A stretch of 64,000 bases of DNA from Ditibartonella apis (GTDB lineage: Bacteria > Pseudomonadota > Alphaproteobacteria > Rhizobiales > Rhizobiaceae). Made by a program: the position numbers and the translations under genes. The stretch covers positions 310,001 to 374,000 of the forward strand of contig NZ_LXYU01000002.1 in assembly GCF_001952075.1 (NCBI RefSeq), written 5' to 3'. Shown here piece by piece: positions 1 through 64,000 of this stretch (positions are counted from its first letter, which is position 1; each line of letters opens with the position of its first letter). The notes beneath the pieces are model-generated. The model was not told the DNA's origin, did no database searches, and saw nothing but the letters and a program-made list of their open reading frames with translations.

Positions 1-357
1 GACAATGGCAGGAACGATGGAATAAGCCGAAGCAATTGTCATCCCAGCAAATCCCACAATGGCAATACGTACTTCGGTAGGCATGGGGGGAAGGAGCAAC
101 GTCAATTCTCCAACCGCCACACCTGTCAACACGCCGATCAATACATAAATTGCCTGACGTCCATGGCTGGGCACCCCCGGAGCCAGGCAAATAAGTGCCG
201 TCATTGCCGCATAGATCGGGTGTTCATGGTCAAGAAAATGGACGGCAACAAACCAGGCAAGACCCGAAGCTAGACCAGCGCATAAAGCGTCTTTCCAGCT
301 TGATTTTACCTGGTTCATGGCCTGAAAGAATTTTAATTTAAAATCGATTGTCATCAT
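1..357 (-). CDS. FUSC-family membrane protein, N-terminal part (runs off the window)
   Basis: This is the start of a membrane protein whose 3' part lies beyond position 1. The reverse strand reads MMTIDFKLKFFQAMNQ, then a segment containing CAGLASGLAWFVAV and further hydrophobic helices with a GxPSHGRQAIYVLIGVLTG-like stretch, as seen in fusaric-acid-resistance/aromatic-acid-exporter (FUSC) proteins. The ATG at 357-355 overlaps the TGA stop (356-354) of the upstream permease gene, so the two are very likely translationally coupled in one operon. A second ATG follows at 354-352. Family proteins are inner-membrane efflux components for aromatic or other weak acids; the substrate cannot be told from this fragment. 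Confidence 0.7.
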   Translation of the reverse strand, partial: MMTIDFKLKFFQAMNQVKSSWKDALCAGLASGLAWFVAVHFLDHEHPIYAAMTALICLAPGVPSHGRQAIYVLIGVLTGVAVGELTLLLPPMPTEVRIAIVGFAGMTIASAYSIVPAIV

Positions 358-2150
358 GTGAGCGGCCACACCCACATCAACATTGGAACAGAAACAAGTG
401 CGATAATGATACTCAAAGGTGCGCCAAGGCGGGGATAGTCACTGAAATGATAGCCACCTGGCCCCATAACCAACATATTACACTGATGGCCTATCGGGGT
501 GAGAAAATCACATCCCGCCCCGATTGCAACAGCCATCAGAAACGCTTCGGGTTTGAAGTTGAGTGAATCGGCAAAACTTGAGGCGATAGGTGCCATAACC
601 ATGACCGTAGCCGCATTGTTAAGAAAAGGCGTCACAAGCATAGCCGCGACCAGTATAACGGCGAGCGCCCCCGATGGCGGCAGGGACGAGGCAAATACAC
701 TCAGCCAATGTCCGATAATTTTTGTACAACCGGTTTTTTCCAGCGTCTCGCTTACCGGTATAAGCGCCGCCAACATAACCAATATCTGGCCGTCGAGTGC
801 TTGATAAGCTTCTCTTGCAGGGATGACACGAAAAACAATCATGGCAACGGCTGCCGCAAAAAAAGCAAGCGCAACCGGCACAATTTGCAATGCTGTTGCA
901 GCAATTGCGACAAACAATATCGTTAACGGCACGAGGCCGTGACGAAGGCTACCGAACATGATGTTACGTTTGGCGAGCGGCAAACATTTCAATTCCTGCA
1001 AAAGATTGGGGATAACATCATCCCTTCCCTGCAAAACGATAACATCGCCGAGCCTGAAAACAATATCTCCAAGCCGTTGCCTCACCCGTTCCTGCGGCCT
1101 GCTTAAAGCTAACAAATTGACATCATAGCGATCAAACAGATTAAGCCTTTTGGCGTTGATGCCGATCAAGGGCGAGTTATCTGTGACAACAGCTTCGACA
1201 ACTTCAATCTGCTGTAGCTTGTCTCCCGTCTGGACGTCTCGTCCTTTGGCAATATCAAGTTTTGCGGTGTTGATAACGGAATCGAGGCCACCATGTGTTC
1301 CTTCAAGGACAATAGTGTCACCTTCAGCGAGCAAAAAATCCGGCAATGGTGAAATAAGGTTCTTGTTCCTTATGACCTGTAAAACCATTGCATCTCCTGC
1401 CGCCGGTTTGACAAGGTCGGAAATCTGTTTGCCGATCACGGTTGATCCGCTCTCCACGCGTGCTTCGGCAATGTAGTCGCGGTTGGAAAAACTGCTATCG
1501 GTTGTTAAAGACTTGCGGGCACGAGCCGGCACCAGCCACGAAAAAAATACAAGGTATAAAACACCGACAGCAGCAACAGTTGCACCCACAGGCGTAAAAT
1601 CGAACATTGTAAAACTTTTGCCGACAAGATGTTCTCTCATCGCAGAAACCACCACATTTGGCGAGGTGCCGATTTGTGTCATCAGCCCACCGAGCAAGGC
1701 ACCAAACGACATAGGCATTAAAAAGACAGAAGGCGAGACGTTCGAACGGCGGGCAAACTGGAACGCAATCGGCAGCATAATTGCCAGAGCGCCGATATTT
1801 TTGACGAAGGCCGAAAGTACGGTCACCACTATGACAAGAAAACAGAGTTGTAAGCGCACGGATTTGACATCCGGCCAGACACGCTGGATGATCAGTTCCA
1901 TGATTCCGGAACGGGCTACTCCGGCACTCACCAATAATGCGCTGGCAACAATAATGACAATATCGTCACTAAATCCTTTGAAAGCGTCTTTAGGACTGAC
2001 AATACCGACGGCACAAGCAAGCAGCAGCGTCAAAACTGCAACGACGTCATAGCGAAAGCGATCCCAAATGAAGACGGCCATCATCAAACCGATGATGGAA
2101 AAAGCCATAACCTGATCTGCTGTCATGATAAGATGCTTCCCACTCTCCAT
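354..2150 (-). CDS. SLC13/DASS-type anion permease with two central TrkA_C domains
   Basis: This 598-residue inner-membrane protein has the SLC13/ArsB-like permease layout: an N-terminal block of hydrophobic helices (about residues 1-220), two soluble TrkA_C-type regulatory domains (about 235-285 and 325-385, each ending in a GDxIVLxG pattern), and a second hydrophobic block to the C-terminus. The IGTSPNVVVS and FLNNAATVMVM segments match the paired re-entrant signature of the family. Such proteins move dicarboxylates, sulfate or similar anions with Na+ or H+; the exact substrate is not evident. The start at 2150 has GGAAGGA just upstream; an ATG 24 bases downstream is an alternative. It overlaps the FUSC gene by four bases. 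Confidence 0.85.
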   Translation of the reverse strand: MESGKHLIMTADQVMAFSIIGLMMAVFIWDRFRYDVVAVLTLLLACAVGIVSPKDAFKGFSDDIVIIVASALLVSAGVARSGIMELIIQRVWPDVKSVRLQLCFLVIVVTVLSAFVKNIGALAIMLPIAFQFARRSNVSPSVFLMPMSFGALLGGLMTQIGTSPNVVVSAMREHLVGKSFTMFDFTPVGATVAAVGVLYLVFFSWLVPARARKSLTTDSSFSNRDYIAEARVESGSTVIGKQISDLVKPAAGDAMVLQVIRNKNLISPLPDFLLAEGDTIVLEGTHGGLDSVINTAKLDIAKGRDVQTGDKLQQIEVVEAVVTDNSPLIGINAKRLNLFDRYDVNLLALSRPQERVRQRLGDIVFRLGDVIVLQGRDDVIPNLLQELKCLPLAKRNIMFGSLRHGLVPLTILFVAIAATALQIVPVALAFFAAAVAMIVFRVIPAREAYQALDGQILVMLAALIPVSETLEKTGCTKIIGHWLSVFASSLPPSGALAVILVAAMLVTPFLNNAATVMVMAPIASSFADSLNFKPEAFLMAVAIGAGCDFLTPIGHQCNMLVMGPGGYHFSDYPRLGAPLSIIIALVSVPMLMWVWPLT

Positions 2151-2202
2151 TCATCCTTCCGGCCTGTCTGTTCCCCAGGATGGCCTACGGCTTTTTTTTA
2201 AT

Positions 2203-3654
2203 CTAACTCTTCACATGTCCGGCGACAAGATCTCCCGCGCCCTGTTTCAACCTCATCAATCCCCATAGTGGCAACAGGCTGATAAATGCAACGAGATAAA
2301 GCGCAATTTTGAATGGCTCTATAGACGTTTCAAGCTCGACACCTGTTAAGGCGACACCGGCACGCAATGAAATTGCACCCAGAACGATACCAAGGCCTAT
2401 TCCCAATTGGAAAACCGTTGAAAACAGCGTGTTCGCATCATTCATTTCGTCATCAGGAATATCGGCAAATGCAATTGTATTGAGCGCCGTAAACTGTATC
2501 GAACGGAAAACGCCACTTAAAGCCGATATTCCAACCATGACAGAGAGCGGCATATCACGCGAGAATGTGCCAAAAAGTGCCAAGAATAACGCATTGAAAA
2601 GACAATTGACAACGAGTGTGCGCTTGAAACCGAAATAGCGCAGCAGCGGAGTTGTAAATGGTTTGATTGCAAGAGTACCGATAAAGATCGGCGTCAATAG
2701 AAAACCCGCCTCGGTCGGAGAAAACCCCATCGCCAATTGGGCCATCAACGGCAGGATAAAGAGGACGGCATTGGTTGTCATCCTGAAGGCTGTCCCGCCA
2801 TATATCGACACGGCGAATGTCTGATAGGAAAGTGCTTTTAGCGAAACCAGCGGCGCCTCGGCACGCTTGAGATGAAAAATACTCCACAAAAGCAATGTCA
2901 CACCAATTATAAAACAAGCCATGACAAGCGCCGACAAACCGTGGCTATCACCGACTTTTTCCGCAGCAAAAAGAAGGGTTGCCAGCCCTATACCTGTAAG
3001 CAGGAACCCCATAAGATCGAAAGATCGCGATGTTTTCAATTTTTCATCAGGGAAAATTTTCAGGCTCAACAAAAGGATAATCAGTCCTAAAGGAATATTG
3101 AGGAAGAAAATGATGCTCCAGTGGAAATATTGTGCAATGAAACCGCCAAGAGGTGGCCCCAAAATCGGTGCAACCAATCCCGGCCAGGTAAGAAGAGCAA
3201 TTGTTTCGACAAGCTTGTTTTTTGGTGTTTCGCGCAAAACGACGAGGCGTCCGACGGGAACCATAAGCGCGCCTCCCATTCCTTGCAGAATACGGGCCAA
3301 AATAAAAACAGTTAAATTCGGTGACAGTCCGCATAAGAATGATGCAAGTGTGAAAACAAAAACTGCTAACGAAAACATGGCACGCGAACCGAACCGGTCC
3401 GTCAGCCAGCCACTTGCCGGAATGAATACGCCTAGCGTTAGCATATAGGCACTCATGCCCACATTGATGTTGACCGGATCTGTCGCAAATGTTTCCCCCA
3501 TTTGCGGCAAAGCCGTTGCGATGACGGTTGCATCAAGATTTTCCATAAAAAACGCAGCAGCGACAAGAATTGCAACGACTCGGGCAACGCTATTATTATT
3601 TTTGCTAACTTTTTGATGCTCGCCCTTTGTTTTTGGCATTAGGTTAACTTTCAT
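2203..3654 (-). CDS. DHA2-family MFS drug efflux transporter (EmrB/QacA type)
   Basis: The 483-residue protein has about 14 hydrophobic segments, as expected for the DHA2 branch of the major facilitator superfamily. The first helix carries the ENLDATVIATALPQM motif typical of EmrB/QacA pumps, loop 2-3 has GWLTDRFGSRAMF (motif A), and helix 5 has PxLGPPLGGFIAQ (motif C of drug:H+ antiporters). Known members export toxic hydrophobic compounds using the proton gradient. There is no adjacent EmrA-type adaptor, so it probably works alone in the inner membrane. It is 52 bases upstream of the SLC13 gene on the same strand and may share its transcript. An ATG five codons in is an alternative start. 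Confidence 0.88.
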   Translation of the reverse strand: MKVNLMPKTKGEHQKVSKNNNSVARVVAILVAAAFFMENLDATVIATALPQMGETFATDPVNINVGMSAYMLTLGVFIPASGWLTDRFGSRAMFSLAVFVFTLASFLCGLSPNLTVFILARILQGMGGALMVPVGRLVVLRETPKNKLVETIALLTWPGLVAPILGPPLGGFIAQYFHWSIIFFLNIPLGLIILLLSLKIFPDEKLKTSRSFDLMGFLLTGIGLATLLFAAEKVGDSHGLSALVMACFIIGVTLLLWSIFHLKRAEAPLVSLKALSYQTFAVSIYGGTAFRMTTNAVLFILPLMAQLAMGFSPTEAGFLLTPIFIGTLAIKPFTTPLLRYFGFKRTLVVNCLFNALFLALFGTFSRDMPLSVMVGISALSGVFRSIQFTALNTIAFADIPDDEMNDANTLFSTVFQLGIGLGIVLGAISLRAGVALTGVELETSIEPFKIALYLVAFISLLPLWGLMRLKQGAGDLVAGHVKS

Positions 3655-3817
3655 GTCATTGTTGCTTCAATGATAATAAACAGAAAACAATTTTTTACTT
3701 GAAAAACATTATAAAACTTATGTGATCGCCGCTTTATTGTCGTTGAAGAAAGTAGATAGACAAAAACAACTATGCTATCAAAATTGAACAACTCTTTCAG
3801 GTTCTTTGTGTTCAATC

Positions 3818-5533
3818 ATGGCGCGATCCAAAAAGGCTGTTGAAAAAATATCCTTTAGCGAGCTTTTCCAGCCAAAGCTTATAACAGTCTTACGCGAAGG
3901 TTATCATTTTGTTGATGTTCGTGCCGATGTGGTTGCCGGTCTTACAGTCGCCATTGTCGCGCTGCCCCTTTCCATCGCAATTGCAATCGCCTCCGGTGCA
4001 TCGCCGGTACAGGGATTATACACGTCGATAGTCGGTGGATTTTTCATTGCTCTTCTTGGCGGAAGCCGTTTTCAAATCGGAGGCCCTGCAGGCGCCTTTA
4101 TTATCATAGTTTCAACGACTGTTGCCGAACACGGTATGGACGGGCTCTTACTTGCTACACTGATGTCGGGAGTGATGCTGATGGCGCTCGGCTATCTCAG
4201 GCTTGGCACTTATATCAAATTTATCCCCTATCCTGTTACAGTAGGATTTACCGCAGGTATTGCCGTTATTATTTTTTCAAGCCAACTTATCAATATGCTC
4301 GGACTTGAGCTTAACGAGAAAGAGCCCGGGCCGATTTTGGAAAAACTACCGGTTATCTGGAATAATATCGGGACTTACAGCCTGCTTTCTATCACCTTTT
4401 GTGTGGCCACGATCGTATTCATTACAATCTTGAAAAAATTACGTCCGAAGTGGCCGGGCATGGTGCTTTCAATCATTATCGGCGGTGCGGTAACCGCGTT
4501 TTTCAACCTTGATATTGTAACTATCGGTTCAAAATTCGGCACAATGCCTTCGACACTCCCTTCACCACGACTGCCAGAATTCAATTTCGACAAGGTTCAA
4601 GCGGTTTTTCCCAATGCCATGACATTTACATTGCTCGGCGCAATTGAATCCCTGTTATCGGCAGTTGTTGCCGACGGCATGACCGGAAGAAGACATCGTT
4701 CGAATTGCGAGCTGGTCGCGCAAGGTGTGGCCAATATAGCCTCTGCGCTTTTTACCGGTATTTGCGTTACGGGTGCTGTCGCACGTACAGCCACCAATAT
4801 ACGTGCCGGTGCAAGAAGTCCGATCTCCGGAATATTCCATTCCGTCTTTTTGCTTCTATTTCTGGTAATTTTGGCTCCTCTTGCAAATTTTATTCCATTG
4901 GCGTGCCTTGCCGGAATTCTTGCCATTATCTCGTGGAACATGATTGACAAGCATGCAATCCTGCTTCTTCTTAAGGCATCGGCAGGCGATGCTGTCGTTC
5001 TCCTTGTTTCGTTATCGTTGACAATTTTCCGCAATGTTACCGAAGCCATCATCATCGGCTTTGCTTTGGGTGCATTACTGTTTATCCATCGCATGTCGAA
5101 AGCTGCCAGTGTTACCGCTGATCGTCCGCTGGTAGCCGAAGACATTGCAGACGCTAAAAATCAGCCAAACTCGCACTATGAAGGCAACATCCAAAAGGAT
5201 AGCAATACAGTCATCTACCACATTTCCGGCGCATTCTTTTTCGGTGCTGCTGCATCTATCGGCTCCGTTCTTGACCGGATCGGCGATAATTATCGCACAA
5301 TGATCCTTGATTTCGTGCAGGTTCCATTTCTTGATGCGACAGGTGCGAATACAATTGAAAGCCTCGCCGAAAAAGCAAAAAAACAAGGAATTACCCTTGT
5401 TATTTGTGGAGCTTCAGAACAGGTTTTGAAAGACTTTCTTTCGCACGGAATTAAGCCACCTTCGGTTCACTTTGAAAAAAGTCTGGAAAAAGCCGTAAAA
5501 AAATACATCAAACCCGAATATGTTGCTGCTTAG
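3818..5533 (+). CDS. SulP/SLC26 family anion transporter with C-terminal STAS domain
   Basis: This 571-residue inner-membrane protein begins with the SulP signature region (FVDVRADVVAGLTVAIVALP, about residues 35-55), followed by GGSRFQIGGPAGAFI and many transmembrane helices to about residue 430. The C-terminal part (about 455-560, including FFGAAASIGSVLDRI and DFVQVPFLDATGA) is a STAS domain. Family members carry sulfate, bicarbonate or dicarboxylates. I chose the ATG at 3818 over an in-frame TTG at 3806; neither has a strong ribosome binding site. It is divergent from the DHA2 gene with about 160 bases between. No carbonic anhydrase or sulfate assimilation gene is adjacent, so the substrate stays open. 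Confidence 0.88.
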   Translation: MARSKKAVEKISFSELFQPKLITVLREGYHFVDVRADVVAGLTVAIVALPLSIAIAIASGASPVQGLYTSIVGGFFIALLGGSRFQIGGPAGAFIIIVSTTVAEHGMDGLLLATLMSGVMLMALGYLRLGTYIKFIPYPVTVGFTAGIAVIIFSSQLINMLGLELNEKEPGPILEKLPVIWNNIGTYSLLSITFCVATIVFITILKKLRPKWPGMVLSIIIGGAVTAFFNLDIVTIGSKFGTMPSTLPSPRLPEFNFDKVQAVFPNAMTFTLLGAIESLLSAVVADGMTGRRHRSNCELVAQGVANIASALFTGICVTGAVARTATNIRAGARSPISGIFHSVFLLLFLVILAPLANFIPLACLAGILAIISWNMIDKHAILLLLKASAGDAVVLLVSLSLTIFRNVTEAIIIGFALGALLFIHRMSKAASVTADRPLVAEDIADAKNQPNSHYEGNIQKDSNTVIYHISGAFFFGAAASIGSVLDRIGDNYRTMILDFVQVPFLDATGANTIESLAEKAKKQGITLVICGASEQVLKDFLSHGIKPPSVHFEKSLEKAVKKYIKPEYVAA

Positions 5534-5662
5534 GTTCGGAAGTTTCATCCGTTCATAATCACAAAACTTGACGTTTCACTACATTTTCGCTTTTCTCGAA
5601 AACAGTATAATTTATTATTTTCTGATAATAATTCATATAAATTATGATCAAGGTGGGAATTC

Positions 5663-5863
5663 ATGTATCAACGAAAGTCCAGAACCAGAATGGGTCAGTT
5701 TTTGATCGGCGGCGTCGTTGTTGCTGTTGCTCTCCTGATTGTCTTTGAATTGCTTGGTAGATACGCTCCTCAAAGTATGATCGGTCTGTTTAGCTCCTAT
5801 AACAGTCTAATGACGACCAATCCGACGAAGGAAAACAGCAAGACTGCATTACCGGTAAAATAA
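5663..5863 (+). CDS. Small single-helix membrane protein, function unknown
   Basis: A 66-residue ORF with a good ribosome binding site (AAGGTGGG, eight bases before the ATG). It has a basic N-terminus (YQRKSRTR), one hydrophobic helix (about residues 12-30, FLIGGVVVAVALLIVFELL) and a polar tail rich in Ser/Asn/Thr. I do not recognise a family. The ribosome binding site and plausible membrane topology argue that it is real. It stands alone, 130 bases after the SulP gene. An imperfect inverted repeat (TTACCGG 5849-5855 with CCGGTAA 5867-5873) spans its stop codon and might act as an end-of-transcript structure, although it lacks a T run. Confidence 0.6.
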   Translation: MYQRKSRTRMGQFLIGGVVVAVALLIVFELLGRYAPQSMIGLFSSYNSLMTTNPTKENSKTALPVK

Positions 5864-5873
5864 TTGCCGGTAA

Positions 5874-6275
5874 ATTAATTGATCATGTGTAGATATTTGA
5901 GGAATTAAGCCTTTTCAACAACCGGTTCCCATTCAAGATTTCCGGCAAAACAGACTTTTATCAATTCCGCGACCAATTTTCCGCTTTATGAGATGCCGGA
6001 TAATCAAACAGAACCCGCTGGCGTATTGAAAACCACGTCGGGATATGGGATCAAGCCCCTGCAACCATAGATTTCTGCCTGAATCCGGTTAAACCATGCA
6101 AAATCCTTTTATCAACCGGAAATTGATGGGCTAAGGTTTTAAAAAAGAACGAGACTCCGGCGCCCGCTTATATTAAGGATTGTTTTGCCAGAAAAAAGTC
6201 GCGATTGTTTGGCATTAAAAGAAATGGGACAAGCCGTATTGCAACAAATTTTTTTGTCAATTGAGGGTGAATTCA
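5874..6275. other. Intergenic stretch, no gene recognised
   Basis: About 400 bases without a convincing reading frame. The part at 6010-6130 is less AT-rich than the flanks (for example around GGGATATGGGATCAAG), which could mean a decayed gene or an unrecognised RNA, but I could not fold it into a known family. GAGGG at 6263-6267 is the ribosome binding site of the next gene. Confidence 0.4.
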
Positions 6276-8324
6276 ATGAGTGAACAGACCGCCGATCAGG
6301 CTACAAAAAAAATGCCTTGGAAAAAGATCATTACAGGCCTTGTTATTATTGCCCTTATTTGTGGCGGCTTTGTTTTTTATCTTGCACGCTCGGCACAAAA
6401 GCATGTTGAAAATTTTCTGAAAGCCAATGGTGTCAGCGTCGGTTCACTTGACGTCAATTGGAGACGTCATTTCACTGCCCATAATGCGAAAGTGAAACTC
6501 TCGTCTGCAGAAAGCTTGAACATCGAAACAATCAAAGGTGAGGTCAATTTTTCTGGTAAAACCAGTAAAAATCTAAAATTGGAAAACCTTTCTTATCAAT
6601 TCGGTAAAACCGAAGTCTCGGTTCCCTCGATGAACGTGCAAAACTTTGCGCTTAATGATAAGACCAGCGCCAATAATGGAAACGTTTTTTTTGACGTTAC
6701 AAATATTGCAGTAAAAAAAATTGTTGCCCCTTCAATGACTGTGACACGCAAAACCGGTCACGGCGGCGAGTCGATGACGTACAACAATGTTGTGTTCAAT
6801 GATTTTGATAAAGGGATTGTCAAAAAATTGACGAGCGATGGTCTTTCGGGGGAAATCCGTTTGGCTGACGAACGTGATGCTTCCACAATAGATCGTATTA
6901 TATCGACCAAAACCGGCAAGGCTGAAATTGAAAATTTCAATATCGGTTATCTCGTTCGCTATTATAGTGAGCCGTCTTCTGCTGGCGAAACAGAAAACCC
7001 GTTTAAAGATATAACGGGCAACTGGTCGGTTGAAAAATTGTCGATTGACGACGTCATAGATAAGGAAAACGCTGGCAATACAACACTCGAAAAAATTTCC
7101 GGAACAAAATTTTCAGTGCGCCAACTGCCATTTTCTATTTCGGAAATGGTCAAACAGCTTGACAATGCCGATGGTGATAACAGCATTGACAAATCTGATG
7201 AAGCAAAATTGCTCACACAGAAACTTGCTATCATTCCGTCTATCGGTTTTGCCGATATTCATTTAACCGGACTTGCTATAAAACACCCCGATAACAGCAC
7301 AGATGTTCAAGATAGCGCTTTCATTTACAATAATGGCAAATTCGACATCGCGTTGAAAGGCATTAAAAACATAGACAGAGACAACAACACGACAACGCTT
7401 GACGATTTTTCAATCTCGCAACTGCGTTTTCCTCATATTAATGACTTGCTGACTAAATTGGACAAATTGGACAAGGGCGATCTTGATAGTATCAGCCGTG
7501 TTTTTACAGCTTTTCTTCAAAGTGAGAACCTTCCTTTGATGCCGCAATTCGACACTATTCATCTGTCCGGTTTTTCATTATTGCCGCCGCCTTCGGAAAA
7601 CGGCGCGGACAACTCCCCTGTCACAATAAATTCTCTGGACGTGAAAGCGAATTTCAGCCTGGGAGCCATTCCGACATCACTGAAAATAGAATTGAAAGGA
7701 ATGGAAGGCTCCGCGACAAATTGGGATAAGGAATTCCCCATTTTAACCGAGCTCGGCTTTTCTGAGGTCACGAACGGCGGATTGCTCAATCAGCTCGGCT
7801 ATAAGACAATATCGGAGGATTTTATTTTTGATGGTTCATGGAATGCCGACAATGAAACTCTTGATATTAAGGAGTTGACTATGAATTATCCCGACATGGG
7901 ACGTTGGTCTCTTAAAGGCTCGTTCATCAATGTCGATCCGGCATTTTTCTCGGATAATGTCATGACTATTGCCGCAGCAGGTTTGGTTATACATGCAAAG
8001 AGCATGGACTTGACTGTAAACGCTGATAACTTTCTTGATCGTTTTGCAAAATTTTATGATGCGAATACAGACGAAAATTTTGCTGATAAACGCAAGGAGG
8101 CGGCTGTCAAAGCCAGATTGGCTATTGCACTTTTTCTTGGTGCGGAAAATTCACAAAAATTTGGAGAAGCACTGCAAAACTTTATAGAAAGCGGTGGAAC
8201 TCTTAATATCCATGCCAAAGCAAGATCCAAACAAGGTATCGGATTAGCAGACTTTTTAGCGGCTCGACTTGCTCCGTTGAGCCTGTTCGATAAAATCGAC
8301 TTGAGCGCAGATATACAACATTAA
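6276..8324 (+). CDS. AsmA-like envelope protein, first of a tandem pair, function unknown
   Basis: A 682-residue protein with one N-terminal membrane helix (about residues 17-38, IITGLVIIALICGGFVFYL) followed by a long exported region made of short beta-strand-like repeats with many Asp, Asn and Lys residues. The layout resembles AsmA/DUF748-type proteins of the Gram-negative envelope, but I see no diagnostic motif, so the link is only architectural. The ATG at 6276 follows GAGGGTG at 6263 and is preferred to a TTG at 6261. The next gene begins 15 bases downstream, has the same layout and a similar C-terminal segment (GTLNIHAKARSKQG here, GTLKISLEAKDNQG there), so the two probably arose by duplication and act together. 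Confidence 0.65.
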   Translation: MSEQTADQATKKMPWKKIITGLVIIALICGGFVFYLARSAQKHVENFLKANGVSVGSLDVNWRRHFTAHNAKVKLSSAESLNIETIKGEVNFSGKTSKNLKLENLSYQFGKTEVSVPSMNVQNFALNDKTSANNGNVFFDVTNIAVKKIVAPSMTVTRKTGHGGESMTYNNVVFNDFDKGIVKKLTSDGLSGEIRLADERDASTIDRIISTKTGKAEIENFNIGYLVRYYSEPSSAGETENPFKDITGNWSVEKLSIDDVIDKENAGNTTLEKISGTKFSVRQLPFSISEMVKQLDNADGDNSIDKSDEAKLLTQKLAIIPSIGFADIHLTGLAIKHPDNSTDVQDSAFIYNNGKFDIALKGIKNIDRDNNTTTLDDFSISQLRFPHINDLLTKLDKLDKGDLDSISRVFTAFLQSENLPLMPQFDTIHLSGFSLLPPPSENGADNSPVTINSLDVKANFSLGAIPTSLKIELKGMEGSATNWDKEFPILTELGFSEVTNGGLLNQLGYKTISEDFIFDGSWNADNETLDIKELTMNYPDMGRWSLKGSFINVDPAFFSDNVMTIAAAGLVIHAKSMDLTVNADNFLDRFAKFYDANTDENFADKRKEAAVKARLAIALFLGAENSQKFGEALQNFIESGGTLNIHAKARSKQGIGLADFLAARLAPLSLFDKIDLSADIQH

Positions 8325-8339
8325 GACTGGAAGAAAAGA

Positions 8340-10037
8340 ATGGCCAATTTCGGTGGCTGGTTGATAGCAACACTCAAACGCTGGTTAATTTATATTATCG
8401 GAGGCGTGGTCATCCTGGCCATATTGGCTGTTGGCGCTTTTTATATGGCCGCCCCCTACCTTAACAGCTTTGTCAAAGACGAGATGGTAAAACATGGCGT
8501 CAAGGCCGATCAATCGGAAGTAACAGTTGCCGGGAATGTCAACCTCAAAAATGTGACATTTCCTGTACCCGAAGGCGTCAGCCTTAAAATCGGAGCCATT
8601 TCCGGCCGTCCGCCAGTCGGTTTTGTACCTGGCTCGTTTACTATTTATAATATCGATTTGAAACGCGACAATATCCACATTGAAGTTCCGGAAGTTACTC
8701 TCAATGGTATCACGCTGAAAGACAAGGATACATCAATTGAATCCAATGTTTTACAGGCCTTAATGAGGGTTGACGTATCATCCGTCAATGCGCCGAACAT
8801 AGAGGTTTCGCTAGACAATCCGAATGGCGAAACAGAAAAACTCAACGTTAAAGGCTTTTGGCTTTCAAGTTTGAAGGGCGGCAATATCGGCTCTGTCGGC
8901 ATTGAAGGCATGAGTACCAATGTCGGTTTAAAAAATTCCGATACAAATAGTACCAACGGTCTTCGTCTGATCGGTAAAAGCAATGCCATGCGGGCGGATG
9001 ATATTGATGTCGGTTATGCTTATTCAATACTCGCCGGTAAAATCAAACCCGATAAGGTCGGACGGACTGTCTTCGGACCGGTAGAACTCGGAGATATCGC
9101 AATTGACGTTTTTGAAGGCACAAACCGCAATGCGCATTTCTCGCTGGATAAGTTCAAAACCAACGGACTGAAAATGCATCCGATGGAAGCAGTGCCGGAA
9201 AATCTTGTACGAGCCTATCTTGAAGCCAAAAAGAGCGGGGATGAAAAAAATGAAAAGGCTGCAAGAAATGCATTGGTTGTAACACTTGTTTCAGCGATAA
9301 CAGCTATTGATGCGCAGGTTGAAAAAGCTGATATTGATTTGCCGAAAATCAAAGCGAGCCTCAATTCGTTTCAGCTTTTGCCTCGCGAATGGAATCAACC
9401 GGTTCCCGAAAGTCTGCTGGTGTCGCTCGATGGCTTTTCGCTCAACACATCCGAAATGCCGCAAAAAGATTTTGAAATGTTGAAAAATATGGGATTCAAT
9501 ACGTTGGATCTCTCGGGGAAGATTGATTTTTCGTATAATTCCAGTCGAAAAATTCTGTCTTTGAACGACCTTTCTTTCACCGCCAACGGTATCGGTTCGG
9601 GTCAAATGTCAGCAACAATTATCAATGCCGGATCTGCACTATTTTCCGGTGATAAAGAAGCGGCGCTTGATGCTGCAAACCAGATTGGCATTACCAAAGC
9701 AGATATGCGTTATTCCGATTTCGGCTTCATAGATAAATTGTTCACCTATCTTGCCCAAAATCTGAATGACAGTAAACACGATCTCAAACAGGAACTTTAT
9801 GAAGACTTTTATGTCGTTATGACGAAGAGTCCGGCAATGCTTTTGAAAGATCACGAAGAAGCACAAAAGATTTCATCTGCGTTCGGCGCTTTTGCTAAAA
9901 AACCCGGAACGCTCAAAATATCGCTTGAAGCCAAGGATAACCAGGGGCTAACGGCTACCGATCTTGAAACCGCCTTGCAAAATGATCTTGCAACTGCGCT
10001 CAACAAAGTAAACCTTACGGTAAAAAATGAAAATTAA
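8340..10037 (+). CDS. AsmA-like envelope protein, second of a tandem pair, function unknown
   Basis: A 565-residue protein with an N-terminal membrane helix (about residues 15-37, LIYIIGGVVILAILAVGAFY) and a long, probably periplasmic, beta-rich region. The ribosome binding site GGAAG precedes the ATG. The C-terminal segment GTLKISLEAKDNQGLTATDL parallels that of the upstream protein, supporting common origin. The spacing of 15 bases implies one operon. No enzymatic motif is visible; a structural or lipid-handling role in the envelope is a guess from the layout. A strong terminator hairpin follows 17 bases after the stop. Confidence 0.65.
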   Translation: MANFGGWLIATLKRWLIYIIGGVVILAILAVGAFYMAAPYLNSFVKDEMVKHGVKADQSEVTVAGNVNLKNVTFPVPEGVSLKIGAISGRPPVGFVPGSFTIYNIDLKRDNIHIEVPEVTLNGITLKDKDTSIESNVLQALMRVDVSSVNAPNIEVSLDNPNGETEKLNVKGFWLSSLKGGNIGSVGIEGMSTNVGLKNSDTNSTNGLRLIGKSNAMRADDIDVGYAYSILAGKIKPDKVGRTVFGPVELGDIAIDVFEGTNRNAHFSLDKFKTNGLKMHPMEAVPENLVRAYLEAKKSGDEKNEKAARNALVVTLVSAITAIDAQVEKADIDLPKIKASLNSFQLLPREWNQPVPESLLVSLDGFSLNTSEMPQKDFEMLKNMGFNTLDLSGKIDFSYNSSRKILSLNDLSFTANGIGSGQMSATIINAGSALFSGDKEAALDAANQIGITKADMRYSDFGFIDKLFTYLAQNLNDSKHDLKQELYEDFYVVMTKSPAMLLKDHEEAQKISSAFGAFAKKPGTLKISLEAKDNQGLTATDLETALQNDLATALNKVNLTVKNEN

Positions 10038-10054
10038 AAAACGTAAATTCTATT

Positions 10055-10083
10055 TTATAAAGGGGATCTCATCCCCTTTATAA
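10055..10083 (+). terminator. Terminator hairpin after the AsmA-like pair
   Basis: A perfect 13-bp inverted repeat (TTATAAAGGGGAT 10055-10067 with ATCCCCTTTATAA 10071-10083) closes on a three-base loop and starts 17 bases after the stop codon. The following sequence is AT-rich (TAAATTT), so it is a plausible intrinsic terminator for the preceding operon. Confidence 0.75.
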
Positions 10084-10310
10084 TAAATTTATTCATGATA
10101 TATAATTTTATATTGAATATATATATTCAATTACTTCGATTTTTATTATTTTTGTAATCTATAATTTTTATGTACATAAAATAAGTTATTTTATATAATC
10201 TAATAAAGCGTTCAAAGAGTGATAACCGGAAATTTATTCTGCTCTGACAACTGTCGGATAAGAAAGATAGAAAATTGTTATTGTAGTTTTCAGTCAATTT
10301 TATATAGTTG

Positions 10311-10382
10311 CCAACGGGTGTTCGGGAAATCGTTTCGGGCAGGTTTCAAGCTGGTCGGGCCGCCAGCACAGAAGGACCTGCC
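10311..10382 (+). promoter_or_regulatory. Structured leader of nhaA, candidate nhaA-I (Li-I) riboswitch
   Basis: A GC-rich island in very AT-rich DNA, ending at the nhaA start codon. GGCAGGT (10338-10344) pairs perfectly with ACCTGCC (10376-10382), and the latter occupies the spacer between the ribosome binding site (AAGGA, 10372-10376) and the ATG at 10383. Inside, GCTGG (10350-10354) pairs with CCAGC (10363-10367). The upstream part contains GGGTGTTCGGGAAA. Closing the outer stem would hide the translation start. Established knowledge: nhaA-I motif RNAs, now described as Li-I riboswitches, occur upstream of nhaA in proteobacteria and act on ion transporter genes. Assignment to that class is from memory of its position and layout and needs a covariance-model test. 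Confidence 0.55.
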
Positions 10383-11741
10383 ATGAAAAATATATCCCAT
10401 CGCTTGCCTAACCGTGCATCTGTTTTTGCCGAAAAGATATTTTCAATCTGTCGCAACATAGTTCATATTGATGCGATGGCGGGTGTTGCTCTTGTTATTG
10501 CAACAATGGTCGCTCTCTTGCTTGCCAATTCAACTTATGGAACCGCTTACCAAAATTTCTGGCAGCAAAAAATTTCAATAGAAGCCTTCGGATATTGCTT
10601 TTCCAAAGACCTGCACTTTCTGGTCAATGACGGCTTGATGACGCTCTTTTTCCTTGTTTCAGGCATGGAAATAAGACGGGAAATCCATGATGGGGCATTG
10701 TCAAAATTAAGTCAGGCGCTGTTGCCTCTGGTTGCAGCTGTCGGCGGCGTTATTATGCCGGCAATTATTTATTTTTCTATCAATCATATGCCGCCAACCA
10801 GTCATGGCTGGGCTGTCCCCACCGCAACCGACATAGCCTTTGCAATCGGGATATTAGCGCTTTTAGGAAAATCGGTTCCAAACAACTTAAGAATCGTTTT
10901 GCTTGCGCTCGCCACGATAGATGACATTATCGCGATTTTGATTATAGCGATTTTTTACTCTAACGGCTTTGATCTGACAGGCCTGCCCATTGCATGTCTT
11001 GCAATTATCATCCTCGTTTTTTTGCAATGGATAGGGATTAACTCGGCTTTGATTTATGTTCTTCCCGCCGCTCTCCTCTGGCTCGGACTTATGATATGTG
11101 GAATCCACCCTTCCCTTTCGGGCGTTATATTGGGATTATTGACACCGGCACTTGCCCCCCGCTCACTGATAGCACCTATCGATCGACTGTCTTACGCTTT
11201 GGAAATATTGAAAAATAAAAAGCCTGAAGACAGCGCTTCAAAGCACTATTTTGCTCTTCTTGAAATACGAAAGAGTGAAGCTGCAATCGACGCACCCGTA
11301 TCCCGACTCGTTGCCGCCTTTAGTCCTTGGGTATTATTTGTCATTATGCCACTCTTTGCACTGGCCAATGCGGGTATTGATGTTTCCAATGTCGAATTCG
11401 AAGATCATTCCTCCTTCATCATCATGGTCGGAACAGGACTAGGCCTTTCTATCGGTAAGCCACTCGGCATTTTCCTCATAAGTTTCCTTGCCGTGCGTTT
11501 CGGGTTTTGCAATCTCCCTTCGGGAGTAAATTGGCGCGGAATTGTTCTCGTCGGTTTACTGGGCGGGATCGGTTTTACTATGGCTATTTTTACAGCGACA
11601 TTAGCGTTCAGCCATCCTGAACAATTGGAAGCAGCAAAATTCGCGATTCTTTGCGGATCTCTGGTGTCGGCTATCTTCGGACTGGCTTACGGCTTATCGC
11701 AAAAATGGCGCGCAGCACATAAACCACGCAAAACCTTATGA
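10383..11741 (+). CDS. nhaA: Na+/H+ antiporter NhaA
   Basis: A 452-residue inner-membrane antiporter that exports Na+ (and Li+) in exchange for protons, used for sodium and alkaline pH tolerance. The sequence has the NhaA landmarks: FLVNDGLMTLFFLVSGMEIRRE near residue 80, the PTATDIAFAIGIL segment with the paired cation-binding Asp region (ATDIAF and LATIDDIIAILIIAIFY, about residues 145-190), and GIGFTMAIF near the C-terminus. The ATG at 10383 has GAAGGA seven bases upstream. An upstream in-frame start would run through the structured leader and is rejected. The gene stands alone, and its leader suggests translational control by an ion. Confidence 0.95.
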   Translation: MKNISHRLPNRASVFAEKIFSICRNIVHIDAMAGVALVIATMVALLLANSTYGTAYQNFWQQKISIEAFGYCFSKDLHFLVNDGLMTLFFLVSGMEIRREIHDGALSKLSQALLPLVAAVGGVIMPAIIYFSINHMPPTSHGWAVPTATDIAFAIGILALLGKSVPNNLRIVLLALATIDDIIAILIIAIFYSNGFDLTGLPIACLAIIILVFLQWIGINSALIYVLPAALLWLGLMICGIHPSLSGVILGLLTPALAPRSLIAPIDRLSYALEILKNKKPEDSASKHYFALLEIRKSEAAIDAPVSRLVAAFSPWVLFVIMPLFALANAGIDVSNVEFEDHSSFIIMVGTGLGLSIGKPLGIFLISFLAVRFGFCNLPSGVNWRGIVLVGLLGGIGFTMAIFTATLAFSHPEQLEAAKFAILCGSLVSAIFGLAYGLSQKWRAAHKPRKTL

Positions 11742-12023
11742 GGTCTCCTCACCCGAATTATCACAGGACTATTTGTTTTATGGAAGTTCAGGCGACAGCA
11801 TTTTTATTCGATAGATTGTTCATTCAGGGCTTATTATTAACGTTTGGCTCAGATCATTCGCGGCGGTATCGTTACAAAGTGGAACACAATGAGGAACAGT
11901 TTGACCGATTAAGCCGGCTTTATCCGGAATGACACTGATATTCAGCAGAATTGTGGATCTCAGTCGGTGGTGAAACGCTATTTTTCCTTTACTTCCTCGG
12001 TTCCATGCCTATATTCCAAAAGA

Positions 12024-12038
12024 GAACAAATAGTGAAC
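12024..12038 (+). promoter_or_regulatory. SOS (LexA) box of the radical-SAM/UdgX operon
   Basis: GAAC-AAATAGT-GAAC is a perfect match to the alphaproteobacterial LexA operator (GAACN7GAAC, equivalent to GTTCN7GTTC on the other strand). It ends three bases before the ATG at 12042. The two genes that follow have DNA-repair-type domains, so SOS control fits. A similar but badly spaced pair (GAAC-N8-GAAC) lies near 11881. The rest of the 300-base stretch 11742-12041 holds only a weak 64-codon frame that I do not believe. Confidence 0.75.
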
Positions 12039-12041
12039 ATA

Positions 12042-13277
12042 ATGGTCAAAACACTTAAACAAAAATTGGCAATTCTGGCTGATGCTGCCAAATATGATGC
12101 CTCCTGTGCATCAAGCGGTTCGACGCGCCAGTCGCCCGCAAAAATCGGCTTGGGGTCTACGGCAAATATGGGAATTTGCCATTCCTTCACGCCTGATGGG
12201 CGCTGCGTTTCTTTGTTAAAAATTCTACTCACCAATTTTTGTATCTTTGACTGCGCCTATTGTGTCAACCGGTCTTCGAGCAATGTCGAGCGGGCGCGTT
12301 TCACCACTGACGAGGTGGTGTTTTTGACGCTCGAATTTTACCGCAGAAATTACATTGAAGGCTTGTTTCTTTCTTCCGGTATTATCCGTTCTCCGGACCA
12401 AACAATGGAGGAATTGGTTAAAGTTGCCCGCGATTTGCGAACCATTCACCATTTTGGCGGTTATATCCATTTGAAAACCATTCCGGATGCTTCGGAAGCG
12501 CTTATCAAGGAGGCGGGACGTTATGCAGATCGACTTTCAATCAATGTTGAACTGCCAACAGAAAAAAGCATTAACCGCTTTGCTCCGCAAAAAAAGATCC
12601 TGACAATCAAGCAGGCTATGGCAAATGTCAGGATTGATATTGAAGCCTCCAAAGACGCGACATTACAGACGAAAAAAACGCAACGTTTTGCGCCCGCAGG
12701 CCAATCCACCCAAATGATCATCGGTGCCGACGACGCCAATGACGCAACAATCTTGCAATCAAGCGCCGAGCTTTATTCAAGCTATCGGCTGAAACGCGTT
12801 TATTATTCGGCGTTCAGTCCGATTCCGGATGCATCGAACCTGCTTCCTGTCAAGCGCCCGCCGCTTTTAAGGGAACACAGGCTTTATCAAGCTGATTGGC
12901 TTTTCCGGTTTTACGGATTTGCAATGGAAGAGCTGACCACGAAAACAAATGGCGGCATGCTCGAACTTGAATTTGACCCGAAACTTGCCTGGGCATTACA
13001 AAACCGGCATCTTTTTCCGGTTGACATCAACAAGGCCGACAAGGAAATGTTGTTACGTGTTCCAGGCCTTGGAGTGCGCAATGTGAAACGGATATTGGTA
13101 GCGCGCCGGTTCAAACGGCTTGATTTTTCAGATTTGAAAACCTTTCATATCAGCCTTGAAAAAATAAAACCGTTCGTGACTGCCGAACGTTGGACGCCTA
13201 AAAACCTTCTCGATAGTTCACACCTTGCCGACCGTTTTCGTGCGCGACCGACCCAACTTGATCTTTTTTCATCATGA
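12042..13277 (+). CDS. Radical-SAM protein of the UDG-linked DNA modification/repair family
   Basis: A 411-residue protein. The opening QKLAILADAAKYDASCASSG is highly characteristic of the putative DNA modification/repair radical-SAM family that travels with UDG-like proteins (TIGR03916, rSAM_link_UDG). The cluster motif C67-x3-C71-x2-C74 (CIFDCAYC) binds the 4Fe-4S cluster that cleaves S-adenosylmethionine. Near the C-terminus (about residues 330-360, DINKADKEMLLRVPGLGVRN) is a helix-hairpin-helix, a non-specific DNA-binding element. The substrate is unknown. The ATG at 12042 is chosen because an upstream GTG would put the LexA box inside the gene and because homologs begin here. Its stop overlaps the next start (ATGA). 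Confidence 0.88.
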   Translation: MVKTLKQKLAILADAAKYDASCASSGSTRQSPAKIGLGSTANMGICHSFTPDGRCVSLLKILLTNFCIFDCAYCVNRSSSNVERARFTTDEVVFLTLEFYRRNYIEGLFLSSGIIRSPDQTMEELVKVARDLRTIHHFGGYIHLKTIPDASEALIKEAGRYADRLSINVELPTEKSINRFAPQKKILTIKQAMANVRIDIEASKDATLQTKKTQRFAPAGQSTQMIIGADDANDATILQSSAELYSSYRLKRVYYSAFSPIPDASNLLPVKRPPLLREHRLYQADWLFRFYGFAMEELTTKTNGGMLELEFDPKLAWALQNRHLFPVDINKADKEMLLRVPGLGVRNVKRILVARRFKRLDFSDLKTFHISLEKIKPFVTAERWTPKNLLDSSHLADRFRARPTQLDLFSS

Positions 13278-14749
13278 AAACGATTATTTTGAAAAAACAG
13301 GGGGATTTCGACGAGTGGCGAACAACGGCACGTTTGCTATTGCAAGATGAAATGCGTCCGGAAGATGTTTTTTGGCATTACCATTCGGCTCCAACCTTAT
13401 TTGATAGCGAGCCAGCCACGCAGCCTTCAGAAAAATATTCACCTGCACAACAAAACCATGAATTTCTGGTGCCAAAGCAGTTCATCAATCTTGCGAAAAA
13501 TGTCATCTGCCATGAAAGCAAAGGTTCGGCGGCCCTTTTATACCGCCTTCTTTACCGCTTGCAGCGGGACAAAACGCTTCTTGAAAAAATTTACGACATT
13601 GATACCGCCACAGCTTTATCACGGCAAAAGGCTGTTTGCCATGATATCCACCATATGCATGCATTTTTACGGTTCAAAGAAATTTGCAGTCTCGGCAATG
13701 ATAACTTCAGGCGGCGTTTTACTGCCTGGTATGAACCTCAGCATTTCATTATCGCAGAAGCTATACCGTTTTTCTGCCGGCGTTTTAGCGACATGGATTG
13801 GCAAATTTTAACTCCGAAAGGCAGTGCGTTTTATTTTAACAAAAGACTGTTTTTTGGCGAACCGATATTTAAAAAGCCACAAAATAAAGATGAAACCGAA
13901 GAGCTATGGAAAACCTACTTTGCCAGTATTTTCAATCCGGCAAGACTGAAAGTCAAAACCATGCAAAGCCATATGCCGAAAAAATACTGGAGCAACCTTC
14001 CGGAAGCGGAAATTATCAATAGTCTCATAGGCGATGCGGAAACGCGCATTGAAACGATGGAAAGACAACCGGTTCTTCAACCCCCGCTCTTTCATTCCCG
14101 CTTATCGGAAAAGCATGCGCAAAATAGCGTTCAAACAAATTTTCGATCTAGAACAACACCTGAAACATCGGATATTCTCAATGACAGCATCAGATCATGC
14201 AAACGTTGCCCGTTGCATTGTTCAGCAACGCAGGCCGTCTGTGGCGAGGGGCCTGAAAATGCTTCTCTTATGATTGTTGGAGAACAACCGAGCGACCGTG
14301 AAGATCTTGTTGGTCGGCCATTTATCGGTCCGGCAGGACAAATCTTTGAAAAAACGATAGAAAAAATTGGCATTGAACGTGACGAGGTTTACCTCACCAA
14401 CGCCGTCAAGCATTTCAAATATGAACTCAAAGGTCGCAAGCGCCTCCATAAAAGAGCAGACCGGAGCGAGATCGAGCATTGTCGCTGGTGGCTCATGAAA
14501 GAAATTGACATCGTCAAACCGAAGCTTATCGTTGCCATGGGGAAAACCGCCCTGTTTTCACTCACAGATTTGAACGAGCCGTTAAGCGGTTTGGTGGGTA
14601 AAATAATAGAGACAGAAGAAAAAATACCGGTTCTTGTCACTTTTCACCCGTCATATCTTCTCCGGATCAAATCGGAAGAATTGAAGAAACAAGAAACTGC
14701 AAGATTCGAACAAAGCTTGCAACTTGCGAAGGCAAAAATCAACTTTTGA
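13274..14749 (+). CDS. DUF4130 domain fused to UdgX-type uracil-DNA binding protein
   Basis: A 491-residue two-domain protein. Residues about 1-250 match DUF4130, a domain known mainly from this radical-SAM association. Residues about 300-491 are a family-4-like uracil-DNA glycosylase: Cys309 and Cys312 with further Cys residues at 316, 323 and 403 available as 4Fe-4S ligands, the uracil pocket GEQPSDRED (336-344), GRPFIGPAGQ, and HPSYLLR (458-464). The loop GRKRLHK (387-393) resembles the KRRIH loop of UdgX, whose His forms a covalent bond with uracil-site DNA; His392 is in place. It is coupled to the radical-SAM gene by a four-base overlap and shares its SOS box. The joint reaction is unknown. 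Confidence 0.88.
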   Translation: MKTIILKKQGDFDEWRTTARLLLQDEMRPEDVFWHYHSAPTLFDSEPATQPSEKYSPAQQNHEFLVPKQFINLAKNVICHESKGSAALLYRLLYRLQRDKTLLEKIYDIDTATALSRQKAVCHDIHHMHAFLRFKEICSLGNDNFRRRFTAWYEPQHFIIAEAIPFFCRRFSDMDWQILTPKGSAFYFNKRLFFGEPIFKKPQNKDETEELWKTYFASIFNPARLKVKTMQSHMPKKYWSNLPEAEIINSLIGDAETRIETMERQPVLQPPLFHSRLSEKHAQNSVQTNFRSRTTPETSDILNDSIRSCKRCPLHCSATQAVCGEGPENASLMIVGEQPSDREDLVGRPFIGPAGQIFEKTIEKIGIERDEVYLTNAVKHFKYELKGRKRLHKRADRSEIEHCRWWLMKEIDIVKPKLIVAMGKTALFSLTDLNEPLSGLVGKIIETEEKIPVLVTFHPSYLLRIKSEELKKQETARFEQSLQLAKAKINF

Positions 14750-15032
14750 TAGGCCAGAAAGACACCATCCAGCCCTTCTTAAAGCCACTTCACAACAACC
14801 GTGATCCCGACTTGATAAACCTCTATTGGACGGGGATTAATGAATATTAACCTGTTGTTTTTGCTATATTTTAAATTATCACTTTTCCGTGATCAACACA
14901 TTTTAAAGTGATTTGAGATTGATTGCCGTGATGAAGATATAAGCGATAGAGAGTTTGGAAAATATCCAGATTGATCCAATTGCAATTAAAGCCGTTAGCC
15001 AAAGCTAAGGGCTCATAAAAACGGTGAATGAA

Positions 15033-15338
15033 ATGAAAAAATTAATGTTTATTGCGCTTGCAAGTTTATGTGGTGTAAGCAGCGCCTATGCCAGTGGTTA
15101 TGCTTTTGACGATGGTTCGCCGGTCAACACCTATGTTATCGGTTCTACAGCCCAGTCCGGCATGAACAAAGGTTATACGGGCAATTCACGTGCTTATACA
15201 CGAGCAAATGGATTTGGTGACGGTTCGGTCGAAGACAGTTATATTATCGGTCATGCGCAGAAATCCGGTGAAGCAACGCATGGAGTTTTGGCAAATGAAG
15301 CGCATTTTGGCGATGGTTCGCCTGTAAACCACCATTAA
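15033..15338 (+). CDS. Small secreted protein with FGDGS...YIIG repeats, function unknown
   Basis: A 101-residue protein with a clear signal peptide (MKKLMFIALASLCGVSSAYA, cleavage after Ala20). The mature part contains three copies of a motif: FDDGSPVNTYVIG (from residue 25), FGDGSVEDSYIIG (from 61) and a truncated FGDGSPVNHH (from 92), separated by Gly/Ser/Asn-rich linkers. I do not recognise the family. GGTGA at 15023-15027 is the ribosome binding site for the ATG at 15033; the GTG at 15024 is less likely. A strong terminator follows. Being monocistronic with a tight terminator suggests a well-expressed periplasmic or outer-surface protein. Confidence 0.75.
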   Translation: MKKLMFIALASLCGVSSAYASGYAFDDGSPVNTYVIGSTAQSGMNKGYTGNSRAYTRANGFGDGSVEDSYIIGHAQKSGEATHGVLANEAHFGDGSPVNHH

Positions 15339-15366
15339 TAAAATAATCGCATAATATCCCTTCATT

Positions 15367-15390
15367 AAAAACCGGCTTTAAAGCCGGTTT
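15367..15390 (+). terminator. Intrinsic terminator after the secreted repeat protein
   Basis: AAAACCGGCTTT (15367-15378) is followed directly by its perfect complement AAAGCCGGTTTT (15379-15390) and then more T residues. It lies 28 bases after the stop codon and has the form of a strong intrinsic terminator. Confidence 0.9.
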
Positions 15391-15913
15391 TTATTTATCA
15401 TCTTCAGGTCATATTAAAATTTTAAAATTGATGCCAAATATATTTTTATTCAAGATTATTGAACGGAAATTTTCAGTAATTCCAATTGTTTGGATGTTTT
15501 AAACCGAATTGATAAAGAGTTTTGTATTCTGAAAAAATAATTTTAATTTTGCGCATTTTTTAAAAAAATTTTAAACTACCTTTTCATCCGGATTTTATGA
15601 TATTTAACGGAGAGCATTCAATCGAACAGTTACAACAATATTAAATAAAATTGTTGGAGAGCACTCGAAAATGAGATTTGAAAATTATTCTCCCTCCTCG
15701 CACGCGAACTCTTTCAAGAACCGGATAATCTCCAATTGGCATTAAATTGCTATTTCGCTGTTTTTTAATCTTGGCTATTCAGTTTGCTGCTCTATATGGC
15801 GGAAAATCCATGCCCCTAATTGCGTGGAGACAAAAATAAGAAGGAATATAAAACTGGCATCTGGCGCGACTTATATTTCTTTAGGCCCTAAACTAAAGCT
15901 AAATATTTGAAAA
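15391..15913. other. AT-rich intergenic stretch with a possible 24-codon leader ORF
   Basis: About 520 bases, very AT-rich up to 15600. A tiny frame at 15671-15745 (MRFENYSPSSHANSFKNR...) follows GGAGAG and could be a leader peptide, but nothing else supports it. GGAGAGCATTC (15609) and GGAGAGCACTC (15656) form an imperfect direct repeat 47 bases apart. Promoter elements for the NadQ-like regulator are expected here, but I could not place them. Confidence 0.35.
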
Positions 15914-16822
15914 ATGACAATTGCAACCAAACAGACAGCTCTTTCCAAGATTGAACTTATCGGAGTCATAGTCTCGGTTACTGATGACAATCCGAAAGTT
16001 ATTACCGTCGGACCTCAACAAAAATTACCGTCAGGACCGCTCAAAAACTATAAACAGAGTTTACAATCAACTCTGCGCGATTGGGTGAACACACGAACAG
16101 GGCATCCTGTCGGTTTTCTCGAACAACTTTATACTTTTACCAATCGCGACCGAGTTATATCGGAAGGCAATATGCCTACTGTCTCGATTAGCTATTTGGG
16201 GTTGGTACGCGAGCATGACGAGTTTTTGCCTGAAGTCGAGTGGCATGACTGGTACGAACATTTTCCGTGGGATGATTGTCGCAACGGGAAACATCCATGC
16301 GTTGATAAAATTATCGATGCACTTAACGCGTGGGCGGAAAGAGATCCGGAGACATGCGCCTTTAAAAAGCGCAGGATTTCTTTTCTCTTCGGCTGTAACG
16401 GTTTTTCATGGAATGAAGATTTCATACTTCAAAGATACGAACTTTTGTATGAAGCAGGATTGATTGCCGAAGCAGGTGGGAGCCTATTTGCTGGCACGCC
16501 GATGTTTGCTGATGACCGCCGGATTTTGGCAACAGCAATTGCAAGACTTAGAAGAAAAATCAAATATCGTGCTGTTATATTCGAGCTTTTGCCTGAAAAA
16601 TTTACCTTATTGCAGTTACAAAAGACAGTTGAGGCCATTATTGGAAGGCGCCTTCATAAGCCGAACTTCCGTCGCTTGACCGAACAACAAGGTATTATTG
16701 AAGAAGTCGGGGAATTCGAGACAAAAACCGGTGGCAGACCCGCTAAGTTATATCGTTATCGGCAAGAGATTATCGAGTCCTGCGTCATCTCGCTTTCCCG
16801 TTTTCCGATTGCACGTTCATAA
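15914..16822 (+). CDS. nadQ: NrtR/NadQ-type Nudix-winged-helix transcriptional regulator
   Basis: A 302-residue regulator with an N-terminal Nudix-like domain lacking a catalytic Nudix box (about residues 1-200) and a C-terminal winged helix (about 215-290). The segment FTLLQLQKTVEAIIGRRLHKPNFRR, which I describe by its key parts FTLLQLQ, GRRLHKPNFRR and GRPAKLYR, matches the DNA-binding domain of NrtR-like proteins. Established knowledge: NrtR senses ADP-ribose, and in alphaproteobacteria the related NadQ controls NAD synthesis genes. No nad gene lies next to it here, so the regulon must be elsewhere. The symbol is my best match; a more general NrtR-family name would also fit. Confidence 0.7.
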   Translation: MTIATKQTALSKIELIGVIVSVTDDNPKVITVGPQQKLPSGPLKNYKQSLQSTLRDWVNTRTGHPVGFLEQLYTFTNRDRVISEGNMPTVSISYLGLVREHDEFLPEVEWHDWYEHFPWDDCRNGKHPCVDKIIDALNAWAERDPETCAFKKRRISFLFGCNGFSWNEDFILQRYELLYEAGLIAEAGGSLFAGTPMFADDRRILATAIARLRRKIKYRAVIFELLPEKFTLLQLQKTVEAIIGRRLHKPNFRRLTEQQGIIEEVGEFETKTGGRPAKLYRYRQEIIESCVISLSRFPIARS

Positions 16823-17101
16823 CGCGAAGGGCGAATAGATGACGCATCGGTCAAAACTCTGTTGTCTGCAATGGTTTGATGTGCAATAGTTTCACCCTCC
16901 TGATGCTATTGAACAAACTGAACAAACCGCGCTTTAATCTATTTTCAAGCAATCTGTTTTTTACATGATCAAGCGACAGCCCGCTTAGGAGGCGGCAGCT
17001 TTGGTGCCCAATATTTCCCGCGGCGCTAGTGATAAGTTTCGGTTTCCATAGATTTTAATGGGCGTTACGTTTTGGCAAATTGCGTGTTGCATTTACTTTA
17101 A

Positions 17102-17130
17102 GAAGAGAAGAGGAGCACTCTTCTCTTCTG
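17102..17130. terminator. Terminator hairpin between the NadQ-like gene and nrdF
   Basis: AGAAGAGAAGAG (17102-17113) pairs perfectly with CTCTTCTCTTCT (17119-17130) over a five-base loop, followed on the plus strand by GTTTTTCTTT. It lies between convergent genes and is 16 bases past the nrdF stop, so it may serve both directions. The rest of the 323-base gap (16823-17145) has no reading frame that I can support. Confidence 0.75.
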
Positions 17131-17145
17131 TTTTTCTTTAAAGTT

Positions 17146-20278
<3,133 letters not shown>

Positions 20279-20659
20279 AATTTTCCTAATCCTTGTCTGA
20301 CAAGGTTCACGTCTTCTGTTGTCCCCCTGAGCTCGAAACTATAAAGCCAGGGCACACGACACTTTTGAGAAATGACTTTTCCGGCCAGCGCATAAGCCCA
20401 GCCGAAATTACGATTGCCGCCAGCAATAACGCCTTTAAGAAATTGCCGGTTTTCTTGATCATTGAGAAAATTGATAACGGTTTTAGGCACTGCCCCGTCG
20501 CCTTTGGCACCGGCGTAAGTCGGTACCACCAGAACATAAGGTTCAACCACTTTCGGAATTGCCGTTTTTTTGAAAAGTCTTAAAGACGGTTCACCGATTT
20601 GTTGCACAAAATAATCGGTATTGCCGGTGGCACTCGAATAATAAACAAGGAGTGCCATA

Positions 20660-20881
20660 TCATTCGAGCCCGTTTATTTTATCAGGTTGGAAACCGGCCC
20701 AGTGATTGTTTCCGGCAATAACCACCGGCAACATTTTATATCCCAAACTTTCGATATAGGATAAAGCCTCCGCATCTTTGGAAATATCCACAATATCGTA
20801 AGAAATATGTTTATTATCCAATGCCTTGTATGTTGCTTTGCATTGTACGCAAGATGGTCGGCTGTAAATTGTAATTGTCAT
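20660..20881 (-). CDS. nrdH: Glutaredoxin-like electron donor NrdH
   Basis: A 73-residue redoxin with the active-site CVQC (Cys11 and Cys14) after a beta strand (ITIYSRPS). NrdH has a glutaredoxin-like sequence but is reduced by thioredoxin reductase, and it passes electrons to the C-terminal cysteines of NrdE. AGGA lies eight bases before the ATG. It is the first gene of the operon and follows a roughly 440-base leader that holds the cobalamin riboswitch. Confidence 0.96.
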   Translation of the reverse strand: MTITIYSRPSCVQCKATYKALDNKHISYDIVDISKDAEALSYIESLGYKMLPVVIAGNNHWAGFQPDKINGLE

Positions 20882-20915
20882 GATTTTTTCCTGATTTTTG
20901 GTTGCAAAGTCCCGC

Positions 20916-20939
20916 CTGCTTTCTTCCTTGAGAAAGCAG
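20916..20939 (-). promoter_or_regulatory. Hairpin just upstream of the nrdH ribosome binding site
   Basis: CTGCTTTCT (20916-20924) pairs perfectly with AGAAAGCAG (20931-20939) over a six-base loop, about 35 bases before the nrdH start. On the nrd strand no T run follows it, so it is not a normal terminator. It may belong to the riboswitch expression platform or protect the message. Confidence 0.45.
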
Positions 20940-21122
20940 CATAAGAGACGTTTTTTAAAAGTTGCGTCGATAAGGCGAACTTCAGCCGGTCAGGAAAAAT
21001 GATTAAGAATCTTGAACATAAAACTTCCTTCCCGAAGCAATGTGGGGGATATGGCTAAGCCCACATCCGCACAAAACACGTCCGGAAAGGCCATAACCAG
21101 AACACCCCGTCTGTTGACATTC

Positions 21123-21290
21123 AATTCAAGGCAGGTCTCCTGGCTCATGGCTTGAAGCGCCAAAACCACCTTCCCGGGTGACCCCAGTGGCATACGATTT
21201 TGACTTACCATTTACAGTTGCGGGGGCAGCTTCGGCTTTCTAATAAATTACCGAATTCCCTCTTAGCTCTTTCATCCGATTTCGAATCCC
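21123..21290 (-). promoter_or_regulatory. Cobalamin (B12) riboswitch upstream of nrdHIEF
   Basis: On the minus strand, in order, are the core GCTGCCCCCGCAACTGTAA (near 21231-21213), CCACTGGG, GGGAAGG, and the B12 box GAGCCAGGAGACCTGCC (near 21147-21131). These are the conserved parts of the adenosylcobalamin riboswitch in the right order and spacing. Downstream is a hairpin of ATGTGGG and CCCACAT (21040-21046 with 21060-21066) that may be part of the expression platform. By analogy with actinobacterial nrdAB, B12 binding should lower expression of this B12-independent reductase when a B12-dependent class II enzyme can take over. That second enzyme is not in the window. Confidence 0.92.
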
Positions 21291-21316
21291 AAAATTCGAA
21301 TCAAAGAGAACCCTGA

Positions 21317-21363
21317 ACACAATATCTAGTATCACTCATGAGAGTTGCGTCAATATGTTTTAA
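21317..21363 (-). promoter_or_regulatory. nrdHIEF promoter overlapped by two NrdR-like boxes
   Basis: ACACAATATCTAGTAT (21317-21332) and CGTCAATATGTTTTAA (21348-21363) both resemble the NrdR box (acaCwAtATaTwGtgt). Their cores are exactly 31 bases apart, the three-turn spacing typical of paired NrdR sites. On the minus strand a promoter-like TTGACG (21353-21348) and TACTAG (21331-21326) with a 16-base spacer fall inside these boxes, so binding would block transcription. The first box is a good match and the second weaker. The riboswitch begins just downstream. Confidence 0.6.
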
Positions 21364-21559
21364 AAAACCAAGTCAGATTATATACAATTTTTGCGCGTTT
21401 TGCGAAAAAGGGATCACGCAAATTTCCGTTTTACAATGTCACTTTTTGTTGACGGTTCAATTATATAAATTGAATTTAGATTTTTATGAAATTACATTAG
21501 AGCCACCCGCCATAATAGCGGAGAGTTAATCGGGGGGAGGTAGATACTCGGAGTATAAA

Positions 21560-22774
21560 ATGACTACCTCAACAGCCACTAAGGCTGAACCTGGTGTACA
21601 AAGCGGAACGACTTTATATAAGCGCATAAGCGTGGCAATGTTTTTTGCCGGCTTCGCAACTTTTTCTCTTCTTTATTGCGTTCAGCCACTACTACCATCT
21701 TTCGCAAACCACTATCATATAACGCCAGCGAACAGTTCGTTGGCGCTTTCTATATCAACGGGCTTTCTCGCCTTTTCCATTCTTCTTTCAAGTGCTTTTT
21801 CCGAAGCGCTCGGCCGCCGCGGTTTGATGACCGCATCGATGATCGGTGCTTCTGTTCTAAACATTGTCGCAGCTTTTGCGTCGAGCTGGCATTGGCTTCT
21901 TGTCGCACGTGCCTTGGAAGGCATTCTCCTCGGGGGCGTGCCGGCCGTTGCGATGGCCTACCTTGCCGAAGAAATTGCACCACGAGGATTCGGAAAAATC
22001 ATGGGGCTTTATGTCGGTGGTACGGCATTCGGCGGCATGATGGGCCGGGTTGGTATGGGCAGCCTTATCGAGTGGTTCAATTGGCAATGGGCTTTGGCAA
22101 TTATCGGTATTATTGATCTGATTGCAGCCATTGCGTTCTATTTTCTGTTGCCACCATCCAAGAACTTTGTTGCCGTACATGGTATCAATATCCATCACCA
22201 CATAAGAGCATGGATAGGCCATATTGGCTCGATACGGTTGCTTTACATTTATCTTTTCATCGCTTTGGTGTTCGGTGATTTCGTTGCGATTTTGAACTAT
22301 ACCGGCTTTCGTATGAGCGGAGCACCGTTCTTTCTTAGCCCGACTGAGATCGGCTTTATCTTCCTGAGTTATGTTTCAGGTATTATCGTTTCGCCGATTG
22401 CCGGAAACCTGACCAATAAATATCATCGCAGCTCGCTATTGTTTATTTCCGTTGCGATTCTGGCTTTAGGGCTGATTTTGACGCTCACTAACAGTCTGTT
22501 CTGGTTTATTGTCGGTATCGTGTGCGTAACAATCGGGTTTTTCTCCGCTCATGCGGTGGCAAGCAGTTGGGTTGGGCGCATTGCAGTTGGAGCAAAAGGG
22601 CATGCAACAGCACTTTACCTTCTGTTCTACTACATGGGATCGAGCTTCATCGGTGCTTTTGGCGGCTGGTTCTGGTTCCATGGCGGCTGGGACATGGTCA
22701 TCGCCTTTACTGGCACGCTCGTCATCATTGCATTCATATTCTGCTATTTGTTACGGCGCCGTGAATTGGCTTAA
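21560..22774 (+). CDS. MFS transporter of the YnfM type
   Basis: A 404-residue protein with 12 hydrophobic segments. The opening YCVQPLLPSFANHYHITPANSSLALS, seen here as YCVQPLLPSFA and ANSSLALS, is characteristic of YnfM-like members of the major facilitator superfamily, and loop 2-3 carries SEALGRRGLM (motif A variant). Helix 4-5 has ARALEGILLGGVPAVAMAYL. These are inner-membrane proton-linked transporters, usually listed as sugar or drug efflux proteins with little direct evidence. The ribosome binding site CGGAG is nine bases before the ATG. It is divergent from nrdHIEF and convergent with prmC. Confidence 0.85.
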   Translation: MTTSTATKAEPGVQSGTTLYKRISVAMFFAGFATFSLLYCVQPLLPSFANHYHITPANSSLALSISTGFLAFSILLSSAFSEALGRRGLMTASMIGASVLNIVAAFASSWHWLLVARALEGILLGGVPAVAMAYLAEEIAPRGFGKIMGLYVGGTAFGGMMGRVGMGSLIEWFNWQWALAIIGIIDLIAAIAFYFLLPPSKNFVAVHGINIHHHIRAWIGHIGSIRLLYIYLFIALVFGDFVAILNYTGFRMSGAPFFLSPTEIGFIFLSYVSGIIVSPIAGNLTNKYHRSSLLFISVAILALGLILTLTNSLFWFIVGIVCVTIGFFSAHAVASSWVGRIAVGAKGHATALYLLFYYMGSSFIGAFGGWFWFHGGWDMVIAFTGTLVIIAFIFCYLLRRRELA

Positions 22775-22828
22775 ATTTTTCATTGCTATAGAAAAATGAA
22801 GCAAATGCTAAGAGCGTGAGTTTCACGG

Positions 22829-23680
22829 TCAGCAAAACAACAAGGCGCGCAAAATACCATTCAAGTCTTTGCGCGTCTTTTTCAATTCAAAACCATTCTC
22901 TGAAAAAAGAGCAATCACGTCTTTTTCCTGACCTTTGCCAATTTCAACCGCAATCATTCCATGCGGTTTCAAAAATGGTCGGCTTTCTTCGGCGAGCTTC
23001 CGATAAAATTGAAGTCCGTCTTTTCCGCCGGACAAGGCTCTGAGCGGGTCATATTTTTTCACCTCGGTTGCAAGGGTGGAAATTTCGCTTTCCGGAATAT
23101 AGGGCGGGTTCGATATTATCATATCGAACTCTCCTGACAAACCAGAAAACCAGTCGCTTTTTAATGAGCTGAAACGATCTGCCACTCTTGCGCTTTCCGC
23201 GTTCAATGATGCTGTTTTTAAGGCGTCCTCGCTGATATCGACAGCCGTTGCCTTAAGCCCGTCAACATTTGCTAGAAGAGCAATTGCAATGGCCCCTGTT
23301 CCGGTTCCCATATCGACAATGTCGGCTTCCTCGTACTGATCAGCAATAGAGCGAATTTCCGGTAACACCAGATCGACAAGCGCTTCTGTATCATCTCTTG
23401 GTTCAAGAGTATCAGCGGACAGATGAAATTCTATCCCGTAAAATTCCCGTCTCCCGATAATCCGGTAGACCGGCTTACCATTCAGACGTTCAACAATTGC
23501 CTTATCAAGCCGTTGCAAGGCGTCTTCGCTCACTTGAAAATTGGCATTGAGGATTTCATCCTTTCGCGTCGTCGATGTGAAAAACTCGACCAGTAGGCGA
23601 GCATCAAGATCGGCATTGTCCAATTTTCTGTTGCGAAACAGTTTTCTTGTTTTTTTCAAAACGTCAGAAAGACTTGCCAT
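22829..23680 (-). CDS. prmC: Release factor glutamine N5-methyltransferase PrmC (HemK)
   Basis: A 283-residue methyltransferase that methylates the Gln of the GGQ motif in release factors, using S-adenosylmethionine. The SAM site is DMGTGTGAIAIAL (about residues 123-135), and the catalytic NPPY is at 191-194. An N-terminal helical domain (1-80) recognises the release factor. It starts two bases after the prfA stop, so the enzyme and its substrate are made from one transcript. Confidence 0.95.
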   Translation of the reverse strand: MASLSDVLKKTRKLFRNRKLDNADLDARLLVEFFTSTTRKDEILNANFQVSEDALQRLDKAIVERLNGKPVYRIIGRREFYGIEFHLSADTLEPRDDTEALVDLVLPEIRSIADQYEEADIVDMGTGTGAIAIALLANVDGLKATAVDISEDALKTASLNAESARVADRFSSLKSDWFSGLSGEFDMIISNPPYIPESEISTLATEVKKYDPLRALSGGKDGLQFYRKLAEESRPFLKPHGMIAVEIGKGQEKDVIALFSENGFELKKTRKDLNGILRALLFC

Positions 23681-23682
23681 AA

Positions 23683-24762
23683 TCAGCCGTTATTGCCGAG
23701 TTCTGCGAGCAAACTCGCCTGATGATCAGCAATTAATGCGTCAATCAACTCGTCAAGTTCACCTTCCATAACTCTGTCAAGCTTATAGAGCGTAAGATTT
23801 ATCCGGTGATCTGTCACACGACCTTGCGGAAAATTATAGGTTCTAATGCGCTCGGACCGGTCTCCCGAACCGACCTGACTTTTACGGGAAGCGGAGCGTT
23901 CACTGTCGGCCTTTTGTCGCTCCAGATCATAAAGTCGTGCCCGTAAAATTTGCATCGCGCGTGCACGGTTCTGGTGTTGGGATTTTTCGGCCTGCACAAC
24001 CATAATACCGGTTGGCAGGTGAGTGATACGCACAGCGGAATCTGTTGTGTTGACATGCTGGCCACCAGCGCCTGATGCCCGCATTGTATCAATCCTTATA
24101 TCTTCCGGTTTGATTTCGACATCAATTTCCTCCGCTTCAGGTAAAACCGCAACGGTTGCCGCCGAGGTATGAATGCGCCCACCGGCTTCCGTTTCCGGAA
24201 CACGTTGGACACGGTGCACACCCGACTCGAATTTCAACCTCGAAAACACGCCCTTTCCTGTGACAGAAGCGATAATTTCTTTATAGCCTCCGACATCCCC
24301 TTCGCTTGCGGAAACCACTTCCACTTTCCAACCGTGCAAACTCGCATAACGTTCATACATGCGAAAAAGATCACCTGCAAAAAGAGCAGCCTCCGACCCG
24401 CCGGTACCCGCACGTATTTCCAAAATTGCACTTTTTTCGTCAGCAGCATCTTTCGGCAATAGCTCGATTTGGACATCATGTTCCAATTTTGCAATTTTGT
24501 CTTTCATGCCGGGAAGTTCTTCTTCGGCAAGACCACGCATTTCCGGATCAATTGAATGATCTTTCAACATGGCTTCAAGGTCATTTGCTTCATGATGAGC
24601 TTTATTAAGTTCGCGTATCAGACCGACAACAGGTTGCAATTCGGAATATTCCGAGGCGAGTTTTACATAGGTCTCGGCATCCGGATTATTCGCCATTTCA
24701 CTTTCGATCATCTCGAAATGCTTTTCGAGTTGATTCATACGCTCTTGCGGTAATGCAACCAT
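23683..24762 (-). CDS. prfA: Peptide chain release factor 1
   Basis: A 359-residue release factor that ends translation at UAA and UAG codons. The peptidyl-tRNA hydrolysis motif GGQ lies in [18 protein letters not shown] (about residues 233-235 from this start), and the codon-recognition region is near [15 protein letters not shown]. The C-terminal half has the usual basic SQ-H-NR region ([13 protein letters not shown]). I prefer the ATG at 24762 to a GTG nine bases upstream. It is first in prfA-prmC. In many relatives prfA directly follows lysC-ptsP, but here those genes are about 14 kb away on the other strand. Confidence 0.96.
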
Positions 24763-24958
24763 ATTTTTCACAGGCCTGTATGTTTATATGGATCAATCGT
24801 TCCGATCACTGACAAAGACCGGTCAAATCTTTGATAATGCACCACAAGCTGCTTGCCAATGCCAAAACGGCATTTGCTCGACGGGAATTTGAAAAACGAG
24901 CGTCTTTTTGCACCATTCATCTTGAGATGAACATGTTTTTTAAAGACAAACCTCTCAT

Positions 24959-25396
24959 CTAGCGCTTGCGTTTCTTCCCATAAAGTTCAAAGCGATGATG
25001 AATAATGTCATAGCCTAATGAATGGGCAATTTCTTCTTGCAATTTTTCAATCAGGTCGGAGCGGAATTCAATAACATCGCCGGTGTCGATATCAATGAGG
25101 TGGTCGTGATGCTCGCGATCTTTCTGTTCAAAACGGGATGGCCCGCCTTCAAACTCGTGCCGTTCGATTGCTCCGACTTCTTCTAGAGCCTTCATTGTAC
25201 GGTAGACCGTTGACAACGAAATTGTTGGATCTTTTTCACTCGCACGTTTGAAGAGCTCGAACGCGTTCGGGTGATCCAGATTATTATTAAGAAGACCAAG
25301 AATAATACGCCGTTGCCTCGTAATTCTGAGGCCGCTTTTGCGTAATTCTTTTTCATAATCGGGCTTATCTTCCATGATAACTACTGAACCGTTCAT
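24959..25396 (-). CDS. Fur-family metal-responsive regulator (Fur/Mur)
   Basis: A 145-residue protein with the Fur winged helix ([15 protein letters not shown] and [20 protein letters not shown], about residues 20-80) and the metal-binding segment [17 protein letters not shown]. In Hyphomicrobiales the closest Fur homolog often works as the manganese regulator Mur, with iron handled by Irr and RirA, so I leave the symbol open. The typical C-terminal CxxC zinc pair is not present. An ATG seven codons in is an alternative start. It stands alone between prfA and secA. Confidence 0.9.
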
Positions 25397-25597
25397 CTAA
25401 TTGCGTAAAAGAAAAAAGAGTTTTTCATTCAGATTTTATAACTTGCATATAAGTTTATTAAAACCCCCTGAATGTAACCTAAAATAACCGGACAAGTTAA
25501 GCTTGCACCACGTTTTAAATAAAACTCTTTTTGACCAATCCGGCTTTCAAATATTTATTCATATTTTCCAACCATTACAAAAATTTGCTACAAGCAC

Positions 25598-25623
25598 AAA
25601 TAGACGCAATTTTGCGTCTATTT
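25598..25623. terminator. Terminator-like hairpin between secA and the Fur-family gene
   Basis: AAATAGACGCAA (25598-25609) pairs perfectly with TTGCGTCTATTT (25612-25623), and AAATTTTTAG follows on the plus strand. A second inverted repeat (AAATTCCG 25648-25655 with CGGAATTT 25668-25675) is nearer the secA stop. One or both likely end the secA transcript. Nothing else is visible in the 324-base gap 25397-25720. Confidence 0.5.
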
Positions 25624-25720
25624 AAATTTTTAGAATGTCGAGCGAATAAATTCCGATTTTTTGTAACCGGAATTTTTATCTTATGTCGCACAAATTAGAA
25701 AGGCGATACTGTTTTATCGT

Positions 25721-28435
25721 TTAAACAAACGATCCATGGCAGTGTTTGTATTTTTTACCTGACCCACAGGGACAAAGTTCGTTACGCCCGACTTTTCCCC
25801 ATGTTGTCGGATCTTTCGGATCACGTTTGGATGGTGCAACAACAGTGTCATCCTGCGCGCTAACCGAAACCATACCTTCAGCGTCGTCCTGACCGTTAAA
25901 TTCCGGATGTTCAGCATGCATTTCCGGAAGCGGAGCCGGTTCGCTCGGCTGTTCAACGATTTCAAAACGCATAAGTTTGGAAACCACGTCACGCCGCAAA
26001 TTGGAAAGCATTGCCTGAAAGAGTTCAAAAGATTCAGTTTTATATTCGTTGAGCGGATCACGCTGACCATAACCGCGGAATCCGACGACAGAACGCAAAT
26101 GGTCAAGATTGACCAGATGTTCACGCCATAATGTATCAATACTTTCAAGCAACATGGCTTTGCGGAAATAGGCCATGACTTCGGGGCCGAACCGTTCCTC
26201 ACGCTCTTTTGCCCGTTCGTCCATCGCTTTCTTGACGCGCTCCAATATCTGTTCTTCGGCAATGCCTTCTTCTTTTGCCCAATCTTCAACCGGTAAATCG
26301 AGGTTGAACAATTCACGCAATTGGTCACGCAGTCCGACAGCATCCCATTGTTCGGAATAGGTTCCATGCGGCACGTATTTTTCAACGAGATCCTCTATGA
26401 CTTCATCGCGCATTTCTGCGATCATATCTGTCAGATCTTCCGAATCCATAACCTCCATACGTTGTTCAAAAATAACCTTACGCTGGTCATTCATGACATC
26501 GTCATATTTCAGGAGATTTTTACGGATTTCGTAATTGCGCGCCTCGACCTTTTTCTGCGCTTTTTCGAGTGCCTTGTTAATCCACGGGTGGGTGATGGCC
26601 TCGCCTTCTTTCAGGCCGAGTTTTTGGAGCATTCCATCCATGCGGTTGGAACCGAAAATGCGCATAAGATCATCTTGTAACGACAGATAGAATTTCGACC
26701 GTCCGGGGTCACCCTGACGGCCGGAACGACCGCGCAACTGGTTATCAATACGTCTGCTTTCATGGCGTTCTGTTGCAAGAACGTAAAGGCCACCGGCTGC
26801 AAGTGCCTTTTCCTTCAATTTGGCAACATCATCTTTGATTGCTGCAATTTTCGCATCGCGTTCGGGACCTTCAGGTACATCTTTCAATTCCTGTTCAACA
26901 CGCATATCGACATTGCCGCCAAGCTGGATATCGGTACCGCGACCGGCCATATTAGTTGCAATTGTAATTGCACCGGGCACTCCGGCCTGTGCCACGATAT
27001 AAGCTTCCTGCTCGTGATAGCGGGCGTTCAATACGTTAAAACCGGTAATGCCGTCTTTGCGCAGACGATCAGCCAGATGTTCGGATTTCTCGATTGATGT
27101 AGTGCCAACCAGAATAGGCTGCCCGCGTTCGTGGGAGGCACGGATATCGCGAACAATTGCCTGATATTTTTCTTCGACAGTGCGATAGACTTCATCATTC
27201 TCGTCGATACGTTTGACCGGCAGGTTGGTCGGAATTTCGATGACCTCAAGGCCATAAATGTTGCCGAATTCTTCGGCTTCTGTTGCCGCTGTACCGGTCA
27301 TACCGGCCAATTTGTCATACATGCGGAAATAGTTTTGGAATGTAATGGAGGCAAGCGTCTGGTTTTCCGGCTGGATAGCGACATGTTCCTTGGCTTCCAA
27401 AGCCTGATGAAGCCCTTCCGAATAGCGACGCCCCGGCATCATACGGCCGGTAAATTCGTCAATAATCATAACTTCGCCGTTACGCACGATATAATCCTTG
27501 TCGCGCGTAAACAGTTTATGGGCTTTCAACGCATTGTTGATGTGATGCACAATCTTGACATTTTCAATGTCATAAAGGCCATGGCCTTTTAATAGCCCTG
27601 CCTCGGCAAGCATTTTTTCAACTTTTTCGGTGCCGATTTCTGTGAAAGTCGCAGTCTTCTGCTTTTCGTCAATTTCATAATCTTCGGGCTTCAGCGGCGG
27701 TATGAAAGTATCAATCTGTTTATAAAAATCGGTACGATCTTCAAGCGGGCCGGAAATGATAAGCGGCGTTCTTGCTTCATCAATAAGGATAGAATCAACT
27801 TCGTCGACAATTGCGTAATGATGGCCACGCTGAACCATCTGGCTACGATCAAACGTCATATTGTCACGCAGATAATCGAAACCGAGTTCATTGTTGGTGC
27901 CATAAGTAATATCACAGGCATAAGCAGCCCGACGCTGGTCGTTATCAAGATCATGAACAATAACGCCGGTTGTAAGGCCGAGAAAGCCGTAGAGCTTACC
28001 CATCGTCTCGGCATCGCGTTTTGCCAGATAGTCATTCACTGTGACGACATGCACCCCTTTGCCTTCCAAAGCGTTGAGATAGACCGGCAAGGTTGCCATC
28101 AATGTTTTACCTTCACCGGTACGCATTTCCGCAATGCCGCGATTATTCAAAACAATACCGCCAATAAGCTGGACATCGAACGGTCGCAAACCGAAAACGC
28201 GCTTGGACGCTTCTCTTGCAGTTGCAAAAGCTTCTGGCAAAAGAGAATCAAGTGTTTCTCCCTTTTGCAATCTTGCGCGGTATTCATCGGTTTTTTGCCG
28301 CAATTCACTATCGCTCAATTTTTTGAATTGTTCTTCGAGTGCATTGATCTCTGCAACTTTAGGGCGAAGAGATTTTACCCGACGTTCAAAAGCCGAACCG
28401 AATAATTTGCGCGCAAGGCCGCCTAAACTGACCAT
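25721..28435 (-). CDS. secA: Protein translocase ATPase SecA
   Basis: A 904-residue motor that pushes preproteins through SecYEG. The nucleotide-binding folds show [15 protein letters not shown] (Walker A), [16 protein letters not shown] (DEAD-like) and [13 protein letters not shown] plus [11 protein letters not shown] (helicase motifs). The C-terminus carries the zinc and SecB-binding motif [14 protein letters not shown]. Length and order are normal. It is monocistronic, divergent from the PPIase gene that starts 446 bases upstream. Both serve protein export, but their pairing may be chance. Confidence 0.98.
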
Positions 28436-28881
28436 TTCTGGTCCTTTCCGATGTTAGTTACTGGCGCTTGATGAACGCCGGTTGAATGACGTACACGCTT
28501 TAACCTTCAACGGCAGAGCATGCAACAGACTATGGCTGCAACAATGCCGACAAAGTCTTAAAACTTGAAGTATACCCAATATTTACGACACAGATAGGTG
28601 TCGCGACTTTTTCTGTCAACATTGAGGCCGAAGTTTATATCCATGAGAAATATGGATAAAAACCGCATAGTTTCCAAATTTTACACCCGTTTCGGCTCAC
28701 TTTGCACATATTTTGGAAAGTGCGACAACACCCGAATATCACAATAGCCACAGAAAAGATGTGAATTTTGCCCAAAATTCCAAACATTTTTATCAACTTG
28801 TCAAACAACATGATATGAATGTCCCGAATTTAACCAAAATTTCAGTCCAGAACATCTTGTCTGTTCGCAAGGAGACCGTTT
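28436..28881. other. Divergent promoter region of secA and the PPIase gene
   Basis: About 446 bases between divergent genes. A GGAG-type site (AAGGAGA) precedes the PPIase ATG. No secM-like ORF and no RNA motif was recognised. Confidence 0.4.
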
Positions 28882-29877
28882 ATGAAATCCATTCCCCTAA
28901 CCCTATTGCTGTCGTCGGCTCTGCTTCTTGGCACCAGCCTGACATCGTCAGCACAGAATGCTCCTCAACCTCAACAGAGCACACCGGATGCTGCCGCTCC
29001 GGCCCAGCCCAAATTGCCGGATCCTTCAGGAGCACCCGCAGCACAGCCTGAAAAACCGGTTGATCCGTCACATGTGATGGCTGTCGTCGACGGCAAAAAT
29101 GTGACTGCCGGCGACCTTGACGCCATGGCCAATGACATTGATCCGGGACTTGCCCGTCTACCCGACCAACAACGCCGGATTACCGTTTTAAAAATTTACG
29201 TCGATATGAAGACATTGTCCGATGCAGCGTTGAAAGACGGGCTCGACAAAACACCCGAATACGAAAAACGCATGGCTATTATGCGCGATAATGTTCTTCA
29301 GCAGCTTTATTTCAAAAATTCCATTGTTGATAAAATTACCGATGACGATGTCAAAGCACGTTACGAAAAGGAAATCGCTGGTCTTCCCAAGGAACAGGAA
29401 GTTCGCGCCCGCCATATTCTGGTAAAAACCAAGAAAGAAGCTGAAGATATTATCAAAAGCCTCGATAAAGGTGCGAAATTCGACGAGGTTGCCAAGGAAA
29501 AATCAAGCGAAAAATCGGCTGCTACAACAGGTGGCGATGTCGGTTACTTCAGCCGTGGGCAAATGGTCAAGCCGTTTGAAGACGCTGCCTTTGCTTTGAA
29601 AGTTGGCGAATATACAAAAACACCGGTTGAAAGCCCGTTCGGCTGGCACATTATCAAGGTTGAAGACCGTCGCGAAAAACAGCCACCTGCATTGGCCGAT
29701 GTCAAAGACGGTATTCGTAATATGATTGCACGCGAACGCTACGTCAAAATGATTGGTGATCTGCGTGGAAAAATGGACGTCAAATATCCCGATGAAGATG
29801 TCGCTAAAATGATGCAGAAGCCCGATAGCGATACGGGTGATCTTCCCGGAGAACAGCCCGAGGAAGAAGACCAATAA
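28882..29877 (+). CDS. Exported parvulin-type peptidyl-prolyl isomerase
   Basis: A 331-residue periplasmic protein with a signal peptide (MKSIPLTLLLSSALLLG..., cut near Ala24), a Pro/Ala/Gln-rich stretch (about 25-60), a SurA-like helical chaperone region, and a rotamase domain (about 175-270) marked by RARHILVKTKKEAEDI, GGDVGYFSRGQMVKPFEDAAF and PFGWHIIKV. It should help fold outer-membrane or secreted proteins. The C-terminal tail is very acidic (PGEQPEEEDQ). AAGGAGA precedes the ATG. A strong terminator follows. Confidence 0.92.
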   Translation: MKSIPLTLLLSSALLLGTSLTSSAQNAPQPQQSTPDAAAPAQPKLPDPSGAPAAQPEKPVDPSHVMAVVDGKNVTAGDLDAMANDIDPGLARLPDQQRRITVLKIYVDMKTLSDAALKDGLDKTPEYEKRMAIMRDNVLQQLYFKNSIVDKITDDDVKARYEKEIAGLPKEQEVRARHILVKTKKEAEDIIKSLDKGAKFDEVAKEKSSEKSAATTGGDVGYFSRGQMVKPFEDAAFALKVGEYTKTPVESPFGWHIIKVEDRREKQPPALADVKDGIRNMIARERYVKMIGDLRGKMDVKYPDEDVAKMMQKPDSDTGDLPGEQPEEEDQ

Positions 29878-29899
29878 GCTTCTTTTTGATTTTATGATA

Positions 29900-29952
29900 A
29901 ATGCCGGACAATTAGCTTTTCAAATGCTTTGTCCGGCATTATTGTTTTTTAA
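29900..29952 (+). terminator. Intrinsic terminator after the PPIase gene
   Basis: AATGCCGGACAA (29900-29911) pairs perfectly with TTGTCCGGCATT (29929-29940) and is followed by ATTGTTTTTT. It begins 23 bases after the stop codon. Confidence 0.88.
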
Positions 29953-29976
29953 ATTTCCATTTTTCAAGAGGTTGCT

Positions 29977-31215
29977 ATGGTTGGCAAAATTTCTCCCCTT
30001 GCACCAAAGGCTTATCCCGAAATGCCGTTAATAAAAGGCGTCCGTCTCGATACTGCCGAAGCGCATATCAAATATAAAGGCCGTACCGACCTCCTGTTTA
30101 TTGTCTTCGATAATGAAACAAGTGTCGCCGGAGTGTTCACTCGGTCAAAATGTCCGTCTGCCCCTGTCGATCATTGCAGAAAAATTCTTTCTCATGGGGT
30201 GGCGCGTGGCGTTGTTGTTAATTCCGGTAATGCCAACGCATTTACCGGCAAAAAAGGGATAGCAACGACGGATGCCACGGCGAAAGCGGCAGCCGAGGCA
30301 TTGGGTGCTACTCCGGAAGAAATCTATCTTGCATCCACCGGCGTTATTGGTGAACCAATGGATGCTTCGCGCTTTACCGGTTTACTACCTGAAATGGCAA
30401 AAAATGCCAAAGAAGACAAATGGCTTGAAGCCGTCAAAGCCATTATGACAACGGATACGTATCCGAAACTTGCAACGCGAACCGTCGATTTTGATGGTCA
30501 CCCGATCATCATTAACGGCATTGCCAAGGGTGCCGGAATGATTGCCCCCAATATGGGAACGATGCTTTCATTTATTGTGACAGATGCTCCTGTGCATCCA
30601 GCAATTTTACAGGAAATATTATCCGATAAAGTGCGCGATACCTTCAATGCGATTACAGTTGATAGTGATACTTCGACATCAGATACCCTTCTTTTGTTTG
30701 CTACCGGTACAGCTGACGGAAACATCAAACCGCTTAATCAAAAAAATGACCCGCGTTACAAAATTCTAGCCGATGGCATTTATGAAATTCTGCACGAGCT
30801 TTCTTTGCAAGTCGTCACTGACGGTGAAGGCGCCCATCATCTGATCGAAGTTAAAGTCGAAGGTGCAACGACAAATGAAGCGGCTAGAACCATTGCCCGC
30901 TCCATTGCCAATTCGCCACTGGTAAAAACCGCAGTAGCCGGTGAGGATGCCAATTGGGGACGCGTGGTTATGGCAGTCGGTAAAGCCGGAATGGAGGCCG
31001 ACCGCGACCGATTGTCAATCTGGTTTGGCCCCCACCGCTTGGCCGTTGATGGCGAACGTGATCCCCGTTATAGTGAAGAGGAAGCCTCGAACTACATGAA
31101 AGGCTCCCATATAGTCATTAAAGCCGATATTGGCTTGGGTAATGGCTGTGCAACGATATGGTCATGCGATTTGACCAAAGAATATGTCGAGATTAATGGT
31201 GACTACAGAAGTTGA
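29977..31215 (+). CDS. argJ: Bifunctional glutamate N-acetyltransferase / N-acetylglutamate synthase ArgJ
   Basis: A 412-residue enzyme of arginine synthesis that moves the acetyl group from N-acetylornithine to glutamate, and in bifunctional forms also uses acetyl-CoA. The precursor cleaves itself between Gly194 and Thr195 in PNMGTMLSF, and Thr195 becomes the nucleophile. [11 protein letters not shown] and STGVIGEPM are further family motifs. The ATG at 29977 follows AAGAGG. It leads an operon with a GNAT gene and mutT, a neighbourhood common in relatives. Confidence 0.96.
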
Positions 31216-31987
31216 TAATTTGGATCGCCGGAGTACAACTCTGGCCGAGATACGCCGGCTTGAAGCACTTTCTGCCCGTGCGTGGCCGACAGAGAAAGAA
31301 TTTTATGATGGTGTCTGGGCTTGCCGGTCAACGCCGGATTTTCCATCAGACCGCATCAATTCGGTGACCCCGCTTGATCCTGATGATAACAAAAATATGA
31401 GGGAACGGGTCAAACACCTCTGTTTTGACAACGGCGTCTATAAGCGGCCATTGCGTATGACACCACTTGCCCCGCTCGAGCTTTTCGACGAGCTCAAGCA
31501 AAACGGTTGGGCAAATTTCAAAGATGTGGCTGTGATGGCTCTTAAACCACTTCCCCATATTTCTGGATCGGATGTCAAACTGAAAGCTATTGATGTCGAA
31601 GCTTATAGCAAATTGACTGTGCTGAACCACACCCATGAAAATCGCTATGCCGAGATTTATTTCAAGCTTTTAAAACGTATCAAAGGAAAGCCTTCATTTT
31701 TTGAACTCGACCGTGATGGTCAAGTGATCGGCAATATCATTGCTGTAAACGATTTCGGTCAGGTCGGGCTTATCGATTTTGCAATCGTTCCGGGGTTGCG
31801 AGGGCGCGGCCTTGGCGGACTAGCATTGCAAAGCCTGATCAGCACGGTCAGCCGGAAGTCGGCTGAAGTCCCCATCGAATGTCTGTGGTTGCAGGTGGAA
31901 ACTTTGAACAGTGCAGCATGGCGCCTTTATAGCGATGCAGGTTTCAAAACAATTTACCATTATCAATATTGGAGACCGGGCGTTTGA
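31196..31987 (+). CDS. GNAT-family N-acetyltransferase
   Basis: A 263-residue protein with a GNAT fold in its C-terminal half: [21 protein letters not shown] is the acetyl-CoA-binding motif A (Arg/Gly-x-x-Gly-x-Gly/Ala), followed by [20 protein letters not shown] (motif B), which I quote only by its ends. The N-terminal half is less conserved. The substrate is unknown. The start is uncertain: ATG at 31196 overlaps the end of argJ by 20 bases, and an ATG at 31184 is also in frame. The stop overlaps the TTG start of mutT by four bases. Confidence 0.85.
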
Positions 31988-32397
31988 CCAATTCAAAACC
32001 TATTCTTCTTGTCGTCGCCTGCGCGTTGATTGATGCCGACAATCGCGTGTTACTAGCAGAGCGCCCGAAGGGAAAGACACTGGCCGGATTATGGGAATTT
32101 CCCGGAGGAAAAATCGAGCCCGGGGAAACGCCCGAAGAAGCTCTCATTCGCGAACTTCATGAAGAGTTGGAAATCACTGTAAATGAAACTTGTCTGTCAC
32201 CGATGACTTTTGCAAGTCACACTTACGAAAAATTCCATCTATTGATGCCGCTTTATATTTGTAGACGTTATGAAGGAATAGCAAAGGGAGCCGAAGGACA
32301 AAACCTTAAATGGGTTTCGGCTTCCAATCTTGATCACTATCCGATGCCGCCTGCCGATAAACCGCTTATACCTATTTTGAAAGACATTCTTCTTTAA
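31984..32397 (+). CDS. mutT: MutT-type Nudix hydrolase (8-oxo-dGTP diphosphatase)
   Basis: A 137-residue Nudix enzyme. The Nudix box is present as GGKIEPGETPEEALIRELHEE plus LEI, here cited by its key residues G, E, RE, EE. Such enzymes remove 8-oxo-dGTP from the nucleotide pool. The start is taken as the TTG at 31984 because it overlaps the GNAT stop as TTGA and has GGAGA nine bases upstream. A TTG at 31969 would include the ribosome binding site. It is third in argJ-GNAT-mutT. Confidence 0.9.
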   Translation: MTNSKPILLVVACALIDADNRVLLAERPKGKTLAGLWEFPGGKIEPGETPEEALIRELHEELEITVNETCLSPMTFASHTYEKFHLLMPLYICRRYEGIAKGAEGQNLKWVSASNLDHYPMPPADKPLIPILKDILL

Positions 32398-32504
32398 CAA
32401 TTTCTTTACGTTGTTTGACAAAAATGTCGCGCCCAAGTCGCGCGTTAAATCCTTATTAACAGGTAACTTTTAGTCTGGCAGACGGTTACTCTGGAGTAAT
32501 TATA

Positions 32505-32762
32505 ATGCACCACCAAGAGTCTTTAAAAACAAACCGTAACGACCTTACTCAATCAGCAGGGACAGGTGTTTTGCGAATAGTATTGCTTTTTGGTTCCGTT
32601 GCCATCGCGCTTGGTCTCATCCTCGTCCCTATGTTGGGTGATCGTAAGGATGCCGAGCTGACACAATCAATTTTCCAGAATAAAGTGGATTACACAACTA
32701 TGACGGGTTCGGTTAACCAGTCTGCTATCCCTCAAGTCGACACGGTAAAAGATCCTCAATAA
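32505..32762 (+). CDS. Small single-helix membrane protein, function unknown
   Basis: An 85-residue protein with a polar N-terminus, one hydrophobic helix (about residues 24-44, LRIVLLFGSVAIALGLILVPM) and a polar tail. GGAG lies ten bases before the ATG. I do not recognise a named family, though LLFGSVAIALxLI-type proteins are common in related genera. It stands alone between mutT and the cystine transporter. Confidence 0.65.
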   Translation: MHHQESLKTNRNDLTQSAGTGVLRIVLLFGSVAIALGLILVPMLGDRKDAELTQSIFQNKVDYTTMTGSVNQSAIPQVDTVKDPQ

Positions 32763-32909
32763 TTGTTTTTAGGTAGCATATTTTCGCTTAATTATCTTTA
32801 TTATTGAAATATTTTTCTTTGAGATCATAGGTGCTGTCCCCTATATCACATGATTGGGGTACATTGATGCAATGGGTTGTTTTTATACCCGGCCATAGGA
32901 CAGCTTTTA

Positions 32910-34301
32910 ATGATCATCGGATTTATTGCCAATCTCGTCATATTCATTCTGCTACTCGTCGCAATCGCTAAAATGTCCAGAACCGGATGGAGCCTCTCCC
33001 GCCGTGTTCTGATCGGACTTGTGATTGGCATCATTTTCGGGGTTATATTGCAGTCCATTTACGGCTTGGAAAATCTGCAACTGAAAAAATCGATCGAATG
33101 GTTCAATATCGTCGGCAACGGCTATGTTCTGCTGCTGCAGATGATCGTTATGCCGCTGGTATTTGCATCCATCCTTTCGGCAGTTGCGCGTCTTCATTCG
33201 GCTTCGTCGCTCGGCAAAATCAGCACTATCACAATAGGCATTTTGTTGTTTACCACGTTAATTGCAGCTTTTGTTGGTGTGATGATGGTCAATCTCTTTG
33301 GTTTATCGGCCGAAGGCCTTGTTCAGGGTAGCGCCGAAAGTGCCCGACTGAGTGCTATTCAAACCAATTACATGTCCAAAGTTGCTGACATGAGTGTTCC
33401 GCAACTCATACTTTCTTTCATACCGAAAAATCCGTTTGCCGATCTCACCGGTGCCAATCCTACTTCTATTATAAGTGTCGTTATTTTCGCGGCATTTCTT
33501 GGTGCTGCAGCCATACGCTTGATGAAAGACAATCCCGAAAAAGGAAACGGCGTCATTTCTGCGATTGATACATTACAAGCCTGGGTCATGAAATTGGTCC
33601 GTATTGTTATCCTGCTTACCCCTTACGGTGTTTTTGCTCTCATGACAAAAGTTGCAGCAACTTCCAATGCAGCAGATATTCTGAAATTATTGGCGTTTAT
33701 CGTCGCATCCTATCTCGGGCTTGCAATCATGTTTTGCATTCACGGGCTTCTGCTTGGAATTTCGGGCATTAACCCTCTCCGTTTCTTTTCAAAAGTTATG
33801 CCGGTCCTGACATTTGCTTTTACCAGCCGCTCAAGTGCTGCCAGTATTCCTTTGAATATCGAAGCTTTGACCGAACGCATCGGCGTTCCGCAGTCGATTG
33901 CAGGATTCGCCGCCTCCTTCGGCGCGACAATCGGTCAAAATGGTTGCGCCGGCCTTTATCCGGCAATGCTTGCCACCATGGTAGCCCCCACCGTTGGCAT
34001 CAATCCGCTAGATCCGGTCTGGATCGCGACACTCGTCGGCATTGTAACATTAAGCTCGATCGGCGTTGCAGGTGTCGGTGGCGGTGCAACATTTGCTGCC
34101 TTGATTGTTCTCCCCACAATGGGACTGCCTGTCACACTTGTTGCATTGCTGATATCAATTGAACCGTTAATCGACATGGGGCGCACAGCTTTGAATGTGA
34201 ACGGCGCAATGACTGCCGCAACGATTACAAGCCAAATTTTACGCGAAACCGATAAATCGATTTTTGACTCGGATAATGATAAGGAATTGACCAATACTTG
34301 A
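32910..34301 (+). CDS. TcyP-like L-cystine / amino acid:cation symporter
   Basis: A 463-residue dicarboxylate/amino acid:cation symporter (DAACS). Family signatures are [15 protein letters not shown] (about residue 90), [15 protein letters not shown] (the Ser-rich re-entrant loop), [15 protein letters not shown] and [15 protein letters not shown] near the C-terminus. The [11 protein letters not shown] variant is typical of the TcyP cystine-uptake branch rather than glutamate carriers. The ATG at 32910 has AGGA nine bases upstream and is preferred to a TTG at 32877. It is followed by a hairpin terminator. Confidence 0.88.
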
Positions 34302-34332
34302 ACACGAGAACGGCATAACACAAATGAAATTG

Positions 34333-34355
34333 AACACCATATTTTGGTGTTTTCA
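34333..34355 (+). terminator. Terminator hairpin after the TcyP-like gene
   Basis: AACACCA (34333-34339) pairs with TGGTGTT (34345-34351) and a short T run follows. It lies 32 bases after the stop codon. The T run is short, so strength is moderate. Confidence 0.6.
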
Positions 34356-34965
34356 GCCTCTTTCGTTGGTGAATAACAACACGGTCGGTTAAACAACCGC
34401 ATCGGCCTTTCCACGCGGAAACTCGTGTTTTGGGGTATTAAAAAATAGTGTTTTTATCGGCTTGCAATTGCTCAATAAAATTTACTCGATCATTGACGAC
34501 TAAGCGCATTATTTAAAAAATCCGAAAAATAGAAAATGCATGTCTTTCGATAATGAATACACACTGCCTTAAAAAATATAAATTCTCATAAAAAACTTTT
34601 CATCCCATTTCCCGCTTATCCGACGTTGTTGGCCATTTGTCATTTTCTAAAAAAATCTGACTAAAAACCAATTGTTACAGCTCTATAAAGCTCGACTATT
34701 TTTCAGATTTAATCATTCCCATCAAAAACCCCAAAAAACATTGTGTGCATGTGCACAAATGTCGTAGGTTTTTAAAAATATTTTTGGTCGAATATGGCTG
34801 TTCCGATATCCGTTACAAACAACTTACTCATGAAATCTTTTCATAATTAAGGGACGGTATTGATTTATAGTGCTTTATTGACACATTGATTGACCTCGTC
34901 CGGAAAGGCTTGGAAGAGTACCAAGCCCCCTTCATGAACCCGGTTTATCAATACAGCATTTTGCA
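34356..34965. other. AT-rich intergenic stretch with operator-like palindrome and hairpin
   Basis: About 610 bases without a supported gene. TTGTGTGCATGTGCACAA (34740-34757) is an imperfect 18-bp palindrome that could bind a regulator. GGCTTGG (34907-34913) pairs with CCAAGCC (34921-34927) and may end the methyltransferase transcript coming from the right. A small RNA here cannot be excluded. Confidence 0.35.
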
Positions 34966-35850
34966 CTAATGGGTCGATTTATCGCCTAAAACATCAGCGA
35001 GAGATATTGTTGCAGTTCCCGGACGGGCCGGTTTTTGCTGGCTTTTATCCGGTGCCCAACCGGAGAGCCAGATGAAAGAGAAACTCGCGCGGATGCGCCC
35101 GTCCGGATCGCTAAACCGTTTTGCATAAATTTCCGCAGCACGCTCGAAAAACCTTCTGCTTACAGGGCGACGAGACCTTCCGGTAAGCCCGTTTTGCATT
35201 CCCATAGCGCGCAGGTCGTCAATGAGTTGGAAAATCGTGTCATAACGAACAGTCAAGTTCTCGACATCACTTACCGGCATAGCAAACCCCGCTCTTTGCA
35301 ACAAACTACCGGCATCACGAATATCGGTGAACGGATAGACTCTGGGGCTCACTCCACCATAAAGTTCGATTTCTGCTTCAATCAAACTTTCACGCAACTC
35401 TCCAAGAGTGCCTGTTCCAGCCATAACGCCGAGAAAAAGACCATCCGGTTTTAAACTTTTGCGAATCTGGCTTAGCACTCCGGGGACATCATTGGTAACG
35501 CTTAAGGACATGAGTGAAATAGCAAGGTCATAAAAGCCGGTCGGTAAATCCATCAATTCGCGTCCACGCTGCAAAAACGCATGATTACCGCTTGTGTAGC
35601 GCCTGTCACTCTCGACACTATCGACAACGGCGACTTTTCCGGTGTTGACAAGCGCTTCCGTTCCCGCTCCGGTATGACCGAAAAGGTCAACCGCATGAGA
35701 AAATCTCCGGTCTACCGTGAGCAACCGTTCCTGCAATTCTTCACACAAACGATTAAGTAAAAAATCACCCTTTTTACCATAACGGGTAAAAGCGCGGCTT
35801 CGAAATTTCTCAATTCTAATCTGATCAAAAATCCGGGAATCTGTCATCAT
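34966..35850 (-). CDS. SAM-dependent methyltransferase of the BioC/NDUFAF5-like type
   Basis: A 294-residue protein with a class I methyltransferase fold (HAVDLFGHTGAGTEAL as the SAM loop, YDLAISLMSLSVTNDVP as the strand 4 region, SLKPDGLFLGVMAG after it). The overall pattern resembles the alphaproteobacterial relatives of mitochondrial NDUFAF5, which modifies a complex I subunit in eukaryotes. The bacterial substrate is not established. It is divergent from comF with about 185 bases between, a pairing often kept in related genomes. Confidence 0.85.
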   Translation of the reverse strand: MMTDSRIFDQIRIEKFRSRAFTRYGKKGDFLLNRLCEELQERLLTVDRRFSHAVDLFGHTGAGTEALVNTGKVAVVDSVESDRRYTSGNHAFLQRGRELMDLPTGFYDLAISLMSLSVTNDVPGVLSQIRKSLKPDGLFLGVMAGTGTLGELRESLIEAEIELYGGVSPRVYPFTDIRDAGSLLQRAGFAMPVSDVENLTVRYDTIFQLIDDLRAMGMQNGLTGRSRRPVSRRFFERAAEIYAKRFSDPDGRIRASFSFIWLSGWAPDKSQQKPARPGTATISLADVLGDKSTH

Positions 35851-36035
35851 TCGCTATAATCATCATTCGCTATAAATTGTCACCATTCAACATATTGTAT
35901 TTTAACCGTAACCGTTTAAGCTTAAAAAGCTACAGCATATTCTTTGCCATTGAAAGATTAAACCCATTCTGTTGACTTTAACAATATCTGTGAAAATTCT
36001 GTTTTCCCGTCAGTTGTATCGGTAGGGTGAAAAGA

Positions 36036-36812
36036 TTGTCGAAGGCACATTATCCTGACAAGAGAACTTTTCTAAAAATCGGCGAACAGGTCATGAATCT
36101 GCTGTTTCCACCGACATGTCCCGGATGTGGTGTTTTTGTTGAAAAAACCGGCACGATATGTCCTGAATGCTGGAAACAATTACATTTCATAACCAAGCCC
36201 TATTGCCCTGTTATGGGAACGCCTTTCACTTATGATCCGGGAGACGGTTTTTTAAGCGGGGAAGCTATGCAATTTCCACCTCCGTTTGCCCGGGCGCGTT
36301 CGGTTGTTGCTCACTTTGGACTTGCCCGGAGTCTGGTAACACGACTTAAATATGGCGACCGCACCGAACTTGCGCCATTCATGGCCGAATGGATGACCAT
36401 TGCCGGGAAAGAGCTGATCGAGAGTGCCGACATGATTGTGCCGATCCCCCTCCATTACCGCAGGTTTTTAAAACGCACTTACAATCAGGCAACCGAACTT
36501 TCCCGCAATATTGCCAAAAGGACAGGAAAACCTTTGCAGCCTTTTGTTCTCAAGCGACAAAAAAATACCAGCCAGCAAGTGGGACTACTAAAAAAAGCCC
36601 GACAACGAAATATGATCGGGGCTTTTATCGTCCCCGAGGGGGAAAAGGTAAAAATTAAAGACAAGCATATTCTGCTTGTCGATGATGTTTTTACAACCGG
36701 TTCAACCGTCCGATCGGCAACTAAGGCGCTCCTGAGAGGGGGAGCAAAAAGCGTTGATGTGCTGACTTTTTCACGCGTGTTGCCGGAGATGTATGAAGAT
36801 CCATCCTCTTGA
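36036..36812 (+). CDS. ComF-family phosphoribosyltransferase-like protein
   Basis: A 258-residue protein with an N-terminal zinc-finger-like region (CPGC and CPEC, about residues 25-50) and a phosphoribosyltransferase fold ending in the PRPP loop ILLVDDVFTTGSTV. ComF takes part in DNA uptake in competent bacteria, but most homologs like this one have no tested role. The start is uncertain: TTG at 36036 has AGGG nine bases upstream, while GTG at 36027 and an ATG at 36093 are also in frame. It heads comF-grxC-DUF1178. Confidence 0.85.
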   Translation: MSKAHYPDKRTFLKIGEQVMNLLFPPTCPGCGVFVEKTGTICPECWKQLHFITKPYCPVMGTPFTYDPGDGFLSGEAMQFPPPFARARSVVAHFGLARSLVTRLKYGDRTELAPFMAEWMTIAGKELIESADMIVPIPLHYRRFLKRTYNQATELSRNIAKRTGKPLQPFVLKRQKNTSQQVGLLKKARQRNMIGAFIVPEGEKVKIKDKHILLVDDVFTTGSTVRSATKALLRGGAKSVDVLTFSRVLPEMYEDPSS

Positions 36813-36855
36813 GGAAAAAATGAAAGACACTTATATAGCGAGAATGGAGAAAGAA

Positions 36856-37113
36856 ATGCCGCATGTAACAATTTACACCCGTCCTCACTGTCCTTATTGC
36901 GAAAGTGCCATGGAATTGTTGCAATCGAAAGGCGTTGAGTTTGAAGAAATTGATGGGTCTGGTGAAAGACGCGCAGAAATGGTGAAACGTGCACATGGTC
37001 GCAATACATTTCCGCAAATTTTTATTGGCGAAAACCATATCGGCGGTTGCGATGATCTTTACGAGCTTGACCACAGCGGTAGGCTCGACACACTGCTTTT
37101 CGGGAACAAATAA
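36856..37113 (+). CDS. grxC: Glutaredoxin 3
   Basis: An 85-residue glutaredoxin with the dithiol site CPYC (Cys12 and Cys15) and the glutathione-binding TFPQIFI and GGCDDL segments. It reduces disulfides using glutathione. The ATG at 36856 has GGAGA just upstream and gives the usual length; an earlier in-frame ATG at 36793 would overlap comF. It overlaps the next gene by one base. Confidence 0.95.
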   Translation: MPHVTIYTRPHCPYCESAMELLQSKGVEFEEIDGSGERRAEMVKRAHGRNTFPQIFIGENHIGGCDDLYELDHSGRLDTLLFGNK

Positions 37114-37538
37114 TGATCCGTTTTTCGCTTCATTGTGACAAGGCACATGAGTTCGATGGCTGGTTCCGCAATAATGATGATTTTTTGGAACAAAAAAAAT
37201 CCAAACTTATCCGCTGTCCTGTCTGCAATTCAACATTGATTGAAAAAACTTTGATGGCGCCGGCTGTTGCGACTTCAAGAGAGCGGGAAAAAGTAGCAAC
37301 AGGAATGACGGGCGAGCAGAAAAAAATGCTTGAGGAAATGCGCAAAATCACCCGTAAAGTCCGCAAGAATGCGGAATATGTCGGTGACCGTTTTGCCGAA
37401 GAAGCAAGACGCATTCATTTCAAGGAAGTGAAAGAACGCCCTATCTATGGCGAGGCCAGTACGGAAGAGGTCTCTTCACTTGTTGATGACGGTATTCCTG
37501 TCATGCCGCTTGCAACATTGCCGGAAGATGAAAATTGA
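37113..37538 (+). CDS. DUF1178 family protein
   Basis: A 141-residue protein of the DUF1178 family. It opens with MIRFSLHCDKAHEFDGWF and has a CPVC pair, so HxC and CxxC may bind a metal. The middle is helical and charged, and the C-terminal RPIYGEASTEEVSSLVDDGI is typical of the family. The function is unknown. Its ATG overlaps the grxC stop (TAATG). Confidence 0.92.
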   Translation: MIRFSLHCDKAHEFDGWFRNNDDFLEQKKSKLIRCPVCNSTLIEKTLMAPAVATSREREKVATGMTGEQKKMLEEMRKITRKVRKNAEYVGDRFAEEARRIHFKEVKERPIYGEASTEEVSSLVDDGIPVMPLATLPEDEN

Positions 37539-37588
37539 TCTTCCGGAAACATATTATCTAAGACTGGTAACTTTTTAAAAACAGCCCT

Positions 37589-38335
37589 TTATTTTAAGCG
37601 GCGGGCAAGCAGCATATAGTTGACATCCATGTTTTTGGATCTGTTCCAGCTATCTTTAAGCGGATTATAGGTGATGCCCAGTTTGTCTATCACTGTGAGA
37701 CCGGCTGTATTCAATTTTTCTGTAATTTCATCAGGCGTCAGAAACTTGTTATAATCGTGTGTGCCTTTAGGTAACCACCGCAACACATACTCGGCTCCGA
37801 TAATCGCAAGCCCCCAACACTTCAAAGTGCGGTTGAGCGTTGCAACAAACATCAATCCTTGCGGTTTGACCATTTTTGCACTTTCCGACATGAACAGGTC
37901 GACATCAGACACATGTTCAACCACTTCCATATTCAAAACGACGTCGAATTTTTCACCGGCTTTTGCAAGCTCTTCGGCAGTCGTTGCACGGTAATCGATA
38001 TTCAAACCGGACTGAGTCGCATGGATTTTTGCAACTTCGATATTCGTCGTCGATGCATCGGCCCCCACAACCTCAGCCCCCAAACGCGCCATCGGCTCGC
38101 ATAACAGCCCGCCCCCGCAGCCGATATCAAGAAAACGTATTCCCTTGAACGATTCTGCATCCTTGGGATCACGGTCAAAAGCTTCACAAACCTTTTCCTT
38201 GATATAGGAAAGACGCGCCGGATTGAATTTATGAAGCGGACGGAATTTTCCCTGTGGATTCCACCATTCAGCTGCAATACGCGAGAAATGGTCAACTTCG
38301 GCCTGATCTATCGTAGTACGGTGGGCTTCTGCCAT
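37589..38335 (-). CDS. ubiG: Ubiquinone biosynthesis O-methyltransferase UbiG
   Basis: A 248-residue SAM-dependent enzyme that carries out both O-methylations of the ubiquinone ring. The SAM loop is [18 protein letters not shown], and the family pattern [21 protein letters not shown], quoted by its parts [13 protein letters not shown] and FRPLH, is at the N-terminus. [11 protein letters not shown] follows. It is divergent from lysC with 182 bases between, as in many Hyphomicrobiales. Confidence 0.96.
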
Positions 38336-38517
38336 GGGGTCTCTCCTAAAAGATTACGTTTATCAGTTCTGTCTTAAATGGGGCAAAGTCAAGAGACAAA
38401 CAAGTAAATATGTCAGTCTTGCTTAAATTCTCAATATTGGCTATGTCAGCATAGCCGCCAAGCGCGCAATGCTTGGCTTCAGAACAATTTCAAAATTTAG
38501 AGGCGAGAGTTGTTTAA

Positions 38518-39771
38518 ATGGCGCGCATAGTAATGAAATTCGGTGGGACTTCAGTCGCCAATATCGAGCGTATCAAAAATGTTGCGCGCCATGTCAAACG
38601 TGAAGTTGATGCTGGCAATGAAGTTGCTGTCGTGGTTTCGGCAATGGCCGGTAAAACAAACGAGCTCGTAGGCTGGACACGTGAAGCTTCGCCAATGCAT
38701 GATGCACGGGAATATGATGTGGTCGTTGCTTCGGGTGAACAGGTAACAGCCGGACTTTTAGCCATCACCCTGCAATCCATGGGAATCAATGCGCGCTCGT
38801 GGCTCGGTTGGCAAATTCCGATCGAGACAGACAATGCGCACGGTGCTGCGCGCATTACAAAAATTGACGGTTCGCAATTAATCCAGCGTTTTAAGGACGG
38901 GCAGGTTGCCGTCATTGCGGGTTTTCAGGGCATTGGACCGGATAAACGTATTACGACACTTGGCCGCGGCGGTTCCGATACCAGTGCCGTTGCCGTTGCT
39001 GCAGCAGTCAAAGCTGACAGGTGCGATATTTATACCGATGTTGATGGCGTTTACACAACAGACCCGCGAATTGACCCCAAGGCACGTCGTCTGCCGAAAG
39101 TGGCATTCGAGGAAATGCTGGAGATGGCTTCCCTTGGTGCAAAAGTTTTGCAGGTGCGTTCTGTAGAACTTGCTATGGTTCACAAGGTACGCACATTCGT
39201 GCGTTCAAGTTTCGAGGATCCCGATGCTCCGGGCATGGGCGACCCTATCAATCCACCCGGAACACTCATTTGCGACGAGGATGAAATCGTGGAACAACAA
39301 GTTGTCACAGGCATTGCTTTTGCCAAAGAAGAGGCACAAATTTCTTTACGCCGTTTGGCCGACCGACCGGGAATTTCTGCAGCAATATTCGGCCCGCTCG
39401 CGGAAGAGCATGTCAATGTCGATATGATCGTGCAGAATATTTCGGAAGATGGTTCCAAAACCGACATGACATTCACTGTTCCGGCGACCGATATAGAAAA
39501 AGCCGTAGCAACGCTTGAAGCCAATAAAAAAGAAATCGGCTTTGATGTTATCCAGTCGGAAACAGACCTTGCGAAAGTTTCTATCATCGGTATAGGGATG
39601 CGTAGCCATGCAGGCGTTGCAGCCACTGCTTTCAAAGCGCTTGCAGAAAAAGGCATCAATATCCGTGCGATCACAACTTCTGAAATCAAGATTTCAATTT
39701 TGATCGATAATGCCTATACCGAATTGGCTGTAAGAACACTACATACCGTCTACGGCTTGGATAAAGGTTGA
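38518..39771 (+). CDS. lysC: Aspartate kinase LysC
   Basis: A 417-residue enzyme that phosphorylates aspartate, the first step to lysine, threonine and methionine. The N-terminal kinase domain has KFGGTSVANIERI and TLGRGGSDTSAVAVAAA. The C-terminal part (about 260-410) holds two ACT domains for feedback inhibition. GGCGAGAG lies upstream of the ATG. It is followed after about 100 bases by ptsP, the usual order in the group. Confidence 0.96.
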   Translation: MARIVMKFGGTSVANIERIKNVARHVKREVDAGNEVAVVVSAMAGKTNELVGWTREASPMHDAREYDVVVASGEQVTAGLLAITLQSMGINARSWLGWQIPIETDNAHGAARITKIDGSQLIQRFKDGQVAVIAGFQGIGPDKRITTLGRGGSDTSAVAVAAAVKADRCDIYTDVDGVYTTDPRIDPKARRLPKVAFEEMLEMASLGAKVLQVRSVELAMVHKVRTFVRSSFEDPDAPGMGDPINPPGTLICDEDEIVEQQVVTGIAFAKEEAQISLRRLADRPGISAAIFGPLAEEHVNVDMIVQNISEDGSKTDMTFTVPATDIEKAVATLEANKKEIGFDVIQSETDLAKVSIIGIGMRSHAGVAATAFKALAEKGINIRAITTSEIKISILIDNAYTELAVRTLHTVYGLDKG

Positions 39772-39874
39772 GGTATAAACATCCGGTTTTATCTCGGGAA
39801 AGATAAAAAGCGGGTTGACCTTTTAAAAGCATGAGCATGAGACTTAACTATCATAATGGGAGATATGATAAATT

Positions 39875-42142
39875 ATGCGGGAGACCCATGTAGGCCCCAA
39901 AGTTATTCTGAAGCGACTACGCGAGTTTATGGCGCGCGCCATGGACTCACAAGAACGACTTGACCTCATCGTCCGCGAGATTGCTCGCAATATGGATGCA
40001 GAGGTCTGCTCCTTTTATGTTTTGCGTTCCGACAATATGTTGGAACTTTATGCCACTGAAGGTCTTAATCCGGAAGCTGTGCACTTGTCCGAGTTACGGT
40101 TGGGGCAAGGTCTGGTCGGAACGATCGCTGCCACGGCCCGCCCGCTCAATCTGACTGATGCCAGAAAACATCCTGCCTTCACCTATCTTCCCGAAACAGG
40201 TGAAGAGATATATTCTTCATTCCTTGGTGTTCCAATCTTACGCGCCGGTCGTACTCTGGGTGTTCTTGTTGTCCAGAACCGCAACAAACGGGGTTATAGC
40301 GACGAGGAAGTTGAAGCCCTTGAGACGGTTGCCATGGTTCTTGCGGAAATGGTTGCAGCAGGTGATCTGCCACGACTTACCCGTCCCAATGTTGATGTTG
40401 ATATGCGTCGCCCGTTCACACTTGTTGGCCAATCACTCAACGAAGGCATCGGCCTTGGACATATTGTTCTTCATGAACCGCGCCTTGTTGTGACCAATCT
40501 TTTCAATGAAAATAGCGGTGCCGAGATAGAGAAGCTCACGAGAGCAATCAACTCGTTACGTCTTTCAATCGACGATATGCTTTCGAGAAGCGATGTTGCA
40601 AGCGAAGGCGAACACCGTGAAATTCTTGAAACCTATCGTATGTTCGCCAATGATCGCGGTTGGATAAGAAGGCTTGAAGAGGCTATCAAAAATGGTTTGA
40701 CGGCCGAGGCTGCTGTTGAAAAAGTACAAAGTGATACGCGCGCACGTATGGTCCACTTGACGGACCCTTATTTGCGCGAGCGGCTTTCGGATTTTGACGA
40801 TCTTGCCAATCGCTTGCTTTACCAGCTAATGGGGCGCACGCGCGAAACCATCAATGCCGATTTGCCCACCGATTCAATTATTGTGGCCCGCTCTATGGGA
40901 GCCGCCGAATTGTTGGACTATCCGCGCGAACGGGTCCGCGGTCTCGTCCTGGAAGATGGGGCATCGACAAGCCATGTTGCCATTGTGGCGCGGGCTATGT
41001 CGATACCTGTTGTGGGACAGGTGAAAGGTGCGGTATCCTTATCCGAAAACGGTGATCCGCTGATCATTGATGGCGATGACGGCAAGGTTTATTTGCGCCC
41101 TGTACCGGATGTTGAAAGTGCTTTCGTTGAAAAAGCCAGATTTCGCGCTCGTAAACAAAAACTCTATCGCGATTTGCGGGATGTACCGGCCAATACCAAA
41201 GATGGCCGCCACATTACACTGCTTATCAATGCGGGTCTTCTTGTTGATCTACCGCAACTTGATGAATCGGGCGCAGAAGGCATCGGCCTCTTCCGCACTG
41301 AATTGCAGTTTATGATTGCCTCGACATTTCCTCGCGCCCATGAACAGGAAAAACTTTATCGCAATGTCTATAAGGAAATCGGTGACAAGCCTGTCACTTT
41401 CCGAACGTTGGATATCGGTGGCGACAAAGTATTGCCCTATTTCCGCAGCAAAGGCAAAGAGGAAAACCCTGCCCTTGGCTGGCGCGCCATCCGCCTGACA
41501 CTTGACAAACCGGCATTGATGAGAACGCAATTGCGCGCGCTCCTCAAAGCATCCGGCGGACGAGAATTGCGCGTCATGTTGCCAATGGTGACAGAGGTTG
41601 GTGAAATATACCACACGCGCAAGCTTATCGACCGCGAGGTGGCCTATCTTACGCGCTTTGGTTACGTTATGCCAACGCGGTTGAAATTGGGCGCAATGGT
41701 CGAAGTACCGGCTCTCTTGTTCCAGCTTGACGAACTTATGCAAGTTGTAGACTTCGTTTCTGTTGGCTCTAATGATCTGTTTCAATTCATGATGGCGATC
41801 GACCGTGGCAATTCTGAAATTGCTTATCGGTTTGACCAGCTCTCGACACCGTTCCTGCGTGCATTACGCAAAATCATCGAAGCCGGTGAACGCAATAACA
41901 CACCGGTGACCTTATGTGGCGAAATGGCGGGTAAACCATTACTGGCATTGGCACTTTTGGGCCTTGGCTTTACCCGCATTTCCATGACCCCCTCAGCTAT
42001 CGGTCCCATCAAGGCCATGTTGCTTAGACTTGATATCGGTGACTTGCAAAAAGCGATGCTTGCCGAACTTGATAAAACCACAACCGTAACGTTGCGGCAC
42101 TGGCTCATGAAATATGCTGAAACGAATAATATCGCATTGTAG
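39875..42142 (+). CDS. ptsP: PTS-Ntr enzyme I (phosphoenolpyruvate-protein phosphotransferase PtsP)
   Basis: A 755-residue enzyme that starts the nitrogen-related phosphotransferase relay by taking phosphate from PEP and passing it to NPr. It has an N-terminal GAF domain (about 1-160), the phosphohistidine motif GASTSHVAIVARA, and the PEP-binding barrel (FRTLDIGGDKVLPYF, LPMVTEVGE, SVGSNDLFQFMMAIDR and LCGEMAG). The GAF domain may sense a nitrogen signal. It follows lysC; prfA, normally next, is elsewhere in this window. Confidence 0.96.
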   Translation: MRETHVGPKVILKRLREFMARAMDSQERLDLIVREIARNMDAEVCSFYVLRSDNMLELYATEGLNPEAVHLSELRLGQGLVGTIAATARPLNLTDARKHPAFTYLPETGEEIYSSFLGVPILRAGRTLGVLVVQNRNKRGYSDEEVEALETVAMVLAEMVAAGDLPRLTRPNVDVDMRRPFTLVGQSLNEGIGLGHIVLHEPRLVVTNLFNENSGAEIEKLTRAINSLRLSIDDMLSRSDVASEGEHREILETYRMFANDRGWIRRLEEAIKNGLTAEAAVEKVQSDTRARMVHLTDPYLRERLSDFDDLANRLLYQLMGRTRETINADLPTDSIIVARSMGAAELLDYPRERVRGLVLEDGASTSHVAIVARAMSIPVVGQVKGAVSLSENGDPLIIDGDDGKVYLRPVPDVESAFVEKARFRARKQKLYRDLRDVPANTKDGRHITLLINAGLLVDLPQLDESGAEGIGLFRTELQFMIASTFPRAHEQEKLYRNVYKEIGDKPVTFRTLDIGGDKVLPYFRSKGKEENPALGWRAIRLTLDKPALMRTQLRALLKASGGRELRVMLPMVTEVGEIYHTRKLIDREVAYLTRFGYVMPTRLKLGAMVEVPALLFQLDELMQVVDFVSVGSNDLFQFMMAIDRGNSEIAYRFDQLSTPFLRALRKIIEAGERNNTPVTLCGEMAGKPLLALALLGLGFTRISMTPSAIGPIKAMLLRLDIGDLQKAMLAELDKTTTVTLRHWLMKYAETNNIAL

Positions 42143-42577
42143 CACCCGTTAGAGCACCTGACATCTACTAGCGGTTTTGATCTAAAACCTTTTGCTATAG
42201 TGCTTATGTCTGTTTTTGTACTTTCGAGTAATTCCTATCTTCGGATAAGTGCTCAGACCCTGCCCTTTTCTATACCTGCCCTATTTCAAAGTGCGTTTTG
42301 TCATCACATTGCAAGTCACCAACATATTGTTTTGCAATGGAACACTTCCAAAACAGAATGAAAGCGAGCCTTGCGATGATTTACGAGAAGGATTTAATCA
42401 TTCCATCGACAAGGCTTCAGCCAATTTAGAGTTTTGCGGTAAATCTTAAAAAAATGAAAATATGACAAACAGTGCGTGAACAGCCTATATTTTCATATCG
42501 TCAAATTTTTGGATTTGCCTCGTCGCAAAGTGCAAGGCCGCTTCATGTCTGATAATCGCTTGCTTCCATTTCAAGGG
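42143..42577. other. Intergenic stretch between ptsP and the permease gene
   Basis: About 435 bases between convergent genes. A 66-codon frame (42249-42449) has no ribosome binding site or family resemblance, so I see nothing supportable here. In many relatives prfA would occupy this position. Confidence 0.4.
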
Positions 42578-43957
42578 TTATTTTAATTTGGCATGCCCTG
42601 CTTCATTGCCTGTCCGCTTAATAATGAAATAGCAGACAAACATTAAAACGATCCATATGATACCGACGACGAGTGCAGGTGCTGTGTCTTCAAAAAATCC
42701 CAGAAGTACAATGATAAAAATCATGAAAAGGACCGCAACAAGCGGACCAACCGGCCAGAACGGAATTTGATAATGCAAGTTCTTCTGTTCGGCTTTTGAC
42801 ATTCTAAGGCGCATGCAAACTTGTGACAGCAAAATCATCAGCCAGACAAAGACGGTAGCAAATGTTGCCATAGCTGCAATCAGGAAAAACAGCTTGTCAT
42901 GGATAAAATAATTAAGTGCCACACCGATGACGAGAACGCAAAACATTGCCAGAACAGACAAAACCGGAATTCCGTTTTTGGAAACAAAATTAAGTTTTTT
43001 AGGCGCGTGACCATCTTCGGCCAGACCATGCAACATGCGGCCTGCTCCGTATAAGTCACTATTAATTGCAGAAATTGCCGCCGTAATCACAACAATATTG
43101 AGAATATTGGCTGCATATTTGATGCCGAGACTTTCAAAAATTGTAACAAACGGGCTACCCTCAAGGCCAATTTTATTCCAAGGGTAAAGGGACATTAAAA
43201 TAGCAAGAGTTGCGACATAGAAAAACAATATCCGGAACGGAATGGCATTGATTGCCTTTGGAATATTACGATCGGCATCTTTAACCTCGACCGCCATAAG
43301 GCCGATAATTTCAATTCCTCCAAAAGCGAAAACAACTACACTGAAAGAAGCAATGAAGCCTCCCCAGCCATTCGGCATGAAACCGCCATTGCTCCAAAGG
43401 TTATGAATGCCGGTTGCTTCATGCGTTGCTGTTCCGAAGCCAAATAACATAATGCCGAAACCGGCGATAATCATGGCAATGATCGCCGCAATTTTTACCA
43501 CCGAAAGCCAGAATTCCATTTCGCCATAAATTTTCACAGCAGTGAGATTCAGTCCTGTTATGACAAGCGTAATGCCAAGCGTCCATAACCATGGCGAAAC
43601 TTCGGGAAACCAGAACCCCATATAAGTTGCAAAAGCAGTAATGTCGGCAAGACAAACGAGCACCATTTCAAAAACATAGGTCCAGCCGGTAAGAAAACCG
43701 GAAAACGGACTCATATAATTGGAGGCATAGCGGCCGAACGAACCAGGAAGCGGATTATGAAGCACCATTTCGCCCAATGCACGCATGACCATAAAAGCCA
43801 TAACACCTGAGATGCAGTAAGCGAGAAGAACACTGGGACCGGCAACTTTGATAGCTCCGGCCGAGCCATAAAATAATCCCGTACCGATTGCAGAACCGAG
43901 GGCTATAAAGAAAACGTGCCGCTTGTTCAGACCTTGTTTTAACGAACTGTTCTGCAT
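42578..43957 (-). CDS. APC-family amino acid permease (ProY/GabP type)
   Basis: A 459-residue inner-membrane permease with about 12 hydrophobic helices. The first helix has [18 protein letters not shown], the binding-site signature of the amino acid transporter family, followed by [17 protein letters not shown] and [18 protein letters not shown]. It should import an amino acid, perhaps proline or a related one, with protons. GGAGAG precedes the ATG. It is monocistronic. Confidence 0.9.
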
Positions 43958-44427
43958 TATCTATCTCTCCGCCGCAACAACCCGAATGTGTTAGTGAAAT
44001 CACTATAAATATTCAAGAAAGAAAGATGATAATTATTCAATGCTAACAAGTTAATGCGGCATTAATCATCAAAGATATCCTTTTTGGCAATTGTTCTCTA
44101 TGAAGTTTTCGGGATTTATGAAATCCATGTCTAAAGAATAAGGCTTCTTACCGGTTGCTTCATGAATTAGGAACAAGCGATTTTGGTGAAAAATTACACG
44201 CAACTTTCTCTTTGTATTGTCAAATTTAAAAAACAGGTCACAAAAAAGAAATTGCTTCTTTTCAAGCCGTTTTCGCCGTAAACGCGGGCATTTTTAGCAT
44301 AGCCAAAAGGCATTGCTTTAAAAACCCGCTACCGATTTCGTTAGATATCAATTCAAAGTTTATTTCTTCCGTTCAGGATACTGTCAGTTTTGGCATTTAG
44401 ATGAGGGATCAAACGAGGATTCCACGA
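43958..44427. other. Divergent promoter region of the permease and the phosphatase operon
   Basis: About 470 AT-rich bases. Only the ribosome binding site CGAGGA at 44414-44419 is evident. I looked for a PmrA-type box (CTTAAG repeats) and did not see a convincing one. Confidence 0.4.
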
Positions 44428-45234
44428 ATGCGCAAAACTAAAAAACTCACTATTGCTGTTCTTGGTTGTGCAACATTGTTTTGTAGCGGTTATTATATGG
44501 GTGGCGGCGGTTACCTTAACCGTTATGGCGAACAACGCATGGTGCTCAACATTACCCCGCCCCCCGTGGGTAGTGCTGAACAACAACGTGACGAAAAAGT
44601 TTTTTTAAAGACCCGTACGTATAAAGACAGTGCGCGTTGGAAACAGGCTATAAACGACGCTAACGCGACACAAACGGAGCTTATTCAAAGTTTCGGGTGT
44701 GCAACGGGATATCGGTTAGAGCCGAAAAATATGCCGAATTTCGTTAAGCTCTTTACAAAAATTAATGATGACGCAGAGAGATTAACACGAAAATCCAAGA
44801 AAGAATTCAAAATCCCTCGTCCTTATATCGCTTATGGTGGTGCTTCTTGTAAGACGTCGGCGGGATATGATTATCCGTCCGGTCACGCCATGGAAGGTTG
44901 GACCTTGGCACGTTTGCTTGTTGAATTTTTTCCCGAACGTCGCGCGTCAATCTTTGCACATGCACGCAGTTTTGCTGAAAGCCGGGTGATTTGCGGCGTT
45001 CACAGCGTCAGTGCTGTCGAAGTCGATGAAGATTATTCCGAAAAACTCATCAATCGCTTGAAAAAGCTTCCGGCTTTCCAAGATGATCTGTCAAACGCAA
45101 GAAGTGAAATGGGAAAATTGGAAAAATGGTCTGATGTCAACGCGAAATGCGAAAAATTTCCTGCCGAATACGTCAAACCATTTTCTATCAGAATGTCGTT
45201 ATCCCGTCACTACTCCGCTGAAGTTGTGAGGTAA
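44428..45234 (+). CDS. Class A acid phosphatase-like (PAP2) protein with altered active site
   Basis: A 268-residue exported protein with a hydrophobic leader (LTIAVLGCATLFCSGYY). It follows class A non-specific acid phosphatases: PPVGSAEQQRDEKVFLKTR, quoted as PPPVGSAEQ and DEKVFLKTR, then K-x6-RP (in KKEFKIPRPY), PSGHAMEGW, and SRVICGVHSVSA. In that last motif the usual Asp (SRVICG.H..SD) is replaced by Ala, which could weaken or abolish activity. ATG at 44428 follows CGAGGA by eight bases and is preferred to 44401. It leads an operon with eptA and a two-component system and may act on envelope phosphates, but this is inference. Confidence 0.82.
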   Translation: MRKTKKLTIAVLGCATLFCSGYYMGGGGYLNRYGEQRMVLNITPPPVGSAEQQRDEKVFLKTRTYKDSARWKQAINDANATQTELIQSFGCATGYRLEPKNMPNFVKLFTKINDDAERLTRKSKKEFKIPRPYIAYGGASCKTSAGYDYPSGHAMEGWTLARLLVEFFPERRASIFAHARSFAESRVICGVHSVSAVEVDEDYSEKLINRLKKLPAFQDDLSNARSEMGKLEKWSDVNAKCEKFPAEYVKPFSIRMSLSRHYSAEVVR

Positions 45235-45237
45235 ACT

Positions 45238-46884
45238 ATGTTTCGTCCGATTATGAAATATCGCCCCGCAATCAGTAGCGTGACATTGTCAATCATCGTT
45301 GCACTTTATATGCTTGTGGTGTTCAACCGGACCTTCTGGCAACATGTTTTTAAGGCCTTTAACTATGATTTTGCACCAATCACAGCAATTGCTGTTGGTG
45401 TCGCCTGTCTCTTCATTGCTTTGACAGTCACAGTTTCGGTTAAATATCTTATCAAGCCGGTATTCATAATTTTTATTCTTGCGGGAAGTGTCGCAAGCTG
45501 GTTCACCGATGAATTCGGAACAATAATAGACCGCGATATGATTGCCAATGCTGTAGAGACCACCCCGGCCGAAGCTTCCAATCTGCTTTCGCCAATGTTC
45601 TTTTCGCATCTTTTCCTGACCGGAGTTCTTCCTTGCCTGCTGATATTATGGGTAAAAGTCAAACATTTCCCAATTCTGAAAAAAGTGCTTTTCAACCTTT
45701 CTGTCATCGTTCCCTGCCTGTTGATTGCAGTGTTCTGTACGCTGATTACATCCCGCCAACTGATTTCGACTTTGCGCGAACACAATGAAATTGTTCGTAT
45801 TGTTAACCCCATTCTGCCAATCGGTAATGCAGTCAAATATGTCGTCCGCAGAGAACACGCAAAAACCCATGTTTTCAAACAAGTGGGACTTGATGCCAAA
45901 GTCGTGCCCTTAGAACCACAGAACCATCGCCCGCGTGTAATGGTTGTTGTCGCCGGTGAAACAGCACGAGCGGAAGATTTTTCACTTCAAGGTTATGACA
46001 AAGAAACCAATCCGGAACTGAAAAAAAGGGATATCATCTATTTTCCGAATACGACATCATGTGGCACGGCCACAGCCCAATCTCTTCCTTGCATGTTTTC
46101 TCCCTATCCAAGAAAAGAGTTTACGATCGCGCGCGCGGTATCAACAAATAGTCTTCCGGATATTTTGCAAAATGCCGGCGTAAATGTAGAGTGGTGGGAA
46201 AACAATACGGGGAGCAAAGGCGTTGCCGACCGCGTAAAAACTGTTTCTTTTTACGGTTCGAAAAACCCGACATTCTGCATTGACGGCGAATGTCAGGATG
46301 GCATCATGCTCAAGCAATTGGGAGAATGGCTCGATCACATCGATCACGACAGTGTATTGTTCGTCCACCAACTGGGCAGTCATGGGCCTGCCTATTTCGA
46401 GCGTTATCCGGAAACGTTCAGGCATTTTCGCCCCGATTGCCGGAACACTGTTTTCAGTGAATGCAAGCCCGAAGAAATCCGCAATGCTTATGACAATACC
46501 ATTCTCTACACAGACTATTTCTTAAGTGCGATTATCGACGCACTTAACGAGAAAGCAGGAAAATTCGATTCCGCCATGTTTTACATGTCGGATCACGGTG
46601 AATCGTTAGGCGAAAACGGCCTATATCTTCATGGAATGCCCTATTCCATAGCGCCTAAAGAACAAACGCATATCCCTTTTATTTTGTGGATATCACCAGC
46701 CTTTGCCAATACAATGAAACTTGATCTCGGCTGTGTGAAGAAAGATGCCGACATTAGACAAATGTCCCACGACAATCTTTTTCCTTCCGTCCTGACTATG
46801 ATGAATGTAAAAACAACGCTTAAAGATGATCGACTTGATATTTTCAAATCTTGTCAAGCCAGTCAGGTAGCAATGGAAAAATAA
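45238..46884 (+). CDS. eptA: Lipid A phosphoethanolamine transferase, EptA-like
   Basis: A 548-residue inner-membrane enzyme with about five N-terminal membrane helices (1-180) and a periplasmic sulfatase-like domain. The nucleophile Thr242 is in VVAGETARAEDF, the zinc ligands include Glu241 and DHGESLGENG, and SCGTATAQSLPCMF is typical of the group. It moves phosphoethanolamine from phosphatidylethanolamine to lipid A, lowering negative charge and binding of cationic peptides. It is three bases after the phosphatase gene and three before the response regulator, so all are one operon. Confidence 0.93.
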   Translation: MFRPIMKYRPAISSVTLSIIVALYMLVVFNRTFWQHVFKAFNYDFAPITAIAVGVACLFIALTVTVSVKYLIKPVFIIFILAGSVASWFTDEFGTIIDRDMIANAVETTPAEASNLLSPMFFSHLFLTGVLPCLLILWVKVKHFPILKKVLFNLSVIVPCLLIAVFCTLITSRQLISTLREHNEIVRIVNPILPIGNAVKYVVRREHAKTHVFKQVGLDAKVVPLEPQNHRPRVMVVVAGETARAEDFSLQGYDKETNPELKKRDIIYFPNTTSCGTATAQSLPCMFSPYPRKEFTIARAVSTNSLPDILQNAGVNVEWWENNTGSKGVADRVKTVSFYGSKNPTFCIDGECQDGIMLKQLGEWLDHIDHDSVLFVHQLGSHGPAYFERYPETFRHFRPDCRNTVFSECKPEEIRNAYDNTILYTDYFLSAIIDALNEKAGKFDSAMFYMSDHGESLGENGLYLHGMPYSIAPKEQTHIPFILWISPAFANTMKLDLGCVKKDADIRQMSHDNLFPSVLTMMNVKTTLKDDRLDIFKSCQASQVAMEK

Positions 46885-46887
46885 ACA

Positions 46888-47541
46888 ATGCGTGTATTGC
46901 TGATTGAAGATGACAAATCACTTGGTCGTGCTGTGCGCGACCATTTGATCAACCAGAATAATGCTGTCGATTGGGCTGAGACCCTCGAAGACGCCTATTC
47001 CGCCGTTGCAACTACGCATTATGATTTTATCTTGTTGGACTTGCGCCTTCCAGATGGAAGTGGACTGGACTTTCTCAAAAATATCCGTGCAAAAAACCTT
47101 GGCTCACCGGTTGTTATTCTCACTGCACATGATCAGATTAGCGAGCGGATTGAAGGATTAAACAGCGGTGCGGACGATTATATTGTAAAACCGTTCGACC
47201 TTTATGAGCTAACCGCCCGAATTGGCGCTGTTGCACGCCGGACAAACGGCCTTTCGAAATCCGAGATAAGAATTGGTTCGATGACTTTGGACATGGAAAA
47301 CAAAAGACTTTTCATCGACAACAAGGAAGTCGAATTGAGTTCACGCGAATGGGCCATTATAGAACATATGGCAACCCATCCCAATATGCTCGTCACCAAA
47401 GCTCAAATTGAAGATACAATCTACGCGTTCGGTTCGGAAGTCGAAAGCAATACAGTTGAAGTTTATATCAGCCGTCTACGCAAAAAAATCGGCAAGGACC
47501 GCATCAAGACACATCATGGACGCGGGTATAGCTTATGTTGA
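46888..47541 (+). CDS. OmpR-family response regulator (PmrA-like)
   Basis: A 217-residue regulator with a receiver domain (phosphoacceptor Asp51 in FILLDLRLPDGSG, acidic pair ED at 7-9, Lys in VKPFDLYEL) and a C-terminal winged helix (about 125-215, ending RIKTHHGRGYSLC). Placed right after eptA and before the kinase gene, it probably controls this operon in the manner of PmrA. It overlaps the kinase gene by seven bases. Confidence 0.93.
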   Translation: MRVLLIEDDKSLGRAVRDHLINQNNAVDWAETLEDAYSAVATTHYDFILLDLRLPDGSGLDFLKNIRAKNLGSPVVILTAHDQISERIEGLNSGADDYIVKPFDLYELTARIGAVARRTNGLSKSEIRIGSMTLDMENKRLFIDNKEVELSSREWAIIEHMATHPNMLVTKAQIEDTIYAFGSEVESNTVEVYISRLRKKIGKDRIKTHHGRGYSLC

Positions 47542-48866
47542 ATTTTAGACATAAGAAAAAAAGCCTGACAAGGCGTGTCATCGTTTCAGCCACATGCGCC
47601 AATCTGGTTTTTTGGGTGATCGCCTGCCTCATGGCCGCTTTTGTCATGTATGAAGAATATGGCGAATCTTTTGACGGCACATTGCAGGTGACCGCAGAAC
47701 GGCTTCTTCCATTAGCCCTTCAAGATGTTCGCGATAATGACAAGGATACCGACCTTCTGGTAAAAACCGATAATCACTCCACACCGGCAGAATACACAAC
47801 CTATCAGGTACTTGACCGCAACGGAAAAATGGTGATGCGTTCGGAAGATGCGCCTTCCAATCCTTATGGCGTTCCTTTGACAACAGGATTTTTCAAAACA
47901 AAAAAATGGCGTGTTTATTCGCTCGTCAGTCAGGATGGTGATTATCTCATCCAGGTTGCCGACAGGCTTTCAGAGCGGCGTGAAGCGGCTCGCGAGGCAA
48001 TGACAGCAATGCTTATTCCTGCCTTACTGATTATTCCGCTGAGCATGCTTGCAATCGGCTTTATTGTTCGCAACCAATTGCGCCCAATCAAAAAATTAAG
48101 TGAAACAATAGGAACAAAAGACACCGGCAATATGCAAGCCATTGAATCGCGATCTATGCCGGATGAATTCCAACCTATTATCGGTTCGGTCAATAGCCTG
48201 CTTGCAAAGCTGAAAGCGGCATTGGAAGCGGAGCGATCGTTTACTTCCAACAGTGCACACGAAATACGAACGCCTATCGCAGCGGCATTAGCTCATACGC
48301 AAGTTTTGATCGAAGAAACGCCGACACTCTATCATCCGCGAGCCAAAGAAGTTGAAAATGCTTTGCAGCGTTTGCGTCGTTTAAGCGAAAAGCTTCTGCA
48401 ACTTGCCCGCGCGGACGCCCAACTTGGTACAAGTGAAAAACCTGTTGATCTTATTCCGTTTATCGACGCTGTTATAGAGGATTTCAACCGCGCCAATATT
48501 ACGAAAGGCCGGCTTGTTACGACCTATTATGTAACAGTTCTCGAAAAACACCTTAATGGTGATGCATTCGGCGTCATCATACGCAATCTGTTAGAAAATG
48601 CATTGAACTATAGTTTTGAAGGTTCAATTGTCGATATTTCGATCAATAAAGATAAAATCGTTATAGCCAATGATTGCCCCGTTGTTTCCCCATCAAAAAT
48701 CGAATTGCTAAGTCAACGTTTTTATCGCGGAGATAACCACAAGGAAGGATCCGGATTGGGACTATCCATAGTCGAGGCTTTAGCTAAGACGATGCCTATC
48801 GAAATCTCATATTCATCTCCACGCGAAGAAAGTTCCCAGGGCTTCGAAGTAACAATCAAGCTATGA
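47535..48866 (+). CDS. Sensor histidine kinase (PmrB-like)
   Basis: A 443-residue membrane kinase. Two helices (about 15-38 and 160-178) flank a short periplasmic sensor of about 120 residues, followed by HAMP-like sequence, the phosphorylated His242 in SNSAHEIRTPI, and the ATPase part (NLLENALNYS, SGLGLSIVEAL). The sensor domain is not rich in obvious acidic iron-binding motifs, so the signal is unclear. It should phosphorylate the preceding regulator. Confidence 0.93.
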   Translation: MLNFRHKKKSLTRRVIVSATCANLVFWVIACLMAAFVMYEEYGESFDGTLQVTAERLLPLALQDVRDNDKDTDLLVKTDNHSTPAEYTTYQVLDRNGKMVMRSEDAPSNPYGVPLTTGFFKTKKWRVYSLVSQDGDYLIQVADRLSERREAAREAMTAMLIPALLIIPLSMLAIGFIVRNQLRPIKKLSETIGTKDTGNMQAIESRSMPDEFQPIIGSVNSLLAKLKAALEAERSFTSNSAHEIRTPIAAALAHTQVLIEETPTLYHPRAKEVENALQRLRRLSEKLLQLARADAQLGTSEKPVDLIPFIDAVIEDFNRANITKGRLVTTYYVTVLEKHLNGDAFGVIIRNLLENALNYSFEGSIVDISINKDKIVIANDCPVVSPSKIELLSQRFYRGDNHKEGSGLGLSIVEALAKTMPIEISYSSPREESSQGFEVTIKL

Positions 48867-49729
48867 CTGATAACTATATTTTCCGTTGCCTTTCAAGATA
48901 TCTATACCGGAATATAATTCTGAAGATAAAAATGAAAATCCGACGAGTAAGAGATTATTTACGGCAAAAAATGTTAAATTGCGCCGGCACAAAGCGGATA
49001 GTTCATACTCATCTTTGACAAAAAATATTTAGTGTCAAGTCGCCGGAAACTCGACAATTATTTATAAATTTTGCGTACATCATTGTTTACGAAACTCGTG
49101 ACAATGAAAATAACCTATTAATTGCAGTGTGCCGAAAATGATTCAAACAATAAAGTTACAATGGATCATTCTTGAAGGAGTCCGTCTGTCGGCTCGTTAA
49201 ACAGCATTCTTATCAAACAGCTATTATGGAAACTGAAACTGCAATCTTAGGAATTATTGCTTTTTCTTTTTAAAGAACAGTTCGGCAGACGTAGCATCCA
49301 TTTAATAAGTTTTACATAAATACCTGACAATTTCATCTTTCAATTTCAAAATTGCTGCGCGTTTTCCAAGTGATATTTCCGACCATGTAAAATAGGCAAT
49401 TTGGCTCATTATTTTCCGATCAGGTGCAATAATAAACCATCCCGACAAACCGGTTATGCCGGATATCAAAATGATATCACGCGCCGAATTCTTATACCTA
49501 TAGATATTTATCAAGTACTATGAAAAATGATTTATATGTATTTAAATGTTGTTTGAAATTAAACCGTATGTTGTTTAATAATAATTTACATGTATATAAT
49601 GAAACACTTCTTTATTCCTTAATTACCTTGTAAAATAGGGGGAAGGAAGTTTTCGTTTTACTGCAAAGATCAACCCGTAATTCCATGATTTTGAACGCAA
49701 AATCACAAAATTCGAAGGGGCCGACGGTA
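48867..49729. other. Long AT-rich region before the autotransporter
   Basis: More than 800 bases. The only longer frame is on the minus strand at 49302-49514 (70 codons, MINIYRYKNSARDIILISG...); it has no ribosome binding site or recognised family and may be a gene remnant. Position 49715-49721 (GAAGGGG) is the ribosome binding site of the autotransporter. The length suggests a complex promoter. Confidence 0.35.
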
Positions 49730-52700
49730 ATGTCGAAGTTAAAAAAACAATACAAAAAATTTTGCGATCAGGGTCTAGGATATCGAATTTTTCTTGCCAC
49801 AAAATCGGGATTTAAACGCAAACTTTCCACACTTGCTGCCTCTTCTGCCATCTTTGCAGGAAGCTTGATAAGCAATGTCTATGCTGAAAATTATTGTAAA
49901 ATGCAAGGCGGCTGGACTTCCGGTACGATTGCAACCAACAATAGCTGTACAGTAACGAAGGAAAACTTCAATCCGGTAGATAGCGACAATTATTGGGGCG
50001 CTGCTCTTGCTTCCGGATCCGGTGAAGCACTGAAAATCAACGGCAATCTTTCGGATATCAACAACGGAAAATCCGGTATTAGTCAACTTGACGATCTGGG
50101 AAATTACGATCCAGCCACTAAAGGCCAGACCAAATTCGTTTTAGGTGGAACGCAAGCTGTTCGTGTGACTGATAACGCCGGTCAATCTTATACGGTCAAT
50201 GTGTATCAAGACAGTTCTTTTACTGTTTCTGATTGGGGTAACGAAAAAGTTCTGGTAACGGAATCGGTCGGAGACCAGCAATATGTAAGTTCAGGATTTG
50301 GAAAAGCTGAAAACGGCGGTCACATTGATGTAAAGTTTGATGATTTCAAGGGAAACAACAAGTACGGTGACGATAAGACCGTATATCTTGCTTTGAAAGA
50401 CTCGAATTTGACATGGGCAGACGGTTCCGGCAGTGTCGTAGAATGGCATTCGAAGAATTCGTTTGAATCACGAGCTTATTACCTCCCGGATGATGACATT
50501 ATCAACCGGATTAATGTCCCGGAATTTCCGCACAGTTTTACCGATTACAAAGGAGAAATGCGGATCATTAATTCTATCGATGATTTGAAAGCTTACAACA
50601 GAGAACTTATAGCTGCACTCCAAAGCAAGGATTATCCCGATTTTAAAACCCAACAGGCTTATAATGATGCTTTTAACAAAGCCAAACCGAAATCCATAGA
50701 AAAAGCCATACAAGGTCCGGGAAGCGATTATCCTAAAAGTGATGAAATATTTAAGCCCACGGGTAATACGCGCGCAATGTATGCCAGTAATGGCGGTAAG
50801 ATAATTGTCAAATCTGGTGGCCAGATCGATACCGAGTTTGACCAAGGGGAAATGGCAGGTACACTCGTCGCAGAAGGCGGGAGCATTGTCGAGGTCGAGT
50901 CTGGTGCCATTGTCTCGTCACGACGAAATTCCACAATTATCCTCGGTAAGGATAATGAAGTTTCCAAAGCTCATACTTTCGGTACCAATAACGGTGTGGT
51001 CAATTCGGGCTTCAGAGAATCCCGTATACATGACACCACACAAGACAGTCAGGAATTTTCTTATGGCACTGCTGTCGAAGCGTTTTATGGTGGAACTATT
51101 GAGAATAACGGCATCATTAATGTAGCAGGCAATCGCGGAGAAGAAACCCCCTTTGCTTATAGTAACGGTTTTTATCTGTATAAAGTCGGCACTGGAACAA
51201 ACAATGGTATTATAAACATCGGCGTCAACAATGATCCCCTGAACGGTCGATATGTCGGGGTCGCCATCGAAAGCAACTATTCAAAATTTACGAATAGCGA
51301 AACCGGAGTTATTTATATCGGACGGGCTGCACAATATGATACAATAACGCCAGAAGAAACGGCTGATACAAGCAATAGTAATAATGCCGAATTTTATGGT
51401 ATCAGGGCATATGACAAAGCTGAAGCTATAAATAACGGAAAAATCATCATCGGTTCAAAAATGCAAAATGCTTCAGCTATGGCTGCCGATGTTCCGACAG
51501 ATCCCGGCCAACAAGCGATTAATTTAAAACTGATAAATAACGGAACCATCATCATCAATGGTGCTGTCAACAACGGTTCCCAGTTAAATAGTGCCCGTAA
51601 CTTCGGTATGAAAACGATTAATAACGGCTTGGATAACGAAGTTACCAATAATGGCCTTATCGAACTTAATGGATATAACGGTGTTGGCGTCTATGTTCTC
51701 GCGACATCCGGTAATTCAATTAACGCCAATGATGCCTTGGCCACGCTTACCAAAAACAGCGTCATAAAAATTTCCAGCCCCACCCAGAACGGCCCGTTGG
51801 TACGAAATTACGGCGTCTGGGTGGAAGGCCGCCCCAACGACGTGTATTATGCTCGCGCCAAAATTGATGGAACGATAGAACTGGCAGGCGACGGCGCGGT
51901 CGGTGTCTATGTCAAGGATGGCGGCCAAGCGGATGTCACGGAACATGCCAATCCGCAATTTGTAAGCGGCAAACAACAGATCGGTTTTTATGTCTACGGT
52001 GCGCAAAGTAAAATTGTAAACAGCACAAAAGCAATGAATGTAACGACAGCTGCTTCAAATCTTTTCCGTATTGACGGTGGCGCAAGCTTTTTGGGACAAG
52101 GAGAAGAGTTAACAGCTTCCGGTGAAAATAGCGTCATTCTGGAAGGGGCAGGAGGAGCTTCCGATACGGCTAGTCAAATAATTACCAAGGACGCAAAGCT
52201 CACGGTTACCGGAAAAGGTGCGGCGGCTGTATTAATCAATGGCGGTGCTTATGGAGAAATTAGCGAAAAAGGTAACACAGAACGCCAGATTTATCTTTCA
52301 GGAGAAGGTGCCATCGGTGGGATTGTTGATGGTCGTTATCACCGGATCGATGCGACCTATACCGAAGACGTAGACCTGAACACAAAGTTGGTTAATTACG
52401 CCAAAATCAACACCGATTCACCAAATGTAACAGGATTCATTGCGCGCAATAGTGGTCTTCTTGTCAATTATGGCGTTATCACCATGACAAACACTGAGAA
52501 TGCCACCGGCATCCATGTCATTGAGGGGGGACGTTTGGAAAATCATGGTGATATTACTGTCTCGAACGGTGTCGGACTGCATATAGAGGGCCTTTCGGGC
52601 ACCGACACGCGCGCGAATGTTGCAAATGCCAGCACTATAACAGTAAATGATGGAAAAGCCGGCATTTATCTGGAAAAGAATGCTTTTTTAAATGCGACCG

Positions 52701-55474
52701 GAAGTCAGGGTAAGATTAAAGTTTCGGGAAGTGCCCATGGCGTTTTGCTGAATTCGGATGCAAAAGGAATAGTTCTCGGCGTTGATGAAATAACTGTTTC
52801 GGCTGGCGGAAATGGTAATGGTGTAGAAAATAACATCGTTTCAAATGACCCTGAATTCGCTGCCGAAATCGCTTTTAAACAGGCTACAATCAATGTCGAG
52901 GGTAGCGGTTCCGGTATTCGTACTGCCGTTGGTCTTCTTACGCATTATCTGGATGAGAATAATGTGTCGCAAGTGTCTAACGTCACAATCAATGTTGGCG
53001 CCAACGGTGTCGGTTATGATTTAAGAAATGCAAGTCTATCCGATCCGGTTCTTCGGTCGAATGCCGTAATCGGGCCGGCTTATACAATCAATGCATCCGA
53101 TCATGCGATTGGTTTGCGTACCAATACCAGCGGCGAAGTCACCAACCAGTCAACTGTTTTGTTAAAAGAAGGTGCTAGCGGCACTGCTTGGCTTGCCGGT
53201 ACAGCTTCCAAAGTACAAAATGACGGCGTCCTTGACTCGAAGAGTGCCAACGGTCTTTTGGTCGATCTCGCAAATAGGCCGACCAACGCTTCTTCCGGAA
53301 CAACATTCATTAATACGGGGCAATTAACTGCCCAATCATCCACTTCTGTTGCAGTACGGGGAAGTGAACTTGGCGACACCTTCATTTTTACAAACAGCAC
53401 GTCAAACATACGTGGACTTCTTAAAGCTGGCAAAGGATCGGATAGCCTCACCTGGTCGGGTGGACGTTGGGAAGGCGGTTTCGATATGGGAGAAGGAGAC
53501 AATGACAATGCAACGATTTCCGGCCCTGTCGACACAAGCAACTTCAGCCATGCACTGGCCGGTCAAGGCAATAACAAGCAACTGACACTTCAAACCACAA
53601 CCATAACCGGTGGTTCATTCAATCAGGATGATTTAACCAAAGGCGTAAATTTTGGCGCGGATTGGAATAAAATTGCTCTTACCGACGGCACCCGTTTAAC
53701 TTTGACAGATAATGTTTTTACAAACGGCGATCTTGATTTTGAAATCGGCAAGCAAAGTACATTGATCGTCGACCACACCAAGTATCGCGGTACGGACGAA
53801 GCACAAACGCTTTATAGCGAGGCAGATATCACTCGAAAAGCCGGAACTTTGGCACTGACAAATAACGGTCTCATTGATATGGGGAACAAAACACCCGACG
53901 GCATTACCGACAAACTGGTCATCAAAGGCAATTACCATAGTGATAATGGCTCTATCCGGCTAAATAGCAGTCTTGGAAACGATGGAGCTCCCTCCGATAT
54001 GGTTGTTATTGATGGGGGAACTGTTTCCGGTACGACGACCCTTTTCATCGACAATCTCTCCGATAATACGAAAAATGCAATTACAAAATATGAAGGAATA
54101 AAAGTCGTCGACGCCAGAAATGGCGCTCTTACAAACAACGATAGTTTCGTCATCGGCTCAGGATGGGGACGTGGCTACCGGCGCGACGACGGTGTGATGG
54201 CTGTTGCCGGATCCGATACTGCCTATGCCTATACACTTGCCCGTGGTCCGCTAAAGAAAGCGCGCGATCACGACGCCTATAACGACAACGAATACGCATA
54301 CGATTGGTATCTTAGAAGCGGACAAGATAATTCAAATAATTTCGACGACGATAACAACAATACCGGTGGTAACAATGGCGACGTCGGTAACAACAGCAAC
54401 GGCTCGCATGGCGGGGGAAGCAATCAAGGTGGTACAGGTACAGACCGACCGGAACAAGCGAAACCTTATTATGGCCCGTCAGTGCCGCTTTATGAAGCTT
54501 ATCCTCAAGTACTCACAAGTCTCAATCGTTTGTCTACCTTGCAGCAACGAGTTGGTAACCGCTTTTGGGCCGATGGAACCGATAATACGGTAAATGAAGT
54601 TCATCTTTCTGATCAAGCCTCGACGCTTGTTGAACACAACGGCTTTTGGGGCCGCATGGAAGGGAGCACAGGCAAAGTAACCCCCTCACGCTCGCTGACC
54701 GATGAAAATTACGGTCTTGATCTATGGCGCATGCAAAGCGGGATTGATGGTGCACTCGTCGAAAATGCCAACGGAATCCTGATTGGATCTTTAAGCGGTC
54801 ATTTCGGTCGTGCGGAAGCATCTGTGCGCTCCGATGACGGGCATGGCAAAGTCGAGGCGAACGGATATGGTATAGGGGCTGCAGCGACATGGTATGGCTT
54901 CAATGGCAGCTATGTCGATTTACAATCGCAAGCCACCTGGTATGAAACCGATTTCAATTCCAAGAATTTTACCCGTTCGGATACTAAAAACGAAAACGGT
55001 TTTGGCTACGCTCTTTCGGCAGAGGCCGGTCATCGGTTAAAATTGACAGAAACATGGGATATAACACCGCAAATCCAACTTTCTTATTCGTCGATAGATT
55101 TTGACAGTTTTCGTGATGGCTTGAATACAAAAGTGTCTCTGAAAGATGGTGACAGTCTGGAAGGCCGTGCCGGCCTCGCTTTCAGCAGAGATAAAACGTG
55201 GATATCCGATAGCGGAGACCGGCGTCGCGCACTCCTATATGGCATAGGCAATCTTTATTACGAATTTCTCGATGGAACGAAAGTGGATGTTTCCGGCACT
55301 TCGTTTCGGAATGAAAATGAAGATTTTCAAGCCGGACTTGGATTGGGTGGCAGTTATAATTGGAATAATGATAATTGGTCACTCTATGGCGAAACAAATA
55401 TACGCGGTGCTTTCAAAAATATCAGCGATAATTACAGCTTTGGCGGCACAGTAGGTTTGAGAATTAAGTTCTGA
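49730..55474 (+). CDS. Large type V autotransporter (beta-helix passenger, C-terminal barrel)
   Basis: A 1914-residue surface protein. A long signal region (to about residue 53) combines a charged stretch (KLKKQYKKF, KRKL) with a hydrophobic core ending NVYAEN. Residues about 55-1500 are a passenger rich in Gly, Asn, Val and Ile with many NNGxIxI-type strands, typical of a beta-helix. A Gly/Asn/Ser linker (about 1535-1565) leads to the autotransporter barrel (about 1640-1914), which ends in GGTVGLRIKF with the terminal Phe needed for membrane insertion. ATG at 49730 has GAAGGGG upstream; an ATG at 49685 is in frame. It may serve adhesion, which is inference. Confidence 0.9.
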   Translation: MSKLKKQYKKFCDQGLGYRIFLATKSGFKRKLSTLAASSAIFAGSLISNVYAENYCKMQGGWTSGTIATNNSCTVTKENFNPVDSDNYWGAALASGSGEALKINGNLSDINNGKSGISQLDDLGNYDPATKGQTKFVLGGTQAVRVTDNAGQSYTVNVYQDSSFTVSDWGNEKVLVTESVGDQQYVSSGFGKAENGGHIDVKFDDFKGNNKYGDDKTVYLALKDSNLTWADGSGSVVEWHSKNSFESRAYYLPDDDIINRINVPEFPHSFTDYKGEMRIINSIDDLKAYNRELIAALQSKDYPDFKTQQAYNDAFNKAKPKSIEKAIQGPGSDYPKSDEIFKPTGNTRAMYASNGGKIIVKSGGQIDTEFDQGEMAGTLVAEGGSIVEVESGAIVSSRRNSTIILGKDNEVSKAHTFGTNNGVVNSGFRESRIHDTTQDSQEFSYGTAVEAFYGGTIENNGIINVAGNRGEETPFAYSNGFYLYKVGTGTNNGIINIGVNNDPLNGRYVGVAIESNYSKFTNSETGVIYIGRAAQYDTITPEETADTSNSNNAEFYGIRAYDKAEAINNGKIIIGSKMQNASAMAADVPTDPGQQAINLKLINNGTIIINGAVNNGSQLNSARNFGMKTINNGLDNEVTNNGLIELNGYNGVGVYVLATSGNSINANDALATLTKNSVIKISSPTQNGPLVRNYGVWVEGRPNDVYYARAKIDGTIELAGDGAVGVYVKDGGQADVTEHANPQFVSGKQQIGFYVYGAQSKIVNSTKAMNVTTAASNLFRIDGGASFLGQGEELTASGENSVILEGAGGASDTASQIITKDAKLTVTGKGAAAVLINGGAYGEISEKGNTERQIYLSGEGAIGGIVDGRYHRIDATYTEDVDLNTKLVNYAKINTDSPNVTGFIARNSGLLVNYGVITMTNTENATGIHVIEGGRLENHGDITVSNGVGLHIEGLSGTDTRANVANASTITVNDGKAGIYLEKNAFLNATGSQGKIKVSGSAHGVLLNSDAKGIVLGVDEITVSAGGNGNGVENNIVSNDPEFAAEIAFKQATINVEGSGSGIRTAVGLLTHYLDENNVSQVSNVTINVGANGVGYDLRNASLSDPVLRSNAVIGPAYTINASDHAIGLRTNTSGEVTNQSTVLLKEGASGTAWLAGTASKVQNDGVLDSKSANGLLVDLANRPTNASSGTTFINTGQLTAQSSTSVAVRGSELGDTFIFTNSTSNIRGLLKAGKGSDSLTWSGGRWEGGFDMGEGDNDNATISGPVDTSNFSHALAGQGNNKQLTLQTTTITGGSFNQDDLTKGVNFGADWNKIALTDGTRLTLTDNVFTNGDLDFEIGKQSTLIVDHTKYRGTDEAQTLYSEADITRKAGTLALTNNGLIDMGNKTPDGITDKLVIKGNYHSDNGSIRLNSSLGNDGAPSDMVVIDGGTVSGTTTLFIDNLSDNTKNAITKYEGIKVVDARNGALTNNDSFVIGSGWGRGYRRDDGVMAVAGSDTAYAYTLARGPLKKARDHDAYNDNEYAYDWYLRSGQDNSNNFDDDNNNTGGNNGDVGNNSNGSHGGGSNQGGTGTDRPEQAKPYYGPSVPLYEAYPQVLTSLNRLSTLQQRVGNRFWADGTDNTVNEVHLSDQASTLVEHNGFWGRMEGSTGKVTPSRSLTDENYGLDLWRMQSGIDGALVENANGILIGSLSGHFGRAEASVRSDDGHGKVEANGYGIGAAATWYGFNGSYVDLQSQATWYETDFNSKNFTRSDTKNENGFGYALSAEAGHRLKLTETWDITPQIQLSYSSIDFDSFRDGLNTKVSLKDGDSLEGRAGLAFSRDKTWISDSGDRRRALLYGIGNLYYEFLDGTKVDVSGTSFRNENEDFQAGLGLGGSYNWNNDNWSLYGETNIRGAFKNISDNYSFGGTVGLRIKF

Positions 55475-55665
55475 GTTTGAAGAGGGATTGTTCTTCATCC
55501 ATGCGATGGGGAATAATCCTTGAAGCCCATTCCGGTTGAAAAACCGAAAACCTCAATTACCCTGAATGGCAATTCCGCGTTCATTCTCTTTTTATCCAAA
55601 CACTGGACTTTTTATCTTCCGACATAACTATTCGTTTATTCGTTCAAACAATGGGGCAATATTCC

Positions 55666-56166
55666 ATGTCTTTATGGGTAGAGGTTAACGACAAAATGCA
55701 ACATGGCTATCGCTATGAACGCGTGTGTGAAGAGGGAAAAAACTTTTCAGCCGATTTTGAACCGCAGTTAACCCCTAAGCAAATCTTGGAAATGGGCGTT
55801 TTCGGCGGTAAATATATGACCGATTGCAGAAATGAATTTCCTTCCAACTGGTTTGAAAACGCAAAATTATCACCCGAAGGCAAACGGGCGGACATGAATT
55901 ATTATGGTGTATTGGCCGGTAAGCCACTTTCCTATTGGAGAGCTAAAGGCTGGATTTATGACAATGACCCGCGCGGCTGGTTCCAGTGGTATTGCCGTTA
56001 TTATTCGGGTCGTCGTATCGAAGGCGAAGACGAGCGGCAGATCAAACGTTGGAAACAGATGCGCCGCCATGTCGCACAGCTCAGGAAAAACTGTGAGCCC
56101 GGCGATTTTTTCTGTCGTCCGCGCCAGCGTCAGGCACTTCTGCAATGGGCCTATTTTTGTGATTAA
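55666..56166 (+). CDS. Conserved hypothetical protein rich in Trp, Tyr and Cys
   Basis: A 166-residue protein without signal peptide or membrane helix. It contains many aromatic residues (WFENAK, NYYGVLAGKPLSYWRAKGW, DPRGWFQWYCRYYSGRR, here cited in part) and a basic C-terminus with several Cys. The block DPRGWFQWYCRYYxGRR looks like a conserved family motif, but I know no function. ATG at 55651 is an alternative start. It stands alone after the autotransporter. Confidence 0.65.
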   Translation: MSLWVEVNDKMQHGYRYERVCEEGKNFSADFEPQLTPKQILEMGVFGGKYMTDCRNEFPSNWFENAKLSPEGKRADMNYYGVLAGKPLSYWRAKGWIYDNDPRGWFQWYCRYYSGRRIEGEDERQIKRWKQMRRHVAQLRKNCEPGDFFCRPRQRQALLQWAYFCD

Positions 56167-56525
56167 GGCTTACTTCAATCCTGCTTCGATCAAATTGGTT
56201 GTCTAAGTCATGGCCACCAACTCGGCCGCCTAAGCCGTGGCCGTCTACGGGATGGAATTACAATTTCTGCATGAATAAAAAGTTTGATCGTTATAGCGCA
56301 TATTTTCTTTGCCCCGCACATTTTTATTCAAGCATTTTTACCCGCCTATTTTAAATTATGTTTTTTAAAATTCTGCCCGCTGTTTACTCTCGATTCAACC
56401 TCCAATTCCGGTAAAATGGAGCGTTGTAATGAAGATTAATCTTCTGAGATTATATTTCCTGACAGGTTGAACGGATAGGCCAGTTCTGCTAAACAACAGC
56501 TCAATTTTCAAGGCTCTTTCAATCA
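56167..56525. other. Intergenic stretch with a short imperfect repeat
   Basis: About 360 bases. CTAAGTCATGGCC (56203-56215) and CTAAGCCGTGGCC (56230-56242) form an imperfect direct repeat 27 bases apart, and GGCCAC with GTGGCC can pair. No gene or RNA was recognised. Confidence 0.4.
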
Positions 56526-57872
56526 ATGTCAAAACTTCATAAAACCGAATTGTTAAGTCCTGCGGGCACATTGAAATCTATGCGCTACGCTTTCGCCTAT
56601 GGTGCGGATGCGGTTTATGCAGGCCAGCCCCGCTACAGTTTGCGGGTACGCAATAATGAATTCAATCATGAAGAAAATTTGAAGATAGGCATTGACGAAG
56701 CCCATTCCGAGGGCAAAAAATTCTATGTTGTCGTCAACATTGCCCCCCACAACAGCAAGCTTAAAAGCTTTGTGAGCGAATTAAAACCTGTTATCGACAT
56801 GAAACCCGATGCTCTCATCATGTCCGATCCGGGCTTGATTATGATGGTGCGGGAAAATTTTCCCGATGTGGATATTCACCTTTCGGTACAATCGAATGCG
56901 GTGAATTGGGCAACGGTCAAGTTCTGGAAAAGCATGGGATTAACACGCGTCATTCTCTCAAGGGAATTGTCGCTGAAAGAAATCGAAGAAATCCGTGAAA
57001 ATGTTCCCGACATAGAGCTGGAAGTCTTTGTTCATGGTGCGTTATGCATGGCCTATTCAGGGCGTTGCCTTCTTTCGGGCTATATCAACCACCGCGACGC
57101 CAATCAGGGAACGTGCACGAATGCCTGCCGCTGGAAATATGGTGTCGAAGAAGGCGTCGAAAATGAACTTGGCGAAATTGTCAAAGTTGAAGAGACGGTA
57201 AGCGGGGAAATTCAACCTGATCTTGGTGAAGGGCCAACCACCGACGAGGTATTTGTGCTTCATGAAGCAAATCGGCCGGAAGCCGAAATGACCGCGTTTG
57301 AAGACGAGCATGGTACATATATCATGAATTCGAAAGACCTTCGCGCTGTCCAATATGTCGAAAAACTGATCAATATCGGTGTCAATTCGTTAAAAATCGA
57401 AGGGCGCACGAAATCGCATTATTATGTTGCCCGAACCGCACAGGTTTATCGCAAGGCAATAGATGATGCTCTGGCCGGCCGTCCATTTGACGACAATTTG
57501 ATGGTGGTTCTGGAATCCCTTGCCCACCGCGGTTATACTGAAGGCTTTTTGCAACGCCATAAACATAAAGAATACCAGAATTATGCAACCGGCTCCTCGC
57601 TTCCCGGCCGCCAGCAATTTGTTGGCGAATTTACCGGAAAACGCGTGAACGGGCTTGCCGAAGTCGCTGTCAAAAACCGCTTTGAATTGAATGACAAAGT
57701 GGAAATGATGACGCCGGATGGCAATATCAATTTTACAATAAAATCACTGAAAAACAAAAAGAACGAAGACATTACTGTAGCACCCGGTGACGGACATATT
57801 GTCTACATTCCCATCCCTGAAGATGTGCAATTGAATTACGCTTTATTGATGCGGTATGTGGCGAACATTTGA
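56526..57872 (+). CDS. trhP: U32-family protein TrhP/YegQ-like (tRNA U34 hydroxylation)
   Basis: A 448-residue protein of the peptidase U32 group. It opens LLSPAGTLKSMRYAFAYGADAVYAG, cited by LLSPAGTL and YGADAVYAG, and has the Cys-rich core (FVHGALCMAYSGRCLLSGY, then QGTCTNACRWKY) that binds an iron-sulfur cluster. In E. coli YegQ was renamed TrhP because it hydroxylates U34 of tRNAs using prephenate. The earlier protease label is likely wrong. The retron begins right after its stop. Confidence 0.88.
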   Translation: MSKLHKTELLSPAGTLKSMRYAFAYGADAVYAGQPRYSLRVRNNEFNHEENLKIGIDEAHSEGKKFYVVVNIAPHNSKLKSFVSELKPVIDMKPDALIMSDPGLIMMVRENFPDVDIHLSVQSNAVNWATVKFWKSMGLTRVILSRELSLKEIEEIRENVPDIELEVFVHGALCMAYSGRCLLSGYINHRDANQGTCTNACRWKYGVEEGVENELGEIVKVEETVSGEIQPDLGEGPTTDEVFVLHEANRPEAEMTAFEDEHGTYIMNSKDLRAVQYVEKLINIGVNSLKIEGRTKSHYYVARTAQVYRKAIDDALAGRPFDDNLMVVLESLAHRGYTEGFLQRHKHKEYQNYATGSSLPGRQQFVGEFTGKRVNGLAEVAVKNRFELNDKVEMMTPDGNINFTIKSLKNKKNEDITVAPGDGHIVYIPIPEDVQLNYALLMRYVANI

Positions 57873-57897
57873 TAAATTTTATTGACATACATAAAAT
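57869..57897 (+). promoter_or_regulatory. Candidate promoter of the retron
   Basis: TTGATA (57869-57874) and TAAAAT (57892-57897) are separated by 17 bases and would start transcription about a dozen bases before the a1 repeat of the retron RNA. It overlaps the trhP stop codon. A better -35 (TTGACA, 57882) has no well-spaced -10. Confidence 0.4.
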
Positions 57898-57916
57898 TCG
57901 ATAATAGCCGTAGATG

Positions 57917-58042
57917 ATAAACTCACAGGTAGAAGTGTTATCTTGTTTCGAGATATATTTGTTAATATCGACAGCTTTGCTTAGCTGGTCTACATGTGTT
58001 ACTAAGTAGGTAAGCTTAGTCTAAGAGTACCTGTGAGTTTAT
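57917..58042 (+). ncRNA. Retron non-coding RNA (msr-msd)
   Basis: ATAAACTCACAGGTA (57917-57931) and TACCTGTGAGTTTAT (58028-58042) form a perfect 15-bp inverted repeat, the a1/a2 stem that frames retron RNAs. Inside, TATCTTG-TTT-CGAGATA (about 57940-57956) gives a 7-bp msr-type hairpin with one G-U pair. The 3' half can form the msd stem: GCTTA (57979-57983) with TAAGC (58011-58015) and CTAC (57990-57993) with GTAG (58006-58009). The G at 57932, just after a1, is a candidate branching guanosine. The reverse transcriptase starts 15 bases downstream. Extent of msd DNA cannot be fixed without sequencing. Confidence 0.82.
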
Positions 58043-58057
58043 TTTTTTGAACGTTAA

Positions 58058-59899
58058 ATGACTGAACCGAAAAACCTAGAGAAACTGAAAAGTATAACAA
58101 AAAGGGAAGAGCTGGCTGATTTGTTAGGCCTTAGTCGTCGTCGACTGTTTTGTACTTTATATATGGAGCCTATGAGCAGTAAGTATAATACCTTTTCAAT
58201 TCCCAAAAAATCCGGTTCTGATTTACGTATAATTAAGGCGCCTAATTCACACCTAAAATTCATTCAATGGCGTCTAGCAAAGTATCTTTCCGAATGCTTA
58301 GAGGAGATAAAGAAAAAAGAGAAATTTCCCCATTTATCCTTTGCATTTCAAAAAAAACTATCGATCAAAGATAATGCTTTGAAACATATCAATAAGAGAT
58401 GGGTTTTAAATCTTGATATTTCTGATTTTTTTTCATCTATTAGTTTTAATCGCGTTAACAGATTTTTTTTAAAAAATAAATTTTTTCAGTTAAATGACGA
58501 GATTGCAACTACTATTGCGCAGATTGCATGCGACGAACAAGCGCTTCCTCAGGGAAGTCCGTGTTCTCCTATAATCTCGGAATTTATAACGCAATCGCTA
58601 GATGTTAGATTGCTAAAACTCGCAAAACAATATCATTTAACCTATTCGCGTTATGCCGATGATATCACTTTATCGACTAATCAAAAAGTTTTTCCAAGAG
58701 AGGTGGCCTATCCGGATTCTTCTGCTGAAAATGGATGGCAAGTTTCAGAGACGTTAAGAAGTATTATTCAGCGATCTGGATTTAAGATAAATGAAGAAAA
58801 AACCCGGATGCAGAAAAACTGCGTGCGCCAAGTAGCTACCGGCCTTGTGATTAATAAAAAACCCAATGTCGCTGATAATTATTATCGGACTGTGCGATCA
58901 ATGTGTCATCACGTTTTTGAAAAAGGGGCTTACTATCGATCTCCTGAAGACAAAGACAACCCTACCTGTGATTTGAATCCTCTAGCTGGCAAGTTAAATT
59001 TTATACACGACATTAAAAAAAATTCTGACGAAACAAATTCATCAAGTCTAAGGGGCGGAAATAATCTGACTCTCTCCGGTTTTGATGGCTTATACAAAAA
59101 GTTCTTATTTTATAGGTTGTTTCTATGTTTAAATAAACCAATGATTGTTACCGAAGGTAAGACTGATCCGATATATCTTCGCTGTGCCATAAAACACGGT
59201 AACAAGATAAAAAATGCCTATGGAAAGACAGTTGGTAGATATATAACTCAATCGATTTTATTTTTTTCGAGAGAAAGATCTTACGCGGAAGCATTTAATT
59301 TTAAAGAAGGTGGAAGTAATAATCTATTAGATATCATTAAGCTATACAAAGAATACCTTCACTCTAGCAAAAAACGTCAAATTCAAAGTAGACCGTGTGC
59401 TTTTCCAGTTATACTTCTTTTCGATAACGATGACGGTATAAAAACTACTTCGAGTTATGTCAAAAAAAATTTCGATATTATACTAACTACTGAAACTACA
59501 GACGATTTTTATTATTTATTTGATAATTTGTATATAGTAAAAACTGTTGAGAAAAAATATAACACTGAATATGAAAAAAATGATGATAAAAATCATCAAT
59601 ATGATAATATAAAAAATAAAGTTAAAAATAAAAAAAACTTAATTAAAAATTCTGAATCTTGTATTGAAGATTGTTTCTTTAAAAAAACTCTTGAAAAAAC
59701 ACTACACGGAAAGAAATTTACTAAAAATAATAACGGACACTCAAATACAGAATACAGCAAAGATAAATTCGCGACAGAAATAGTTAGCGCTGAGCCTTGG
59801 TCCATCGACTTTAGTGGCTTTGACGGATTATTGGATCGCATCAGAAAAGTTATAGAAGATTATAAAAAATTACATAACCATCCTACAATAAATAGGTAA
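58058..59899 (+). CDS. Retron reverse transcriptase fused to a Toprim nuclease (Retron-Eco2/Ec67 type)
   Basis: A 613-residue protein. Residues about 20-350 are a retron reverse transcriptase: NALKH (106-110, the NAxxH motif), LDISDFF (119-125), QGSPCSP (165-171), the catalytic YADD (199-202) and VATGL (259-263, the VTG motif region). Residues about 360-490 are a Toprim domain with Glu366 in TEGKTD and Asp456/Asp458 in LLFDNDDG. A Lys/Asn-rich stretch (about 495-565) precedes a short conserved tail. This is the order of Retron-Eco2 (Ec67), an anti-phage system where the Toprim part is the toxic nuclease. It is much more AT-rich than neighbours, has no ribosome binding site, and lies between trhP and guaA. 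Confidence 0.93.
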   Translation: MTEPKNLEKLKSITKREELADLLGLSRRRLFCTLYMEPMSSKYNTFSIPKKSGSDLRIIKAPNSHLKFIQWRLAKYLSECLEEIKKKEKFPHLSFAFQKKLSIKDNALKHINKRWVLNLDISDFFSSISFNRVNRFFLKNKFFQLNDEIATTIAQIACDEQALPQGSPCSPIISEFITQSLDVRLLKLAKQYHLTYSRYADDITLSTNQKVFPREVAYPDSSAENGWQVSETLRSIIQRSGFKINEEKTRMQKNCVRQVATGLVINKKPNVADNYYRTVRSMCHHVFEKGAYYRSPEDKDNPTCDLNPLAGKLNFIHDIKKNSDETNSSSLRGGNNLTLSGFDGLYKKFLFYRLFLCLNKPMIVTEGKTDPIYLRCAIKHGNKIKNAYGKTVGRYITQSILFFSRERSYAEAFNFKEGGSNNLLDIIKLYKEYLHSSKKRQIQSRPCAFPVILLFDNDDGIKTTSSYVKKNFDIILTTETTDDFYYLFDNLYIVKTVEKKYNTEYEKNDDKNHQYDNIKNKVKNKKNLIKNSESCIEDCFFKKTLEKTLHGKKFTKNNNGHSNTEYSKDKFATEIVSAEPWSIDFSGFDGLLDRIRKVIEDYKKLHNHPTINR

Positions 59900-60008
59900 T
59901 TTTTATATCATTTATATTACTTTATATTCATTTTTTATTTAATAATAAATATAAATCACATGCATTCCTTAATGCCATGTCCAATATCTCGTATTCCCGC
60001 GTTTTATT

Positions 60009-61568
60009 TTATTCCCACTCGATTGTTCCCGGTGGTTTTGACGTGATATCATAGACGACGCGATTGATACCGCGCACCTCGTTAATAATGCGGTTTGCAG
60101 CTTGTGCCAGAAAATCCATATCGTAATGATAAAAATCGGCTGTCATTCCGTCGACCGAGGTAACAGCTCTTAACGCGCAAACATATTCATATGTTCGCCC
60201 GTCACCCATGACACCTACCGTTTGTACCGGAAGGAGAACAGCAAAAGCTTGCCAGATTTCATCATAAAGGCCTGCTTTGCGAATTTCATCAAGATAAACG
60301 GCATCCGCCTCACGCAAAATATTAAGTTTCTCTCTCGTCACTCCACCGGGGCAACGAATAGCAAGGCCGGGACCGGGGAAAGGATGACGTCCGATAAATT
60401 TTTCCGGCAAGCCAAGCTCACGTCCTAACGCGCGAACTTCATCTTTGAAAAGTTCGCGTAACGGTTCAACCAGTTTCATATTCATGCGTTCCGGCAAACC
60501 GCCAACATTGTGATGGCTTTTGATGGTAACCGAAGGACCGCCTGAGAATGACACACTCTCAATCACATCCGGATAAAGTGTACCTTGTGCTAAAAATTCC
60601 GCTCCACCAAGTTTCTTGGCTTCTTTTTCAAAAACCTCGATAAACAGGCGGCCGATAATCTTGCGTTTCTTTTCGGGGTCACTCACCCCTTCAAGGGCAT
60701 TGATAAAAAGATCGGATGCGTCAACATGAACAAGCGGAATATTATAGGTCTCGCGAAACATCGAGACGACCTCTTCAGCTTCATTTTTGCGCATCAAACC
60801 ATGATCGACAAAAATGCATGTCAACTGATTGCCAATGGCTTCATGAATAAGCACCGCCGCAACGGACGAATCAACCCCGCCTGAAAGGCCGCAGATAACG
60901 CGCCCCTTCCCCACTTGCCGGCGGATGGCAGAAATTGCCTGTTCACGATAGGTCTTCATCGACCAGTCGCCTTTAATACCGGCGATATTGTGGACGAAAT
61001 TCTGCAAAAGACGGGCGCCATCCAAAGTATGAACAACTTCCGGATGGAATTGCACGGCATAAAAGTGGCGTTTTTCATCCGAAATTGCAGCAAAAGGCGC
61101 ACCTTTCGAGGTACCGATGACCTTGAAGCCTTCCGGCAAAGCGGTGACCCTGTCACCATGGCTCATCCAAACCTGATGATGGGTTCCTTTTTTCCATATG
61201 CCTTGAAAGAGAGCACTATCTGCTTCAACGGTGAGATCTGCGCGCCCGAACTCGCGTTCATGCCCTGCTTCGACTTTGCCGCCAAGTTGCGCGCACATTG
61301 TCTGTTCGCCATAACAGATACCAAGAACAGGAATCCCTGCATCGAATATTTCTTGGGGTGCTCTAGGCGAGCCTATATCAACGGTTGAATGAGGAGAACC
61401 GGAGAGAATAACTGCTTTCGGCTTGATACGCTTGAAAGCTTCTGCAGCAGACTGGAACGGTACGATTTCGGAATAGACACCGGCTTCACGCACACGGCGT
61501 GCGATAAGCTGGGTTACTTGCGAACCGAAATCTATAATCAGAATTGTGTCAGGATGTATCGTGCTCAT
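60009..61568 (-). CDS. guaA: GMP synthase (glutamine-hydrolysing)
   Basis: A 519-residue enzyme that converts XMP to GMP with glutamine and ATP. The N-terminal amidotransferase has the catalytic Cys85 in [12 protein letters not shown]; the synthase domain has the ATP loop [12 protein letters not shown]; the C-terminus ends [13 protein letters not shown]. Length is normal. The 3' end is a well-known target of island integrases. Here it faces the retron. It is last in NfeD/rsmB/mtnN/guaA on this strand. Confidence 0.98.
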
Positions 61569-61683
61569 AGAAAGCCTTTAAAGAGTCTTTTGGAGAAATG
61601 CAATCGGGTGATACATGAGAAAACAGTTTTTAAACCGCAAAGCTTGCAAAATAACGGCTCGTTATTTTGATAGCCCGTCAATT

Positions 61684-62298
61684 TCATTTTTTCTGCTGTC
61701 CCAGCACCTTATCAAGAAGCTTCAGCGCATTTGCCAGTTTTTCATCAACAATATGCAAATATTGGCGCCAATCCATTGCATGTTCCAGCTCCTTTTGACC
61801 ATCGGAGATACCCCGCAGTCCGAACAAAGGAACATTAAATGTCTGGCAGCTTCGCAACACTGCATAAGTTTCCATATCAACCATATCGGTTTTTATATTT
61901 TTATAGCCATCACCGGAAACAACATTGCCGCCGGTCGATAGGCTTGCAGACGGGAAATCGGGTATCAATGTCGGCATCTCCACAGTCGCGGGCAGATCAA
62001 CAAAAGGCGTTACCCCCTTTTCAACCCCAAGTACCGTCGCATCCATATCGCGCCAGCTCACAGATGACACCTGATAAACTTCTGTTTGTTTGAGCTTTTG
62101 TGAGCCACTCGAACCGAGCGAGACAACAAGGTCGGGCAAGCGATTCTCGTTTTTCATAGCACTTAAAATTTTTGTTGTATTGATTGCGGCCTCAATCGGC
62201 CCAACACCGATAATGTGCGGTTTAATGAGCTTTTTGAGGTGCTCGCCATATTCCAGTTCGGTTGCCATCAGAAAAAGAACCGATTTTTCACCCCACAT
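61684..62298 (-). CDS. mtnN: 5'-methylthioadenosine/S-adenosylhomocysteine nucleosidase
   Basis: A 204-residue nucleosidase that removes adenine from methylthioadenosine and S-adenosylhomocysteine. Motifs are ATELEYGEHL at the start, GVGPIEAAINTT, GSSGSQ and DMVDMETYAVL with catalytic Glu, then GISDG. It is a little shorter than the E. coli enzyme. ATG at 62298 has GAGG six bases upstream and is preferred to the ATG at 62310. It starts shortly after rsmB and precedes guaA by about 115 bases. Confidence 0.9.
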   Translation of the reverse strand: MWGEKSVLFLMATELEYGEHLKKLIKPHIIGVGPIEAAINTTKILSAMKNENRLPDLVVSLGSSGSQKLKQTEVYQVSSVSWRDMDATVLGVEKGVTPFVDLPATVEMPTLIPDFPSASLSTGGNVVSGDGYKNIKTDMVDMETYAVLRSCQTFNVPLFGLRGISDGQKELEHAMDWRQYLHIVDEKLANALKLLDKVLGQQKK

Positions 62299-62318
62299 GC
62301 TTGACCTCATAACTATGT

Positions 62319-63602
62319 TTAACGTTTTTCAAGGACCGATATAAAAAAGCCGTCCGTATCTGTACTTGCCGGAGATAAAACCAGTCCGTGTTCAGGGAAT
62401 ACCGGTCTTGGTGCATCTTTCCCGAAATGTTGCTGCCACAAATTTTTCATGTCGATTTCTTTGAATTGCGAATTTTCCTTGAGAAAAGCCGCTATCTGTT
62501 TGTCATTTTCGGAAGAAAGCAACGAGCATGTAATATAAACGAGATGACCGCCGGTTTTAAGATAAGGCAAAGTTGCATTCAAAACGGTTTTCTGTTCTGC
62601 AATACGGCGTTCAAGCTGGCCATCTGTCAAGCGCCATTTGGCATCCGGACGGCGGCGCCATGTTCCCGTACCCGTGCAAGGTGCATCAAGCAGCACAATA
62701 TCCATTTGCCCTTTTAATGCGTCAAGTTCACTTATATTGACGTGCGGTTGAACATTGCGCACACCGGAGCGGCGAAGACGTTCAAAAATTGGAGCAAGAC
62801 GGGCTTTTTCCGCGTCATAACAGTGAATTTGACCACGGTTTTCCATATCCGCCGCCATAGCCAATGTTTTTCCACCAGCGCCGGCACAATAATCAAGCAC
62901 TTGCATACCGGCTTTTGCTCCGGCAAGTCTTGCCACGATTTGCGATCCGAGATCCTGCACTTCAAAATAGCCTTTTTGGAAGGCCGGCTCTGCCTGTACA
63001 TTGGGGTGCCGTTTCAATTTCTCGATCGGTGGAATGCGTAAAGCACTGTCGAACCATGAGACCGGTTTGGCACCTGTTCCGGAAAGCTCACGCACAATCT
63101 TTTCGGGTTTTGCCTTCAAGCGGTTCACTCGTAAATCAAGTGGTGGGCGTTTTGCCAATGCGACAGCTTCATCAAGCCAATGAGAGCCGAAAATATCCTG
63201 AAATAGAGGTACACACCATTGCGGCAAATTTCCCCGAATATAATCGGGCGCTTCGTCACTGTTTTTTGTGAGCCACATATTGCGGCTATGTTCACTTAAT
63301 GGTTCCGGTGCAAAACGGTCACCTTCCAGAGCACGATCAAGTTCATCAAGCGAAAGTCCGCCATCTTCCAACAGTGCACCGAATGCCGTGTCATGAGGAT
63401 CATCGCTATCCATACGCCATTCAAGCAAATAACGTCCCCGCAAGGCGTCATAAACAATATTGCCGATTGCAGCCCTATCACCAGCGCCGGCAAATCTATG
63501 TGAAAGCCCCCAATCTTTGAGTGCTTCCGCAGCCGGACGCCGACGCGATTTGATATCCTGCAATACTTCAATTGCCGCCTGAAGGCGCCCACCCAGTCGC
63601 AT
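62319..63602 (-). CDS. rsmB: RsmB/NOP-family RNA m5C methyltransferase
   Basis: A 427-residue enzyme that methylates a cytosine in 16S rRNA. An N-terminal NusB-like domain (about 1-130) is followed by the methyltransferase fold: VLDYCAGAGGKTLAMAA (SAM site), LLDAPCTGTGTWRRRPD and YITCSLLSSEND with the two catalytic Cys. The ATG at 63602 is chosen over a GTG at 63635. It is followed closely by mtnN. Confidence 0.92.
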   Translation of the reverse strand: MRLGGRLQAAIEVLQDIKSRRRPAAEALKDWGLSHRFAGAGDRAAIGNIVYDALRGRYLLEWRMDSDDPHDTAFGALLEDGGLSLDELDRALEGDRFAPEPLSEHSRNMWLTKNSDEAPDYIRGNLPQWCVPLFQDIFGSHWLDEAVALAKRPPLDLRVNRLKAKPEKIVRELSGTGAKPVSWFDSALRIPPIEKLKRHPNVQAEPAFQKGYFEVQDLGSQIVARLAGAKAGMQVLDYCAGAGGKTLAMAADMENRGQIHCYDAEKARLAPIFERLRRSGVRNVQPHVNISELDALKGQMDIVLLDAPCTGTGTWRRRPDAKWRLTDGQLERRIAEQKTVLNATLPYLKTGGHLVYITCSLLSSENDKQIAAFLKENSQFKEIDMKNLWQQHFGKDAPRPVFPEHGLVLSPASTDTDGFFISVLEKR

Positions 63603-63866
63603 AGTTTTTTCAATTCCTGCTTGATGTTCCAGCACAGGGAATAAACGAATTTATTAAAAAGGAAAACCGTTCATGAAAAAAAAGATGATGTTGATAGCTT
63701 TATTTATATCACACGTTAGAAAAACGGGATCCGGCAGCTTTGTGGAATAGAAAAATAGCAGGGCTTGACCAGCCCGGACTTAAGCACACAAAAAATGTCC
63801 AACATTGATAAGGATTTTTCCAACGGAATATGTTGAAAAATTGCGCGATCATAGGGTGCCTTGAAT

Positions 63867-64000
63867 TCAGGCCTTTTCAATAGTGAAAACACCGTTTTCG
63901 AAGGCAACGATTTTGACTTCAGTGCCTTCAGAAAGATCGGGCCCTTTGATACGCCATATCGTGTCATCTATGCGTATGCGCCCTTTGCCATCATGAACAG
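63867..64000 (-). CDS. NfeD-like protein, C-terminal part (runs off the window)
   Basis: The last 43 codons of a minus-strand gene whose start is beyond 64000. The reading is VHDGKGRIRIDDTIWRIKGP, then DLSEGTEVKIVAFENGVF, ending TIEKA and TGA. This is the OB-fold tail of NfeD-like proteins (GxxGxVRIdDxxWxa...G..i..G..V.V). Such proteins partner with stomatin-like membrane proteases. About 260 bases with no supported gene separate it from rsmB. Confidence 0.75.
   Translation of the reverse strand, partial: VHDGKGRIRIDDTIWRIKGPDLSEGTEVKIVAFENGVFTIEKA

Follow-up and report, generated by a model that had tools for sequence, protein, structure and literature searches.

An RT-Toprim retron of the Ec67/Eco2 family between two core genes of an alphaproteobacterial chromosome

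Introduction

Does a reverse transcriptase (RT) that is fused to a Toprim domain, and that follows an RNA with complementary ends, belong to the retrons, and would it work as the Ec67 retron of Escherichia coli, Eco2, does? The question is raised by a locus in the window, the whole 64-kb stretch of Ditibartonella apis DNA analysed here. As excerpts of PMC12405507 have it, Eco2 defends against phage: its complex of RT, msDNA and Toprim is self-inhibited, the msDNA is attacked on infection, apparently by the phage nuclease DenB as the trigger, and the Toprim RNase is released. An excerpt of PMC12956279, citing structural papers, gives tRNA as the RNA that is cleaved. We consider it probable, at roughly 0.85, that the window locus is a retron of this family (RT-Toprim, PADLOC type I-C) with an msDNA, nuclease and defence mechanism as in Eco2. 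It is a divergent, chromosomal addition to a retron family whose structure has been solved. The features of the locus are collected in Table 1.

Table 1. Features of the retron locus, in window coordinates
Feature	Position	Strand	Basis
Inserted segment, approximate extent	57860..59957		blastn of flanks; absent from five relatives
Promoter-like TTGATA-17-TAAAAT	57869..57897	+	10/12 consensus matches; weak, no evidence by itself
a1 arm of retron RNA	57917..57931	+	15/15 complementary to a2; double changes in the 22-locus alignment
Predicted branching guanosine (2',5' priming G), first base after a1	57932	+	A|G junction invariant in 22 RNAs; rG15 position of Eco2 (PMC12405507)
msr stem-loop, 7 pairs, loop UUU	57939..57955	+	fold; pairs changed on both sides, 22 loci
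msd template	57960..58027	+	right end from conserved GAG|T junction; start nominal
a2 arm of retron RNA	58028..58042	+	complementarity, covariation, covariance-model match
RT-Toprim fusion protein, 613 aa	58058..59899	+	NF038237 590.2 bits; RT-Toprim_I-C 5.5e-189; Eco2 PDB chains
RT domain, about residues 1-357, NALKH/YADD/VATG	58058..59128	+	RVT_1 48-252; structural alignment to retron RTs, about 3-357
Toprim domain, E366/D370/D456/D458/E537/K568	59135..59899	+	aligned to Eco2 E374/D378/D460/D462/E515/K546
Lysine/asparagine-rich insertion in Toprim domain, residues 501-530	59558..59647	+	length vs 34 rows; pLDDT under 50

The RT-Toprim protein and its family

The five motifs named in a preliminary description of this DNA all occur in one open reading frame: NALKH at residues 106-110 (NAxxH), YADD at 199-202 and VATG at 259-262 (the VTG region) in the RT part, and TEGKTD at 365-370 and DNDDG at 456-460 in the Toprim part. 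The same description had typed the locus as RT-Toprim of the Eco2/Ec67 kind, and the comparisons agree. Among retron type profiles, which it had named as a check, PADLOC RT-Toprim_I-C matches at 5.5e-189, and the best RT-Toprim model scores 627 bits; the NCBIfam profile NF038237 is covered from end to end (1-572 of 572), well over its cut-off of 450 bits; and the best match in the PDB is Eco2 (1.7e-89). Two further PADLOC models, RT-TIR XII and RT-Protease XI, also describe a retron RT with a C-terminal effector and score 312-320 bits on the protein, but they carry another effector domain and stay below the best RT-Toprim model.

A tree of 43 RT domains places the protein inside the retrons. 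A branch supported at 98/98, and recovered in 99% of 200 bootstrap trees, separates all 20 RT-Toprims (the window and 19 others) from 23 other RT rows; four loci (L047, L062, L063 and L064) were excluded beforehand. The tree does not settle the position of the window within the RT-Toprim clade, where its end branch is long (1.04, against 1.17 for L045).

The preliminary description also stressed that the system occurs in a class of bacteria different from that of Eco2. The alphaproteobacterial setting is right; the surprise it implied is not, since three alphaproteobacterial plasmids carry annotated Ec67-family genes, in Sinorhizobium meliloti GR4 (pRmeGR4b, WP_015241553.1), Rhizobium indicum (WP_138389855.1) and Sphingomonas sp. 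AP4-R1 (WP_171747265.1). These genes, and a locus of Henriciella algicola (L001) from an unannotated collection, share the two-part layout and the RNA signature of the window, and the alphaproteobacterial relatives are about 32-42% identical to the window protein. Proteins over the family cut-off number 1 in 71 genus genomes, 7 in the family sample of 297, 6 in the order sample of 397 and 6 in the class sample of 385 (two with an internal stop), the window's genome being counted in all four samples, which may overlap. Given these low counts and the annotated plasmid members, RT-Toprim retrons are rare yet known in Alphaproteobacteria. A single-protein search of the genome contigs returned one relative only, its search patterns having fallen in variable stretches. 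As to the literature, an excerpt of PMC8867640 reports experimentally characterised retrons in Alphaproteobacteria and leaves their type unnamed; titles and abstract openings of open-licence papers yielded no alphaproteobacterial RT-Toprim.

The retron RNA

One RNA and one protein had been proposed as the whole anatomy of the system, with a perfect 15-bp inverted repeat framing the RNA just upstream of the gene. That repeat stands beyond chance. Its arms are complementary at 15/15 positions and lie 96 nt apart, and the RNA from 57905 to 58057 folds at -43.8 kcal/mol, where shuffled sequences average -31.2 (z -3.7; 0/200 shuffles as good). In a scan for paired arms with an 'A|G ... T' frame, the 300-nt region preceding the gene scores 26.0. 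This value is reached by 0/1000 dinucleotide shuffles (maximum 25.0) and by none of 630 further 300-nt segments taken from both strands of the window (maximum 20.5).

A script found this layout in 21 of 23 relatives: two pairing arms, an A at the end of a1 with a G next to it, and GAG|T in front of a2. These 21 and the window form the RNA alignment, which does not include L063, with more widely spaced arms and a misplaced start, or L064, whose gene lacks its 5' part. Across the 22 RNAs, 93.7% of cells are paired and double changes occur in 20 of 21 pairs; pairing drops to 30-43% when the partners are slid. The values for pairing and for double changes were each reached by 0/500 shuffles, and 2/500 reached that of one other covariation measure, the number of further pair types. 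The invariant columns include A14, G15, A16 and GAGT. Because the script chose the ends of a1 and a2 by maximising pairing and required the A|G and T junctions, helix 1 and the junction letters are biased; helix 2, the msr hairpin, and GAG played no part in that choice. In helix 2 all 7 pairs are double-changed across the 22 loci, with 94.8% of cells paired.

A stronger test of the RNA than the covariation count is the match of a covariance model that had never seen it. This model, R1, was built from the RNAs of the 21 relatives with the window excluded, and its only match in the 64-kb window is 57918-58041 (52.8 bits, E 1.6e-10), so the paired RNA is found blind. Of 80 viral-contig relatives found, 49 were scanned, and R1 detects an RNA next to the RT in 45 of them; L095, L103 and L104 have at most 27 bases upstream, which leaves L108 as a true miss. 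On these loci it also gives two weak matches opposite in strand to true ones. Among 58 control loci, most of them with other RTs and including 31 of the 80 viral-contig loci that had not been family-scanned, there was one weak match, at 19.5 bits. From the window and its relatives comes a covariance model that works on the Ec67-type msr-msd. In Rfam, 57000-60500 had no match to a retron family, and the one weak hit, snoR13 (25.9 bits, gathering score 60, E 0.81), was taken as chance.

A strong msd hairpin was sought in the predicted cDNA and none was found (z -1.1 and -1.2 in two runs). By that measure 14 of 21 relatives do no better, so the weak hairpin does not mark the window out, and we dropped it as a sign of decay or novelty because most relatives are alike. 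The promoter scan was unsupportive, with 8 sites in the region, below the shuffle mean of 11.5. Separately, the excluded relative L063 (G931) has candidate a1 and a2 arms that start about 219 nt apart, and its msd would therefore be far longer than in the others.

Comparison with Eco2

Eco2 (PDB 9i2f, 9lm3, 9s1f) likewise consists of one RNA and one RT-Toprim protein in identical order, with a1 and a2 arms, a priming G after a1 and one short msr hairpin; the arms are spaced by about 104 nt there (rG15-rU51 plus 67 msd bases, paper numbering), close to the window's 96. The loop of the msr hairpin differs, AAU in Eco2 against the UUU of the window. At the protein level, identity is 36% over the structural alignment, and the predicted overall fold of the window protein matches Eco2. 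YADD, NAxxH, xTG and F46 are common to both, as is the Toprim set E, D, DxD, E and K. F46 is retained in all 35 aligned rows, and the loop-stacking histidine is H284 in the window and a histidine in 24/35 rows.

The Toprim residues of Eco2 named in excerpts of PMC12405507 map to E366, D370, D456, D458 and E537 of the window. Five of the six Toprim positions are invariant across the 35 rows, and the sixth, that of D458, is D in 32 and E in 3. The excerpts of PMC12405507 name K562 as the catalytic lysine. By our own count, residue 562 of the printed PDB 9i2f sequence is Asp, and the lysine conserved in all 35 rows is K546 of Eco2, which corresponds to K568 of the window.

Two differences touch parts that matter in Eco2, and together with the unsupportive promoter scan and the Toprim insertion described below they count against an Eco2-like retron. 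The window has no counterpart of D331/R332/Y333, the loop of the trimer in which msr bridges neighbouring RTs, an assembly described for Eco2 only, with R332 needed for defence. Judged by eye in a gap-rich part of the alignment, 10 of 35 rows show R/K-Y in the region of this loop and L087 alone shows DRY, which suggests that the Eco2 trimer loop is not universal in the family. The second is the metal-B ligand S513, replaced by C535 in the window; the position is variable in the family, with S in 8/35 rows.

A variable slot between trhP and guaA

Another difference from Eco2 is the setting, a chromosomal slot between two core genes. The retron follows trhP (U32 peptidase-like), which ends at 57872, and precedes guaA, on the minus strand with its stop at 60009, leaving 2136 nt between the two stop codons. 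A trhP of this kind occurs in 10 of the 61 genus genomes searched (71 in all). Five of these (G345, G351, G348, G315 and G282) hold an empty site, with just 125-160 nt from the trhP match to guaA; against them, the blastn match jumps from window position 57858-57859 to 59958-60009. The window carries an insertion in the site that is empty in these relatives, and the insertion altered the C-terminus of trhP: the sequence at 57858-57872 ends in MRYVANI in the window, in MRYV-stop in four empty sites and in MRYA-stop in G282.

The slot is filled in the other five genomes, the window's among them. In G303 the slot measures 2022 nt and carries another RT (RT_UG17); in G302 it measures 6121 nt and carries a PDC-S18 gene; and the 9459 nt of G334 include an AAA gene (PDC-S06) together with a 1280-aa ORF similar by eye to the SIR2 gene of G304. 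There, a Dsr1-like SIR2 gene, GajB and GajA (cut by the locus end) follow trhP, and guaA is not reached within 13.7 kb; we infer that these genes belong to the slot. A transporter-like ORF, named by eye, is common to G302, G304 and G334. Since the ten sites comprise five that are empty, one with the retron and four with other PADLOC-matching genes, the trhP-guaA spacer (window 57860-60008; L048-L051) looks like a hot spot for defence genes in the genus. No integrase was noticed beside the retron in the ORF list, read by eye; the 64-kb window holds no tRNA, and hence no tRNA-site integration is seen.

Just upstream of the slot, 49685-55474 encodes a 1929-aa ORF that by eye is surface-protein-like, with a repetitive passenger and an autotransporter-like end. 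The best outside DNA matches seen are to Sinorhizobium for guaA (71%) and to Rhizobium for secA (73%).

Proposed mechanism and alternatives

By analogy with Eco2, msDNA synthesis, autoinhibition, RNase activity, trigger and phage defence, the last of which the preliminary description too had put down as inference, would take the following form. The RNA from 57917 to about 58042 would be transcribed and its a1 and a2 arms would pair. The RT would prime cDNA at the 2'-OH of G57932 and copy from 58027 towards the left, so that the msDNA is branched. It would then sit in one complex with the RT and the fused Toprim, whose nuclease is kept inactive there. If the msDNA is damaged or captured when a phage infects, the Toprim active site would be freed, and the freed Toprim would cleave RNA, stopping phage and cell together.

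A variant of this scheme departs from Eco2 in its later steps. The retron may keep the chemistry of Eco2 and not its assembly or trigger, assembling and sensing phage differently as one module of a trhP-guaA slot in which RT-based and other systems interchange. This reading, suggested by the missing Eco2-type trimer loop and by a basic insertion of 30 residues unseen in the relatives compared, is possible, if on balance doubtful.

The insertion also bears on whether the retron is still active. At this point in the Toprim domain, the window has 46 residues where the other 34 rows have 12-17 (alignment A4), and the roughly 30 extra ones, rich in K and N, are in frame, low-complexity and AT-rich, with a GC content of 24%. 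None of the 34 aligned relatives has them, nor do the alphaproteobacterial relatives L001, L042, L044 or L045. The insertion could disturb the Toprim domain and so leave a decayed retron, its frame intact and its activity lost; the long end branch would fit such decay (but L045 has a longer one). Against this, the full-length frame, the RT motifs, the invariant Toprim residues and the paired RNA are all kept, and the insertion lies in a low-confidence stretch of the structure model, as expected of a loop. We regard decay as quite improbable.

Might the retron serve a purpose other than phage defence, for instance control of plasmids or gene transfer, or its own persistence as a selfish element akin to a toxin-antitoxin pair? 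Its patchy occurrence in the genus and the plasmid-borne state of several relatives would accord with such a role; yet Eco2 is a phage-defence system in the excerpts of PMC12405507, and the other occupants of the trhP-guaA slot match defence models, so that we give a non-phage role little credence. Finally, that a non-retron RT (DRT, group II-like or Abi) happens to lie behind a chance inverted repeat is refuted at the sequence level: RVT_1 by itself is common to all these kinds of RT, but the RT-Toprim models far outscore the DRT and group II models, and clade support, RNA covariation and the blind R1 match all speak against it.

A repeat-bearing RT family

Beyond the retron, the study of the window leads to the defence-gene hot spot and to a family of RTs with upstream repeats that may be new. 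Its starting point is the RT in the G303 slot (L048 2112-3431), for which the best PADLOC model is RT_UG17 at 128 bits and which PADLOC places in a UG17/UG4-like family. No ORF of at least 120 aa lies between trhP and this RT. Two identical 99-nt repeats stand upstream of the RT (L048:1594-2063).

Direct repeats of this sort occur in 7 of 10 loci examined (L048, L151, L153, L154, L155, L157 and L160). They measure 99-134 nt with a period of 328-392 nt, and copy 2 ends 43-59 nt before the matched RT start. Among 23 other RT loci there are none (best score 14, against 99-132). The three loci without a pair are L156, with only 143 nt of upstream sequence, L158, a partial match with no repeat, and L159, which has a single copy (L159:1324-1441) and neither spacer nor upstream copy, as though recombination had removed them or they had never been acquired; its RT is a 61% relative of that of L153.

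Excerpts of PMC12632851 describe DRT10 (UG17) as having a SLATT gene, accompanied in one system by a 137-nt ncRNA. Titles and abstract openings of the literature searched held no repeat-bearing RT system of this kind, and no viral-contig relative was found with the L151 protein as query. The family may be an undescribed RT system. Reading the G303-type RT as part of a DGR is disfavoured by the 0-1 mismatches between repeat copies. Within a locus the copies differ by 0-1 base (best-matching segments), and between six loci copy 2 is 39-56% identical, except for L153/L154 at 87%. This near-identity within loci and divergence between them points to probable homogenisation of the repeats within loci, that is, concerted evolution. 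Between the copies, a promoter-like CTTGAC ... CAAAAACC box is visible by eye in 4 of 6 loci (L048, L153, L154 and L155).
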